Below, piece by piece: positions 1 to 64,000 of a DNA stretch of 64,000 nt. The stretch comes from Aphanomyces cochlioides. Taxonomy: Eukaryota > Oomycota > Saprolegniomycetes > Saprolegniales > Verrucalvaceae. How positions within the stretch are numbered: the first letter of the stretch is position 1; the number at the start of each line of letters is the position of its first letter. Where the stretch lies: contig JAHQRK010000007.1 in NCBI GenBank assembly GCA_019828595.1, positions 868,001 to 932,000 of the forward strand, in the 5' to 3' direction. A model generated the notes under the pieces. The model had not been told where the DNA came from and did no database searches. It was given only the letters and a program-made list of their open reading frames with translations. A program made the position numbers and the translations under genes.

Positions 1-1018
1 TTGGCGAGGACGCATTGTTAGATTTTTGGTGTTCTTTCTTTTTTGATGCCATGCTGGTAGCGTACATGGACAAAATTTGCCGTGCCAGTTCGTTCTCCCA
101 GGCTTTGTCGCTGTTTTCAGTCGCGTAGCTGGTTGGAAACGGTTCCAAGAGGGACATTTGATAGGCATTTGAATCTTGTTGGTCGACCTTCTCGATCTCG
201 TCGGGAGCATTTGTTGTTGCCTCCTCAGAACTTTCTTTTCGTTCTTCTGTCGTGACCGTCGTTTTCTCTACAAGAACACTTGGTTCTGTTGGTTCTGCAG
301 TAGCATATTTATGATCCTCTTTGGCTAGATGGAGCTTTGGGGCAATGATTCCAGGTTTATAGCCACTCGATTTTGTGTCTTGCAGTAATTTCTTGCTCTG
401 TTCAAGGATCACCCAAGTCTTCTTGTCCATTTTGGACGATCTCTTGCTGCGAACTAAGAGAGGCTCCACTTCTTCTTGCTTCTTCTCCAAATGCTCGGTC
501 TCATCGGCAATGACACCCACTTCGTTCTCATGACGTCTTCGCCTCTCTTGCCGAGTTCGCACCCGTCGGGCATCCATTGCTTGGTCTGTTTCTTCTTTGC
601 GTTCCAAGACAAGAGGGCGGATGGACGTTGATTCATGGGGAGTTCGAGGTTGCTCACTCGGTATTACATGTGGATATTGAAGCCCGCTGTCACTGAGCGA
701 GTGGCTCAAAAGGGACTGCAGCCGTCTGTCGAGCTTTGTTGGCTTTTTGTGGCTTCGTCGATGTGCCTTCTTGAGCAGTCCTTTTGTTTCCAAGGACTCC
801 AATACTTGTTGAACAACTAGTTCTCGCTCTTTGGCCAGTTGAGCTTCATGCTCTTTTTGCATGTCCTGTCGACAGAAGCAATGAGCTAGAAAACTTCAAA
901 TGTTTTCTACCTTGACTAACTCGGTCACGGAAGCCAAGGTTAACGATTTGTCCTCAAGTGGCAGCCGGGGAACGCATGACATTGTCTCTGGGGATACACT
1001 TGAGTCCCTTGATACCAT
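1..1018 (-). CDS. Charged hypothetical protein, 3' end cut by window
   Basis: I do not recognise this protein. Two exons can be read: 1018..911 (36 codons, starting MVSRDSSVSPET) and 865 down to base 1, joined by a 45-bp GT..CAG intron (910..866) in phase 0. The second exon stays open to the window edge, so the C-terminus is missing. The product is very hydrophilic, rich in K, R, E and Q, with a predicted coiled-coil stretch at the start of exon 2 (MQKEHEAQLAKERE) and low-complexity acidic and basic blocks after it. No membrane segment or catalytic motif is visible. It is divergent to the coiled-coil gene at 1269, with 250 bp between the start codons, and the two may share a promoter. Confidence is high that it is coding and low on function. 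Confidence 0.7.
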
Positions 1019-1268
1019 GATTTAGGCAACTAATGCAGACGAAACCTATTTATAGACTTCTTTGCATAAGTGCGAGGTCCTGGAGATAACGAGTGCCGCA
1101 TTCCATTGACGTTGATACCAATCACATGCTTGTCTTTGCAAGCTTCATCTTCTCATTGTCGTTCATGGAAGCTTCATTCTACAAGGTTCATCGAGAGAAG
1201 GTGACATTTGCAGCGAGATGTCTATCCGTTTCAGCTATTTTTAGGCTGAGTGTCACGATTCTTCCTCG

Positions 1269-3763
1269 ATGACGGGTATCACGGCGGCGCCACAAGCGTG
1301 GGTGGTCTCGATCGATGAGTTTGATGGAACTGAGCCTTTGACAAGTCCACAGTCGCTGCAGGTATGCCGAAAAGTCGGTACACTGTGGTCAAATGTTTTT
1401 CACAGGCATGCTACGAGTTGGGGATCACAATGAACGAGTTGATGATTCGGCCGATTGAATACTTTGAAAGGCCAAACGAGGACGGAGCATTCACAGCAAA
1501 ACGTGCCGAAAGATTCGAGTTGCGACGACAAAAACTCATCAAACAAGTCGAAGAGATGAGGAAACGACTCATGCAGAGCCCAAGTAAATTCTTGCAATCA
1601 ACCTCATCCCCAACCAACATATCCAAATCAATGAGTCCACGATCCAGAGTTCATCAGACGACCGTGGTTTCTCTAGCCACTGACAATAGCACCGTCGTGA
1701 AGAACGAACGAAAAAGACTGGAAAAGATCCAACAGCGACAAAAGATGGAGATGCAGCAAATGATAAATTGGGAATTGAAACGAGCCGAGACGCAAGCAAA
1801 ACAAGAAGAGCAGCTCGCGCTTCGTAAGCGACAAGAGGAAGCTATGGAGAAAGAAAAGGCGCGACGAATAAGAGAAGCGGAGGAGGCACGACGTCAGCAC
1901 GAGCTTGAAAAGGTATTCGAATAGTTTGGCAGCATAGTCTCACTCCAGATTGTAGATGCAACGTCAGCAAGAGGAGATGGCAGCCTCAAGAGCCTTGGCC
2001 CAAAGAGATTATGCTGAGGCAAAGAAGAGAAAAGAGATGGAAGAGAGAGCTAAGGCTGCGTGGAAGCAAGAAATGATTCAACGAGAACGTGAACGAGCTC
2101 AAAAGGCAGAAGAACACAGGCAACAAACACAGTCAATCTTGCAAGAGCTCGAAGCACAAGTACGTCCTTCATGGAGATTCTAAGTTTGTAAATCGCAAAC
2201 AGGCTGCCAAACGAATGGAAGAAATGGCACGACGAGACGAAGCTCGAAAAGAGAAATTGGAGAGGCGACGAATGGAGCAGAGAGCTGAAATGATGGAGAA
2301 GACCATGAAGAATAAGCAGCGGATCATGGCTGTGAATCAAGATAAAGAGCGACTGGCTCAGATGCAATGGGAGGAATATGCACAACGGCAAGCAGAGAGT
2401 GAGATGCGGCGATTGCGGTTGGAAGAGGAGCAAGCTGCAAAACGGGAAGAGCAAGCACGTTATGAAGCTGAGAGACGAGTGTGCATTCATGACAAGATGA
2501 CGGGACTAAGCAACTTGAAAATTAGGCAGCTGAGCAAGCAATTCGAGAGCACCAAAAATTTCTTGAAGCAGAGCGACGGGAGCGACTGCTGGAAGCGGAA
2601 AGGGACGCTGAGATCCGACTGCAGTTGCGAAATGAAGAAAAAGCAGCGATGAGGCAGCAAAAAATCCAACAAGATCAGGAGAGAGATCGAGCACGTCGAC
2701 AGGTCGTCGACAGAATGAAAGAGACACAAGAAGAGAGACTGAGTCAAATCTTGACAAAATCTCAAGCCAAAGCGGAACGCACCAACATGGTATCACTTGA
2801 CAGACGTTGAGAAGTGACTTTGTGGTGAGTAGATGAAAATTAAGAAAAGGATGGATATGCGATCCAAATGGGAAGATGCTAAATTGCGCGCTGAGGCAAT
2901 CCAAGAAGCACTTCAGCGCAAGGCTAGACGAGAGGTGCGGAATCTCTTGACAATTTTTGCTGAAGCCCTATAAATCAGAAATACCACAAGAGCATTTTGA
3001 TGACCAAATTGGAGACAGATAAAGCACGGACAGATGCAATCAAGAACCAAAAGGATTCAATCCTCAAGCAGCGCAAAATCGTAAAGCAAAAAGCAGATCT
3101 TCAACGAAAAGAGATCTTGAATAGTTTCAACAAATTGAAGGTAAATATAACATCACATCATCACGTTCATCAGAGGTGTAGATGGCCAAGAAACTGAACA
3201 TTGAGGCAGTTGAAAGCGTGCTTGGATCCATCGCTCGGCCCAAATCAGCTACAAATAGTCCACCTAAGTCAGTAACAAAACCAGGACGTCCCCGGACAGC
3301 GCCAAAATCAAATCGACGACCCAAGACACCGATAAAAAAGCCTTCTGCATCGGTTGTTTGCCGGCAAAGGTAACTGAATATGAAACCCAAGACTAAACTT
3401 TGGTGCAGATATATTAGCAGGCACATATCAAGATATCCTACCGAGAAAGTGACAATCGAATCTGGTTCGCAAGATGAGATAGCTCCACCTGCAACCTTGA
3501 CTGTCGAAGAACAACTGGAGGCTTTCCGACGCAGGCAAAATCAAGAATTGCTTCGAGTGTTGGAAGAAGAACAAGCTGCAGAAGAGCAACGAGAAGTGAT
3601 CTTGCGCCAGGCTCGTGATGGTGCTGAGCGCAATCGACTCGAGAAAATCTTTGGACTCGAACGCAATCAAGCCAGCGAACGTATCATGAGGCTGACAGAA
3701 GAACACGAGGTTATGTTCAACCAACGTGTAGCTGAGCTCAAGGGTGTAAATAAAGACCTGTAG
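1269..3763 (+). CDS. Long coiled-coil protein, CCDC177/DUF4659-like (flagellar type?)
   Basis: Nine exons: 1269-1361, 1406-1912, 1956-2159, 2203-2478, 2526-2789, 2833-2934, 2979-3140, 3182-3369 and 3418-3763, all keeping frame, giving about 713 aa. Introns are 41-48 bp. The N-terminus has DEFDGTEPLTSPQSLQAC, which resembles the TSPxSLxAC motif I recall near the start of CCDC177-type proteins. A KRAERFELRRQKLIKQ segment follows, and then several hundred residues of uninterrupted E/K/R/Q coiled coil. A basic, proline-rich linker (exon 8) precedes a final coiled coil. The last acceptor is a NAGNAG site (3417 or 3420), and either choice keeps frame. Homologs of such proteins are common in ciliated or flagellated lineages, so a zoospore flagellar or cytoskeletal role is plausible but inferred. 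An additional 3' exon beyond 3763 cannot be excluded. Confidence 0.78.
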
Positions 3764-3867
3764 ATAGGCCAAAATTGTACAATACAACTCAGAAAATATT
3801 ATACAAATGCCAATTGGTCTCACGAAAAGCGCGTACTTGACTAGAGGGCTCGCGTTAATCTTGAACA

Positions 3868-4717
3868 TCAGTTGACATACCCATCAGCTTTCAACTCATA
3901 AGTGACGGCGTCGCTAGTGCCCTTAATAAGTCTGACGCCAGTGAGTCGATTCTTTGGTAGCAGATAATGTACCGAACATGTAATCGCTTGATAACTTGAG
4001 ATGTCCACTCAGGTGGCAAGTATTCTGTGTGCTTCCATCCTTGATCACCGTAATCTACACGAAACTCATCAAATGTTCTTTACGAGCATGTGACTACTGT
4101 TCTTTGCTGCAATGACTGTTGCGGAATGCTGACGGACCAAGTCTTTCAATTGATTGTAAACTGTAACTTTTTTTTTGAACAAAGTGTCTTGAAGGCGATA
4201 GTGCACCAACTACGTGTCGATATGGTTGAGACAGTAATTCCAGGGACTGCAGTACTTTATCGATCAAGTGGAAGGATCCAATACAATCAATCGCAATCAA
4301 GGGCAAGATGTCTCTTTGTCGAAGTAATTTGGCGTTGAGACTTTCGATTTGAGCAGTCCAGTCGTCACTCGACTCGCAGTGGTAGACGGTCCATCTCTCC
4401 AGTATTTTTTCAAGTCGTTCCCCTGTCTCCTCTGGATTGCGGGCGATCAACATCTGCTTGATCAATTCCATACTGAACATACACTCGTGGTCAAAGTAGT
4501 GCACTTGCGCTCGTTCGTCATGGAGCAAATATGCAATCGCAACATGCTGTAGCAACAAACTTTTCGGGCTCTCTGCATCTCCATACACTTCGAGAACCGA
4601 TCTCGCTTTGATTCCATCGGGAAATACATCGTCTAGTACGTCAATACCGCTCTTGAAGGGCCGATCCAACCAAGTTCGATGCACTAAGTCGAGTGCTGTC
4701 TCGTCCAGTGACCACAT
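3868..4717 (-). CDS. XRCC2: XRCC2-like RecA/RAD51 paralog
   Basis: Four exons: 4717..4256, 4209..4098, 4054..3973 and 3931..3868, with 41-46 bp introns, giving 239 aa. The fold reads as a RecA-type ATPase core. A degenerate P-loop GDAESPKS (residues 46-53) is followed by a helix, a strand with YFDHECMFSMELIKQ, a Walker-B-like strand LPLIAIDCIGSFHLIDK, and a C-terminal strand pair ending in ADGYVN. The order and spacing match XRCC2, a RAD51 paralog that acts in homologous recombination with RAD51D. An upstream in-frame ATG at 4849 would only add a translation of the TATCCGGATA promoter motifs, so I prefer 4717, which also places the P-loop where it lies in XRCC2. The P-loop lacks the usual GKT, so ATP binding may be weak. 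It is head-to-head with the aldo/keto reductase. Confidence 0.75.
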
Positions 4718-4864
4718 CGCTCGTCTCGGCAAATTCGAAATTGGGATCACTTTTGGCGCGGGGGTATATCCGGATAACATCATTTGTCGTCCGGATAATT
4801 GTAGAAAGTGCTGTTTTCTTGATTCCGGATAGATATCCGGATTTTCCATGTCACTTTCAAAAAC
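4718..4864. promoter_or_regulatory. Bidirectional promoter with TATCCGGATA palindromes
   Basis: This 147-bp interval separates the divergent XRCC2-like and aldo/keto reductase genes. It contains a perfect TATCCGGATA at 4767-4776, TCCGGATA at about 4790-4797, and a back-to-back pair TCCGGATAGATATCCGGA at about 4824-4841. The same palindrome occurs near starts of other host genes in this window (12130, 12147, 14123-14191, 22311). Its role as a transcription-factor site is inferred from position and recurrence. Confidence 0.6.
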
Positions 4865-5794
4865 ATGGCAAAGCGCGAAGCAGATGTGGAGTCGCCGCCT
4901 CCCAAGAAGAGTTGTTCAGAGAGTTCAAAGCAGTCAAGCCCAAAAAAAGGCTTGACATCTCTAAGCGATGTAGAGACACTTCGCAATGGCGTCAGTATGC
5001 CGCTTTTAGGGCTAGGAACTTCGCACAATGGAGGCTATTCGCATGAGGCAGTGGTAAGGAGTCTACGCCTTGGAGTGCGAATGATTGACACCGCAACACG
5101 CTACGGCTGTGAAGAGCAAATTGCAGAAGCAATTGAAGAAAGTGGTGTCCCTCGATCCGAGATTTTTATCACGACCAAGCTCTTTTACGAAGATTATGGG
5201 TACGACAACACTTTGCGAAGTTTCGAGGAATCCCTTGCACGATTGAAAACCGACTATATCGATTTGTATCTCATGCATTGGCCTGGCACGAAATCCAACA
5301 AAGACAATCGACGAGTCCGTGCCGAAACTTGGCGAGCGCTTGTTCATTTGTACGAAACGGGCAAAACACGAGCAATTGGCGTGAGCAATTTCATGATACT
5401 ACACTTAACCCAATTGATCGAGGATTGCAGAGAAGTGCCACATGTGAACCAGGTTGAGTGTCATTGCTTCAACCATCCGACGCGCTTGATTGCTTTTTGC
5501 CGGGCTGCTGGCATTGCATTTCAAGGCTATTGTCCTCTTGCCAAAGGCCAGCTCTTGGACCACCCCACAGTCATCGAAATGGCTCAGCGATACCCCGGCT
5601 CCACGCCTGCCCAATTATGCATCCGATGGAATCTTCAACATGGCTACATTTGCATTCCAAAGTCGACCAAGATTCACCGTGTGGTTGAAAACTTTGACGT
5701 GTTTCACTTTGACATTTCAGCCGACGACATGGCGCTCCTCGATGGCCTTCATGATGGCCGCCACGTGACTTGGAACCCCACCAATGTCCCATGA
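4865..5794 (+). CDS. Aldo/keto reductase
   Basis: Single-exon 309-aa NADPH-dependent oxidoreductase with a TIM-barrel fold that reduces aldehydes or ketones to alcohols. The catalytic tetrad is visible: D75 and Y80 in IDTATRYG, K105 in FITTKLF, and H138 in YLMHWPG. The GVSNF strand and the NADP-binding IPKS motif near the C-terminus are also present. The first ~35 residues are a Lys/Ser/Pro-rich extension not typical of the family; the barrel starts at LRNGVSMPLLGLGT, so translation could begin slightly downstream. No signal peptide is seen, so it is probably cytosolic. The exact substrate cannot be assigned. It is divergent to the XRCC2-like gene from a shared promoter. Confidence 0.92.
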   Translation: MAKREADVESPPPKKSCSESSKQSSPKKGLTSLSDVETLRNGVSMPLLGLGTSHNGGYSHEAVVRSLRLGVRMIDTATRYGCEEQIAEAIEESGVPRSEIFITTKLFYEDYGYDNTLRSFEESLARLKTDYIDLYLMHWPGTKSNKDNRRVRAETWRALVHLYETGKTRAIGVSNFMILHLTQLIEDCREVPHVNQVECHCFNHPTRLIAFCRAAGIAFQGYCPLAKGQLLDHPTVIEMAQRYPGSTPAQLCIRWNLQHGYICIPKSTKIHRVVENFDVFHFDISADDMALLDGLHDGRHVTWNPTNVP

Positions 5795-6049
5795 AGGGTC
5801 CAAACTATTGTACAATCCACAACTCGAACTTTCTACAGTGTAAATGAATTCCACAATACAAGCAACTTACAATCGTCAACCAAAAAAACCTGGAGGTCAC
5901 TTGTCTACGCCCCACTCGGCTTCATCTCCATGGCTCCACTCGCTTCCCTCCACTCAGTCGAGCAGTTGCAGGAAAAATGCAATGGAGGACGCCTTGGATC
6001 CAGCGCTGAACAGAAAAGTCGCACTCGATCAGATTGCTTATATTTTATA

Positions 6050-6315
6050 TATAGTCAATTTCAGTCAAATTGTATTTCTGACAAAAACTAAAATGCATTT
6101 CCAAATCGATTTGACGATACTGAAGCCAAGTTAAACCGAATATTGGCCAAATTAATTGAATGTGTGTTAGGGTGTGTTGGGGTGTGTTTTGCGTGAATTA
6201 GTTAAATACTCGATTCTGATTGGCTGCGAGATTGGATAATCGATTTAAAAAATCGATACATTTCCAGCCCATCTCACTACGTATTTAGAATGTATCTCAC
6301 AATACTGTAATAATA
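6050..6315 (+). repeat. Dispersed repeat, copy 1
   Basis: This AT-rich stretch has no gene. It carries blocks CCAAATTAATTG, GTGTGTTTTGCGTGAATTAG, TAAATACTCGATTCTGATTG and AATCGATACATTT in that order. The same blocks occur inverted at about 33740-33990 and more degenerately at 43380-43530. It is probably a non-autonomous element; no clear terminal repeats were identified for this copy. The flanking stretch 5795-6050 holds only an unconvincing 96-codon open frame. Confidence 0.6.
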
Positions 6316-6444
6316 AATATACAGACAACTCACACTTGGAGAACACGATTCGTCCACCAGACACGACTGTGTTCTTGGATTCGAATCTGACTTTGCGGAC
6401 AGTACAGTACATCTACATTATGATATGCCATACAGTAGAAACAA

Positions 6445-7841
6445 CTACTGGAGAGAGAAGAAGTATGTTATACGTACAAAGGTATAAGTCGCAAGTTGAA
6501 CAACCGCATTCAAAGCTTCTCGATGAGTCATGGGCATGTTTTCACTCTCGTCATTGTCATCGTCATCTTCATGGCACTCGTTTGTGCCGACGAAAACTTC
6601 CGCTTCTGGCTCCCATTCATCCACATCATCGTCGCAAGCCAAGTATTCTTCGGCGCCCATGCTGTCTGACAAAGACAGCTTTTGCATGAGACTTGCAAGG
6701 GGTGTAAGATCAAGGGGCTTACTCGGCTCATCATTCTGCTTTAGTATACAAACCGTAGGAGCTGGCACTATTCCCGTGTGTGCACAGCAGTGTCGAATTG
6801 TTGATGGCGTCACCTCAGACCAAGCTCTAACAACCATGTTAATTGCGCTTAAGACATCCAGCTTCTTGTCTTCGTTTTCGACGGACAGTTGATCGAGCAG
6901 CCATTGAACAAAGTGTGTCTTGTATTTCAGCTTGAAATTGCGAACGATGCCCGCATCCATAGGTTGAATATACGCCGTCGTGTTTGGAGGAAGAAATTTG
7001 ACAACAACATTGGATAGCTCAAGGTCCACATTGGTAGGAGCATTATCAACAAGGAGCAGCACTTTTCGTCCACACATTTTCAGATTGAATGACCTCAACC
7101 AATCTGTAAAGACGACAGCAGTCATCCAGGCTTACTGTTGGCAAAGTAATGCACAGGAATCTTGGAAACATTGCAGCCCTTGAAGCAACGTGGGTTCAAA
7201 TGCTTATTGATAACAATGGGATTCATTTTCTCTGAACCATCCATATTGGCACACAGACCGATTGAAATCCTAGATTTGTCCTTCTTCTTTCCACTGATCT
7301 GTATTGTTGCAAGAGCACGTGATGGCAACATTCGGAAGAAAAGCCCCGTCTCGTCCCTGTTAAAGACATTTTGAGGCTCGTATTGGTCAAGTAAAATCTG
7401 TAGCTCCTGTCGCTGCTTATCCAGTTCAGTAACGTCAACCGACCCGGCTTCTCCATGCAAACGGTATGAACGGATGCCATGGCGAGTTTTGAATCTTGAA
7501 ACCCAAGATAACGATACAGATGCAGTGACTCCAGAAGCTGCAAGAAGGTGATTAGCTTTGGTGTATAAGACAAAGTTTGTCAACGCAGTCTTGGCTTGCC
7601 TATCAAGGACAAACTTGTAGAGCTCTTCCTCCATGGCTGGGAAGCGCCCTTTCTGATGGCGTTTAGCGTCAGGTGTAAGTGTTTCTGGCAAATCCTCGCT
7701 GATAATCTTGCTCATAGTTGAGCGTCCAACTCGGCAACCAACAGTTTTCCAAGCCCATTGGCACAAGTCTTCTTGAGTCAGTTTAGGGTTCTGAAGCTTG
7801 TGATTCTTCTGTGCTAACGAAAGATGCGTCCTGGGTACCAT
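6445..7841 (-). pseudogene. pogo/Tigger-type transposase, frameshifted
   Basis: DDE transposase of the Tc5/pogo (CENP-B-like) group. The 5' frame (7841..7122) has a helix-turn-helix region (LTQEDLCQWAWKTVG), a CENP-B-type second HTH (WVSRFKTRHGIRSYRLHGE) and the first catalytic Asp in NRDETGLFFR. The 3' frame (about 7125..6445) has the second Asp in LLLVDNAPTN and the family's FLPPNTTAYIQPMDAGIV block, followed by an acidic tail. The frames join at about 7122, where a single missing base turns an expected K-A-W-M-T junction into a stop. Without that indel it would be about 465 aa. I could not identify terminal inverted repeats. Likely a recently inactivated element. Confidence 0.85.
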
Positions 7842-9720
7842 TCTTCGTTTGTTTGATGACTTTCAGCGGCCAGAAGCAAGCGAAAAGCCGCAAATGTTCT
7901 TCAGTTGATTGAAATGGAATGCCACTGAGTGTTCTTATGTTCTTCAGTCCGTCAAATGTACACCAGTGAAATTATACTTGTTTTTTGTATTGGCATTTTC
8001 GTCCAACTAAATTGCCTCCTTAAAGTGTAATTGTTCTACAAGTGGGAGTCACTCAACCGTGAGTTGTCTGTATTTATTTTGAAAGTTTATATCAGACAGA
8101 TTGACAATCGAGGAAACGTCAGGGGCATTGCCAAGTTGAGTCAAATGGTTGACTTGGTTGAGGTTATTAGCCGAGTTAGTCGAAGAATGTTTCATCGATT
8201 CGCTCCACCATGCTACCTGATCTCGTCGCACACTATTTGGAAATGAATCTGCGGTACTGCGTGGGGTCTTATCGCTTCACAGGACTTTCTTGCTCCGCGT
8301 GAAGCCACCAGAATCAAACGAACAAGTGTGTGGGCTAATGCCACCAAACTGTTACACATACGTATGCTCTAAGCAATCTTGAATATCTCCGTTCCTTACC
8401 ACATTTGTACTCATTTGATGACGAAACGAATACATCGAGAACATCAGGAGAAAACTATTTTCAAAGGTTTTACTATCTTAATGCAAACTCAAGCATCGTC
8501 TTGGACAACATCATCCCTTTATGGCAGCAACGAAATCCATTCAGCTTTGTGTCATTATCTTCATGCATAAAGTGCTGGGTCTGTTTGAACATATAACTCC
8601 AATATTTAATATTCCACCTTTCAAAAGTACTTACTATCTTCTAAGGTTTTTCTGTATAAAATGGCGCTTTGACCAGAGAAACAGACATGTTATCTACAAA
8701 ATCACACCGAAGTTGTATTTCTGGTGATGGAGCCAATCGCTTCTTAGATAATTCAATCAGTAAAAACATTGATTGGATAAAAATTCAGTTCAGTGCTATA
8801 TTTCGGAATGTTATCGTGATGCAAATCACACTGGCAGTGTGATCCAGAGTGTGCTAAAACTGGCCAATCAGGTGCCAAATCACACCTGAAATCACACCAG
8901 AAATCACACCTGTCCGACAATATCTTTTCCTGCCACGGTCAATCAAGTCGTTTATCGGCTTGTTAGATGCAGAGGTGACTCTGCTTTGACTGGACATTCA
9001 TATTTAACTGAAAGCCATCTAAGTAAGGTCGTGAATGAATACATAGTCCTTTGCCCTCTTGTGCTTGTGTCGATGCACTTTCAATGTGAGAACATTGAAA
9101 AGCCGGGCAGCAGACACCCGTCGAGTCCGGTTTATTATCGAAATATGCTTTGCATCTGAAACGTAGTCACTTCCATTGTATTATAGACTTAAATGTGTCT
9201 TGCATCTAATCCCCATCATTTGGATTTGGTAGATTGAGGCGAATTTGTGTTCTGTGTACAGATATCTTACGTCCAAGCACCGGACAAAGACAAGTAGGTC
9301 GTTGTTGTTGTCGAAAACTAAAGCGACTTCACATGCTCACGCACATCGGAGATCAAACTGAGGTTACATCAGGTAGTTTTGTGATAATTCTATTCAATGT
9401 ACGCGACTCATAGCGTCGAACAAAACAACAGTATATGTGGTGCACTTTGCAATCAATTATTACGATTTAGAACCTAAACATAATGTTAATGCGTCTGTGG
9501 CCAAACTCGACTGGCCATGTTGTCAACATGGACTCCGTGTTGTCGTGCACTCTGTGTTGTTGACACTGGGCACTGAGAATTTTAGCCAATCGTGTAGTGG
9601 TGTGACAGTGAGTGTGATGTTTCACCGGAACTGCCATGATACTCGCATGAGACGGACGTTGCGTGTCAAGTTGAACGTTTCCACATTCATGTCGACCAAA
9701 GCGTCATGAAATGAATCTCG
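7842..9720. other. Gene-poor stretch with small repeats
   Basis: No convincing gene was found in about 1.9 kb. At 8049-8231 the minus strand has a short leucine/asparagine-rich frame (LNQVNHLTQLGNAP) that could be a leucine-rich-repeat relic. At 8379-8600 two overlapping frames look weakly coding. At about 8823-8841 there is a perfect palindrome ATCACACTG-G-CAGTGTGAT, followed at about 8876-8913 by three close copies of an AAATCACACC-type unit. A 90-codon open frame at 9437-9709 shows no recognisable features. Confidence 0.4.
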
Positions 9721-10011
9721 AAGATGGTCAGATCCTCCCAATCTTGCTGGAAATATCGCAATAAAACCTTCACGGTGCAGAAAACATGCTCGAAAGTTGA
9801 GGTCTGGAAATTACCACCTGGGACCAAAGTGGCCATCTGGTTGGGAGGCTTCATCTTCTTTTTATCTCGTTTGGGTGGTCAAAGTTGTTGCCGTAAGCAC
9901 CAGAAACGCGATGAAGCGCATAAAACCGACCGTGCCGAGTTTGAATTGTTCAACTTGAAGGGCTTTCTCTCTCTCTCTTTGTCAAATTATTCCATTTGCC
10001 CTCCTCCACAC

Positions 10012-11403
10012 ATGAACTTGTTTGTCCTGCCCACACGCGAAGACGCGCTCGTGATTGTCCACTTGGTCTGCTGCGTCTGCGGTGTCGGCTCGCTCTCCAT
10101 GCCTTATATCTTTGCCCAAGCGGGACCAACCTACAGCTCCATTGCCTTTGCCCTCAACTGCTTCTTCAACACGTATGCCACCGTGGCGTTGTCACTCTGT
10201 CTGCTTAAACTGCGAGATCTACCGCATATCCACACCTACTTGGACCTTGCTGTGCACGTCTGGGGCCCCAAAGGCGCGTTTTTCGTTCAAGCTACTCAAC
10301 TCACTTCGTGCTTCATGCTCCCTGTGGCCTTCCTTGTCTTGGGTGGTGCGACACTACTACCTGCTATCTTCGAAGGCGCAATCGACATGTCGTCAACGTT
10401 GTGGATCCTTGTCATGGCTCTTGTATTACTGCCAATCAATTATATTCGAGTGCTCCATGAAGCTTACTTGGTTCTTGTCAGTGGTGCTGCTGCGACGATT
10501 CTTGCCGACGCCATTGCAACCATTGATGCGTATGTTTCCCATGGCCGCGAGCTATACGAGCCAACAGATGACGTGATGTTTCCTCACGTCCTCGACACTT
10601 TTGGTGCATTTGCCTTGGCGTACGGTGCTGCCGTCGTCGTTCCTCAGCTCCAACATCATCATCCCCGACCAGAAGCCATGCCACGAACTCTTGTCTGGGG
10701 CATGCTCATGATTTCGGTTTTCTACGTGGCTTTGGGAGCTTTGGGCTATGCCCATTTTGGCTGTGCGTCGCCTAGCAACTTGCTCATGGCCATGTCAGCG
10801 ACGACGTCTCGCCGCCGCATTGCATACATTTGCATGCAAATCCACATTTCGATTGCCTTTGCGGTGTTTTTGAACCCTTTCTTCGTCACTCTTGAGAAGT
10901 CCATCCTGCACAAAAAAGCCCAAGATGACGAAGACGACACGGACTACAATCAACTCGAATCGCCCCTGCAACCACCTGCCCAGAAAATGAACACCAAGAC
11001 ATCTTACAGTGACAACACCAAGCGCATTCTCTTCCGCACGGTTATCATTGCGATCCAATGCTTCTTGGCCATGCTGGCGCAGAGTTCGTTCTCCGATATT
11101 GCAGACTTGATCGGCGCGTCCGTCATGAACGTTTGCTCAGTTATATTGCCACTGCTGCTCTACGTCAAGCTCTTCGATACCGAGATGAGTCGAGCACACA
11201 AAATCCTCTGCTGGTTTGTCATCATCGTCTCGATCGCGCTGGGCATCTACTCCACCGTGCAAGCTGTCATTCGCATTGTTGACAATGCCTCGTCGTACAA
11301 ACTTTTTGAGTCCGTCACTGCTGCCAAACGAACGGAATATCCCTACTGCGCTGCAAACTACACCGTGCGCAAAGCCCCATGGCTCGACTCGTTTACATTA
11401 TGA
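10012..11403 (+). CDS. AAAP-family amino acid transporter
   Basis: About 463-aa multi-pass membrane protein with roughly ten or eleven hydrophobic helices. It begins with the family's GVGSLSMPYIFAQAG segment in the first helix. Such transporters (amino acid/auxin permease family, SLC32/36/38-like) move amino acids coupled to H+ or Na+. The charged loop QDDEDDTDYNQLESP lies between helices in the second half. The reading frame is open back to an ATG at 9724, but the extra 96 residues are dominated by a translated CT-rich tract (FLSLSLSNYS) that looks like a promoter pyrimidine tract. I therefore start at MNLFVLPTRED. The substrate is unknown. Confidence 0.85.
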   Translation: MNLFVLPTREDALVIVHLVCCVCGVGSLSMPYIFAQAGPTYSSIAFALNCFFNTYATVALSLCLLKLRDLPHIHTYLDLAVHVWGPKGAFFVQATQLTSCFMLPVAFLVLGGATLLPAIFEGAIDMSSTLWILVMALVLLPINYIRVLHEAYLVLVSGAAATILADAIATIDAYVSHGRELYEPTDDVMFPHVLDTFGAFALAYGAAVVVPQLQHHHPRPEAMPRTLVWGMLMISVFYVALGALGYAHFGCASPSNLLMAMSATTSRRRIAYICMQIHISIAFAVFLNPFFVTLEKSILHKKAQDDEDDTDYNQLESPLQPPAQKMNTKTSYSDNTKRILFRTVIIAIQCFLAMLAQSSFSDIADLIGASVMNVCSVILPLLLYVKLFDTEMSRAHKILCWFVIIVSIALGIYSTVQAVIRIVDNASSYKLFESVTAAKRTEYPYCAANYTVRKAPWLDSFTL

Positions 11404-11679
11404 TAACACTGTCGATGTCTGAATCGTCAACTGTTCTACGAATGTCTTTGGCTTCAATTTTGACCAGCAAACGCTCTACTAACTACAAGCTTGATAGATT
11501 TTACCACAGAGCAACTTGTAGAGCTGCAGTTGCGTCATGGCTTGAGGACATTACTCTTGCCAGTGGCGACCACACTCACAATACTTGAAACTTGACGACC
11601 ATGGGGACTCTGAAACTATCAGAGGCCCCAAGTTGGGCAGAGATTGATGTGGTTGACAGAGCATGTAAGTCAATAAGCG

Positions 11680-12056
11680 CTAGATTAGTAAATAGTAGAA
11701 GAAGAATGCCATGAAGGCTGTCATGAGGGGAATGAGACGACTGTCTTGCTTTCGTGAGGGTTTTTCAATGATCGGGAGCACTATTCGAGTCCGTTTGGGT
11801 TTCTTCTTCTTACCAGTGCGTACGCGCCCAATACAGAGCTGCTGTATCATCTCCCGCGCTTCTTTGGAATGCCCGACGCCTTCAAACTCTTCATGAGCAT
11901 CTTTGCCAGCTAAGTCTAGCAAAATCTCGGGACCACCGGGGTGTTCATCCAAGAACGCTGTAATGTCGTAAATCTTTTGCTTTCCTTCGTCGCCCAAGAC
12001 TATCCAGGCATCGAGACTTCCTCCATCGAGTACTCATGGATCTCGAGATGGGCCAT
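11680..12056 (-). pseudogene. Cytochrome b5, apparently frameshifted near the N-terminus
   Basis: Tail-anchored cytochrome b5, a small haem electron carrier of the ER or outer mitochondrial membrane. The haem-binding HPGG (first axial His) and the second His in EFEGVGHSKEA are intact, and the C-terminus has a hydrophobic anchor (LMTAFMAFFFYYLLI) after a KKKKPKR stretch. The expected start ATG (12056) gives MAHLEIHEYSMEEVS, a normal b5 beginning. The frame then jumps: the next family segment (DAWIVLGDEG) is in another frame and the usual K-H-N-x-x-D residues are missing, as if about 19 nt were deleted. No intron explains this. Either the gene is broken, or the assembly has an error, or translation starts unconventionally. 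Divergent to the TRIAP1-like gene. Confidence 0.75.
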
Positions 12057-12177
12057 CGCGTTACAAAAATCCTGAAAATATAGTAATAAAGAAAAATTCA
12101 TTTATAAACTATTAAATGAATGAAATACATATCCGGATACTTCGGGTATCCGGATAATGCTCCATTTCTGGACAAAC
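12057..12177. promoter_or_regulatory. Bidirectional promoter with two TATCCGGATA palindromes
   Basis: The interval lies between the divergent cytochrome b5 and TRIAP1-like genes. Two perfect TATCCGGATA palindromes sit at 12130-12139 and 12147-12156. The second ends immediately before an ATG at 12157, which argues that the real TRIAP1-like start is the downstream ATG at 12178. Confidence 0.6.
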
Positions 12178-12462
12178 ATGAGCAGCAACAAGGAAGCCTG
12201 CCAGGTTGACTGCGCCAAGAAGAAAGCTCTGTACGATCAATGCTTTGATGCATGGTATCGAGACGTATTCCTCCAAAACAAGAGTCAAGGCAAGCTTGGA
12301 TGCGAAGACCTATACAAGGAATATGCTGCGTGCATGACAGACGAATTGAAACAAGACGCCTCCCTTGTGCAGTCGATTCGCAGCGAGATGAATGCAAGCC
12401 ATGCTGGCCTCTGGATTGGCAAAGATCTGCCCAAACCAGAGTCTGCCAAGAAGAAACCATAG
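12178..12462 (+). CDS. TRIAP1: TRIAP1/Mdm35-like twin CX9C protein
   Basis: Single-exon protein of 94 aa with a twin CX9C (CHCH) fold: C12/C22 in CAKKKALYDQC and C42/C52 in CEDLYKEYAAC, with FDAWYRDVFL between them as in TRIAP1/Mdm35. In yeast and animals this protein is imported by the Mia40 pathway into the mitochondrial intermembrane space. There it partners PRELI/Ups proteins in phosphatidic acid transfer for cardiolipin synthesis. The C-terminal tail is Lys-rich. An ATG 21 nt upstream (12157) is also in frame. The stop lies 8 bp from the convergent hydrolase's stop. Confidence 0.85.
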   Translation: MSSNKEACQVDCAKKKALYDQCFDAWYRDVFLQNKSQGKLGCEDLYKEYAACMTDELKQDASLVQSIRSEMNASHAGLWIGKDLPKPESAKKKP

Positions 12463-12470
12463 AACAAATC

Positions 12471-13577
12471 TTATCCACGGGTTATTGATCTGTCGTCATT
12501 GTTGTCGTCCTGCCACGCTGCCATAAGGAAATCCAAACCAAAGCCAATCATTTCACGAGGTCGTTTGCCGTAATGATCACCATCAAATCCAAACTGTGTG
12601 CAAGGACCACCGTATGTATCCATGAATTGCGCTGCAACCTGTCTTTTCACGTACATATCGTTCTTGCCACTACAAAATAGAGCTGGAGTTTTGCAAGCAG
12701 CGCTGCTTGCTAGCGGGTTGACCTGCAAAACCAAAAGCTTATCAGTCACGAAGAAGGTAGGGCGTTCGTACTTGTGTAATTTGAAATCCAGCCCGTGACT
12801 CCACAGACTTTGTCACGAGATTCATTCCCATGTGAAGAAGTGCTGCAGGAGCAGGAATGCCATTTGCTTTCACTGTTTGGACAATGTTTTCACTCATGTC
12901 AGAGAAAGTTGTGTAGGGAGAGTCAAGCACGGCTGCAATAATAGGGAGATTTTTATGAGCTTCCATATAGAGCAGTGCAGCAGCAGCGCCAAGGCTGTGA
13001 CCCCATAGAAAAAAGTTGTGCATACCAAGCTCTGTATGAAGATGGTGGAGAACATGATGGATATCTTCGGCCTCTCTCAGTCCACCCGTCACGAATTCAC
13101 CGGTAGAAAGGCCAAATCCACCAAAGTCAAAGGCCGCAATATTGCAGCCTGCAGCAAGGGCTCGGTCTCGCATCTCGAGTACACTTAGCCGGCAGCCCAT
13201 GTTTGAATGCAAATAGACGAGGCAAGGTGTGGAGGCGGCCTAAGCCTCATTTGAGGGAGTGGCGTTGGGACTAGACGTACCTCAGTCGTTGAGACAGACC
13301 AAAGCGAGCCATGGATATCATGCGTTGGTGTTTGGACAACAAAGTCGCGTCGCGTGACTTGAATCTGTTGAGAATGTCGTGGCAATACATATTCCACAGG
13401 CCCCAACTCTGCGAGAGTGTATCGCTTTCGTGGTGGTTGGATGAGTTGATTCACGACCGCATTGTATCCTTTCTCGAGCGCTTTCCACAAACTCAGGTCT
13501 CCTTTGCCGCCGCGCTTCTCATACTCATTCTCCAGCTCGCCTGCCGCGAAGACTTCAAACGATCCTTCGACACCCAT
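12471..13577 (-). CDS. Alpha/beta hydrolase (serine hydrolase)
   Basis: Three exons: 13577..13281, 13239..12772 and 12722..12471, with introns of 41 and 49 bp, giving 338 aa. The core alpha/beta-hydrolase motifs are present: an oxyanion-type HSN stretch near residue 110, the nucleophile elbow GHSLG (S181), the acid D277 in SGKND and the catalytic H305 in DGDHYGK. The substrate is unknown. Proteins with this layout include acyl-protein thioesterase or lipase-like enzymes (ABHD-type). No signal peptide was seen. The promoter is unusual: a 515-bp inverted-repeat element (13596-14110) lies only 18 bp upstream of the start codon, between it and a cluster of TATCCGGATA-type motifs. It is convergent with the TRIAP1-like gene. 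Confidence 0.88.
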
Positions 13578-13595
13578 ACAGGCTGTTGAGAAATA

Positions 13596-14110
13596 CTACA
13601 CCATTTGCCGGTTTAGTTGGTTTAACTTGCGATATATTTCGTATCACGTGCAATATATTTCGTATGACTTGCAATATATTTCGTATGACTTGCATTTAAT
13701 TTCGTGGCCCGCGACGAAAATCGATTTATATTTCGCATGACTTGCATTATATTTCATACCTCTTGCATTTAATTTCGTATTTTTTAGCTTATATTTCGTA
13801 TCACGTGCATTTAAATTCGTATAAATGCAAAATATATTCAATCTCCTATTGAGATATGAAGTTTCACATGTGTTGTAGTGTTGGCTTGAGCCATGAATTC
13901 GCGACGTGCAGCCGCATATGAACTCTGCTGAGCTTGCTTGATGCTCGCATTGACTTATATGGCGATCGAAGTGTCCCATCAATTTCTTATGAGTTCGATA
14001 ACAATTTTTTGTTAATTTTTCTATGGATTTTTTCTCTTTTCTGCGAAATTAAATGCACGTGATACGAAATATATCGCAAGTTAAACGAACTAAACCGGCA
14101 AATGGTGTAG
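13596..14110. mobile_element. MITE with ~57-bp terminal inverted repeats and TA target duplication
   Basis: The left end CTACACCATTTGCCGGTTTA and the right end are inverted copies over about 57 bp with one mismatch. Both are flanked by TA (13594-13595 and 14111-14112), which is the target duplication typical of Tc1/mariner-type elements. The interior has no coding capacity. It consists largely of degenerate tandem units of about 21 bp, such as TATATTTCGTATGACTTGCA, that resemble the inner part of the TIR. It is inserted in the promoter of the hydrolase gene. Confidence 0.9.
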
Positions 14111-14112
14111 TA

Positions 14113-14571
14113 CTGTGGAACTTATCCGGATGTGTCCCCTCAGTACGGAAAATACAACAGCATGTCATCCGGATAAGCCAAAATCCGGATAATTCTGATA
14201 GAATTGTGACCTTTCAAGCATATTAGCGGTTTCAACGAAACCGTTCGATATCGCCTTTGATATTTGCTCCCTGCTCTGTCATTCCAAGCGCGTTTGCGCT
14301 GATCCAGCTGCGCCCTATCGGTCTTTATAGTAGTCTAGAAAAAGCATGCAAAGAGGAGCAGTGTGAGATCGTCTCGACCACTTTTTAAGTCGAATGGCTG
14401 GTATTGTGGCGACCTTTTCGTAGATTCTCCGATTTGCTTTTGGTTTGAGTTGAGGCTGTCAAGCATCAAATGCATGCTAACATTTTGTTGGTGAGCTGAG
14501 TACGTCTGGTATATTTGGCATTACAGAGAAAACATGTATTATACTACAGGTACTGTATACAAGAACGACAA
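14113..14571. promoter_or_regulatory. Displaced promoter motif cluster; otherwise no gene
   Basis: TATCCGGATG at 14122-14131 and ATCCGGATA at about 14167-14175 and 14183-14191 form a cluster like those at other host promoters here. It would lie within about 90 bp of the hydrolase start if the MITE were absent, so it was probably that gene's promoter. Nothing else was recognised between here and the calnexin 3' end. Confidence 0.45.
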
Positions 14572-16221
14572 TCATGCTTCTTGGGTTGCGGCAGACACGC
14601 TAGGACGTTGGCGAAGACCTTGCGTTTCATCGGCAACAGGCACATGAGGCGTTGGGACGTCAGTCTTCTTGTCAGCATTGAGGACTTCTTGAATGATTGG
14701 AGAAATAGGATGCGAAGGTGGCATGTTAGTTGGGTTGAAAATCCCAAGGAGAACCAAGCCGATAAAGACTGCTCCGAGGAACGCCACGAGCGGGTACTTG
14801 ATGACCCATTCAATCGCTTGGTCAATGCGATCGAAGATGTTGAGTTCCTTCGTCGTAGGACCTCTATGGTGAGGATTCGGTGGTTTCTTGGCTGGATCCT
14901 CTTCCATTTCTTGCGCAACAGCTTCTTCTTCTCGCTTGGCAATGCATGTCTTGCGAGCAAAGTTTTTGGCTGCTTCCAAGTCGTAGCCGAGCCAAATATT
15001 GTCAATTTGAATGTTTTCTGTCATTGTCCACACTTCAAAGGCAATCGCTCTACGACGACGACAAGTCAGAGACTCAGGTGAGAGATCATTGCAGCTCTAC
15101 CCGATGGGGGCCATGCGAGCAGCATGATCGTCTTCAAAGAAGTGTGGGTTTGGAATCTTACGCGGCTCCCATTCTCCAACGTAGTCGGGATTTTCAATCA
15201 TCGGCGGCGTCCACTTGCCACGGTACGCTGGGTTGATCATCCTCGGTTGCTATGTGAATGAAGTTAATGACGTCCTCGAAGAAGTGAGAGCTCTTACTCG
15301 CCATGGACCTTGCGTTGCATCATCCCAGTCTTCAGGTTTCTTAAAGTCTGGGTTAGGAATAGTTTTTGGCGCCGATTCGTCCCAGTCGTCGGGTTTCTTG
15401 GCGTTCGGGTCTGGAATGAACTCGGTTTCTTCCCAAGTCTGCGGCTTCTCGTCGGTCGGGTCGTCAATTTCCCTCGGCAAAAGAACCGGCGGCTTGAAGA
15501 GCGTGTACAAGCTGCCATTTTTGATCAATTTCAAGTCGGCGTACATTTCAAACGTGTTGTCGGCGTCATGGATGGCCAAAGTGTACACGTGGCTCGATCG
15601 GTCATTCTTCATCTCTGGCGACACTTCGAGCTCTTTCTGCTCAATCACGTGCGTCTTTGGGTTCTCGTGGTTGAAAATGAAGTGCGCTTTGTTGGTTTTA
15701 TCGCATTTGTCCGGCCCAAACATGATTGAGAACGGCGTCGAGTCATTCAGCTGCGAGAGATTCAACCCCGGTGTCGCCCTCAGGAGCTTCATGTAGGTTC
15801 CGGCGCATTCGACAATTCTCGGGTACTTCACTTGGTACTGGACAACCAAACTCTTCTTGGTCCCATCGAGAACGAACGGCTCTGGCAACATTTTGCCAAA
15901 TGCGTAATGCTGCGCCTTGGAATCCATCACAAGCCCTTTGTCTCGCGCAAACTTCTTGAGCAATTTGCTGCTTCGTTGGATCGAGATCTTTTGATGGTGA
16001 TACTTTGGCACGGAACTCTTGACCCAATGGTTTGGCGACGACGTATTGAACAACGACGTCGTCGTCTGGTTCTCAAACGTCTCGGCATAGAATGCTCTCG
16101 TAGTTGGTGGCGCGACATACGCCTCCTTTATTGCCTCCGTGGACGAGGAAACAACTTGCGACGGTCCAAACAAAAGTGCAAGGAGCGCTGTTGTCACGGC
16201 AATGGCGGCGGGACTTTTCAT
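14572..16221 (-). CDS. CANX: Calnexin
   Basis: Three exons: 16221..15298, 15249..15101 and 15049..14572, with 48- and 51-bp introns, giving 516 aa. Type-I membrane lectin chaperone of the ER that binds monoglucosylated N-glycans during glycoprotein folding. A signal peptide is visible ([13 protein letters not shown]). The luminal globular domain includes the conserved Cys pair (VECAGTY, PDKCDKT). The P-domain has repeats of the KPDDWDE and [13 protein letters not shown] type, then [16 protein letters not shown]. The sequence returns to the lectin fold with [16 protein letters not shown] single transmembrane helix ([20 protein letters not shown]) is followed by a short cytosolic tail. The presence of the membrane span and the absence of an HDEL-type ending distinguish it from calreticulin. 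Confidence 0.95.
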
Positions 16222-16891
16222 GTCTTTTGGAAATTCAAAGTGACGATCTCGACGACGGTTTGTAGCCGATGGGACGCCAGATGAAACGCTCCACGGCGAT
16301 CATTGCGACGTCTCGAACCGCAGGCAACTGCAACACCAAGGCGACAACAGGATGCAAGCAGGTCATCTATACGACTGGTTATCTTGATAGAAAAGTCATG
16401 AGTCGCTCGAAAAATCTCCCTGCTCGACAAGAGGAGCTCTATATCATGCCTAGGAGCTAGTTTTGATGTGACTTTTCGGCGACCATTGGATCTTTCGCTT
16501 ACCGAGTCGATGAAAATATGGCACGAAGATGGAACATCTACTTGGATCAAAGGATTTCACATGGCAAGCACGGAGTTCGCTTCCTCAGTGGCTGTGCTAA
16601 TAATATGTATCCATGATGGGAAACCCTGGGCGACTCAGCGAGAACGCGGCATGCCATAGCAACGAACATAGCTGAGGATCCATTTGGTTCTCTCTTGATC
16701 AGCGACGGCGTGTTCTGAATCGAGACTAGATTCAAGAAATAACGAGGTAACTCTGTGGAAGTCATTCTGCGCTGGGCTCACCCACAATTATGACGACCTT
16801 GATGGACTACTTGGACAGTCCGGGACGAGCTTCATGATGGAAATGATTCATGAAAGTATTTACATTCATCGAAACAAAAGAGAAGGGGGCT
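16222..16891. other. Intergenic, no gene recognised
   Basis: About 670 bp between calnexin and the 191-aa gene. Short open frames on both strands show no family features. The part next to 16221 is presumably the calnexin promoter. Confidence 0.5.
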
Positions 16892-17467
16892 TTACTGGGC
16901 GATAGCTGTCAAAAAGTCAAAGAAAAACGGGGCTTGATCAGCAGCCGTGCGGACGACAACACTGACTTCGACACCAGCTTGGCCGAGTTTTTCAGGTAGC
17001 ACGCTCTCCATTTTCTCCAAGAGTGCGGCCGACACCTTCTCCGTGACTTTCGCATGCACATTTTCTTTCGCTTCGCCCAAGCCCAATTTGTCAATTGCGT
17101 CCAAGAGAGCTTGGAAGTGCGCTGCGAATGTTTCGCCTTGGGCTTTCAGGATAAGCTCTCGCAATTCCATGTGCTGGAGATGGCACTCAAAGACGACAAA
17201 GGACCCTTGGAGGAAGACCCTCTTGCACGTGACGCCCAACCCCATCTCGGCTAACTTTTGTGGAAGTTGCGTCTCCAACTGAGTCGCGATCTGACTTGTC
17301 ACTTTCTCGTCTTTCACCGCCAACTTGGCGACCGAACCAGCGAGAAAACTCATGACAGAGTGTTTCTTGAGCTTCGAGTCAATCTGCGCTTGGACGACGT
17401 CAGAGGCATTGAGGAGGAAGAGATTCACGTAGAACGGCAAGACATCGACTTCGACTTTGGTCGCCAT
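16892..17467 (-). CDS. Hypothetical 191-aa protein
   Basis: I do not recognise this single-exon gene. It starts MATKVEVDVLPFYVNLFLL. An ATG 36 nt upstream would add a Ser-rich dozen residues, but the MATK start looks more natural. The protein alternates hydrophobic strands (VFLQGSFVVFECHLQ) with amphipathic helices (VTEKVSAALLEKMESVLPEK). The MG-LGVTCKR and QAGVEVSVVVR segments look like an internal repeat of a helix-plus-strand unit. No signal peptide, membrane span or catalytic motif was seen. Coding bias and composition match the neighbouring host genes. Confidence 0.7.
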   Translation of the reverse strand: MATKVEVDVLPFYVNLFLLNASDVVQAQIDSKLKKHSVMSFLAGSVAKLAVKDEKVTSQIATQLETQLPQKLAEMGLGVTCKRVFLQGSFVVFECHLQHMELRELILKAQGETFAAHFQALLDAIDKLGLGEAKENVHAKVTEKVSAALLEKMESVLPEKLGQAGVEVSVVVRTAADQAPFFFDFLTAIAQ

Positions 17468-18047
17468 GTTGGAAATTGACGAAGATTTGCTCTTGCACTC
17501 CATCAGGACTCCACAATTAGAAAATATTTACCTTATATCAGTACATTAGCTGAAATTGTCCAATGGTCAATCCACTCTGCATATTGCATTATCGCTGGGA
17601 TGCAGAGGTCGAGCGTTAAATATTTGTTAAGCTGACGACTCGGAAGGAGGGCTTTCTTAACGTGTACCAACCTCGTTTCTGATCGAAAAAGGCAGAGGGA
17701 AGACCGGTACAATCAACTGACTGCCCATTTAATGTACTTAAATAAGAAGATTTTTAGTCGTGTTGTCAACTTTTTTGAAATTCAGGCATGGACAGGACAG
17801 TCAACAGGAGATGAGGGGCTAGCGTTCGAAGGTTGTCCAAGGACAGCATAATTGATGAAACACTCATATTATCCTCCTGATAATTGTCAACGATGTTCGC
17901 TGTTGATATCAAGATTTAGAAGTCCCCCTCACTGTGATTTGAGGAACTCCACTGCGATAAATTATTAATAGTCTTGTCACTGTCTCGCAGACATTGGCAA
18001 AACTATATTTTATACTAATTTTATTTCATAAAAAAACATGTATTTAT
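17468..18047. other. Intergenic, no gene recognised
   Basis: About 580 bp, AT-rich, ending at an abrupt rise in GC content near 18055 that marks retroelement-derived sequence. No LTR matching the one at 21519 was seen here. Confidence 0.5.
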
Positions 18048-18049
18048 TT

Positions 18050-18428
18050 TAAGCGCCTCCGAATTATGCGCCGAGAGGCGATACTCGCGGCCGTGCTGGC
18101 CCCAGCGCTGCGCGACAATCCGCGCGCCGTCATCGCGCTCCTCGTTCTCGCTCTCGCTCGACCGAGCCTGAGGCGAAACGTTCGCGCCGAGAGGCGGGGC
18201 GTAGTCCGAGTCGGGACCGGCCGAGATATGCGCTGGACGAACATCTGTACCAGCTGCGTGATGAAGTTGCGGAGCTGACCCGCCAACTTGGTCACTCCGA
18301 ACTGGAGTTTGAAGGTCGGCTTCAGGACCTTCAAGATGAGCTCCAGACTGAGCGCGAGAAGCGTCGCGACTTGCAATCGCGCTTCGAGAAGATGTCGGCA
18401 AAGTTCTTCGAAAACTTGTGTAGGTAGG
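18050..18428 (+). other. Fragment of an Arg/Ser-rich coiled-coil reading frame on the plus strand
   Basis: A GC-rich open frame without ATG runs on the plus strand to a TAG at about 18426-18428. It encodes an R/S-rich part (RAPRSRSRSTEPEAKRSRRE) followed by a regular coiled coil (LYQLRDEVAELTRQLG, then LQDLQDELQTEREKRRDLQ). It is antisense to the end of the gypsy pol frame and overlaps it at about 18380-18428. I read it as a piece of another retroelement's gag/pol-associated frame joined tail-to-tail to the truncated gypsy element. It is not a complete gene. Confidence 0.5.
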
Positions 18429-20503
18429 TCGCAAGACTAAGCAAGCTGCGGAGCTCTGTCGCAGTGGCCGGGACAGGCCAAGTTGTGATCGTGGTGACTT
18501 TGGCCGGGTTTGGCCGACATCCATTGATACCAACGTACTCCCCGAGTACGGGTATTTCTGCAACGCCGAACATACACTTCTGTAAGTTGGCATACAATCC
18601 TGCATCTCGCAGCGTCTGAAAGACCTGCCGCAGGTGTCCAAGATGGACTTGCACGTCTGTGCGATTCTTGTCTGCACGGCTGTGCACGTATATGTCGTCG
18701 AAGTACGACGGCGCAAAGTCGCGGAACGGGCGCAACTTTTGCATGACCATTCGGTTGAAGGTCGCTGGGGCATTGGCGAGCCCTTGTGGCATCACCAGCC
18801 ACTCCCACAGCATGCCCGACGGCGTCGAGACAGCTGTCTTGGGAATATACATGCGCGCATGAGGATTTGATAAAATCCATCGCGCAGATCGATCGTTGAA
18901 AAGATCGTTGAGCCACCCATACTGTCAATGATGACATCTTTTCTTGGGATCGGCGTTTGCGCCGGGATGGTGGCTGCGTTCAGCTTGTTATAAGCATGAA
19001 CAATCCGCCAAGAGCCGTTAGGCTTCTTAACGCAGAAGGTCGGACTCAAGTGTGGCGACGTACTCTCCCGTACGTGCCCCGCCTTCTTGCGTGCAGCGAA
19101 GAACGAGTAGATGAACTCGACTTGCTCACGTGGTAGTGGCCACTGTCGAGTGACACACCACTTAGTCTCTGGCGTCAAGTCAATCTCATGACGCACGCCC
19201 TTGTCCTTGGGCAATCTCACGGGAACTTCCTCCGGGAAGATATCCTCGTATTCCTTCACGAGGGGGTAAAACGGGCTCGTCCTGAGCCTATCCCATATGC
19301 GAGATGGTGCCGGTTGTGTCTCGCCAGCGACGTCCGGATCCTCCGTGGACTCGTGCAGAGGTCTGTCTCGTCGACACTCTGGAGCACTACGATGCTCGTG
19401 ATGCGCTGGGAGCGCAGAGCACTTCTAAACTCGGCAAAGCTCATTTCCTCGAGCTTGCATATTTCTTCAGCTGTCTTCGGCAGCTCAGTCAAGTCGCAAT
19501 GCGACAAAATGACATCTTCAACAAAGACGCGCCCAGACACGGGCAGAGTCGGCATAGGACTGCGCTCCAACGCATCCTCTTCAACAATCACGTCTCCGTG
19601 CACTCGGTCCGTCGGTGCACTCGCGAAGGAGACTTTAAGCCCGGTCCGTTGGGCATTACTCTTGTACACAGGCAACCCAGTCCGTCGGGTATTTGCCCAA
19701 GTGTTGTTGAAGGCCTTACGGCCAATATCTTCCTTGGAAGACATAGGACCGCCCTGGCGTGTCGACTTTCCCGTAGCCGGGAGCTGACGCAGCGTAGCTA
19801 ACTGCTCATCGCCAGCTGGCGAGGGGATGGGCTCATTACTCTCCATGCCCATATGGCTTTTGAGAAAGTCGGGGCTGACCTCATGAATGGTCTTGGCCCG
19901 CCAGTTTATGCAGGGCTGGTGTTTCTCCAACCAGCCCATACCTAGGATGAGGTCCCAGCGCTCATCTAGGTCTATGACGAAGTAGTCCTCCAGACTACTG
20001 AACGTGCCAACCTGTGTTAACAGGCGCACTGATCTCTTGGGTGCGGTCACTACCGACCCATCACCCAACTTGGCGCGCACAGTCTCAGTCAGAGACGTGC
20101 CGCTGTCGACCTCGGCATAGAGGCTCGCATTCTCTTCGAGCGTCTGTCGACGGGCAAAATTCTTCGACGCTCCACAGTCGATTAAGACTCGGAGCTTTCG
20201 GGAGAAGCCCTCCACGGGCATCTCGACATGCAGCATCGTAGTATGCTGTCCCAGTTGACACAGTAATGTGTCAGAGGCTAGGTTCTGACGAACAGGCGGT
20301 ATGCCGGAACGCTCTTCATCAGAGCCTAGAGTTGTCCCAGTAGGTCGCCTCGCGCCTACTGGGAGTTCTCTTTCCCCTGGCGATGGCCGTAGCCACGCCC
20401 ACGATAGGCGCCACCGCGCGAGCGGTGTGGGGAGTAATTCGGGTTCTTCCTCGCCTGTGAAGGCTGAGGGCATTTTCTTGCGAAGTGACCAGTCTGGCCA
20501 CAA
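18380..20503 (-). pseudogene. pol: Gypsy pol (protease + partial reverse transcriptase), frameshifted
   Basis: The frame 20503..19256 carries an aspartic protease (VLIDCGASKNFARR, then LILGMGWLEKHQP). At about 19260 the frame changes into RT (HEIDLTPETKWCVTRQWPLP, FSTIDLRDGFYQI). A second shift near 18850 leads to TAVSTPSGMLWEWLVMPQGL and the YFDD catalytic box in SYFDDIYVHS, ending in ATYLHKFSKNFADI where RNase H should follow. Two small indels and a 3' truncation make it inactive. Confidence 0.88.
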
Positions 20504-21489
20504 TTGAAACAGCGGCGCTCTTCACCAGAGGCCGCTTCCATTCGCGAGATGTCCATGTCTGCTGAGACATCGGGGGATCCGCCAGAAGAGCGCGCCAAGC
20601 CACGCGAATGTTCCGTGTTCAGCGCGATGCTGATTGCCTCATTGATCCTCTGAGGCTGCAGACGGAAAAGCTCGTCACGAGCTGGGCCTTGATTCAGGCC
20701 GTACATAAAGACCGAGACTCGACCGATCTCGTCGATCTTGTAGGAGTTCTCGAAGGACCCGAGGAAGGAACGAAGTTCGTTCACAAACTCCTGAATAGTC
20801 CCCTTGCCTTGCTTGGCTTGGTTGAACTTTGCGCGATAGCGCATTTCGACGTTGGAGTGAACGTACTGCTCCTTGAGTTGTTCAACCAAGGATTCGAACG
20901 TGGGGAAAGCCTCGTCGTCCAACATGTGAAGGTTGTAGGCCCAATCTCGGGCTCGTCCTTGCAAGTTGGATAGCGCGAAAGCAACGCTCAGTGTCTCGTC
21001 CGTTACGAGCTGGGCGCGAAGGGCGAGTTTCACTTCGGAAACCCAGCGGAACAGGTGCTCGTCCGCGGCACCGCCATATTTTGACACTTCGAGCTTCACA
21101 GGTCGGTCACGCGACACTCTGGAGTCGATGAAGATGTCGTCAATTCCCGGTGAGGGGTTTTCGGATCGTCTGGCTTGACTAGCCAGATCCCTGTTGGACT
21201 CTTCAAGGCTGGCAATCTTTGCCGTGGCCTTCAACAGGTCTGCTTCGTAGAGCAATGCCGCCTCTTCTTGAGTGCGTTGCGCAGCGGCATGGGCCGCTGA
21301 CTGCGCGGTTGCTTCGCCATGCAGGCGGAAGCTCTCAATGACCATGATCTGGTCTTGAGGGTTCACCCCACTGAACAATCCCTGAACGATGTTCTCGGGG
21401 ATCAAGCGAAGCAGCTCGGTCAGAGTAGCTTGCTGTTCGGGTGAGAAGTGGGAAACGTCGATTGTCGACGTCGCGGGCGCAGCGTCCAT
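20356..21489 (-). CDS. gag: Gypsy gag polyprotein
   Basis: 377-aa open frame. After an N-terminal helical part it has a retrotransposon-gag capsid-like core (RARDWAYNLHMLDDEAF, FVNELRSFLGSFENSYKID) and a CCHC zinc knuckle CFNCGQTGHFARKC near residues 332-345. A basic Arg/Gly-rich tail ends the frame. It is uninterrupted, unlike pol. It overlaps the pol frame by about 150 nt, consistent with expression by frameshifting. Confidence 0.88.
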   Translation of the reverse strand: MDAAPATSTIDVSHFSPEQQATLTELLRLIPENIVQGLFSGVNPQDQIMVIESFRLHGEATAQSAAHAAAQRTQEEAALLYEADLLKATAKIASLEESNRDLASQARRSENPSPGIDDIFIDSRVSRDRPVKLEVSKYGGAADEHLFRWVSEVKLALRAQLVTDETLSVAFALSNLQGRARDWAYNLHMLDDEAFPTFESLVEQLKEQYVHSNVEMRYRAKFNQAKQGKGTIQEFVNELRSFLGSFENSYKIDEIGRVSVFMYGLNQGPARDELFRLQPQRINEAISIALNTEHSRGLARSSGGSPDVSADMDISRMEAASGEERRCFNCGQTGHFARKCPQPSQARKNPNYSPHRSRGGAYRGRGYGHRQGKENSQ

Positions 21490-21518
21490 GGTCCTGGACG
21501 AACTAGAGTGCTACCAAG

Positions 21519-21780
21519 TGTAACCGGGCGCAGAGGATATCAGTCGCGTGTGAACTGCGACCGAAGTGTAAGAGTGTATTAAAGTTAAAGCAACCTAAGT
21601 CTCAAGCTTCTCTTGTTTCTCGTTGGCTGTCGCTCAGCCTCGCTTAGGCTTCAACTTCTCTGGCCTCCCAAGGCCAGTCGTTCTCTCAGCAGACCGAGGG
21701 GAACCGCTACTGCAGGGCGCCAGTTCTGTTCACAGACCGCGCCTTTATCTCATGTACCTGCCAGACATGGCACGGTTACA
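21519..21780 (-). repeat. Gypsy 5' LTR
   Basis: 262 bp bounded by short inverted ends TGTAACC (21519) and GGTTACA (21780). It is followed on the minus strand, after 2 nt, by a tRNA-like primer-binding site TGGTAGCACTC. The partner LTR was not found in the window, so the boundaries rest on the ends and the PBS. Confidence 0.65.
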
Positions 21781-22423
21781 CAGAAGGTAGGCCCCACACA
21801 GAGGACAGATTTGTACATTGCAAGCTGAAGAAGCCACGGGTACTTCACGGCGATCAGCGTCGGTTGTATGGTTAATCCAGGTTTCCAACTGAATGAAGAG
21901 AGAACATTTGAATGTTTATGTCGACATTGGAATTCCAACATCTTGATTGAGTCCACTCTTTCTCAACGATCCCTTGATCAAACATCTGCATATCTCCAGA
22001 AGGAATGCAAAGCAGATCGCCACTTGGATTGACGCGCGAGAACATCTTTCGAGCCTACACAGGAGGCCATATGTTCATTTTGTCTCGGATGTCTCCTTTC
22101 CTTGCAGTTTTCTCGATCGAATGCATCTCAAAGCCTCCTCCAAAGTAACAAGTCTAACACCCCAAGATGGATCGGATCCTTCGCCTTCAAATCTCTTGCA
22201 CGATGAGCGACGAAGTCGACAAGTAAAACCCCTTAAACCCCATTAAGTTTAAACCCCTTTAACCCCTGCACTCCTTCTCACTTCAAACCCCATTTCGGAC
22301 CAGATAAGCTTATCCGGATAGGTTCATCCAAGTGCCAACTTGAAGTTTTCCTGTCCGGATAACTATCGCCAAGGACATTTTGCGCTTCCCGATTCACTTT
22401 TGAATTTGCGGTTGTTTGGCTCG
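21781..22423. promoter_or_regulatory. Upstream region of the alcohol dehydrogenase gene
   Basis: No gene was found. Near the 3' end are a C-rich run of AAACCCC-type units (about 22226-22300), a perfect TATCCGGATA at 22311-22320 and TCCGGATA at about 22354-22361, some 60-110 bp before the ADH start. The AAACCCC units are irregular and probably not telomeric. Confidence 0.5.
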
Positions 22424-23968
22424 ATGGTATTTGTTCCTTTGCTTCGCTCGGCGCCTCGTCGCCTCTTTTCCACGGAAGGACGCAAGGATATTGCCTGCGA
22501 ACTTGCCGCCTCGAGCATTCGTTTTGGCGCTGGTGTGACTGCCGAAGTCGGCATGGATTTGAAGGAAATGAAGGCCAAGAACGTTGTGGTTTTCACGGAC
22601 AAGCACCTCAGAGGTATACCCACGATACGAGAAAAATTCCTCAATGCTGTGTAGAGCTCCCTGCTGTCCACACGGTGCTCAACTCCCTTGCCGACAATGG
22701 CGTGCGTGCTCATGTGTACGATTCCGTGCGCGTTGAGCCAAATGACCAATCGCTCAAGCATGCCATCGAGTACATGCAAGGTCTTGACTTCAAGGTCGAT
22801 GCTGTGGTCGGCGTTGGTGGTGGCAGTGTGCTCGACACGGCCAAGATTGCCAACTTGTACTCGATGTATCCTCCTGAAGACTTCTATGACTATGTCAATC
22901 CTACTGTGGGCAAGGGTATTCCCGTCCCTGGTCCAATTCTGCCATTCATTGCCATTCCCACGACGGCCGGCACGGGCAGTGAAACCACTGGTGAGTTGGC
23001 TCTTGAAGGGTTTGATGGACTCAATCTTGTAATTAGGTGTCGCTATTTTTGATGATACCCGCACCAAGAGTAAGACTGGTGTGGCTCATCGCCGCCTCAA
23101 GCCAACTCTTGGCATTGTCGACCCTCTCAACACGGCAACTTTGCCAGCCAACGTGGCCAAATTCTCTGGTTTCGATGTGCTCTGCCATGCTATTGAAAGT
23201 TACACGGCCATCAATTACACTGAGCGTCCTTACCCTGCTACTCCCGTAAGTTGTTGCAACCATTTCCATGTTTTCTCATTGACGCCCGTAGAACCACCGC
23301 CCAGCGTACCAAGGATCGAACCCCATCAGTGACATTTGGTCGCTTCACGCCCTTGAGCAAACCAACAAGTATTTGCGCCGCGCTGTGCAAGATCCATCGG
23401 ATACTGAAGCCCGCAGTGCTATGATTCTTGCCTCGACTGCTGCTGGTATTGGTTTCGGCAATGCTGGTGTCCACTTGTGCCACGGCATGAGTTACCCGAT
23501 TGCCAGCCAGGTACAAAATTTCATTGAATGATTTTGGTTGAAGAATCTCCTTAGGTCAAGAGCTACGTTCCTCCTGGCTACGAAGTGGACCACCCGATGG
23601 TTCCTCACGGCCACTCTGTCATTGTGACTGCCCCTGCGGTTTTCCGCTTCACGGGCTCGGCCAACCCTGAACGCCACATTACATGCGCCAAGGCTTTGGC
23701 CTTTGGCTCGGACCGCTGGCACAAGTACAACCAAATGAGCCAAAAGGCATTGCACGACGGCGCTGGCCAAATCCTTGCGGATGAAATCTTGCGCTTGATG
23801 GACGACCTCGAAGTGCCTTTGGGTATTAGCCAACTCGGCTACAACTCGAACGACATCCCCAGCTTGGTCAAGGGTACGCTTCCTCAGCACCGTGTGACGA
23901 AGTTGGCTCCTCGTGCCGCTGGTGAAGAAGAGCTGACCGATTTGTTCCAAGATGCATTGAAATACTAG
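22424..23968 (+). CDS. ADHFE1: Iron-containing alcohol dehydrogenase, ADHFE1-like hydroxyacid-oxoacid transhydrogenase
   Basis: Five exons: 22424-22613, 22655-22990, 23037-23245, 23292-23510 and 23555-23968, with 41-46 bp introns, giving 455 aa. In animals ADHFE1 converts gamma-hydroxybutyrate with 2-oxoglutarate in mitochondria. The N-terminus (LLRSAPRRLFSTEG) looks like a mitochondrial presequence. The NAD-binding VGVGGGSVLDT, the AIPTTAGTGSETTG loop and the metal-ligand segments GFDVLCHAIESYT, GVHLCHGMSYP and HPMVPHGHS are all present. The C-terminal LVKGTLPQHRVTKLAPR is typical of the ADHFE1 subgroup. The start at 22424 is preferred over an in-frame ATG at 22340, because the extra residues translate the promoter motif region. 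Confidence 0.93.
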
Positions 23969-24179
23969 ATCAAACATTCTTTCAGTTAATCCTGATAACG
24001 CGGTAGCTCTTTTATAAGATATCCCTGTTGCCTCGAGAGTTTTGCTGCCCGTGTTGGTCAAGCACAACGAGCCGCACCAAGAACCGTCGCGTCGTCTCGT
24101 CGTGTCGGTGTTCAAGAGTCGTTTCGACCGGTTAATGTGGCGACACCTTCAATCAATAGCTCATTACACCAGAGACGGT

Positions 24180-24690
24180 CTCTAGCACGTGCAGCGTAGC
24201 TCTTTTTGCTCTTGCATTGGCTGGCTGCATACGTGGGAGTCGCTTTGGCTGTCACGTGGATCGCACGTTCGTCACGTGCTTCCAAGCTCTCCGGTTGGTC
24301 GACATTTTATACTACACCATCCGGATACGCCCAAGATTTCGATGGAAGAATCGCAACCCAGATCAGATACGTTGCGTATTCCTCGACGCTTTTGTCATTT
24401 TCACCACTTGGTTTCATTCCCCAATCTATTGCATCTATGGATTGTGGCTCACCAAGACCGTGACGTTGTTGTTGTGACGATCGTGTGGTTCATCATGCAG
24501 AGAGTCGAAAGACCGCCTTCTTGTCGGGTTTTTGTATGATTTTGTGGGCGACAAGAGCGGTAGCAACCTTGGTCGAAGAGGAGGATGGCGTTTTGACTCC
24601 AAGTTTGCCCTCTGCTGTCCAGACCGAGCTCGTCCACAATTGCAGCATGATCACAGTTTTCGAAGAGCGTCGATAACAGGACTGCACTCG
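24180..24690 (+). other. Possible multi-pass membrane protein remnant
   Basis: Two hydrophobic segments look coding but their joining is unresolved. One frame (about 24198-24480) reads FALALAGCIRG, RLVDILYYTIRIRPRFRW and IFTTWFHSPIYCIYGLWLTK. After a candidate 41-bp GT..CAG intron, another frame reads TAFLSGFCMILWATRAVATL and ends at about 24675. The phases of the two do not match with that intron, so the gene is either broken or spliced differently. An ATCCGGATA lies inside the frame at 24319-24327. Low confidence. Confidence 0.3.
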
Positions 24691-25117
24691 TCGACTTCAG
24701 ACGGCAAAGAGTGGGTGAAGTTGAGTTGTTTTACGAGCATTAAGCGATCAAGTGCCTGGATCGAGCAAAAGAGCGATGTCTAGCCGCTCTTGCCAAAAGA
24801 CTTCGTCAAACCCAGTAATTATCAATCGATGGGCGTGTGGTCAAAAGCTCCTTCTGTTCTTACTGGTCCTTTTGTCACGACGACCAGTCCAAGCTCATCA
24901 TGACGTGCTTGAGATCGAAGGCAGTGCGTGTACAGGACAATTAGCTTGTTCTCGACTGAGAGCAAGAAGACATTCAAGAGTGAACAACCCGATGAAGTAG
25001 TGCCGCGAAGCGATCATCTTGGAGACAAGCATCAAGTTGCAACGCTGTTTCAATCCTGCGATATTCATCCGGTGGACGAACAATTTCACTTCTCTGACGC
25101 AGTCGTTCATTTCCATT

Positions 25118-26228
25118 ATGGTCACGTTTGCAGCATCGCAAGTCCAAGTCATCGCCGTGCCAAAAACACTCAAACCAAAAAAGGCGAACTCCATCATCTC
25201 GTCGCTCAAAGAGTTCAAAAAAGAAGGATGCCATGATATCCTCCAAGCCACTCCAGTGGAAAACTCCTTCGTCGCATCCACAAGTGGCTTTGTCCGCGGT
25301 GTCATTCAAGCTTACAGCCATCACCATAACCTCGAGATCCGACCGGACGATGTGTGGCTCGCCGTCATGGTCCAGTTTGGTCTCTATGTGAATGGCAACG
25401 CTGAAAAGCTGAGAACTGCTCTGGTCAAGCACGAAGGACAGAAAGAGCTCGTGGTGGTGGAGGATGCTACACTGCAGTCAGCAGATTATGGCAAGTTGGC
25501 GACTCGAATGGTCTATGCAATGGAAGAACATCTTGTGGATCCATCGTTGGGTGATTGGATCTTATCGAGCTTTTCGACTACTACGGACAACGACAAGATT
25601 GTTGGCAGCGTGGTATGGCATCCATGAAGAAGTACTTCTCGTACAAATTTCAATTGCAGTGTGGCATTCGAAACGTGACATTACTCGGAACCGTGGAAGA
25701 TTGGGAGAAGATTCGAGCTCGAGTGAACAAATTGGCTGACTTTGGCGAAGATTTGACGGAATGGACATCCATGCTGTCTGGTATCTTGGACGAGTTCGTC
25801 TCATCAGCTAAAGGCGTAGCCAATTGGACTTTTGGCAGCGCATCTGCCACAATGCCAGGGAAGGATCTGGCACCGAGTATATCAGCGGTTGGATCAGTGT
25901 CTTTTGCGTATTTAACGACGACGGTCAGTGGCAAGGAGGCAAGAGAACGTACAACAGATTATATATCGCGATGATACCAATGGAAAACCCCAAATCAGGT
26001 CGGAAGAGATGACTTTAGACTATCCGCTTGTCGACATGAAAGATATTCCCGCCGGCTATCTGACAGTAGACATGACGATTGATGACAACGGAACAGAGCA
26101 CAAGGCGCTAATGTTTGCTGGTCATATGGCTTACCAAGTGCACAAGCAGGTGACGATTGAGCTGGGCGATCGCTCTCAAGAACGGAACACCAGACGACAG
26201 CGAGAACGAGATGGACAAACTCTTTAGG
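25118..26228 (+). pseudogene. DUF4419-like gene, copy 1 (frameshifted)
   Basis: First unit of a tandem family. It starts MVTFAASQVQV, then follows the family pattern SLKEFKKEGC, ILQATPVENSF, NLEIRPDDVWLAVMVQFGLY, DPSLGDWILSSFSTTT and KKYFSYKFQLQCGI. This pattern matches my recollection of DUF4419 proteins, whose function is unknown. A 4-nt loss at about 25613 (GTGGTATGGC, where other copies have GTGGTCATGATGGC) shifts the frame after KIVGSVV. A second shift lies near 25820 before the FWQRICHNAREGSG part. A further deletion lies near 26155, just before LSWAIALK would be expected. Bases 25328-25816 are identical to copy 2. Confidence 0.8.
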
Positions 26229-26975
26229 TACGCTCTTTCATGAAGCAGTGCTGAATATCGAATTCCAGCCCAAGTTTCGAAGTTGCACATACCAAGAAAA
26301 GAGTGCGTGCTGCTGCAGATCATGGAGCCAAACGTAGGCAGAGAAGACAACAATATAACCATTGATAAGCATGTGCATGTCCAAAAGTATAACGAGAAGA
26401 ACTTCATAACAGGTATTTCGATTTCTTCGGCTCTATCAAACTACAGTAGTTTGGTACACAAGCTCATCGGATCTCAATCCCAAGTCCATTCCTAATGAAG
26501 CGAATTCATATCGCGCTGCTCTCTTTTTGACGCCGTCCACCTTCATCAATTGACCAAGTTTGAGCAGCCTACGTCCATTGCACCGAGCAGTAAGGAGGCG
26601 CAAAGTCAGAGTCCATGCTAAATGTGATGACTCCATGAACTTGGAGCTCGCTCAATCGCTAGGCGACAATGTTCACTGCACAGGAAGAAAGTGCAATCCA
26701 AAAATTTTTGTTCACATTGTCGGTTGACACCGATTCGTACAGACAACAATACAAAAATTTGACAGTGTCGTCCATGATGGATTGCTTTCATACCCTCCGG
26801 CAATGGGTGCGATGATTTAGAATGGCCATGCTTTACGTCAGGAATACCTTCCATGTCGTTTGCAGTTCAGCTAGAGCTTCATCCCGACTGCTTCAGAATT
26901 GTACTAGTATATCCTGTCCGAGCCCAGCAAGCTTCTGTCAAAACCAAGTAAATAATTTCATAGTACGATCCCTCA
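26229..26975. other. Spacer, no clear gene
   Basis: About 750 bp between DUF4419 copy 1 and the coiled-coil gene. On the minus strand at about 26450-26850 several short frames look weakly protein-like in succession, suggesting a decayed gene, but I could not identify it. Confidence 0.35.
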
Positions 26976-27500
26976 TCACAGCATAGGTAGGACAACTGCG
27001 ACAGCTAGGGTCTGTCGCATCGCATTGAGTTGTGTTTGGATGCCTTCCCTAGCTGTTTTACGGCGCTCAACTTCCTCTTCGTGGGCTTTCCATGCAGCTT
27101 TTTCTTGTTGGAGAGCCACGAATCGAGCTACGTTGTCTGAAAGAGCATCACAGTGTCGATCAAAGATTTGTCGGTCTTGTCGTGTTGGTGGTACTGAGCT
27201 TACCATCGCACGGAGAGCTAGGAGTTGGTTGCGCAAGTGTTCGATGAGGGTGTCATCACGTGCGGATTCGTCTGATGTTTCCCACAAGCGCTCAAGCGTT
27301 TGCAAACGATCGCGAGCAATGTCCATCGTAGCGTCGTCTTGTTTAGCTTTCTCGCGCTGTACTGTCACGGCGACGTCCAGTTCGCTTTTCCAAGTGTGCA
27401 ATTCGTCAGCAAAATCGCGACAAAGGTTTTCTAAATGTCGTCGACGAGGATCATGCACGTTCTCTTCTTTATCGATTTTGCCATTGTTCGTCATGATCAC
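26976..27500 (-). CDS. Hypothetical coiled-coil protein, 174 aa
   Basis: I do not recognise this gene. The single open frame starts MIMTNNGKIDKEEN and has long helices rich in E/K/Q/R: LENLCRDFADELHTWKSELD, then LIEHLRNQLLALRAM, and ALQQEKAAWKAHEEEVERRK. It ends in a short hydrophobic tail. A GTAAGC inside (after LLALRAM) could act as a donor, but the frame reads through sensibly. No membrane or enzyme motif was seen. It sits on the opposite strand between DUF4419 copies 1 and 2 and is not part of the repeated unit in the later spacers. Confidence 0.55.
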   Translation of the reverse strand: MIMTNNGKIDKEENVHDPRRRHLENLCRDFADELHTWKSELDVAVTVQREKAKQDDATMDIARDRLQTLERLWETSDESARDDTLIEHLRNQLLALRAMVSSVPPTRQDRQIFDRHCDALSDNVARFVALQQEKAAWKAHEEEVERRKTAREGIQTQLNAMRQTLAVAVVLPML

Positions 27501-28230
27501 CTTACCAGTATCGCGAAGTCACCGCGTCGGTAGAACGACTACGATGTACTCGAGTTGCAGGAGAAAAGAAATGGCAACTGCAAACTAGGAATTCTTTATC
27601 ATAATTGCATCAACGCCATGGATATGACGGACGGATGGGCAGCTCCTATAAAACGAAACCACGGTCTAGTCAGGGTCAAGTACATCGTCTACTATTATAA
27701 TCTCTCGCTCTCGTCCATATTAAACGGCCTGTCACCAGCGTATTTGGTCTGCTCGGGTCAAGATCACAAAATCATATCGCATTCTGTCGAGTCATAGCGA
27801 CTGAGCGAACAATATGAGTCTGTTTGAATTACCAACGGCGAGCAATCAAGAGGTCACCAGCAGCATTACGTCTGCAAACGAGCAATTCTTTGGCAACCTC
27901 AGTTTTGGTTAGCCAACACATGTCCCTTACAAGGTTGTTTCTTGCTGACACGTTGAGCCATTCACAAGGTCATCTAATGCACACGTGGGGCGAACGAGAT
28001 GGTACGAGGGGAACTGCACGTCGTGGACATGGCCAATACCACTAGATGTGCTTCCAAAAGCCTGTTAACAACATCAAACGATCAATTTTCGTCCCATTCA
28101 TGGACGAGAAACACGATCGAGAAGGCCAGACTTGCCAATCAAATCACTGACGGAGTTACACACACAATCCTGCAACATGGTGTCGTCCAGGAACTCTTGC
28201 AGATCTCGGACTCACTTTTCGTTTTGCATC
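27501..28230. other. Spacer upstream of DUF4419 copy 2
   Basis: No gene recognised. The last ~150 bp before copy 2 resemble the 5' flanks of other array members, for example TTTCGTCCCATTCATGGACG near 28088, comparable with similar blocks near 31590, 35228 and 41938. Confidence 0.45.
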
Positions 28231-29429
28231 ATGATCACATTTCCAGTATCACAAGTCGAAGTCAACGCTGTCGAAAACACACTCGAGCCATCCAATGGCC
28301 ATACCATCCTCTCGTCGCTGAAAGAATTCAAAAAAGAAGGATGTCAAGATATCCTGCAAGCCACTCCAGTGGAAAACTCCTTCGTCGCATCCACAAGTGG
28401 CTTTGTTAGAGGAGTCATCCAAGCCTACAGCAAGCACCACAACCTCGAGATCCGACCGGACGATGTGTGGCTCGCCGTCATGGTCCAGTTTGGTCTCTAT
28501 GTGAATGGCAACGCTGAAAAGCTGAGAACTGCTCTGGTCAAGCACGAAGGACAGAAAGAGCTCGTGGTGGTGGAGGATGCTACACTGCAGTCAGCAGATT
28601 ATGGCAAGTTGGCGACTCGAATGGTCTATGCAATGGAAGAACATCTTGTGGATCCATCGTTGGGTGATTGGATCTTATCGAGCTTTTCGACTACTACGGA
28701 CAACGACAAGATTGTTGGCAGCGTGGTATGGCATCCATGAAGAAGTACTTCTCGTACAAATTTCAATTGCAGTGTGGCATTCGAAACGTGACATTACTCG
28801 GAACCGTGGAAGATTGGGAGAAGATTCGAGCTCGAGTGAACAAATTGGCTGACTTTGGCGAAGATTTGACGGAATGGACATCCATGCTGTCTGGTATCTT
28901 GGACGAGTTCGTCTCATCAGCTAAAGGCGCAGTCAACGTGGAGTTTTGGAAGCGTATTTGCCATAATGTCGGCGAGGGATCTGGCACAACCTATGTATGT
29001 GGTTGGATTAGCGTGTTTTCCCTCTTCAATCAAGATGGTCAATGGCAAGGAAGAAAGAGAACGTACACCCAGTGGCATTTCGAAGACGTTGTTGATGAAC
29101 CAGAGTCTCTCAATGGTTTGAAGCCATGTCGAATCTGGTCTGAGCAAGTGACATCGGAGTACCCTCTGGTTGATATGGACGATATCCCTGCTGGATATTT
29201 GACTGTCGACGTGGTCATTGACGACAATGGCACTGAGCACAAGGCTCTTATGTTTGCTGGTCACATGGCATATCAAGTGCATGATCAAAGCACATTCGCT
29301 CCGCTCTTGAGCTGGGCGATCGCACTCAAGAATGGCGTTCCTCTCTCTGATGAAGATGAACGTGACGATGTATTTGGTCTCCCGAGACGAACATCGAAGA
29401 TGGCACTACCTGGAATATCTGAAAACTGA
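28231..29429 (+). pseudogene. DUF4419-like gene, copy 2 (one frameshift)
   Basis: The best preserved copy apart from one lesion. It starts MITFPVSQVEVNAVENTLEP and runs in frame to GSVV near 28726. There the same 4-nt loss as in copy 1 creates a stop (VVWHP*). Frame continues as MASMKKYFSYKFQLQCGIRN through VEFWKRICHNVGEGSGTTYV, CGWISVF, YPLVDMDDIPAGYLTVDVV and ALMFAGHMAYQV to LSWAIALKNGVPL. Without the lesion it would be about 400 aa. No signal peptide or membrane segment was seen. Whether a functional member exists elsewhere in the genome cannot be told from this window. Confidence 0.85.
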
Positions 29430-30079
29430 GAGTGAAAACCATTAACATGTTCACCGACCAGGACAGCATATTCATTATTGTATCTGCCACGAACGCCTTA
29501 CCACACAACTCCAGGCTTCAGCTATTTCAACTACTTCATTTGACGGAAACTCGACCAAGGATATTCTTCGTTCTAGCAATTCGCCATTAACATTCGAGTA
29601 AGGCTGTTCCATTTGACCGCCGACAAAAAAGAACTGTCGTTGATCGAGATGACAGCGTTCCCCTTCGTGGTGGTGAGTCGGTGATTCCCCAATTCGTGGT
29701 CTCGCACGAGTTAGTCACTACAGAGTCACATTTAGGGAATACAACGAGAGATCCTGACTCTGTAGCAAGGGAAGTGTCGGACGAGTAAAGCAGGCCCATA
29801 CCGAATGACCAGCAGGAACTCGAAACGATTCATCATTCATCGGTGTATCGTGTACGAGCGGGTCGGACAGTTTCCGTACGAGGGAGATTTCATCGATCGT
29901 CGTGGGGAGTGGCTGAGAAGGTATTGGACTGGTGAAGTTGCATCTCGTGGGTTTTGAGCGATCGTTGTCGCATGGCGTTGACTGAACACTTTGACGCAAA
30001 TTACTTTCACAACCCCTCAACATTGTTCGTCCACAGGTATGTCATCTATTCAAGATGTCATCACTTTCGATCTTGCAAC
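29430..30079. other. Spacer between DUF4419 copies 2 and 3
   Basis: No gene recognised. Short open frames on both strands have no family features. Confidence 0.45.
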
Positions 30080-31145
30080 ATGATCACATTTCCAGTATCG
30101 CAGTCGAAGCCACCGCCGTCGAAAGTGCTCTCAATCCATCCAACGCCCATAATATCATCTCGTCACTCAAAGAGTTCAAAAAGGAAGGATGTCATGATAT
30201 CCTGCAAGCAACTCCGATCAAAAACTCATTTGTTCCATTCACAAATGGCTTTGTTCGAGGAGTCATCCAAGCTTACAACCAACACCACAACCTCGAAATC
30301 CGACCGGACGATGCCTGGCTTGCCATCATGGTCCACTTCAGTCTCTATGTGAATGGAAGTTGAGACAAGGATTGGTCAAGCACGAAGGACACAGCGAATT
30401 GGTGTAGACAATGCCTCGTTACAGTCAGCAGACTATGGGAAGCTCGCTCATTTGTTGGCAGAGTGGTCATGGCGACTACAATGAAGAAGTACTTTTCATT
30501 CAAAGCGAGACTAAGATGCAGCATCCCAAACGTAACATTACTCGGAACCAAAGAATATTGGAAGAAGATTCGAGCTCACGTGGACATACTGGCTGATTTT
30601 GGAGAAAATTTGAAGAGTGCACTACCATGCTGTCTGGTATCTTGGATGAATTCGTCTTGTCTGCGAAAGGCAACGTGAATATGGACTTTTGGAAGCGTAT
30701 ATGTCATCATGCCAAGGAGGGATCTGGTACAACGTATGTGTGCGACTGGGTCAGTGTGTTTTGCATCTTCAATCATGACGGTCGAAGGCAGGGGGAACGA
30801 ACGCACTACGTCACCACTTCAGCCTTCCTGACGACAATTCAATCTGTCCGTATGGGTCCAAACCACTTCGACTTGGAAGGAAGAGATAACATCGGAGTAT
30901 TCCCTGGTCTATATTATAGACAGGGATATTTGACTGTCGACGTCATCATTGATGGCAATGGAACTGAGCACAAAGCGCTCATGTTTTCTGGTCCCATGGC
31001 ATATCAAGGGCACGATGAAGTCACAATAGCTCCAAAATTGAGCTGGGCGATTGCACTAAAGCACGGAGCGCCTCTCACAAATGAAGTTGAAGATGCCAAA
31101 TGTTTCCGTCGAGCTAGAGGAGGTACCATCGCTACGACTAACTAG
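30080..31145 (+). pseudogene. DUF4419-like gene, copy 3 (several lesions)
   Basis: It begins MITFPVSQ and then loses one base (CAGTCG for CAAGTCG), so the rest is out of frame: VEATAVESALNPSNAHNIIS, RPDDAWLAIMVHFSLY. A deletion near 30358 removes the N-A-E-K-L region, and more indels follow around 30400, 30460 and 30615. The C-terminal half (MDFWKRICHHAKEGSGTTYV, YLTVDVIIDGNGTEHKALMF, LSWAIALKHGAPLT) is readable. More decayed than copies 1 and 2. Confidence 0.82.
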
Positions 31146-31734
31146 TAATTTCCTTTTGAATAAAGAGAGGTTTGTTACACATTATCGAGTCAATCAGGAA
31201 GAACCGCAAACCATTCTGCCATTCTCTGCTTGATTAACGCTTACCAAAGCTAGTCTGGTTGAAAAGTAGGATCGCGCTCGTCCTGTTTGTATTGCTCACT
31301 CTCCAGATCGAAATTCTAGCCATGCAAATACGGAGCATTGAGTCATAACTCGTTCGCACTCTCAACTAATAGCATCCTGCCAGCAGTTTATGTGCAGATC
31401 TTAATTTGGTGTGGACTACAATCTCCCGACATTATGCGATCGACCGACATGTCGATCCTCGATATCAGGATGACCCTTTCACCGTGGAGTTGTTTGTGGC
31501 GAGGTGGGTCATACCGAAGCAAATATACGAGCTCCACATATCTGTTAATTAAACCTTGACCATCTCGAGCGATCTACGACCATATTTCGTCCCACCAACG
31601 TGTGGACGACATGATAACCATTTTAGTCGAAACCCATTTCAGAATCAGCACTCCAAGATTGACTTACACAACCCCTCGACATATAGTCATTCACGAATCT
31701 CTCACTCAATTTTCATTTTGCATCATGATCACCT
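31146..31734. other. Spacer with conserved 5' flank of the DUF4419 unit
   Basis: No gene. Contains a block also found at 34.55-34.76 kb, 35.08-35.28 kb and 41.86-42.0 kb: GTTTGTGGCGAG followed by CATACCGAAGCAAATAT, then ATTTCGTCCCACCAACG, TGGACGAC and CACAACCCCTCGACAT. This shows that the duplicated unit includes its upstream region. Confidence 0.5.
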
Positions 31735-32868
31735 TTCCAGTATCGCAAGTCGAAGTCAACGCTGTCCAAAACACACTCGATCCATCAAACGCCCATGATA
31801 TCATCTCGTCACTCAAAGAGTTCAAAAAGGAAGGATGTCAAGATATTCTGCAAGCAACTCCCACCAAAGACTATATTGTTGCATCAACAAACGGATTTGT
31901 TCGAGGTGTCATTCAAGCTTATAGCAACCACCATAACCTCGAAATTCGACCGGACGATGTCTGGCTCCTATCATGGTCCAGTTTGGTCTGTATGTGAATG
32001 GTAACGCTGAAAAGTTGAGAAAGGCTCTGGTCAAACACGAAGGACGGAAAGAATTGGTGGTCGTGGACAATGCCACATTGCGGTCTGCAGATTATGGAAA
32101 GCTAACTCGTCAATTTGTTGATACGATGGAAGAACATCTTGTGGATCCATCGTTGGGTGAATGGATCTTACCAAGCTTTACAACTACGATGGACAACGAC
32201 AAGATTGTCAGCAGCGTGGTTATGATGGCTACAATGAAGAAGTACTTCTCGTACGGAATAAGCTTGAGTTGTGGTATTCCACTTGTGAAGTTGCTCGGAA
32301 CGGTTGAAGATTGGGAAGACATTCGAGCACGAGTGAACAAATTGGCTGATTTTGGTGGAGATTTGACAGAATGGACTTCCATGCTGTCTGGCATCTTGGA
32401 CGAGTTCGTCTTGTCTGTGAAAGGCAACGTGAATTTGGAGTTTTGGAAGCGCATATGCCATCATGTCAGTGAGGGATCTGATACAACGTATGTGTGCGGC
32501 TGGGTCAGTGTGTTTTGCCTCTTCAATCAAGTCGGTCAATGGCAAGGGGGTAATCGAACGTACTATTAATAGTACACCAAGTGGCATGTCGAATATTTGG
32601 ACGATGAGTCAGATTCTTCGAATCTTTCAAGAACATGTCGATATTGGTCAGAGCAAATACAAACTGACTATCCCCTGGTGGATATCAAAGATATTCCGGC
32701 TGGGTATTTGACGTGACCATTGACGACAATGGCACTGAGCACAAGGCGCTTATGCTTGCTGGTCATATGGCATATCAAGTGCATCAGCACGTCACAATCG
32801 CACCGCACTTGAGCTGGGCGATTGCACTCAAGAACGGTGTTTCCTTCATTGATGAAGAAGAGAAATAA
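31735..32868 (+). pseudogene. DUF4419-like gene, copy 4 (frameshifts and stop)
   Basis: Starts MITFPVSQVEVNAVQNTLDP. A base is lost within the PDDVWL-A-I-M region near 31968, shifting frame. Reading continues MVQFGLYVNGNAEKLRKALV through MATMKKYFSYGISLSCGI and FWKRICHHVSEGSDTTYV to GGNRTYY at about 32566. There a 12-nt near-duplication (TATTAATAGTAC) introduces stops. The remainder (WHVEYLDDESDSS, IPAGYLT, ALMLAGHMAYQV, LSWAIALKNGVSF) is recognisable to the stop at 32866-32868. It retains the original GTGGTTATGATGGCT where copies 1 and 2 carry their shared deletion. Confidence 0.82.
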
Positions 32869-33390
32869 ATCAGAACCTTTGCTCGCCTGAAGGAAAAATG
32901 GTCGGACCCAAACTAGCTAATGAAACCCGAAGACGAGTCAGAAAAGAGGTGAAGAGAAAAGAGAGGAGCATAGTCGAACGGAGAATTATTTTCCTTCTTT
33001 GTATGGATTAAGATTCAATGCATCAATCATGAACACCCACAAAAAGTGACCATTGTGTCTTATGAAAAACTTGATCTTGTCGTAGACCGTCGGATGTATC
33101 TTGGGGTTCATGCCATTCAACCTGCTTTCTTTAGATGGGGACTCAGGCTGGACATAAGCTCTAGTGTATGCGAAGGGAGGGACATTTTACGTTGGGAGGA
33201 ACCGAGAAGAGATTTCCAAGGTGCCAACCAACGTTCGGAGGGTCTAGCAGTAGAGAGTGCCGTTTTCGACCGCGACGGTTAATGGCAAGGGGGCAACGAA
33301 CTTACTTGTGGCTCACTCCAGCCATCCTGACGATGATATTCAATCCGTTCGCATGGATGAAATCATTGCGAACGAGACGACATCCGAATA

Positions 33391-34058
33391 CACCTTTTTA
33401 CCTTCAAGTTCAGGATCGGAAGTTCAAGTGCAGGGTGTATTCAAACTTTATAATTTCAGCGTATAAACGATAAGAGGTATATCACCCTTGGACGACGACC
33501 AGATTATGATGTGACGTCGTAATGTCGGTTTCTGAGGAATAGCGCACTTTCGGTGGCACAGGATCCCTTCTTTTTCGCGCATCACTGTTCATGAAGTAAA
33601 GAGAGCTCGGTTAGAGGTGACATCATCACTTCAGGACGATTATTGAGTCCTTTTCAACACCTAGGCCATCAAAGATAAAGTTGTAAAGAAAGACAAGAGT
33701 ATTGTTTTTCATAGGCTATTTTTTGTGGAATTTATTGTCGATTTCATTCGAAATTGTAAGGGGGGTGCGAAATGTATCGATTTTTCAAATCGATCTGCAA
33801 ATCGATCTGCAAATCGCTCAGCCAATCAGAATCGAGTATTTACCTAATTCACGCAAAACACACCCAGACACACGTGTAATTAATTTGGGACGTTTGCCAT
33901 ACTTTCCATTTATACTTGATTTCAGTATGATCGAATCGATTTGGAATAGAATTCGATTTTGGTAAAAAAATACAAATTTGGGTGAAAAAGACAATATAAA
34001 GTTTGAATACACCCTGCACTTGAACTTCTGATCCCCTGAACTTGAAGGTAAAAAGGTG
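33391..34058. mobile_element. TIR transposon inserted in DUF4419 copy 5 (TA target duplication)
   Basis: 668 bp. The ends are inverted copies over about 65 bp: left CACCTTTTTACCTTCAAGTT to CAAACTTTATA, right its reverse complement. TA occurs at 33389-33390 and 34059-34060. The paralogous gene copies provide the empty site. No transposase frame was seen, so it is non-autonomous. The right-hand 250 bp of the interior (about 33740-33990) is an inverted copy of the dispersed repeat at 6050-6315. Confidence 0.88.
33740..33990 (-). repeat. Dispersed repeat, copy 2 (inverted)
   Basis: Reverse-complement match to 6050-6315 including AATCGATACATTT, CAATCAGAATCGAGTATTTA, CTAATTCACGCAAAACACAC and AATTAATTTGG. 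It lies inside the TIR element 33391-34058, either as part of its interior or as a nested insertion. Confidence 0.65.
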
Positions 34059-34287
34059 TATATCCTCCTGGTCGATGTGAAAGATATCCCAGTTGGAAAT
34101 TTAATGATTGACGTCATCATTGAGCAGAGCTCAAAACACTTTTTTTCGGGTTGATGACATCACAATAGCTCCATCTGTGAGGTGGGCGGTCGGACTCAAT
34201 GTCAGAGCGCCTGCAACTGATGAAGATGAATATGTCAAATTTTTTGGTCGCGCTGAAGGAGATGGTATCGCGACAAGGAGATTATAG

Positions 34288-35287
34288 CATTATAATTAAA
34301 TAAGGAATGACTTTAGTTGAAGAAAGGGTCAAGAGGGGGGACCGCAGAGCTAATCTCCATTGCAAGTCTAGTTGGAAAATTGAATCGAACTCCCTTTCCT
34401 GATTGAACTGATAGACATGCAAATACAGCAGCATCGAGTCTCTCTTTACGAAGTACATCCCACCGATAGTTTATGGTTAGATCTTGTATTGGGATCGAAA
34501 GAATTGTGTGGCAACAACTCACGTCATCCAACAAAACTGGCCCCTGTCACCAGGAATCTCCTTTTCACCTTGAACTTGGTTGTGGCGAGATGGCTTATAC
34601 AGAAGCAGATATAACGTTACGACCTCCACAAATGACATGATTAAACGCTGATCACATCGTGCGATCTACAATCATATCTCTTGGACGACAAGACAATCAT
34701 TTCGATCAAGATATTTTTGAATGTCATCTCCCCATCGACTGACACAACCCCTCGACATGGCTTCGTTTTAAAACTCATCATCTGCGGGGAATCTGGGGTG
34801 ATTGCGAATATTCTAAAACGAAAGATTTTACAAGAGTTAACCGCTGCGTTTTCTACGTGTACCTGCAACCGTTGAATGACCTTTCTTGAGCTGAGCCTGG
34901 TGGGATCGCACCATGTGCATGATTCACTCTCTGAATCAAACAGCCAGGGATACAACTACGGCGCACCAATCGAATCTCTCCTTTCTTCTCAACGATCTGC
35001 AACCTGGCGATTATTGCATTCGCTAGTTTTCGTTTAACTTTAGCATTTCAGCGAAAAATTGTGTGGATACCGAACAATCATGATATGCCGACGTGGATCA
35101 CCTTTTCACCCTGAACTTAGTTGTGGCCAGTGAGTCATACCTAAGAGATCGTAAGCTCCAAGTCGGTGACAATCGTATTACTTCGAAGCATACTGAATCT
35201 GCTGATGAAACCATGCGATCAACATTCAAATTTCGTCCCAGCAACGTTGGGACGCAATGACATTCATTTCATACAGCTACAACATAC
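34288..35287. repeat. Orphan 5'-flank copies of the DUF4419 unit
   Basis: No coding sequence. Two partial copies of the array's upstream region are visible at about 34535-34765 (CACAACCCCTCGACATGG) and about 35085-35280 (ATTTCGTCCCAGCAACGTTG), without the gene that should follow. The second is cut at the mariner insertion point at 35288. Confidence 0.5.
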
Positions 35288-35289
35288 TA

Positions 35290-37076
35290 CTCCCTCCGTC
35301 CGAGAACTTTTGATCACAAAACGTTTTGATTGGTTATTAAGCTCATTATACATAAATAACGGAAATGGATTGGATAAAAATAATAAGCGGCTCAAAACAA
35401 GCATCTCCATGTCATTTTCACACGGCGCATTGTTCTCAAGCGCTCGGAACTTATCGTCGAACATCTTGGCACGTCGGCATACAGCAAAACAGAGTGAATG
35501 TCAAAGTCCAAACGTGGCGGAAAGATTGTTGGCATGCGAAATCTGCCATATAAAGAGCGCGAGGCCATTCTCCGTGAGCTCCTTATGAAGCCAAAAGTCA
35601 CCATGGAGGTCTACACTGAGATTGCAGATGGATATGGTGTGTCTCCAGTGACAATCCGAAGAATATGGTCGTCCGCAAAGAAGCAAGGCGTCCTTATGGG
35701 AGCCATAAACGTTGACGTTTCGTCTGGACTCAAGCGAAGTGGGCGGCCAATGCTTTGGACTCCAGAAGCAATTACAATAAAGTTGGTGGACATCCCATTG
35801 AGACTGAGGATGAACTTTAGATCCATGGCAAAGGAATCAGGAATCTCCAAATCGACACTCCATGACTATTTCAAGCGTCAATTGATTCGACGATGCTCCA
35901 ATTCAGTGAAACCTCTCTTGTCCGACACAAATATGATGCTCCGTGTGCAATATGCCATGTCATTCATCAATCCTGTGAGCCTTGAATTCCAGTCGATGTA
36001 TGAATACATACACATCGACGAAAAATGGTTTTACCTTTCCAAATCGACCCAAACATATTACCTTGCCCCAGGTGAGCCAGAACCTGAACGCAGCTGTCAA
36101 AGCAAGCGATTTATATCAAAAGTAATGTTCCTATCAGCCGTTGCTCGGCCTCGATATTTGCATAATTCGGGCGTGTACTGAGATGGTAAACTCGGAACGT
36201 GGCCTTTCATTGCATGGCTACCTGCTCAGCGTGCCAGTCGACACAGACCCCGTGGAACTCTTGAAATGAAAAACGTCACCGTTTCTAAGGAAGTGTATCG
36301 AGCAATGCTTGTGGAAAAACTTATACCTCGAATTGTATCGTATTGGCCGAAGGAAGAATATGGAAAGACAATACGCATCCAACAAAATAATGCAAGAACT
36401 CACGTCACTCCCGACGATTTTGAATTATCAAGTGTATTTGAAAGACTTCGTCCTCATGGTTGGGATATGGCTTTTGCGAATCAACCACCTAACTCACCGG
36501 ATACCAATGTGTGCGATCTTGGATTTTTTGCTGCCATTCAATCCCTCCAACAAGTGCACCATATGAACAACTTGACCGACCTGGTGACTGCTGTAAATGA
36601 AGCTTTCGAAGTGTATCCATGGCAGAAATAGAATTCAATTTCCAATCACTACAAGCCTGCATGGAGGAAATTTTGAAAAAAGGCGGTGGAAATAAGTATA
36701 AGCTGCCCCATTTGCACAAAGAGAAACTGCTCAGGGACGGTCGATTGATGGAAAACCGCGTCTGTGATCGCACTGTCTACACTGAGTTGCTGGAAACACT
36801 GACTTCTGTAGATCGTATGGCTCTTGCAAAGCGAGCAGCTGATGAAGCCGTCTTGCAACGAAACGTCGATGAGCTTGGTGACCTATTTGAAGAGATTGTG
36901 ATGGTCGGCGAAGATCAAGATACCAGTGGTTACCAAGAGCTTCTGCTTAGTGAATGGAATGTCGAGTAGGAGTTAAATGAATAATTTGATGAACGTGGAT
37001 GTATTCTCGAGATTGCTCAAAAGTTTTCGGAAATGAAACGGACTGAAATTGATCAAAAGAACTCGGACGGAGGGAG
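35290..37076 (+). mobile_element. Mariner-like element with Stowaway-type TIRs
   Basis: 1787 bp bounded by CTCCCTCCGTCCGAGAACTT (left) and its inverted copy (right), flanked by TA at 35288-35289 and 37077-37078. The CTCCCTCCGTCC end is the one I recall from plant mariner-like/Stowaway elements. It carries one transposase gene with an in-frame stop and a frameshift. Confidence 0.92.
35498..36969 (+). pseudogene. Mariner transposase, inactivated
   Basis: Helix-turn-helix region (YGVSPVTIRRIWSSAKKQG), then the first catalytic Asp in YEYIHIDEKWFY and the region of the second in IRIQQNNARTHV, where Asn stands where Asp is expected. The third is in NSPDTNVCDLGFF. An in-frame TGA at 36179-36181 interrupts it before DGKLGTW. 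The same frame then continues to about 36610, where a one-base shift leads into the C-terminal helices (LQACMEEILKKGGGNKYKLP). The intact length would be about 490 aa. Confidence 0.9.
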
Positions 37077-38585
37077 TAGTATATTGTAAAGTACCAAATA
37101 GACAAATAGTGCGGCCCCCAGTTGTGCAACTACCTGTATGAATTCATACCTTATAAGAAATATTAAGGACTACAAAATAAAAGGTGGAAGTATAACTTGT
37201 CATCGAGCATCCAGAGGTAATCAGCTATAGAGACCAGGGCCATCTTGTCGTTGGTCAACGCAATTCCAAAACAGTGTAATAGTAGAGCTCACTTCCCTCG
37301 CTCGAAACAATGTGTCGAAGAATTCAGGCATGTCGTATACTCGGCTATCACACAGCGTTGTACATTCAGCTCTTCTTCATGCTGAAAGATAATTGGATAG
37401 AAATATGAAGAAATTAAGAATAATATCGAATCCAATTTAATATTGCAGAAATGGAAAAAAATATATTGGACTAAATAATTATCTTGCTTATAGTCTGGAT
37501 ATCATGACTTGAGGGCCGAGTGTGATTCGGTGAAATCGAGAACTCATTTTCCTGCAGCAGCTAAGTGAAGTATGATGTTGTGGAACGAGAGAAACTACCC
37601 TGTTGTAGATTTGTATTCTCTCTTGGTATAATTGCCATGAGAAAAAATCGAGTAAAGGTGCAACATGGGCCAGAAAAAATAGGTCTATCGCTTCTATCTT
37701 CGGAAAAACAATTCCAATTGTGATTGAATCAAAAATGAAATCATTTCTAATTTAATAATATGTAATGAAAAGGACATACATATTAGAGAGTTTTCGGAAA
37801 CACAACATTTTAGATTCAGATTCAGATCCGATCTAAAATTTGATGCGGGCCAAACGTGTATTTCGGAAGGTTTTTAGATTCGATTTCAGATTGAAAACGG
37901 GCTTTTGTCATTAACCAATCAGAAGGCAATTATCCTACCTGAAATCTAAAATCTGGTTTCAGTTCCAGACGCTGTATCTCGAAAATGTATACAAGATTCA
38001 GATCACCCATGTGTGTGTACCAACGTGTATTTGGGGCAAACTAAATCTTGAGAACAATTTTATACAGGAAATATTATTTTACAGAGGAAATAGCTTGAAT
38101 CTGAACTGAAAAACGCGTCCGAAAACTCTCTATTAGGCCCTGTTCGGTGAAAAAACGTGATTTTTCAACTCAGAGATCACAAAAAGTTGGAGTTTTGGGG
38201 CAAATACAGTTGCCATTGGTGTAATACACCTAACCTCATGATCTCAAACTGGCTCTCCCAGCTCAATGCTCCAAAGGTAGAAATTATAAATCAGGTTTTC
38301 AGTGGGGCAATGACTTTGGGGCAATGTAGCGATGTCCCAAAACCCAAAAATTCGTGTTCGGTGAAACTATCAAAAACCTGGTTTTTGGCCCCTTTTCCAT
38401 ATGTTTTGACCCAAAAACCTGAGTTGATCTCATCACCGAACAGGGCCTTATGTATGTCTTCCTCTGTAACATATATACTTCTGAAAAATTATATTTCATG
38501 TGTATCCGGAATATTATTATATAGAGGAAAGTCAAAAAGGGCGGCCCCCCCTTGGGGCCGGTCTATTTGGTACTATACAATACTA
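37077..38585. mobile_element. Composite of nested inverted-repeat elements
   Basis: The outer ends are inverted: the left arm, TAGTATATTGTAAAG then TACCAAATAGAC (37077-37103), matches the reverse complement of the right arm (38561-38585). Inside, a second inverted pair, ACATACATATTAGAGAG then TTTTCGGA (37774-37798), faces TCCGAAAACTCTCTA (38118-38132). That right arm is itself interrupted by the MITE at 38136-38447. No transposase frame was found. The outer left end abuts the mariner element directly. Confidence 0.6.
38136..38447. mobile_element. Tourist/Harbinger-like MITE with TTA target duplication
   Basis: 312 bp with terminal inverted repeats GGCCCTGTTCGGTGA / TCACCGAACAGGGCC and a direct TTA on each side (38133-38135 and 38448-38450). 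The 3-bp TTA duplication is typical of PIF/Harbinger-type elements. A second internal TTCGGTGA occurs near 38359. Non-coding. Confidence 0.88.
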
Positions 38586-38828
38586 AGTATTGACGTTTGG
38601 GTCCAAAACTGGAAATTTGGTATGTTTTGAAAATGTTTCAATTAATTGACGCATACACTATTTAAAGTTTACGCAAACATTTTCTTTTATTGACCTCGAT
38701 AGTGACCATTAAATAGTGTAATTTCAAACGTTTTAAATGTTTGAAAACATGTTCGAAACATTCAATTCCTTTTCACTTGAAATTTGTATGCGTCAATTGT
38801 TGCGTCAATTTGCTTGCGTCAAAATTTA

Positions 38829-40475
38829 GTGATCCAAACAGTATTTCAAGAAATTGACAAACTTTTTTTGTAAAATTTCAAAATCTGACGATATCACGTT
38901 GTAGAGGACTTGAATGAAAAAGCCAAACCTGACGAACGACGATGGCAACGGAGCCCTCCATATCCTATTGACTTACATGAAATCCGACGGTACTATACCG
39001 CGTGGAGCATGCGCTGAAGTAGCACGTCGATTTAAAGTAAGTCGCCACACAATTCAGCGCCTCTGGCGTCGAGCCGACATTGACGTCACGAAGCAGAGGA
39101 CTATTGCCAACGATGTTTCCTCCCGAAAAAAGGGAAAATGTGGACGAAAGCTCAAGTACACCTCCATCGCAACCATGTTGCGCAACGTATCCAAAGCAAA
39201 GCGGACCAGTTTTGTTTCTATTGCAAACGAGATAAAGGTTCCTCCATCAACCTTGCATCGATACTACAAACGAGGCGTTTTTGTTAAAGACTCCAGTACG
39301 ATCAAGCCAGCGCTTACCGATGCAAACAAATACACTCGTCTGTCGTGGGCTTTGAGCTTCGTGCAAAACTCGGAGATACCCCACTTTGACGACATGTATG
39401 ACTACGTACACGTCGATGAGAAATGGTTTTTCACCACGCGAGTCAAGCAAACTTACTATCTCCTGCCAGAAGAGGAGCCACCCCACCGAACATGCCAATC
39501 GAAAGCCCATATCACAAAGGTAATGTTTCTGTCGGCAGTCGCCCGTCCTAGATGGGACAATGTCAAACGCGAATGGTTTGATGGAAAAATCGGCACCTGG
39601 CATTTCACTGAAATGGTGCCTGCCGAGCGTACGAGCCGAAATCGACCGCGTGGGACCCTCGAAATGAAGCCCACCGTCGTGAATCGAGATGTCTACCGCT
39701 CGATCTTGATCGACAATGTGATTCCAGCAATCAAAGCCAAGTGGCCGATGGAGTACCGTCATCGTACTATAAAAATCCATCAGGAAAATGCCCGTCCACA
39801 CGTCAGTGTGTCTGATCCGGCTGTCGTCGGTGCGTGTCAATCGGGTGGGTGGTCTATGGAACTTGTGTCACAGCCTCCCAATTCTCCGGATATGAATGCC
39901 TTGGATCTGGGGTTCATCCGATCAATTCAAACTCTACAAGAGAAGAACCATTCAAGAAGTGTGGTTGACATTGTCGCTGCTACCGAGCAAGCCTGGCATG
40001 ATATGGACATGGAATCACTCAGCGCAACGTTCTTGACGTTGCAGGGATGCTTGCTTGAAACTATTCGTGTGTCAGGCAACAACAACTACAAGATTCCCCA
40101 CATGGGTAAGAAGAAACTTGCTCGACAGGGGATGTTGCCTGAAACGATTGAAGTTGATGGTGCTGTCATAGCGGCCGGCTTGGAGGAACTTAAGGCCTTT
40201 GAATTCGAGACTATGGACAAACGAATGGAAGACGAAATTGCCGAAGATTTACGTATGGCCGATATATGCACGGAGCTCAAGAATCTTCAGCTGGACAGCG
40301 ACGTCGACGGGATTGAAGATATTGGATCGATTTTAGGCTTGGATCTCGATTGAATATAGATATATTTTGTGTACATACAATTTCTAAGTGAAAATATAAA
40401 TTTATTTAAATATCTAATCTTAGAAGTCTTTTGGTGCACTTATTGCGGAATTTGATACCCCCCCTTTGGATCACT
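38829..40475 (+). mobile_element. Second mariner-like element
   Basis: Short inverted ends (A)GTGATCCAAA at 38828-38838 and TTTGGATCACT at 40465-40475, with TA at the junctions, enclose an uninterrupted transposase. The ends differ completely from those of the mariner at 35290, though the transposases are related. Confidence 0.65.
38914..40353 (+). CDS. Mariner transposase, uninterrupted, with unusual catalytic residue
   Basis: 479-aa open frame without lesions. N-terminal HTH (FKVSRHTIQRLWRRADID), second HTH (VPPSTLHRYYKRG), first catalytic Asp in YVHVDEKWFF, and the third in NSPDMNALDLGF. The family's second-Asp motif (Q-x-D-N-A-x-P/T-H) reads HQENARPHV, with Glu in place of Asp. A Leu-rich C-terminus (GCLLETIRVSGNNNYKIPH) and an acidic tail follow. 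Related to but clearly diverged from the transposase at 35498. Whether the Glu variant is catalytic is unknown. Confidence 0.92.
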   Translation: MKKPNLTNDDGNGALHILLTYMKSDGTIPRGACAEVARRFKVSRHTIQRLWRRADIDVTKQRTIANDVSSRKKGKCGRKLKYTSIATMLRNVSKAKRTSFVSIANEIKVPPSTLHRYYKRGVFVKDSSTIKPALTDANKYTRLSWALSFVQNSEIPHFDDMYDYVHVDEKWFFTTRVKQTYYLLPEEEPPHRTCQSKAHITKVMFLSAVARPRWDNVKREWFDGKIGTWHFTEMVPAERTSRNRPRGTLEMKPTVVNRDVYRSILIDNVIPAIKAKWPMEYRHRTIKIHQENARPHVSVSDPAVVGACQSGGWSMELVSQPPNSPDMNALDLGFIRSIQTLQEKNHSRSVVDIVAATEQAWHDMDMESLSATFLTLQGCLLETIRVSGNNNYKIPHMGKKKLARQGMLPETIEVDGAVIAAGLEELKAFEFETMDKRMEDEIAEDLRMADICTELKNLQLDSDVDGIEDIGSILGLDLD

Positions 40476-41304
40476 TATTCCGGGATGGAGGTATCCGTTA
40501 GCGACAAGTAGTGGGTCAAAAGACTAGCGGGTAATATCTTCGCCTCCACATGGAATCTATAGTCATAGATGACATTACTACAAAGAAGAAAGAAAACGTA
40601 GTTCACTTAGGCTCATGACATTGCACAACGAAGCTACATGATTGAATACTTTACAGTTCAAAATGTCAAATTTTAAGGAAAACTGGATGCGACATATTGT
40701 GAGTCATACAACCATAGAGCTGCGATCTGAAGCGCGATTTGCATCAACCAAGGATACCAAGCAATTGGCAGTCATATTTTGAGCTGATTGTGTTGTGGAA
40801 CGCGACTTCAAAGCTTGTTAAGAGTGTCTTTCGAGTATTCTAATTATCCATTTCTCCTCCAAAAATAAATATCATTCCAAGGTTTTATCTTGAGTTTTGT
40901 ATGTGAATGCTGCCTTGCTCAACTTTGGCGCATGAGGGAATAAGAATGATCTAAAAATACCTCACAATTCGTGAGAATTGAAGGATTATATTTTACAAGT
41001 TTCAAGCTAATCAGACGACTTGAAGTATCTCATTTTTAACCACTCGCATCTTTTCCAGTCAAAGTTTTTGTATACAGTTTGACCCACAATGTGTCGCTGA
41101 CCCAAAATGTGTCGCTAACTGATAGTAAGAGCCTGGTTCCATCCATGCTTCAATGACAGATTCAGACTTCTGATTGGTCAATCCAACAAAATTCCGGATA
41201 ACTCCATGTAAGTCTGTTCCTGCTTCAGACACATTTTCAAGAAAAACGAAAAAAATATTCTGAGATTTATTGTGGTTTTAATAAAAAACTGGAGTCGTGT
41301 GGAA
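40476..41304. other. Non-coding interior with inverted repeat
   Basis: No gene. GTTAGCGACAAGTAGTGGGT at about 40497 is matched in inverted form by a partly duplicated arm at about 41078-41119 (TTTGACCCACAATGTGTCGC, then GACCCAAAATGTGTCGCTAA). This suggests a further ~620-bp inverted-repeat element. Confidence 0.45.
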
Positions 41305-41452
41305 TAAATTTTGACGCAACAATTGACGCATACAGATTTAAAATAAAAAGAAATTGAATGTTTCGAACATGTTTTCAAACATTTAAAACGTTTGAAATTA
41401 CACTATTTTATGGTCACGATCGAGGAAAATGTTTGCGTAAACTTTAAATAGT

Positions 41453-42080
41453 TAGTTAATTGTATTGTGATTGGAAATCGTAGGAACAGATTGCCTACAT
41501 TTCGATTTTGACGAATCAAAGTAACTTTTAAATTTAATTGGCTGAATTTGAATTGATTTGAGATCTCGCTGTTGCGCCAAGTTGAAACTTTGCGAGCACC
41601 ATTCCGGTGAGCAAACACCATGAGCTTGTATCTAGCTCAGACGTAACGTGAACTATTCTAATGCCGAACGAATCGTTTTTTAAATGAATACCGTCTCACC
41701 GTTGGGGATGCTCTTAAGAAGCACATCAAATGTAAGGTTGCATCCTTCAAGTTATGAATAGATCACTCTCTAGATTGAGGCACACTGACTCCAAATATTC
41801 TTTTTTCTCAACAAGAAGTTTAAATATGTCGGTCCACCACCTTGGACATGAACCATCGTGACATGCTGACCCCTGTCACCATGATCACCCCTTTCACCTT
41901 GAAGCCATAATCATACTATGAAATCAACAATCAATTTCGTTCCAGCAATGAGTGGACGATATGACAATCATTTCAGAAATGACACACATTAGAATCAAGA
42001 TATGTCATCTCCGTAGTGGACTCTACACGGTGTCATTCACGAACTCTTGCAAATCCCTCACTCACTCTTCATTTTGCACC
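41453..42080. other. Spacer; 5' flank of DUF4419 copy 6
   Basis: No gene. The last ~220 bp match the array flank (CCCTGTCACCATGATCACC, CAATTTCGTTCCAGCAATG). Confidence 0.45.
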
Positions 42081-43302
42081 ATGATCACATTTCCAGTATC
42101 ACAAGTCGAAGTCACTGCCGTCGAAAATGCACTTGATTCATTCAATGCCCACACCATCGTCTCTTCACTCAGACTTCAAAAAGGAAGGATGTCAAGATAT
42201 CCTCCAAGCAACTCCCATCGAAAACCCTTTTGTCCCATCCACAAATGGATTTGTTCGAGGTGCCATCCAAGCCTACAACCAACATCACAACCTCGAGATC
42301 CGACCGGACGATGTGTGGCTCGCCATCATGGTCCAGTTTGGTCTCTATGTAAATGGAAACGCTGACAAGATGAGAACAGCCCTGGTCAAGCATGAAGGAC
42401 AGAAAGAGCTCGTCGATGTGGACAATGCAATATTACTATCAGCAAATTATGGCAAGTTGGCGACTCGAATGGTTCAGGTAATGAAAGAACATCTTGTGGA
42501 TCCTTCGTTGGGCAAATGGATCTTGCCAAGCTTTACAACCACGACGAACAACGACATGATTGTTGGCAGCGTGGTCATGATGGCTACAATGAAGAAGTAC
42601 TTTTCGTACTGTCTGAAGATGCATTGTGGTATTCCAAATGTAACATTACTCGGATCCGTGGAAGATTGGAAGAAGATTCGAGCTCGAGTGGACAAATTGG
42701 CTGACTTTGGTGAAGATTTGATTGAATGGACATCCATGCTGTCTGGTATCTTGGATGAGTTTGTCTTGTCTGCAAAAGGCAAGGTGAATTTGGACTTTTG
42801 GAAGCGTATATGCCACAATGTCCGTGAGGGATCTGGTTCAAGGTATGTATGTGGTTGGATCAGCGTGTTTTGCCTTTTCAATAAAGATGGTCAATGGCAA
42901 GGGGGTAATCGAACGTACACCAAGTGCCATGTCGAATATTTGGATGAAGGGCCAGACTCTGCGGAATCTGGGAGACGACGTCGACACTGGTCGGAGGAAG
43001 TAACATCCGAGTATCCCCTGGTCGAGATGAGGAATGTCCCTGCTGGATATTTGACAGTCGAATTGGTTATTGACGACAACGGCGCTAAGCACAAGGCGCT
43101 TATGTTTGCTGGTCACATGGCATATCAAGTGCACGATGAAGATACAATCGCTCCGCACTTGAGCTGGGCGATTGCACTCAAAAGCGGGATTCCACTTACA
43201 GCCGACGACGAAGAACTCGCCAAACTTCCTCCTCGCCGTAAAAGAAAACAAAAGTCTGATCTAGCTATTGTCTTTTTCACTGAAATTTGTATTTTTGACT
43301 GA
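42081..43302 (+). pseudogene. DUF4419-like gene, copy 6 (only an N-terminal frameshift)
   Basis: The longest readable copy. From about 42170 to the stop at 43302 there are no lesions, covering ILQATPIENPFVPSTNGFVR, RPDDVWLAIMVQFGLY, MMATMKKYFSYCLKMHCGIP, LDFWKRICHNVREGSGSRYV, YPLVEMRNVPAGYLTVELVI and ALMFAGHMAYQVHDEDTIAP to a basic C-terminus. The family start MITFPVSQVEVTAVENALDS at 42081 is separated by a 2-nt loss near 42170 (CTCAGACTTC, where copy 2 has CTGAAAGAATTC). An internal ATG at 42127 opens the downstream frame, so a 391-aa product with an altered first 15 residues could be made. Function unknown. Confidence 0.8.
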
Positions 43303-43379
43303 AAGTTGAAGTATTCTCAAATACTATTCAGGTATAGTGAGTTCAAGTGTAATATGAAAGTACATTCAATAAAGTAAAG

Positions 43380-43530
43380 TTTTGAATGTGTGTTTTGCGT
43401 GTGTTTTTGTCAAGAAGGCAAATACTCAATTCTGATTGGCTATCGATTTCAAATAGATTTGGAAAAATAGATACATTTTTCACCCCGGTCACAATTTAGA
43501 GTGTAAATAACAATACACGGATGGGAAAAA
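43380..43530 (+). repeat. Dispersed repeat, copy 3 (degenerate)
   Basis: Shares GTGTGTTTTGCGTGTG, AAATACTCAATTCTGATTGG and AATAGATACATTTTTCACCC with the copies at 6050 and 33740, in the same order as copy 1. It lies just 3' of DUF4419 copy 6. Confidence 0.6.
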
Positions 43531-43909
43531 GTTTGAAGAAATTGGAAGAGGAAGGATGGAGCATTTCCTATTAGGTAGCATGCTATAACAGAAATCTCTA
43601 CTTCTTATTGTCCTAAGATGCAATCAATTTGACGTAACAATTAATGACTCTTATTCAGCAGAGAAAGGGAATGAACCTTGGATGAGTTCACGTGGTTCAT
43701 GATACGAACAACATTGCTGTCGAAGACCAAAAGCTAGTTGCTTTCTCGCGATAGCGACGCAGAGACAGCCTCTTGCCGACTGTTCTAAGTGAAAGATATC
43801 CATCGATGGCGCAATTTCTTGGAGGAGATAGCGCTCCCGCAGAGAAGGATAAATTTGAAAAAGTTGATGACACGTGTCATGATTTTGAGCTCTTCACCCA
43901 TGAATTGTT
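43531..43909. other. Spacer, no gene recognised
   Basis: About 380 bp between the dispersed repeat and the 3' end of the WW/dsRBD gene. Plus-strand open frames here are antisense shadows. Confidence 0.45.
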
Positions 43910-44743
43910 TCAAGTGCCTGAAGCCTTTTTCCGCAACAACTCGAAGTATATTTCAGTCGTTGGGTGGAGTTGTTTCAAAATGGCCTGTGCAGCTCGTTGC
44001 TTTGCATTTTTCTTGGAGCTTGCGAAACCTTCAGCAATCAAAGATCCTGTCATTAGAACGCATTTGAACTGGCGATGTGTCAAAGGTCCCATGGCCGTCT
44101 CCTTGTTCTTGATGGGGCTGATCTTCTTTGCAGCCTCAAGTTCATGAAGGAGTGCTGTCGGTGTCTTCTCGTTCAACATCACACACGCGTCCAATACCCG
44201 CGGGTCCTCAACAGCCATATTTTGAAATGCCAATTCATCCTACAGCCCTTTCAACACATTTCAGACATAGATTCAAGAAATTTACCGCCGTCAAAGTTGG
44301 AGACTCATCTTCCTTTGCGCGATTTCCACGTGTAATAACGGTAGAATGCAACGAGCGCTCTTTATTTGAAGGTTCGTCATTGTCGCTCGACGAAGAGAGG
44401 TTTTCCTTGAGGCTTCGACTCGGCGTGGGCGTGTTTTGATGTGTTTGCAAAGTTTCATCGTCTATTCGCCTCTTCATTGAAGCTTCGCAATATTAACGTC
44501 AGAGATATGTCGAGACATGGCTCTACCATGGAGTCGAGGTGGCTTTACACGGCGCGGAGGGATATGTGTCCGTAAGATGTGCTCCAGACCAGCTTCTCTT
44601 GCCTTTTTGTCTTGAGGGGGTAACTTGTATGGCTTGGACCATGTGATATATCCCGACGGACCGTGAAAAAAGCAAAACCGCCCAGACTCGTGAGCTACAC
44701 GCATCCAGCCGTCGTCCATCGCTTGAAGTGAGTTGGTGCTCAT
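43910..44743 (-). CDS. WW-like + dsRNA-binding protein, DGCR8/Pasha-like (paralog A)
   Basis: Three exons: 44743..44527, 44461..44286 and 44239..43910, giving 240 aa, with introns of 65 and 46 bp. Residues 11-41 form a WW-like module: DGW (W13), then an H-x-S-G turn (HESG), GYITWSKPYKL with W35 and PY. Residues 153-224 form a double-stranded-RNA-binding domain: helix TALLHELEAAKK, strands FKCVLMTGSLIAEGFA, and the RNA-contacting SSKKNAKQRAAQAILKQLHP. From memory, the DGW..HxSG..TWSxPYxL pattern and the VEDPRV..TPxxLLHE lead-in closely resemble DGCR8/Pasha, the RNA-binding partner of Drosha in animal miRNA processing. Differences are that it is much shorter, has one dsRBD instead of two, and lacks the haem-region Cys motif. 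It is head-to-head with paralog B. Function as a miRNA cofactor is inference. Confidence 0.8.
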
Positions 44744-44920
44744 GATTCAGTAAGGCAGTTGAAGCAGAAAAGAGAATAACTTTGCTATTGTAGCGATTCG
44801 ATTCAATAGATGGGAAAGGAAATTTTCAAAGTTTGTCCATGTCCCCGTTGAAATGGAACTACTGTAGTGCAGTGTGGTCATTCTCTTTTTCGCAAGGTCA
44901 ACGGTGCGATGTCAGACATT
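44744..44920. promoter_or_regulatory. Shared promoter of the two WW/dsRBD paralogs
   Basis: 177 bp between divergent start codons (44743 and 44921). No TATCCGGATA motif was seen here. The arrangement implies co-expression. Confidence 0.5.
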
Positions 44921-46616
44921 ATGAGCTCCGACTCCCTCCAGAACATGGACGATGGGTGGGTCCGCGTGCCGCACAACTCAGGGCGGTACTGCTATTTCCA
45001 CGGTCCCTCGGGATATATTACATTGTCCGAGCCGTACAAGCTGGCCTTTGAAGATGCAAACGAAGCCGACTGGGAGCGTATTGTTCAGACTCATGCCCCT
45101 CTTGGATGCACTCAGTCTCATGGTACACCCTTGCTTTGATGCATCTTGACATTAGATCTTCTAGCTTCTGCCATGCATCTAGCATCCTCAGCAGAAAAGA
45201 GCCAACGAGTGCAACGCAGTAATCGCGTGGAAAGCCAGACGTCAGCAAGCAAGAATGGTGAAGTTCAGGTGTATTCGTGTTTGAAATGTCAGCTCATAGA
45301 TCTTAGGCAGAAGGCGCCCAACCAGGAGAATACCCAGCGTTGACAGATGTATTCCCTTCTAAGTACCTTGGACCTTGAATTGTTGTAGGATCAGTTGGCC
45401 TTTCGGAGCATGGCAATTTGTGACGAACGAGTGTTGCCAATGTGCGTGGCGATGAGTGAATCAACGCCAATATCACTGCTGAATGAATTTGTTGTTTCAC
45501 GAGAATTGAGTCCCCTGAAGTACACGGAGACGTCGACGGGCACTTTGACCCATCCTCAGTTCAAATGCGTCGTGACTTCAGGATCTCTGTCTGCGGAGGG
45601 CTTTGCCAGCACCAAGAAAGATGCAAGGCATCGGGCTGCTCAGGCATTGCTCGAATTGCTGAATCCGACGGTAGCAACGTATTTTGAGCTGCTGGAGATA
45701 AAGAAGGTGGAAGCCGACATTCGACAAACGGTCAAACATGCCGAGACTTTGCGAAAGAAGAGCTCCAAACTGAAGGCTCGTGTGAAGCGCCGCCACGCCC
45801 ATGTACACAGTTGTAATTAGTCACGCTGACAAGGATGTAGACTGGTACCCAAGGAGGAAACATAAGTGACCGATTGGGTCAAAACCGAAATCAAAGACCC
45901 AGGTTAAGTCCATCCAGCTCAAACAGACCCTCTGTTGCTGCATATGATGTAAGTCTTACCCCTGTTGACATTCCACTAAAATCGATAGAAGAGCACACGG
46001 GAAAGAAGTTTGACGGACAACGAAGTCGAAAGCGGAAGGGTGGAAAGCCGTCCATCTTGTGGAAAAAGGCAACAACCATCCCCTGGTGAGCACGCTTTGC
46101 CCACATCCAAGCCTGTAAGTGTGGAAGTCTGTCATCCACTAAATGTGTCCTTGTAGGTTGCCGACGGTGAAGATTTCCACCAGAGCAACAAGATTGGTGG
46201 CAAACGCTGTGCGAGTCTAGATCAAAGCTTTAACATACGTCCCAGTGCGACCGACAAGGTGAGACGGTCTTTACCTTGTTTGATGCGGAGACAATGTTTA
46301 GTCCACAGAAAACCCACTACCAACTATATCAAACGACGAAACGCGTTCCTCGTCAAGACAGCCTCCATCGCCACGCGGCCCTGGAAAGGTGAATGCTCAA
46401 ACAACGATTGTACATGGACGAAACATTCCACGCGTTTCATTGCATCTGTAGATATCTCCATTCAAACTGCCAACTTCCAACGCGATCAAGCAACAAATCG
46501 TGAGCGATGTAGCCCCGCCTGTGGCCACAAAGCAGGCCACTAGCCGACCACGCACTGAAGATTCCAACACCATACCGCCATTCAACTGGAGAGCGTTCGA
46601 TGGACCTTTCATTTAG
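44921..46616 (+). CDS. WW-like + dsRNA-binding protein, DGCR8/Pasha-like (paralog B), with long tail
   Basis: Exons: 44921-45122, 45165-45268, 45307-45348, 45389-45802, 45841-45948, 45989-46114, 46157-46258, 46302-46388 and 46452-46616. All introns are 38-63 bp and in frame, giving about 449 aa. The first exon pairs with paralog A (DGW, HNSG, GYITLSEPYKL), but the second WW tryptophan is Leu35. The intron after residue 67 is at the homologous position and phase. dsRBD at about residues 138-209 (ISLLNEFVVSREL, FKCVVTSGSLSAEGFASTKK), followed by a basic coiled helix (ETLRKKSSKLKARVKRR). If the 45803 donor is not used, the protein ends at 45820 (259 aa). Otherwise a Ser/Arg/Pro-rich disordered tail follows. 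The tail exons depend on phase-0 joins only. More coding-looking sequence follows the stop. Confidence 0.72.
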
Positions 46617-47060
46617 TCCTGTGATCGAGGAAGTACTAATATAGTTGTCTTGTGTAAAGATTGGAGTCGACATAGTCAGCGTTCTCGTGGATGATATACG
46701 ATGCGCGACAGATTCAGTGGATGGTGCTGCCACGTCACGTAGCCCGTTCGAGCCGTCGAACCTTCTCGACCTTCCAAACGGTGCAGATGACACAATGGTC
46801 GTCACAACCGATCAATTGATGATGATGATCAACGACGGTCATTATTCAACTAACTTCAGCAAAGAATGATTTAGCCGCCTTTCTATACACCCGTGGACGT
46901 TCAGGGAAGTTTAGAGACGACCAAGGCGAGGTGGAAACACCACGATCTTCGCAGAGTTGGAAATTTCATGCCCAATCTGAACAATTGAAGCAGCTGCACA
47001 TTTCATCCTCCAAGGAAGCCACGCGAATGGAATGGGACAGCATTCCAGAGTAGTCTATCA
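46617..47060 (+). other. Additional coding-looking exons, structure unresolved
   Basis: Two frames look protein-like: about 46660-46860 (SPFEPSNLLDLPNGADD, then TTDQLMMMINDG) and about 46867-47054 (DLAAFLYTRGRSGKFRDDQG, then EWDSIPE and a stop). They could be further 3' exons of paralog B through alternative splicing, or a separate small gene. I could not find donor/acceptor phases that connect them cleanly. Confidence 0.35.
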
Positions 47061-47937
47061 AAATTCACAGGGAGCATTAATCATACACAAAGAGCCACCA
47101 TCTTGGTGCAAGCATCTCGATATCGATTAAAGTCCTTTAGTGTATCAATGGCTACCATTAAGGTGGTGATAAGCCGCGCTTTTTGTCAGGTTTTGCACTC
47201 TCCTATCACTCTAAAGTTTATAAGTTTAAGAGGGTGCAGTTTAGTCGATTAATGCCGACGACGCCAAGTCCGCCGGCTCGGCAGTCTCCGCGGCACCATT
47301 AATCGATCTCGATGCGATGGATTTCTGGAACGAATCCTATCCTTCTCCTATATGAGGTGTGCGCGCGGAAACTCCCCCCAAAACGTTCAAGAACAACTTG
47401 CCCCATGTGCTTTCGAAGATTTTCAACTACCGGTACGAAGAGGAGGAACATAACTCGAGCTAGCTACACATCTATTCAAAACCTTTCATGACGAGCCAAA
47501 AAGTCTACGAGCCGCCCAATTGCATATACACCGGTAGCGCCATACCCTGTACTGCTGTAGCCTATCCAACATGCGCTTTAAACGCTCTGTGAGCCGCCAA
47601 TTCAGCCCGCTGGCTTCAATTTTGTCATTGTGCTCAGCTTTTCAACTGTCCACAACATCGTAACTGTAAGACGTTTATTTGCATATATTTTACCTTTAAA
47701 TTATACAGAAGATCAAAATATAAAGAGATTAAAACTAGAGAATACTCAAATATATGCAAATTAATATCTTAAATTAACAACCTTATGTTTAGATAAAATG
47801 GGCGATACGACAATCCCATCCGACATGCGTTTCATTGGTTATTATTCAATTCAATCTACTGTAATCTACTGTATTCAATTCAATCTACTGTAATCTACTG
47901 TCTGCACTGAACAAGACAATTCAAAGGCATGCATGAA
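47061..47937. other. Intergenic, weak coding fragments and a 29-bp tandem duplication
   Basis: At about 47375-47460 a plus-strand stretch (FKNNLPHVLSKIFNYRYEEE) looks weakly coding but is isolated. At 47844-47901 a 29-bp unit (ATTCAATTCAATCTACTGTA, then ATCTACTGT) is present as two perfect tandem copies. Nothing else was recognised. Confidence 0.4.
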
Positions 47938-49382
47938 TTACGAAGAAGTATCTCTCTTACGCTTGCGAACTTCCTTCAGAAGACTCGTGTACGTCTCAGT
48001 GTGGCCAGCAAAGGCATTTGCGAAGAGCTCGAAGCTCTGAAACTTCGAAAACGCAGTCGCAATTGTCTGTCGCTCGGAGTATTTCTTCCGGTCCATTTTG
48101 ACCATGGCTTTGGTGAAATCCTTCAACGCACAAGGCCGGCCGTTGGCTACATCAGCGTAGAACCATTGTTGCCATGCTTCCTGGGCAGAGTGCGCACTTG
48201 GTATAGTTCTAGGCACAACGTATGAGTTCAGAGTCGTCTGCTTGCTGATGGTTGGTAGTTTCTTGACCACGGGAAGAGCGTCTTGCTCTTGAAGTGATTT
48301 GATAATAAAGTCGGCAATTGCTTCAGCGGTCATAGGAGTCGAGTTGTTGGACGACACAACGAAGCCCGTGGACTTCGGTCTACTCAGCAGATTGCGCGGG
48401 TCGATTGCATCGCTTAGGTTCTTGGTGACGAGATACTCACACATTGTCTTCGCGTCGCCCCAACGACACCAGGCCATTTGCTCTCGAAAGTTGAATCGTC
48501 TTTCACGAGACTCAAATACACGATAAAAGCTACCACCTCGTCTCATACTGTGCAGAGACACATTCACTGACAACTCGGGTGACCGCTCGACAATGTCATT
48601 AATTCGACGTCTCAAGTAGTTTTGCTCCATCGGTTTGTCCCAGCAAACCTTGATTCCACCACCTGGAGACCAATGATTTGAGGAAACACGTACGCATTGT
48701 CAACCATGTGAATTATGGCCGTGCGTACTGCCGACACGTAATCTTGGTGGAAGCCACAAACACGCAAACATGGAAACGACAGCTCATCGACAAGATGGTA
48801 AATCTGGCATTCTTTCTCCACACTGGCCTTTTTGTGCCATCGCAATCTCACAGATACGTAAGGCCCATTCTCAGACTCAGCCCGCGATAAGTCAGACCAC
48901 CTCAATGACAGTACTTCACTGATGCGAAAGCATCCTAAGTAGCACACAGAGAATAAAAAGCGAAACATCGCTCCAAGGAAAGGGTTCAAATCACCAAAGG
49001 AATTCATCAGTATGGACAGCTCGTGTACACTGAGAGGGTGCGCTTTGTTTTCTTCGTCGATATTGTGATGCCTGTTGTATTTCTGTAGACCCACGACATA
49101 CTGTTTCGTGTCCGTTGCTTGTGCTGGGTTTGGATCTACTTTTCGATCTTTAAACATCGCCACCATGGCTGTCTTGGCACAATCGATGGTTCTGGCTTTT
49201 CTCCCCAGTGAGTATAGGTGGTGAAGAAAGTCGGTGCAGTCGTCGCTGGTGGCTGTCAGCGGGTCCTTACCACCATCTTGCAAGTGCTCCAAGAACTGGT
49301 GCTGATACGTTCGGTACGTCCGCCGCGTGGACGCACCGATAAAGGACTCTTGGATTGCTTCTTTTGAAGGTACCCCGTCCAT
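47938..49382 (-). pseudogene. Crypton-type tyrosine recombinase, one frameshift
   Basis: N-terminal core-binding part (FIGASTRRTYRTYQHQFLEH), then a catalytic domain with the first Arg in CFRISEVLSLRWSDL, the H-x-x-R box in SLHSMRRGGSFYR and the likely nucleophile Tyr in AKTMCEYLVTKNL. This R..HxxR..Y set defines tyrosine recombinases; with its size and the C-terminal extension (AWQQWFYADVANGRP, KKYSERQTIATAFSKF) it fits oomycete Cryptons. A one-base loss near 48665 separates the frame 49382..48612 from 48630..47938 (the second should join through PGGGIKVCWDKPM). Intact length would be about 480 aa. Element ends were not found. Confidence 0.87.
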
Positions 49383-49706
49383 TTCAAAGTATGAGTGGCG
49401 ATGACTCTTGCTTAAAATTGACCAATCAAGTCACGTATATGTTAAATGTTGAAATATGTTCCTGCCGCGACAGCGAGAGCGACCAATGCTTTGGACAGGT
49501 GTTTTTTTGTCCAATGGAAAAAAAGATATTTGTCAGTTCTCCAATCAAAGAGCTAAAAATTGTCGGTTTCGTGTCGCGTGTATATATTATGTAGGCATCA
49601 CACTGTGGCACGGAAGGGGTCGAAACTGGCAGAGTTGATGAGAGCATTCGAAGTAGCTTGGCCACGAAGAACCACATATTTGCATCCATTGTGCATGAAT
49701 CCCACC
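49383..49706. other. Intergenic between Crypton and kinase pseudogene
   Basis: About 320 bp; an open frame from 49560 is continuous with the kinase gene but has no features before the signal-peptide ATG at 49707. Confidence 0.4.
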
Positions 49707-51342
49707 ATGGCTCATCGCATGCTCTTCCTGGACGCGCTTGTGAGCGCCGCCGAGGCGACGACGCCGTGGCGCTGCTTGGCGCATCGTTCGCAGTATGCTC
49801 CGATCCGTCTCAATGCTGCAGGCGATATGGAGTGCATGGCGAACGGACGGAACTGCGCGTGGAGTGCCACTGCCAGTACATGTCGCGATCGTCTTGCCTC
49901 TGTCGACAACCGTGCAGTGTCGACTCTCTCGTGTGGTATTGAACATCTCGCAAAACTCCAGACCACAGGCTACGACAAGCGAAACCACTGGTGCTCAACA
50001 TCCTTGGCTGCACTTGATCCGTCCGACCCGCGAGTCTACCAATGCATTTACTCTCATCGAGATGGCGTGTTTGTCGGCATTCACCTCAACCTCAATCGCC
50101 ACGTCGAGTGTCTCTCAAGAGATGGTGTCAGTTGCCTTGCACGGGCTGCAACCTTGGATGCGTGCATGACCAAGCTCATCTCTGAGACTGTGACGTCGAT
50201 TCCGCTCGTGTGCACAGATGAAGAATACGCCAAACAAGACCACTAGTGCAATTTGATTAAAAAGGCGCCCTCCACGCAGGTTCGACCATCAATGCTCCGT
50301 GGAAACCAAGTGACACAACGTCCATTGACGTCTTGGATGGTCTGGACAACCACTGCGACATCGATTGGCTTTCTGGCTGCATTGGCTTCATTTGTCATGT
50401 TTCTACTGTGCCGTCAACCCCCACCGAAGCCAGAGCCACGGCGATATTTACTCGAAAAACCCAAAGCTCCACCAGGAATTAACACACTGTTAGCCTTCCG
50501 TCTTGATGATCGCGATGTCCATCAAACAACATTGCTCGGCTCAGGTGCCCATGCAAACGTCTACTTGGGTCAATACAAATCCATCCCAGTGGCCATCAAA
50601 AGGTTGCGAGATTCGACTTCCCACAAGTCAACTGAATGCTTTGCTCGGGAGATACAGCTCCTTGGTAGCTTTCACTCCCCATACGTGGTGAATTGATCGG
50701 GGTCTACTGGTCAAACCCAAATGCAACGGACATTGCCTCTATCACGGAGCTCATGGACGGGGGCGATTTGCGAGACTTCTTAGCCACGCAAAAGAAGGTC
50801 TTGTTCCCATGGGAAGACAAGCTTCATTGGATCCAGAGCATTGTCGATGCATTGGTCTATTTGCATTCGTTTCCGGTTGTTCATCGGGATCTTAAGTCCC
50901 GCAACATCTTGCTTGATTCAAGCAAGGGCATCAAGCTCACAGATTTTGGCCGCGACGAGCGACTTGTTGGCTCGGGTTGATGGATGGCGCCTGAAGTCCT
51001 CCAACTGAACAAGTACTCACCTGCATGCGATATCTTTTCGTTTGGTAAGGAGCATTCTTCGTGGAATGTCGTCATATTTGTGTAGGTGTTATCCTCTTTG
51101 AGTTTGATTCGCATCAAATTCCATACACCAACATAAAAGACGAATGGAGTGGCCAAGCTCTGTCCGACAGTGCGATTATGAAAATGATAGTAAACGACAC
51201 GATCCAGCTCGAATTTTCGATGTCAATGCCATACTGGTTATCTGATTTGGGGCGACAATGCCTCGCCCGAAATCCCAGCGATCGCCCCACAGCCATCCAA
51301 GTGGCCAGTGCAATTCGGGACAAGCGTAGACGGAATGCTTGA
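49707..51342 (+). pseudogene. Receptor-like TKL protein kinase, inactivated
   Basis: Signal peptide (MAHRMLFLDALVSAAEA), a cysteine-containing extracellular part (CMANGRNCAWSATASTC, HWCSTS), one transmembrane helix (SIGFLAALASFVMFLLC), then a tyrosine-kinase-like domain. The kinase part has the glycine loop GSGAHANVYLG, VAIKRL, HRDLKSRNILL, LTDFG, WMAPEVL and a C-lobe. Lesions: in-frame TAG at 50244-50246 before the membrane span, a one-base loss near 50693 (PYVV-*), and an in-frame TGA at about 50978-50980 just before WMAPE. A 44-bp intron near 51042-51085 in the C-lobe is still intact. Such receptor TKLs are abundant in oomycetes. It is a young pseudogene. Confidence 0.88.
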
Positions 51343-51974
51343 GGAAGATGTGGTGGAAGTTCTATTTAAGTGTGAAATATCTTGTTCGATTGTGTGTCCC
51401 AAAGAGCAAGATGACGTTATTGCGAAATTGTGATTGACATCTCTGGCAAAATATTCTGACTCGCTCTTGGGCCACAAACTCTAGCTGCACTATCATGAAA
51501 TCAGCTGTACATGGTGCCCCCGATTTGTCCCAGGAAAAATTTTGTGTTGTTGGTTGGTTCCATAATTCAATGGACTACTGTACTGTACTGTGAAAAAAAA
51601 ACCAAAATAAATATTGTGTTATCTTTGGAACTTTTCAGGACGGCATCCTGACTTCTATTATTTCGTCCAATCAATTAAATATTTCACGTTCATTGGCTGC
51701 AAAAGATAGTGCTTTCGATTTCATCTCAGAACGATCTGTCGAGAGAATAGGCTGCCCTATCAAGTGGAAAGCGCTTGCCAAGCCGACGGACATGGACCAA
51801 ACCATGACACAGAGTTGACAAATTGGTATGACAATCTCCTATATTGAATTTAAGCTTCCTGAACAGTATCAAGACGATCTATTTGAACGAATTGGTGTCG
51901 TAAAACAAAGAAAGACAAAAACGGTACAATTTCATTCATGAAGCTTATAACAAGTGTGTAGAGACGACTGAACA
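51343..51974. other. Intergenic, no gene recognised
   Basis: About 630 bp with AT-rich runs and no credible frame. Confidence 0.45.
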
Positions 51975-54178
51975 TCACATAAGCGTCGTTGTGGTTGATC
52001 TTGGCTTCTTTCTGGCTGGGCTGTCGTCACTCAAACTGGTTGCATGTTTTAGCGCCTCAGTCTTTCGGTACAATCGAACGCAGGTTGACAATTCTCGTTG
52101 ACAAATACGGTTAGGTCGGTCATTCAAGGAGGTGGATAGAAACGGCTCAACAACTTTAAATGTCTCGACAAGCTCAAGCTCTGATGCATCTTTTGGATGC
52201 CTGTTGCCCATTTTGCTTTCGTAGAAATTCGTGAGACGTGTCATAATGTAAGTCCACTCGTAATATATGTCTTTTGTTTTCGAGTTGGTAAATCATTGGT
52301 ATTGATCAAACGATAAGGCAAGATATTCTTCTGGGAGTTTCCACGCCACCACAAGTGCCAAGCAGTCGCAATATTTACACTTGGGAAAATAGAATCGGCA
52401 GGAAGCCTATGAAGGTCATCACCCTATTGGTATATCTCGAACTCAATTTGATTTTTTGATACTTGCGACGTAGAATCGCCACCGGCAGCACGATGTTGAA
52501 CAGCTGCAATGGCGGTGGATATTGCTGAAGCCAAAAACTCTCTCGAAATGTTTTCGGCACCCAGACTGTGCTCTTTCACAACCTCGCGCACGCCATCCAA
52601 GACTTTTTCTGGTATTTCGAGGATTGACTTTTCATTCTGGGCAATCTGTTCGTACAATTCCACGTGTGGTGGAACCTCAGTGGACATCATGAACGGTGAA
52701 ATCTCTCCAATCTATGTGACGATAATTAAATATATAGATATAATAGAATGATTAACGTACTTGAAGGATAGATGCAAGATCATTCATCACGGCACTATTC
52801 CGAAATATGTGTGACGACAACAAGGGATGAGTTGATGCCAGGGATTCAATTAAATACTCGCGATGAAAGACAAGTGAAGCAAGGGCTAAACGTAAAATTC
52901 CACGCAAATGATTTACGTGTACTAGAGTTGGAAATGTAATTGAAAGAGCTGCTGTGACGACTGAGTTATCGTTGTTGGGGAAATGTGGGGGCAACGCAGC
53001 AAATGATGAGTTCGACAGTGGTAAACCGGCAGCAACTCGTCCGGTGAATTGATCACCGGCTGACTCATAACGGAAATATCGTTCCATGACATTTCCGAGT
53101 GACCACCCACAGCGTAGGCACACACTAACTATAGATGGGCCACCTGTGCTCCCAGAGGAGACAAAAGTGGCAGACCCCTTGCGAATCGAATGCGTCCCAA
53201 TGTCCTTCTTGTTTCCAGACCCAAGCAATTTAGCCAAACTCTTGCTAAATCTATCCTATATATCAAATAATTAATAGGATTGCACAACAACAATTATACT
53301 TTTTGGTTTGAGCCAGGAAACAAATTGGTCGGTTGAATTTGAGGAGTGCAAGCTAAATAGACTCCGACAGCTAAGAATAAGCAAATTTCTGGATGAAACG
53401 GATTGCTGTAACAATGTTTGGGGTCTTTGTTTTTTGTCCCTTCACCAATATTAATTCGATATTTATTTCTCAAATACCTTCTTGTTTGTTTTTTGTTTTA
53501 TGGAAAACAAATCCTATTGAGTCTTCTCTGCAGAGCATGTGATCAAACCTTTGAGTACAAGTTCAGGAAAAAGGATCCGATGAAATTACTTACTGAATGC
53601 TCTGTGTAGAGACAGAGCGACACATTAAATTCCAAGACAATAAAAGAAACAAATGAGAAAAACCTCCGTCCTGCAACAAAAGTGAATCTTTTCCAAGCCT
53701 TCTGAGGTCGGTAAACGACAATGGGCGTTTCCCCGAAAAGTCTTTTTGACCCGTTTGAAAATCCTGAGCAAGCGTCTTACGAATTCCTAGTGATTTATTG
53801 AGCTTATTGCTATATTACATAGTTACCAGAGAATATTTCTTGCATGTCGGTTTCATACATGTCAGGTAAAGGCACCGTTTCGTCTTTATACAGGCTTTTC
53901 AAGGCACTGCGGTACGATGACAAAGTACCAATTTCTACAGACCGATGTCGCACAGTCCAAACAATAAACTCTAAAAAATCCTTGTATTGAAACCTAGACA
54001 AATCAAATTCGCGTTTTGTCGCATCAGATGCGACGGGTTTCAATAGTCCGTCTCCTTTCCCCATGAGCACGACCCATTTCACAATTTGATTGATTCCTGA
54101 CGAGTAGCTGGCCCGTGTTTGCGCGGATATGCGGTTCCGGCGAGCGATCTCCACCGTGAAATTCTCCGCAGTCGGCAT
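51975..54178 (-). pseudogene. Second tyrosine recombinase (Crypton-like), heavily decayed
   Basis: The N-terminal segment 54178..53810 (AQTRASYSSGINQIVKWVVL, then FLEFIVWTVRHRSVEIGTLS) is a core-binding domain. Between 53805 and 53240 the frame is broken many times but pieces remain legible (LRRLGKDSLLLQDGGFSHLF, GVYLACTPQIQPTNLFPGSN). The catalytic H-x-x-R box is at GTHSIRKGSATFVSSGSTGG, with Tyr candidates in MERYFRYESAGDQ. C-terminal helical frames continue at 52690 and 52244. It is a different family from the Crypton at 47938 (H-S-I-R-K-G against H-S-M-R-R-G and no shared tail). Confidence 0.78.
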
Positions 54179-54563
54179 AATTCAAATTAAATGAATAGAT
54201 TGGTGAATATTTCCAGTATTTCCAGTAAATTGATTGGAGGACAGAGTCGTCGTGCAGATTGCCTGACAAATTCTCTTTTTGGTCTTAAAATATTTTCTAT
54301 ACTGTATCCCATATAAAACCAAAATTTGACGTCATTATAAGGGAAAAATTCAAACGTTTTGCACGACGATCCGGTAAAATCTGTCCATATATCCTGAAAA
54401 ATTTCGGATTATGTGGTTTTGGCCCATATTTTCCAACATCGCGTGGTATCCTGCGCCATTGAGAATCGATCTCATTGGCTGAAATATTGAAAAAATATGG
54501 ATCGGCAAAATGAGGGCAGTTCCGTTCATTCTCTGTCTCGTCATGAGCATCATTGAAGCCACG

Positions 54564-55671
54564 ATGTCCCGCCATGCCAGCACCAACACTGTGCTGCACT
54601 GTTTGTATGGCCGCTACTTCCTTGGGATGTCAAAAAGTGAGCTGAGCATTATCTATGGGAAGAGTGAGCGTACAATTGCAAATTGGATATACAAGTATGA
54701 ACAGACAGGAGACTTCCAGCGGAAGAAAACTGCTGTTGAAGGCAAATTCGATGAGCATGAGAAAGCTTGGATTGTCCGATTCTTCGACAAAAGACCTTTG
54801 TCATTTCTGGATGAGGCTCAAACATTCTTTCGCAGACGATTCAAGAAAAGAATTTCATTGTCGACAGTTTGGAAAATCTTACATGACCAGGGGTACACGT
54901 GGAAGGTCCTTGAACGTCGAGCCATCCAGATCAACCAGCACGACATATGTAGATTCGTTGGCGAAGTCGATTCAATTTATTGGAGCCAGCGAAACCTAGT
55001 GTCCTTAGACGAAGTGAGGTACAAATATATCAAACACGTTGAATAACGCAGTGAATAGCTTTGACAACCGCGGCAAGTTGCGTAAACGGGGATACGCGTT
55101 AAAGGGCGAAAAAGTTATCATTCGAGGTGAATTTACTCGTAAAGCTCGACTGTCCTTGCTCTGCTTTGCTGGGGCTGATGGGTTAATTGAATATTTCGAC
55201 ACAGAAGGCACGTTTGACATCGAGTCGTTTCTCCGTTGCTGCAGCTTATTTGCACGAAGCAACAAAGTTCAAATGTACCCTGGTAGAAACTTAGTTTGGG
55301 TTCTTGACGGGGCCAAAATCCATTGCAACGAAGAAATCGTTATGCACTTGAGATCTATTGGTATTGTTCCAGTAATTTTGCCTGCATACTGTCCATTTTA
55401 CAACCCTATCGAGTACCTGTTTGGCTTCCTTAAAAAGACCTTCCAGCGATTTTACGGTGAAGCCAAAACTGACAGAAACTTGATATACTTCACCGTCGAG
55501 ATCATGCAAAGATTTAAGAACTTTGACATGTCAAATGTTATGAGCCATTGTGGATGGTCAACAACCGGGAGATTTGATCCATGCAGTGGTCTTGCACATG
55601 GCAAAGTTCGTCTGGGTGATTTGGCTATTGATGCTAATGACTTAGGATTTGTTCTTCGCGATGAGGATTAA
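54564..55671 (+). CDS. Tc1/IS630-type transposase with one intron, apparently intact
   Basis: Exons 54564-55018 and 55059-55671 are joined by a 40-bp intron (GTACAAATAT..GAATAG) that restores the motif SLDEVSFDNRGKLRKRGYA. HTH part at LGMSKSELSIIYGKSERTIA, second HTH at RISLSTVWKILHDQGYTWK. The catalytic triad is Asp in SLDEV, Asp in LVWVLDGAKIHC and Glu in NPIEYLFGFLKK. The frame is also open from an ATG at 54510. About 355 aa, no stop or frameshift. The terminal repeats could not be located by eye, so mobility is uncertain. Confidence 0.88.
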
Positions 55672-56681
55672 AGCTAATGAGGATGAGATGACTTCATGTA
55701 ATGCATATAATGACTGCAACTGTGATATGATTCCTATCACACCGAATGACGCAATATGATTGGAAGTTAATATAATAGATTGACTTGACGAAAACACAAC
55801 ATGAACCCCTTGAAAATATTCCAGAAGCACATACCAGCAGTACTATCATGCCTAGTCCTCCTTCATGCTAATTGTAATCGAAAGTTTTCCTTTTTTGTCT
55901 CACGTTGTTCTGTGCCGTTTCTCACTCCGGCTATAAAAGAGTACATGTAATATTGACACATCGAACTATGCGCTGCAATCTAAGTGAATGAGTCATGTAC
56001 CTTGTAGAGGGTGTTTATTGTGCGTGGGCTGATTCAATAGATTATTGCCCTACTACCTACTGTTCAACTTGTAGAGGGGGATGCGAGATTTCTTTTAGAC
56101 TTTGGCAACGTCAAAAGTTTATAGGGCTATGAGGTAGTGGCGAAGGTGTGGAGATCACATCCGTCATCATTATTTATGACTCATACAGTTTTGTTTATGC
56201 CTTAATTGACTATTCGTATAGTTTTCAAGATATCCACAATGCTTTGTGTTTTGTGCTCGACATTTACATATGCTAACAGTACAAGCAGGCGAGTGAGCGC
56301 ATAAAACGTCAACAAGTGTCGTGTTCTGCTGCAGCTAGCCTAGCTTATATCCGTGCTAGACGTTAAATTTATTCAGAGCATCTTTGTTTCTCGGTTAGAC
56401 TTCATGCTGGCGACTAAATGAAAAGCTTCATATCTGCCAATATTTGTTTGTTGAGAAACCGTGATAGAATCTCTATCACAGTTGCTCAGAATTTTGCACA
56501 TTTCAGATCTGTATACTGAAATCAAGTCAAAAACTTGTTTTGAAAATATTTTTCAGGTTCAGGCTGTATTAGAGTGTGATAGGAAATCTATCACACTCTA
56601 ATACAAAAAGATCATGTTTTTATCATAGATGCAGCAGATGTTGATGTTTATTACGCATAAATAGAGCTTTCAGCTTCTACT
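55672..56681. other. Non-coding stretch with three related hairpins
   Basis: No gene. Inverted repeats built on TGTGATAG/CTATCACA occur at about 55721-55741 (TGTGATA, 7-nt loop, TATCACA), 56461-56479 (GTGATAGA, 3-nt loop, TCTATCAC) and 56565-56605 (an 18-bp perfect stem containing TATTAGAGTGTGATAG with loop GAAAT). Confidence 0.6.
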
Positions 56682-57702
56682 CTACGTCATGCTATCCTCT
56701 AACGTATAGTCATGATCATTGTCTTGAACGTTATCAGCATCGGTCAAAGTTGGCGCAGGAATTTCAGAAGCTGACACAGGAGCCAAGTCGCGAACCATGG
56801 CGATCAGGATTTCTCGTTTTGCCAATAGAGTATTCTCAAACAAGGCCAGTTTTTTTTACAACAATATCAACTGAGTGTTTCAGTTGTTCCAATTCCACAA
56901 GCGAGCCATCCACAATCTCGAAACTTGTACGGGTATTGCGGTGGAATGCTTCCATTCGGATTTCATGCATCGATGTGGTTTGACGAAGACGTGCGAGAAC
57001 ATGTGGTGGTGGTTCTTGGAGAACCCATGACTCCAATGCAAGCATCGGTGGTTTCACTACATGAGTTGCCCACAGGCACCAAATCGGATTGTCTCCTTCC
57101 CAAACGCCATCCCATTTGGTGTGTAACTTTCCGATATATTCTTGGATTGTACTTTCACTCGGAGCTCCTGAGCGATCTTGATTTGAAGGAGCAATACAAG
57201 CAGAGGTAAATTCAATCAGCTGAGGTTTTGTAGCGATTGCGTTCCCGTATTTGTAGATGAACAAAGTCACTCGTTGATTTCGCGAATTTACCAGCCACTC
57301 GTGCATATTAGCTTGGCTGTCTAGCTTTTTGATGTGACTGCCAAGTTTCATTGTAAAGATCAACGCAAAGTCGTTTTCCTGAGGCAACTCGTCTCGGACA
57401 GACCAAACACCGGCATCATTGCGCAGCGCCAGGCCGAGGCACTTTGATTTGTACTTTTGAAATATCTTCGACTTGATTTCTCTCCATGAGCCACCACCAC
57501 AAACAAATGTCGTCAATTTCATGGCAGATGAATTTCGCTCCCCAACAGTGTTCTTCACCAAGGGCTCAAGGGTTATTTCGTAGAGATTCACCTCACCTGT
57601 GTCATCCTTTGTCTCTTCGTTTTGGGAGTGTGATGGTTGTGATGACTGCGATGATCGGGTGTTCATCGCTGGTCCATCGATGTAATCATGACTCGGCGCC
57701 AT
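56682..57702 (-). pseudogene. Unknown protein, frameshifted in an A-run
   Basis: I do not recognise this gene. The main frame (57702..56836) starts MAPSHDYIDGPAMNTRSSQS. It has a Ser-rich N-terminus, a central part with EWLVNSRNQRVTLFIYKYGN and a C-terminal region HNRTRTSFEIVDGS-like (read HRNTRTSFEIVDGSLVELEQ). At the A8 run near 56844-56851 a one-base slip ends the frame (KKTGLV*). The alternative frame continues convincingly (LALFENTLLAKREILIAMVR, ending in DYTLEDSMT) to 56682. The C-terminal helices plus acidic end resemble proteins carried by DNA transposons, but this is a guess. The open frame extends upstream to 57822, but those residues look non-native. Confidence 0.55.
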
Positions 57703-58149
57703 TCGGAAGAGTTTGGAAGCTGTCGAACTGAATATCAATGCCATCAACCAGCATAGAAAATTAAAGATAAAAGTCCAGAAATCAACATGCCAATCAAAAC
57801 GCTTTAAATTGATTTCAGCCAATCGGAGCGATTGGTGATCCGATTTAATGGCGCGATTCGATTGCGCGACTTCGGAAAATTTGTATCAAATCGACAATAC
57901 TATTTATAGTCTGTTCCACAAAAATGGTTAATAAATATTCGAAGGTTTTTTAAACATATGAAGTTGAGTATGATGGGGACAGTGAGTGAATCTGCAAAAT
58001 ATACTAACTGTATATTCCCAAATAGAAGGGCTGCCCTTATAACCTATAAGGGTACTGTCGGGTTGCCCTTATATTAGAAATCCTCTCTAAATTTATATCC
58101 CGAGTTCATGCTGGGTATGACGTTTTAAAGGTATAATGTTTGAATGGAT
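57703..58149. other. Intergenic, no gene recognised
   Basis: About 450 bp. A short direct/inverted pattern AACCTATAAGGGT / GCCCTTATA near 58035-58075 is the only structure noticed. Confidence 0.4.
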
Positions 58150-58170
58150 AGGAGGATATCAGCCATTTCA

Positions 58171-59109
58171 ACATCGAATGCCCAGGCAGTCGACCTCATT
58201 GAAATAGAAGGCCGAGATTATCGACCACGCTCTCAAGACTAAGAACATCTCAGAGACGGCGAGACTCTTCAAAACTCCAAGATCCAACATTCAGCGATGG
58301 TTGAAGCAAGAACAGAGGCTGCGGAAAGAAATTGAAACCAATCCTTTGGGCAAGCGATTAGAAGGTGGAGGTTGTCACCTCACAAGCCAGCAATTGGAAG
58401 AGATTTTGTTTGAGAGGATTCTATTCGAACGCTCTTTGCATCATCGTGTTACGAGGGCAATGATCACGGCATGGGGGAAAGAGCTTTGTCATGAACTCGG
58501 ACTTGAACTGAAATGCAGCTCTGGTTGGTTGACGAGGTTTCTCGAGCGCCACAATTTTGTACAGAGGAAGGCCACCCGTAAGCCTCAACTCAGCGACGAC
58601 GAGATAGCATCACGAGCGGTCGCATTCTACATCACTGTACGTCAACTCTTGCTGGCACCTACACTGTGCATCCCAGCACAAACTCAGTATCATACGTCAG
58701 AAGCACGCGGACATGTCCTGTTCAACAACGAGTCGATCTTGACGCGAAGTCGTGTACATGCCCTTACATGCGTCAAATGGGACTACCTTGCCGTGATTAC
58801 GCTGCAGCGCTGATTGAGTACAAACGGATTCAAGAACTCTATGACGCTTGTGACCCATGCTACCTGGTGAGTAACTATTTGAGTGGATATGGCTGTGGCA
58901 ATTCAGGTATTGAGCTCGTCCTGGAAGAAACCATTCAAGCTCGAAGTGTCCTGCCCCCATTGTGAACCCTCAACCATGTGGGGCGCAAGAAAACCAAACG
59001 AATGCGAAGCCATCAAGAACTACCAACCGTCCATTCCACAGTGAAAACTCGTAAGTGCACCCTATGCGGTGATGTCGGGCATAACAAACGCTCATGTATC
59101 ACCAACTAA
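58171..59109 (+). pseudogene. Chimera: pogo DNA-binding domain joined to a MULE transposase 3' end
   Basis: From about 58171 a pogo/CENP-B-type N-terminus is readable: MPRQSTSLK, an in-frame TAG, then AEIIDHALKTKNISETARLF (HTH), FKTPRSNIQRWLKQ, and a second HTH with GWLTRFLERHNFVQRKATRK to about 58640. After about 58665 the sequence changes to the end of a Mutator-like transposase: a SWIM-type zinc motif CTCPYMRQMGLPCRD (the usual final His replaced by Asp), then RKKTKRMRSHQ and a CCHC knuckle CTLCGDVGHNKRSC ending at TAA 59107-59109. Two unrelated transposase fragments are thus fused, with stops between. Not functional. Confidence 0.8.
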
Positions 59110-59149
59110 AACGTACTAGTACCAGGTAAACAGTACCTGACAAAACCTG

Positions 59150-59290
59150 TTGAATATTCCTCCCTAGTTTTGAGCAAGCCTCTCGCAGTTTTGAGCAACT
59201 CCGCTAGTTTTGAGCAAGACTCCGCTAGTTTTGAGCATTTCTCCGGTACTTTTGTGCAAATCTCCAGCAATTTTAAGCAAACTCTGTTCT
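59150..59290. repeat. Degenerate 20-21-bp tandem repeat
   Basis: Six diverging copies of a CTCCGCTAGTTTTGAGCAAG-type unit follow the MULE fragment. The unit is 7 codons long, and on the minus strand it reads as an L-L-K-T-S-G-V-type heptad, so it may be a relic of a coding repeat. Bases 59291-59757 hold nothing recognisable. Confidence 0.65.
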
Positions 59291-59757
59291 AGGCCTGATC
59301 AAAATCTCCTTATCTTTTGCGCAATTCTTCCTACTGCATGACGTATGGGGCTAGATGTAGGTGATCCGAACTAGAACTCCATACAGTAAATAAAATTCTC
59401 TCATTTCTAAGGATACCCAATTTAGTGGAATGCAGCATCGAAAATCACGTACAATCAATAGTTTGCATAAATTAATTATGATGGTGATTCTAGGTTTGAC
59501 AGTTCAATAGTGAAACTAAGATTAAAGCTGTATCTTTTCTCTGTATACAATAATAAGTATATCTTATTGATAATTGCTCCATTCGATCAGCAGTCTCTAT
59601 TAATTTGTACTTGTTTGATCTATCATCTTCGACAGTTGTATAGTATTGCAGATATATTACATACATCATTGGATTGTAGAAACTTATGTTGCTTAGAATG
59701 TCTATTTCTTGCACATATATCAAATTTTAGAGTTGAAAGAACAAATTCAATTATATG

Positions 59758-60156
59758 TTAAAACAATGAATGGTTCGCGACAGAATGGACAAGGAGGTGG
59801 ACCTCCGCGGCGACCCAATATGGGATCTCGCCCGTTATGGATTGCTTCGAGTTTAAGAAAGCACTTTTCATGAACTTGTGGTCACATTTCACAGACTGGA
59901 GCCACTTTCGTGCGGGGGATTCACAAATTCCACACCGCTCCAACTTTGGGACATACTTGTTTCTTTTTCTCTCAGCGTCTTTCCTTTTTGCGACAGCTTT
60001 CGCGGCATCTAGACGCTTTTGGCGTAACTCAGGGTCGCGCTTTTCTTTGCACCTGCGTCGCTTCTGATGAACCTGCAAATTACGCTTGCATGAAAACGTT
60101 GAACAACACTTTTTACAGTAGAATGCACCGTTTGCCTTTTGTGGGGGCAATGGCAT
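59758..60156 (-). CDS. C2H2 zinc-finger protein, 132 aa
   Basis: Starts MPLPPQKANGAFYCKKC. One C2H2-like finger is visible (FYCKKCCSTFSCKRNLQVHQ, with the last ligand Cys in RRRC), then a basic helical region (AKAVAKRKDAERKRNKYVPK), and then a second Cys/His group (CGICESPARKWLQSVKCDHK). The frame is open back to 60228, but those residues are not zinc-finger-like. It could be a small nucleic-acid-binding protein or a transposon-derived fragment. It lies among mobile-element debris, so host function is uncertain. Confidence 0.5.
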   Translation of the reverse strand: MPLPPQKANGAFYCKKCCSTFSCKRNLQVHQKRRRCKEKRDPELRQKRLDAAKAVAKRKDAERKRNKYVPKLERCGICESPARKWLQSVKCDHKFMKSAFLNSKQSITGEIPYWVAAEVHLLVHSVANHSLF

Positions 60157-60336
60157 ATTAATAATAAGTGTGGGGGTCCACAAGAAATGACTGGTGATGG
60201 CCCCCACTTCCAATCGTTTTGCCCCCACTTTTGGTAAGATGGTCCACTTTTGTCTGTACTGTTATCAAATAGCCCCCACTTTTGTCAAAAACCCTCATTA
60301 AACATCCAAGCTGTGGTGGATGCTTGAACACGATTC

Positions 60337-60600
60337 ATGTCTGTTGATATCAGACCTGGATCGTACTATGACAAAAAAAATTGGAAGCTGTCAACGTTTG
60401 GACTCACTGCGCGTGCCCGTATTCCCCTTGGAATGCATGTGATTGGAGACGCTGGATATACTCTTTTTCCGTGGCTTATCATCCCATATATGGCACACGA
60501 AGGTGGCAAGTTGTCAAGATTGCAAAGAATGTTCAATTACAACAATGGTGGGCAATATCTAGTTTTGACCAATCAGATGCCTAATCGTTTTACTTGCCCA
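60337..60600 (+). pseudogene. PIF/Harbinger transposase fragment
   Basis: The frame reads DIRPGSYYDKKNWKLSTFG, then HVIGDAGYTLFPWLIIPYMA and LQRMFNY. This is the D-P/R-G-S..D and GDAGYPL..LLTPY region of HARBI1-like DDE transposases, with one catalytic Asp in GDAGY. The upstream first Asp and downstream Glu regions are missing, so this is a short remnant. Confidence 0.72.
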
Positions 60601-60721
60601 TACTCTGAATCCACTGGCTCTGGAGGCAATGTTCAGGACCGCAGATTAACGAGAATACACTTGAATTTACTCTCCTGTGTTTAAAGCTTTCTGTAAGGTT
60701 AACAGCCGTACGCCCTGAAGC

Positions 60722-61948
60722 ATGTCACTACCACCGTCCTCCCCCGCCATATCCGAACTTGAACAAGCCGGAGCCATGGAAATAATGTCAACTGAACTTG
60801 GAGAATTCAAGAGGCTCCTGGATCAACAGAAGAAGGGCATTGAACTGATGCGAGCCCAATCGGGCGCAGCGAAATCCGCCTCAGCAACAATGGAAGCTGA
60901 AGCGAAGGATCTGTTGCGCAAAGTCAGATTCGATGGAAAGAACTTCTCTACCTTCAAAGCCAAGTTCCAAGGCGTCAGCCAGCTTCGACACATCTGGGGG
61001 ATAATCTGTGGAAGCGACACCTTGGATGAGAATGCTACGCAACAACAAGTGGCTGAGTTATCAGAGAAGGCGAATCTCGCGAAATCCTACCTCCAAACCT
61101 CCCTCTCGGACGAAGTCTTCGATATGATCCGCGAAGACGAGACTCCTGCAGAAATGTGGCAAACTCTAATCGACAATTATGAGAAGAAAGAATGGTCAAA
61201 TACCATTTATGTGCTTCGTCGCTTGTGTGAACTGAAATACGATCCCAAGATGGATATGTTGAAGCACATCACGAAGACTCGCGCGATCATCCGAGACCTA
61301 AACGACATGGGAAAGAAGATCAGCGAAAGCGAGACGGTTGAATGGATCCTGGTTACCCTTCCAAACGATGGTCCCGACAACTTCAACGCCTTCATCAATC
61401 ACTTGAAGCCGACACCAGCGCAAGAAATCAGCCTAAAGACACTTATCAGTGCCCTCCTGAATGAAGAAGAGAAGCGCAAGGAGCGAAAGCGCACTCGACC
61501 GTACCATCAAAACCGGGACCGCGACTTCAAGAAGCCTAAAGCGACTAGCAACTTCGCTAACATCACTCATGAGATTAATGCATTGAAGACCAGATTGAAT
61601 ACCATGAGCAACGTCGACCACACTGAAGGAAAATGGTGCTTCATCTGCCGGAAGAAGGGTGATCACTTTGCACAAGACCATGCCGACTTCGATCCTAACT
61701 ACCACGAGAAGAGGGGTAAGGGGGCCAGACCAAAGAAAGTTGGTACACCAAAGTCGCCTTTAAGAATGCCTTCCCCAAGAAAGCGCCATCGGGATCTGAC
61801 GACGATGAACCAAACTACAAGATCAATGCCATCAGTGAAGGCACATCGAATGGACAAGAAACTCACTGGACACTTGACAACCGCGCCACCGGGCATGTCA
61901 CCGGGATGCGTCACTACGTCAAAGAGTGTCACGGGAATGCCAACTTGA
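60722..61948 (+). CDS. gag: Copia gag
   Basis: 408-aa frame. The UBN2-type gag core is visible (FDGKNFSTFKAKFQGVSQLR, MWQTLIDNYEKK, ILVTLPNDGPDNFNAFINHL), followed by a basic stretch and an atypical zinc knuckle CFICRKKGDHFAQDH, in which the normal last Cys is absent. Beyond about 61725 the frame differs from that of the protease, so the last ~70 residues (PSPRKRHRDLTTMNQ) are probably out of the original frame. Confidence 0.85.
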   Translation: MSLPPSSPAISELEQAGAMEIMSTELGEFKRLLDQQKKGIELMRAQSGAAKSASATMEAEAKDLLRKVRFDGKNFSTFKAKFQGVSQLRHIWGIICGSDTLDENATQQQVAELSEKANLAKSYLQTSLSDEVFDMIREDETPAEMWQTLIDNYEKKEWSNTIYVLRRLCELKYDPKMDMLKHITKTRAIIRDLNDMGKKISESETVEWILVTLPNDGPDNFNAFINHLKPTPAQEISLKTLISALLNEEEKRKERKRTRPYHQNRDRDFKKPKATSNFANITHEINALKTRLNTMSNVDHTEGKWCFICRKKGDHFAQDHADFDPNYHEKRGKGARPKKVGTPKSPLRMPSPRKRHRDLTTMNQTTRSMPSVKAHRMDKKLTGHLTTAPPGMSPGCVTTSKSVTGMPT

Positions 61949-63693
61949 TCCTACCCAACGGCGAGCAAATGCATGGATGCAGCGGCACCGCGCACATTGA
62001 ACTCTCAAACGGAAAGAAGAGCAATATGCTCACACTTGACAACGTGGCCTTCGAGCAAGCATCTATAAAAACTTGATATCGCACATTCAGTTGCTAAAGA
62101 TGGGATACCGACTTGTGAAGCAAGACTTAAACGAAGCCATTTACCAACGAAACGACCAACCGCGGGTTCTTGTCTTCAAGCTTTTCAACGACATGTATGT
62201 TCTACAAAACCAAGTCAACGCAGTCAAGACGGACGACAAGTTGATTCGCTGGCACAACAAGCTCAATCATGCAAGTTATGATCAAGTCGCTAAGATCATC
62301 AAACCCATTATCGACAAGGAAGAAGACTTGACTACCTCTGAACGCAAGTGTGATGGTTGCCTGCAAGGCCAAGCGAAACGAATGTCGAACAGAATCCAAA
62401 ACCACTTAGTCGCTCCCCTGCCTCTTGAAAGTCTGAGCGCAGACTTGTGCGGACCCATCACAACTAAGACAATTCATGGGCAACGATACACGAGCGTTTT
62501 CACTGACCATACGTTGAGGTTCATCTTCGCTTGTCTGCTCAAGTCCAAGGACGAGACCATTCTCCACCTAGACGAACTGACGTCAGAACTGGACAATCAA
62601 CGTCGCGACTCACGTATCAGCAATATATATTCAGACGGCGGCGGCGAGTACACAAGCGCCAGCTTCGAGCGGCATGCACAGCCAGAGGGATCAAGCAGAA
62701 GTTCACAAATGCACACACACCCGAAGAAAACCACTTGGCTGACACGACCAACGAATACCTATTCAACAAAGTCAGAGTATACATGACAATGAGTGGGCTG
62801 CCAGCACAACTGTGGGGGTATGCACTTGATCACATTGTGCATGTGTACAACAACACGCCGCAACGCAAGAGCTCTTGAACCAAAGGCCACCATACGAAGT
62901 CTTGTTTGCAAAGCCTAGCAGACTGCACATGCTGAAAACATTCGGGTGCCTTGCTTCCATGTATGTGCCAAAGGCCGAGCGCGCGTCCAAGTTGGCCAAT
63001 CCAGCGGTACCATGCGTGTTCATCGGCTACGCAAAGGACAGACTTGGTTACCTCCTCTACAACCCGAAGAAGCGTACCATTCAAACTTCTCGCTCGGTGA
63101 AGTTTGATGAAACCAAGCTTCGAAACTCCAACATGTTCCTTGACAAAGACTTCAAAGCAGGTCGCCTCATCATCCCATCTCATGACTCCACGGGCAGACT
63201 AGCCATGGACGACGAGCTCTAGAATGCTAGATTCAACATCAACGAAGACGAGGAACCAATACCCGAGGAAACGAAGACGAGGAACCAACACCCAAGGACC
63301 GCAGCCGAAGCTGCCGAAACCAGTCTCGAGGACAGAAAGCGAGTAGCGACTCGGAAGTCTACCCGCCTCATCAAAAAGCCAAAGATCTATGAAGTCAACA
63401 ATGTGACCACCAAGCTTGTCGAACCACAAACCTTCAAGGATGTCGACAAAAGCGCCTATCGCAGCGAATGGATCGAAGCAACTAACGCTGAATATCAAGC
63501 CATGCTAGCCAACAACGTGTGGGAACTCGTACCTCTCCCGGCGGGCCGCAAAGCGCTGAAGTGCAAGTGGGTTTGGAAAGCGAAGTACCACGCCAAAGGA
63601 TCTCTTGAGCGCTTCAAAGCACGTCTCTGCCTAAAAGGGTATCTTCAAATTGCCGGGGTTGACTTTACGGACACGTACGCATCTGTAACGTAA
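61725..63693 (+). pseudogene. pol: Copia pol (protease, integrase, partial RT), broken
   Basis: Protease at about 61860-62070: HWTLDNRATGHVTGMRHYVK, where the active site D-S-G-A reads D-N-R-A. A GAG-pre-integrase region follows (LIRWHNKLNHASYDQV, CDGCLQGQA). Then the integrase core has Asp in LESLSADLCGPI and Asp in IYSDGGGEYTS. Frame shifts occur near 62670 (to GIKQKFTNAHTPEENHLADT) and near 62870 (to NQRPPYEVLFAKPSRLHMLK), and there is a stop at 63220-63222. RT begins at WIEATNAEYQAMLANNVWEL, CKWVWKAKYHAKGSLERFKA and is cut after GVDFTDTYASVT. Confidence 0.88.
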
Positions 63694-64000
63694 ACGACCA
63701 ATAATGGCCGATTTTTTCATAGTGTCCGAAATTCCTGTCGTATCTCACCTTCCATAACGAATATCGAAAATCTGGAGGTACCTCGTGAAAGAGGAGATGC
63801 AGGAGAAACCAGTATCATACATGAGAGGTATTGAAATCGAAGAGTGTTTAGATAGAGTGAAGTCAAAGTTGACGCATTGGTTAATTCAAGAACAACCAAT
63901 GGTGGCCGATTTTATGACTTGGAATTTGTATACTTGATGTGAGAGTTTTACCATCATTCTTGTAGGGTTAGGTCCAGACCAAATAAACATGATGAAATGA
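63694..64000. other. Window end, short direct repeat, no gene
   Basis: The copia RT breaks off at 63693. Two similar segments about 200 bp apart, AACGACCAATAATGGCCGAT (from about 63692) and AACAACCAATGGTGGCCGAT (from about 63892), suggest a repeat of which more may lie outside the window. Confidence 0.4.

Follow-up and report, generated by a model that had tools for sequence, protein, structure and literature searches.

Drosha and Pasha of ichthyosporeans were reportedly the subject of a study by Braate and others in 2018. The presence of the two proteins in these organisms has been read as evidence that the animal Microprocessor originated in unicellular holozoans (PMC8061703). Among algae, the brown alga Ectocarpus reportedly lacks both Drosha and Pasha (PMC12867755); a further study gives no match for Pasha in it (PMC4513859), and another reports no Pasha in a red seaweed (PMC12026948). 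In oomycetes, the enzyme DCL2 has been placed near Drosha (PMC10080066, PMC12857978, PMC4791657), and its function has been described as more Dicer-like on the strength of its PAZ domain (PMC4791657). Phytophthora produces 21-nt small RNAs, one family of which is hairpin-derived (PMC3804510).

The three papers on DCL2 do not mention DGCR8 (PMC4791657, PMC10080066, PMC12857978), and a review mentions oomycete, Pasha and DGCR8 separately, without linking them (PMC5352665). The original prediction for the locus described here held that no Microprocessor had been described in stramenopiles. This stands for DGCR8/Pasha, in that no stramenopile report was found among the titles and passages listed from the open-licence PMC literature, and has to be amended for Drosha, near which oomycete DCL2 had already been placed.

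The divergent gene pair

The window, meaning the whole stretch of 64,000 nucleotides of Aphanomyces cochlioides DNA that was analysed, contains two divergent genes with the following features (positions are those of the window).

44743-44527, 44461-44286, 44239-43910, minus strand: minus gene, three exons, 240 aa, stop at 43910
44624..44719 (extent approximate), minus strand: minus-gene WW module (DDGW...TWSKPYKL), with both tryptophans present
43910..44239, minus strand: minus-gene dsRBD exon; the lead-in reads DELAFQNMAVEDPRV and the segment after the dsRBD LHPTTEIYFELLRKK; Pfam dsrm E 1e-8
44744..44920, no strand assigned: intergenic gap between the divergent starts, 177 bp, putative bidirectional promoter
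44909-45122, 45165-45268, 45307-45348, 45389-45802, 45989-46114, 46157-46258, 46302-46409, 46452-46616, plus strand: plus gene, eight exons, 424 aa
44948..45040 (extent approximate), plus strand: plus-gene WW module (DDGW...TLSEPYKL), Leu in place of the second Trp
45389..45802, plus strand: plus-gene dsRBD exon, made up of the lead-in DDQLAFRSMAICDERV, the dsRBD and a C-terminal helix that is long and basic; Pfam dsrm 5.3e-10

Two genes had been predicted at 43910..46616, and the models end at exactly these positions, with the minus stop at 43910 and the plus stop at 46616. Splice sites were set by sequence reading and the plus gene was fitted to the A. euteiches proteins P0010-P0014; the plus protein is 88.8% identical to P0012 over 421 aa. 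Retention of the intron at 45803-45988 gives a short form of the plus gene (263 aa, stop at 45820), and both forms are present among P0010-P0014. The plus/minus pair profile and the six-protein search for orthologues used an earlier plus model with other linker splice sites and the stop at 45820. The gap between the start codons measures the predicted 177 bp with a plus start at 44921 and 165 bp with a start at 44909; the A. euteiches models show both starts. The sharing of a promoter would suggest co-expression only.

In both proteins a linker joins a WW module to a single dsRBD. The linker of the minus protein is of low complexity and nothing follows its post-dsRBD segment; the plus protein continues into a long conserved C-terminal part. 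No second dsRBD was found in either gene by a Pfam dsrm search, in which contig C67 gave no further dsrm match. Because each gene lacks tandem dsRBDs, the pair is classed as DGCR8-derived paralogues rather than as DGCR8. Between the paralogues, dS/dN is about 1.40/0.23 in the WW region (58 codons) and about 1.64/0.31 in the dsRBD region (105 codons), the dS values being rough; these values point to purifying selection, and therefore neither gene looks like a pseudogene.

Several other elements lie in the window. An intact DUF4419 protein (E 1.1e-99) is encoded at 42127-43302 on the plus strand, just upstream of the pair. On the other side, frames at 47938-49382 on the minus strand give integrase-type N-terminal SAM-like matches under the Pfam cut-off, and are possibly a tyrosine-recombinase mobile element adjoining the pair. 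Short tandem repeats, their units 21 to 40 nt long, occur at 13625-13705, 47843-47901, 59160-59281 and 63241-63298.

The dsRBD matches of the window genes are judged to be real and not due to chance. A profile of the minus and plus genes retrieves DGCR8 at 6.7e-14, and human DGCR8 dsRBD2, when searched against the whole genome, matches a full-length gene on contig C34 (4.6e-9) and the window minus gene (2.9e-4), with no third gene at E <= 10. Both window genes carry a second-type dsRBD with the DGCR8 lead-in and following helix, and in a structure comparison with a predicted fold the flanking helices superpose on those of DGCR8. Aligned identities to DGCR8 are low, at about 20-25%. Homology to DGCR8/Pasha had been proposed for precisely this region, dsRBD2 and its lead-in, and the pair profile, the Foldseek ranking of DGCR8 chains and the superposed helices bear the proposal out; by sequence and predicted fold, the window genes are almost certainly homologous to DGCR8.

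A grouping of these dsRBDs with those of Dicer partners had been named at the outset as an outcome that would speak against DGCR8; it was not borne out, though some of the evidence points that way. The isolated dsRBD exon of the plus gene scores best with TARBP2 (dsRBD1, 1.4e-7), ahead of DGCR8. Separately, the predicted fold of a window-gene orthologue, compared by Foldseek in rankings that cover the listed families only, places a Staufen chain fifth amid DGCR8 chains. A first dsRBD tree of 23 rows, among them two database models that still contain introns and three other long rows, drew the window pair beside TRBP dsRBD1 without resolving its position. A second tree of 18 rows, built without C10, L031, the three rows from A. 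euteiches and the intron part of the A. stellatus row, grouped the pair with DGCR8-dsRBD2 at 78/83; constraining the window dsRBDs with TRBP dsRBD1 was rejected on this tree (AU p 0.013). The window dsRBDs contain GxLTH and KKxA[KR] motifs, which we take to be the usual dsRNA contacts of such domains, and because these motifs are present the domains probably bind RNA stems.

Pfam makes no WW call on the window WW exons at E <= 5. In a phmmer search of the PDB, the minus WW exon gives DGCR8 as the top match (3le4 and 4e5r, E 1.5e-4 each); the printed sequence of 4e5r, labelled MGC78846, is nearly identical to 3le4 and is presumably that of frog DGCR8. The window-pair profile recovers the WW of DGCR8 3le4 as a separate match at 2.8e-4. 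The WW profile of the full-length family places 4e5r (8.2e-9) and DGCR8 3le4 (5.5e-8) first, followed by NEDD4L at 2.2e-4, which upholds the significance of the WW match for that family. All 11 rows of alignment A3, as well as both window genes, have the Gly-Trp pair, and since it is kept the WW modules probably dimerise; dimerisation of the worm Pasha WW requires this pair (PMC12219410).

As predicted, the second WW tryptophan is kept in the minus gene and lost in the plus gene, where its site is occupied by a Leu codon (TTG, 45023-45025). A heterodimer had been argued from this loss, and the argument was rejected: the five A. euteiches orthologues that span the WW (P0010-P0014) all retain the tryptophan, and the WW of fly and worm Pasha lacks it (PMC12219410).

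The full-length relative and the Drosha-like gene

Two genes elsewhere in the same genome bear on the pair.

G000:C34:672021-673890, minus strand: full-length DGCR8-like gene, 563 aa, four short introns, modelled by hand
About G000:C10:1073725-1076585, minus strand: very probable Drosha homologue, 782-aa model searched

The gene on C34 contains a WW, dsRBD1 and dsRBD2 in the order of DGCR8. An automatic codon-usage model of it retained two in-frame introns and missed both ends. The first 410 residues of the hand-built protein match DGCR8 at E 4.4e-22 in three collinear stretches, with Staufen next at 1.7e-3, and a six-row Saprolegniales profile of the family matches DGCR8 at 1.6e-35 and Staufen at 1.4e-7. 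In the 18-row tree the dsRBD1s of this family group with human DGCR8 dsRBD1 at 99/96. The predicted model of the Achlya orthologue (mean pLDDT 59, folded parts mostly 70-90) has DGCR8 chains as its first seven Foldseek rows and first seven VIA-align rows. Its top structural row superposes with an rmsd of 11.8 A over 193 residues, a high value which implies that the two dsRBDs are placed differently relative to DGCR8. The same model predicts an isolated C-terminal helix at 574-587 (pLDDT about 60), a candidate Drosha-binding helix, and a similar segment, LKSELRKSL, is found in several orthologues. An invariant heme-ligand Cys was considered for the family and rejected: a Cys follows the WW in five of six rows, with Ser in Thraustotheca, and the DGCR8 sequence match ends before this position. 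As the Cys is not invariant, heme binding by the full-length family is doubtful.

The C34 gene has relatives in A. euteiches, A. stellatus, A. invadans, A. astaci (partial), Saprolegnia diclina, Achlya hypogyna and Thraustotheca clavata. The protein searches (P0001-P0015) returned at least eight, at least six and at least six proteins, with Aphanomyces, Saprolegnia, Achlya and Thraustotheca among the matches listed; the same matches include no orthologue of the minus gene. Membership of the order Saprolegniales was confirmed for two of these species, and we assume it for the others. The C34 protein is 88% identical to its A. euteiches counterpart, in agreement with the original prediction of a probable oomycete, here one of the Saprolegniales close to A. 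euteiches. The records for T. clavata and A. astaci annotate the DGCR8-like protein as fused to a BSD-domain protein, and tblastn locates the same BSD protein immediately downstream of the C34 gene and in the same orientation (L004 about 1388-96); the neighbourhood of the C34 gene is therefore common across genera. The gene is judged not to be contamination.

Some database models of the family depart from this architecture. P0001 (A. euteiches) and P0002 (A. stellatus) contain in-frame introns within dsRBD1 when compared with the spliced model, and this retention blurs dsRBD1 for automatic annotation. The A. euteiches proteins P0004 and P0007, further relatives of the full-length gene, keep the WW and dsRBD2 and only the last stub of dsRBD1, and may represent either a second loss of dsRBD1 in the family or decaying copies.

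A Drosha-like RNase III with two RNase III domains had been named as a gene to look for, and such a gene was found on C10. The genome contains nine RNase III matches, those on C10 belonging to one gene. The model of this gene came from a codon-usage gene finder with a per-codon bonus and comprises 787 aa, of which 782 aa were searched. It matches human Drosha at 9e-44 (153 bits), against 1.7e-16 (62.8 bits) for the best Dicer-type chain, and residues 60-159 match the Drosha central region (6v5b_A 242-339, i-Evalue 9.3e-6). Pfam recognises two RNase III stretches, the first of which has extra residues between THxSY and ERLEFLGDAV, as in a printed Drosha alignment. Neither a helicase nor a PAZ domain is called by Pfam in the 782-aa model, whose N-terminal end is provisional. 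A C-terminal dsRBD is likewise not called by Pfam dsrm, and the end of the model aligns within a bacterial RNase III match that reaches residue 243 of that protein.

When five RNase III models were searched in reverse with the Drosha segment (phmmer), C10 scored 128.6 bits and the next model 40.0; this search used a 999-aa version of C10, stretches only of C2 and L029, and single exons of two C6 genes, with a weak C29 match left out. Searched against the raw genome, human Drosha matches two single-RNase III exons on C6 best (2.7e-8, 6.0e-7), then C2, and C10 appears as four weak matches of 17.9 to 10.4 bits, split by introns. The C10 gene is very probably a Drosha homologue. The C2 gene stretch is Dicer-like, with Dcr-1 best at 1.3e-22 and Drosha at 2.2e-9. 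Elsewhere in the genome Piwi is matched four times (Argonautes), ERH once and RdRP three times, the last at two loci.

Among the remaining loci, two adjacent and similar RNase III exons lie on one strand at G000:C6:269970-271903 (L026) and probably represent two single-domain RNase III genes in tandem. The region at G000:C6:1921732 (L029) has an RNase III match and, by eye, a weaker second one, and is not Drosha-like (14.8 bits). At G000:C7:1250927 (L031:2335-3222), one protein combines a dsRBD (E 3.6e-10) with an RNA methyltransferase domain of Bin3 type (E 3.1e-19).

Possible roles of the pair

Because homologues of Drosha and of full-length DGCR8 co-occur in this genome, the pair is most simply read as two additional short DGCR8 subunits of a Microprocessor, which would act as alternative partners or as competitors. 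The WW modules would dimerise with themselves, with each other or with the full-length protein, and the window dsRBDs would bind hairpin or dsRNA stems. The dimers would then either hand the bound RNAs to the genome's own Drosha-like RNase III or compete for that enzyme with full-length DGCR8. Dimerisation, RNA binding, partnership with Drosha, hairpin processing and any processing of pri-miRNAs by the pair are steps that we infer from the protein sequences. That the window genes are functional DGCR8/Pasha paralogues without dsRBD1, acting within or on the Microprocessor, is somewhat probable.

The pair might instead have descended from DGCR8 and been recruited as Dicer partners, similar to TRBP, Loqs or HYL1, that deliver dsRNA to the C2 Dicer for siRNA production. 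The preference of the plus dsRBD alone for TARBP2 dsRBD1 (1.4e-7), the canonical dsRNA-contact motifs and the presence of Dicer, RdRPs and Argonautes in the genome all fit such a role, and loss of dsRBD1 may have released the pair from Drosha. However, the DGCR8-like WW and flanking helices have been retained and the tree test rejects placing the pair with TRBP dsRBD1 (p 0.013), and recruitment to Dicer is considered unlikely. A role outside small-RNA biogenesis, as regulators or dsRNA sensors that dimerise with full-length DGCR8 and block it, or that target dsRNA from viruses or transposons for decay by binding it, would suit the minus protein, which stops just past its dsRBD segment and so has no tail with which to hold Drosha; short forms of complex subunits commonly serve as competitors. 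The long conserved C-terminal part of the plus gene, however, suggests a role of its own, and this account of the pair is improbable.

Descent from DGCR8 would be denied altogether if a WW and a generic dsRBD had come together by chance or convergence. Although the WW goes uncalled by Pfam and aligned identities to DGCR8 are about 20-25%, the full-length relative matches DGCR8 in three collinear modules and has a dsRBD1 that groups with that of DGCR8 at 99/96, the flanking helices superpose and a Drosha homologue is present in the genome; a chance union is accordingly most improbable.

Taken more broadly, the reading of the pair as short Microprocessor subunits extends to a working oomycete Drosha-DGCR8 Microprocessor, homologous to that of animals, to which Aphanomyces added a divergent mini-DGCR8 pair. 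Such a complex could either be older than the divergence of stramenopiles from opisthokonts, and have been lost many times since, or have been transferred between them as a two-gene module. This is a serious possibility, though one that falls a little short of probable. The sequences suggest that DGCR8/Drosha machinery may not be confined to animals and their nearest kin. If DGCR8 and Drosha homologues do exist in an oomycete, the complex would have originated outside Holozoa or the whole module would have been transferred, and oomycete DCL2, described in print as Drosha-like, would gain a partner. The mini-DGCR8 pair would also constitute a natural experiment on the purpose of dsRBD1.

Comparison with known systems

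The Dicer partners TRBP, Loquacious and HYL1 have two or three dsRBDs and no WW. The window proteins share with them a canonical dsRBD, to the extent that the isolated plus dsRBD scores TARBP2 top, and differ in possessing the DGCR8-type flanking helices that these Dicer partners lack.

With regard to oomycete DCL2, known here by description, the printed enzyme is described as having a PAZ domain (PMC4791657), whereas Pfam calls none in the C10 model. The C10 Drosha homologue and DCL2 probably belong to the same enzyme family.

The closest resemblance is to DGCR8/Pasha of animals and ichthyosporeans. The window proteins differ from these in lacking dsRBD1 and a recognised Drosha-binding tail and in belonging to a stramenopile lineage, and the Cys after the WW varies in the full-length family. 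They share with DGCR8/Pasha a WW of DGCR8 type with the invariant Gly-Trp, and a second dsRBD complete with lead-in and the helices that follow it. The relative on C34 adds dsRBD1 in the same order, and its genome also encodes the very probable homologue of Drosha.
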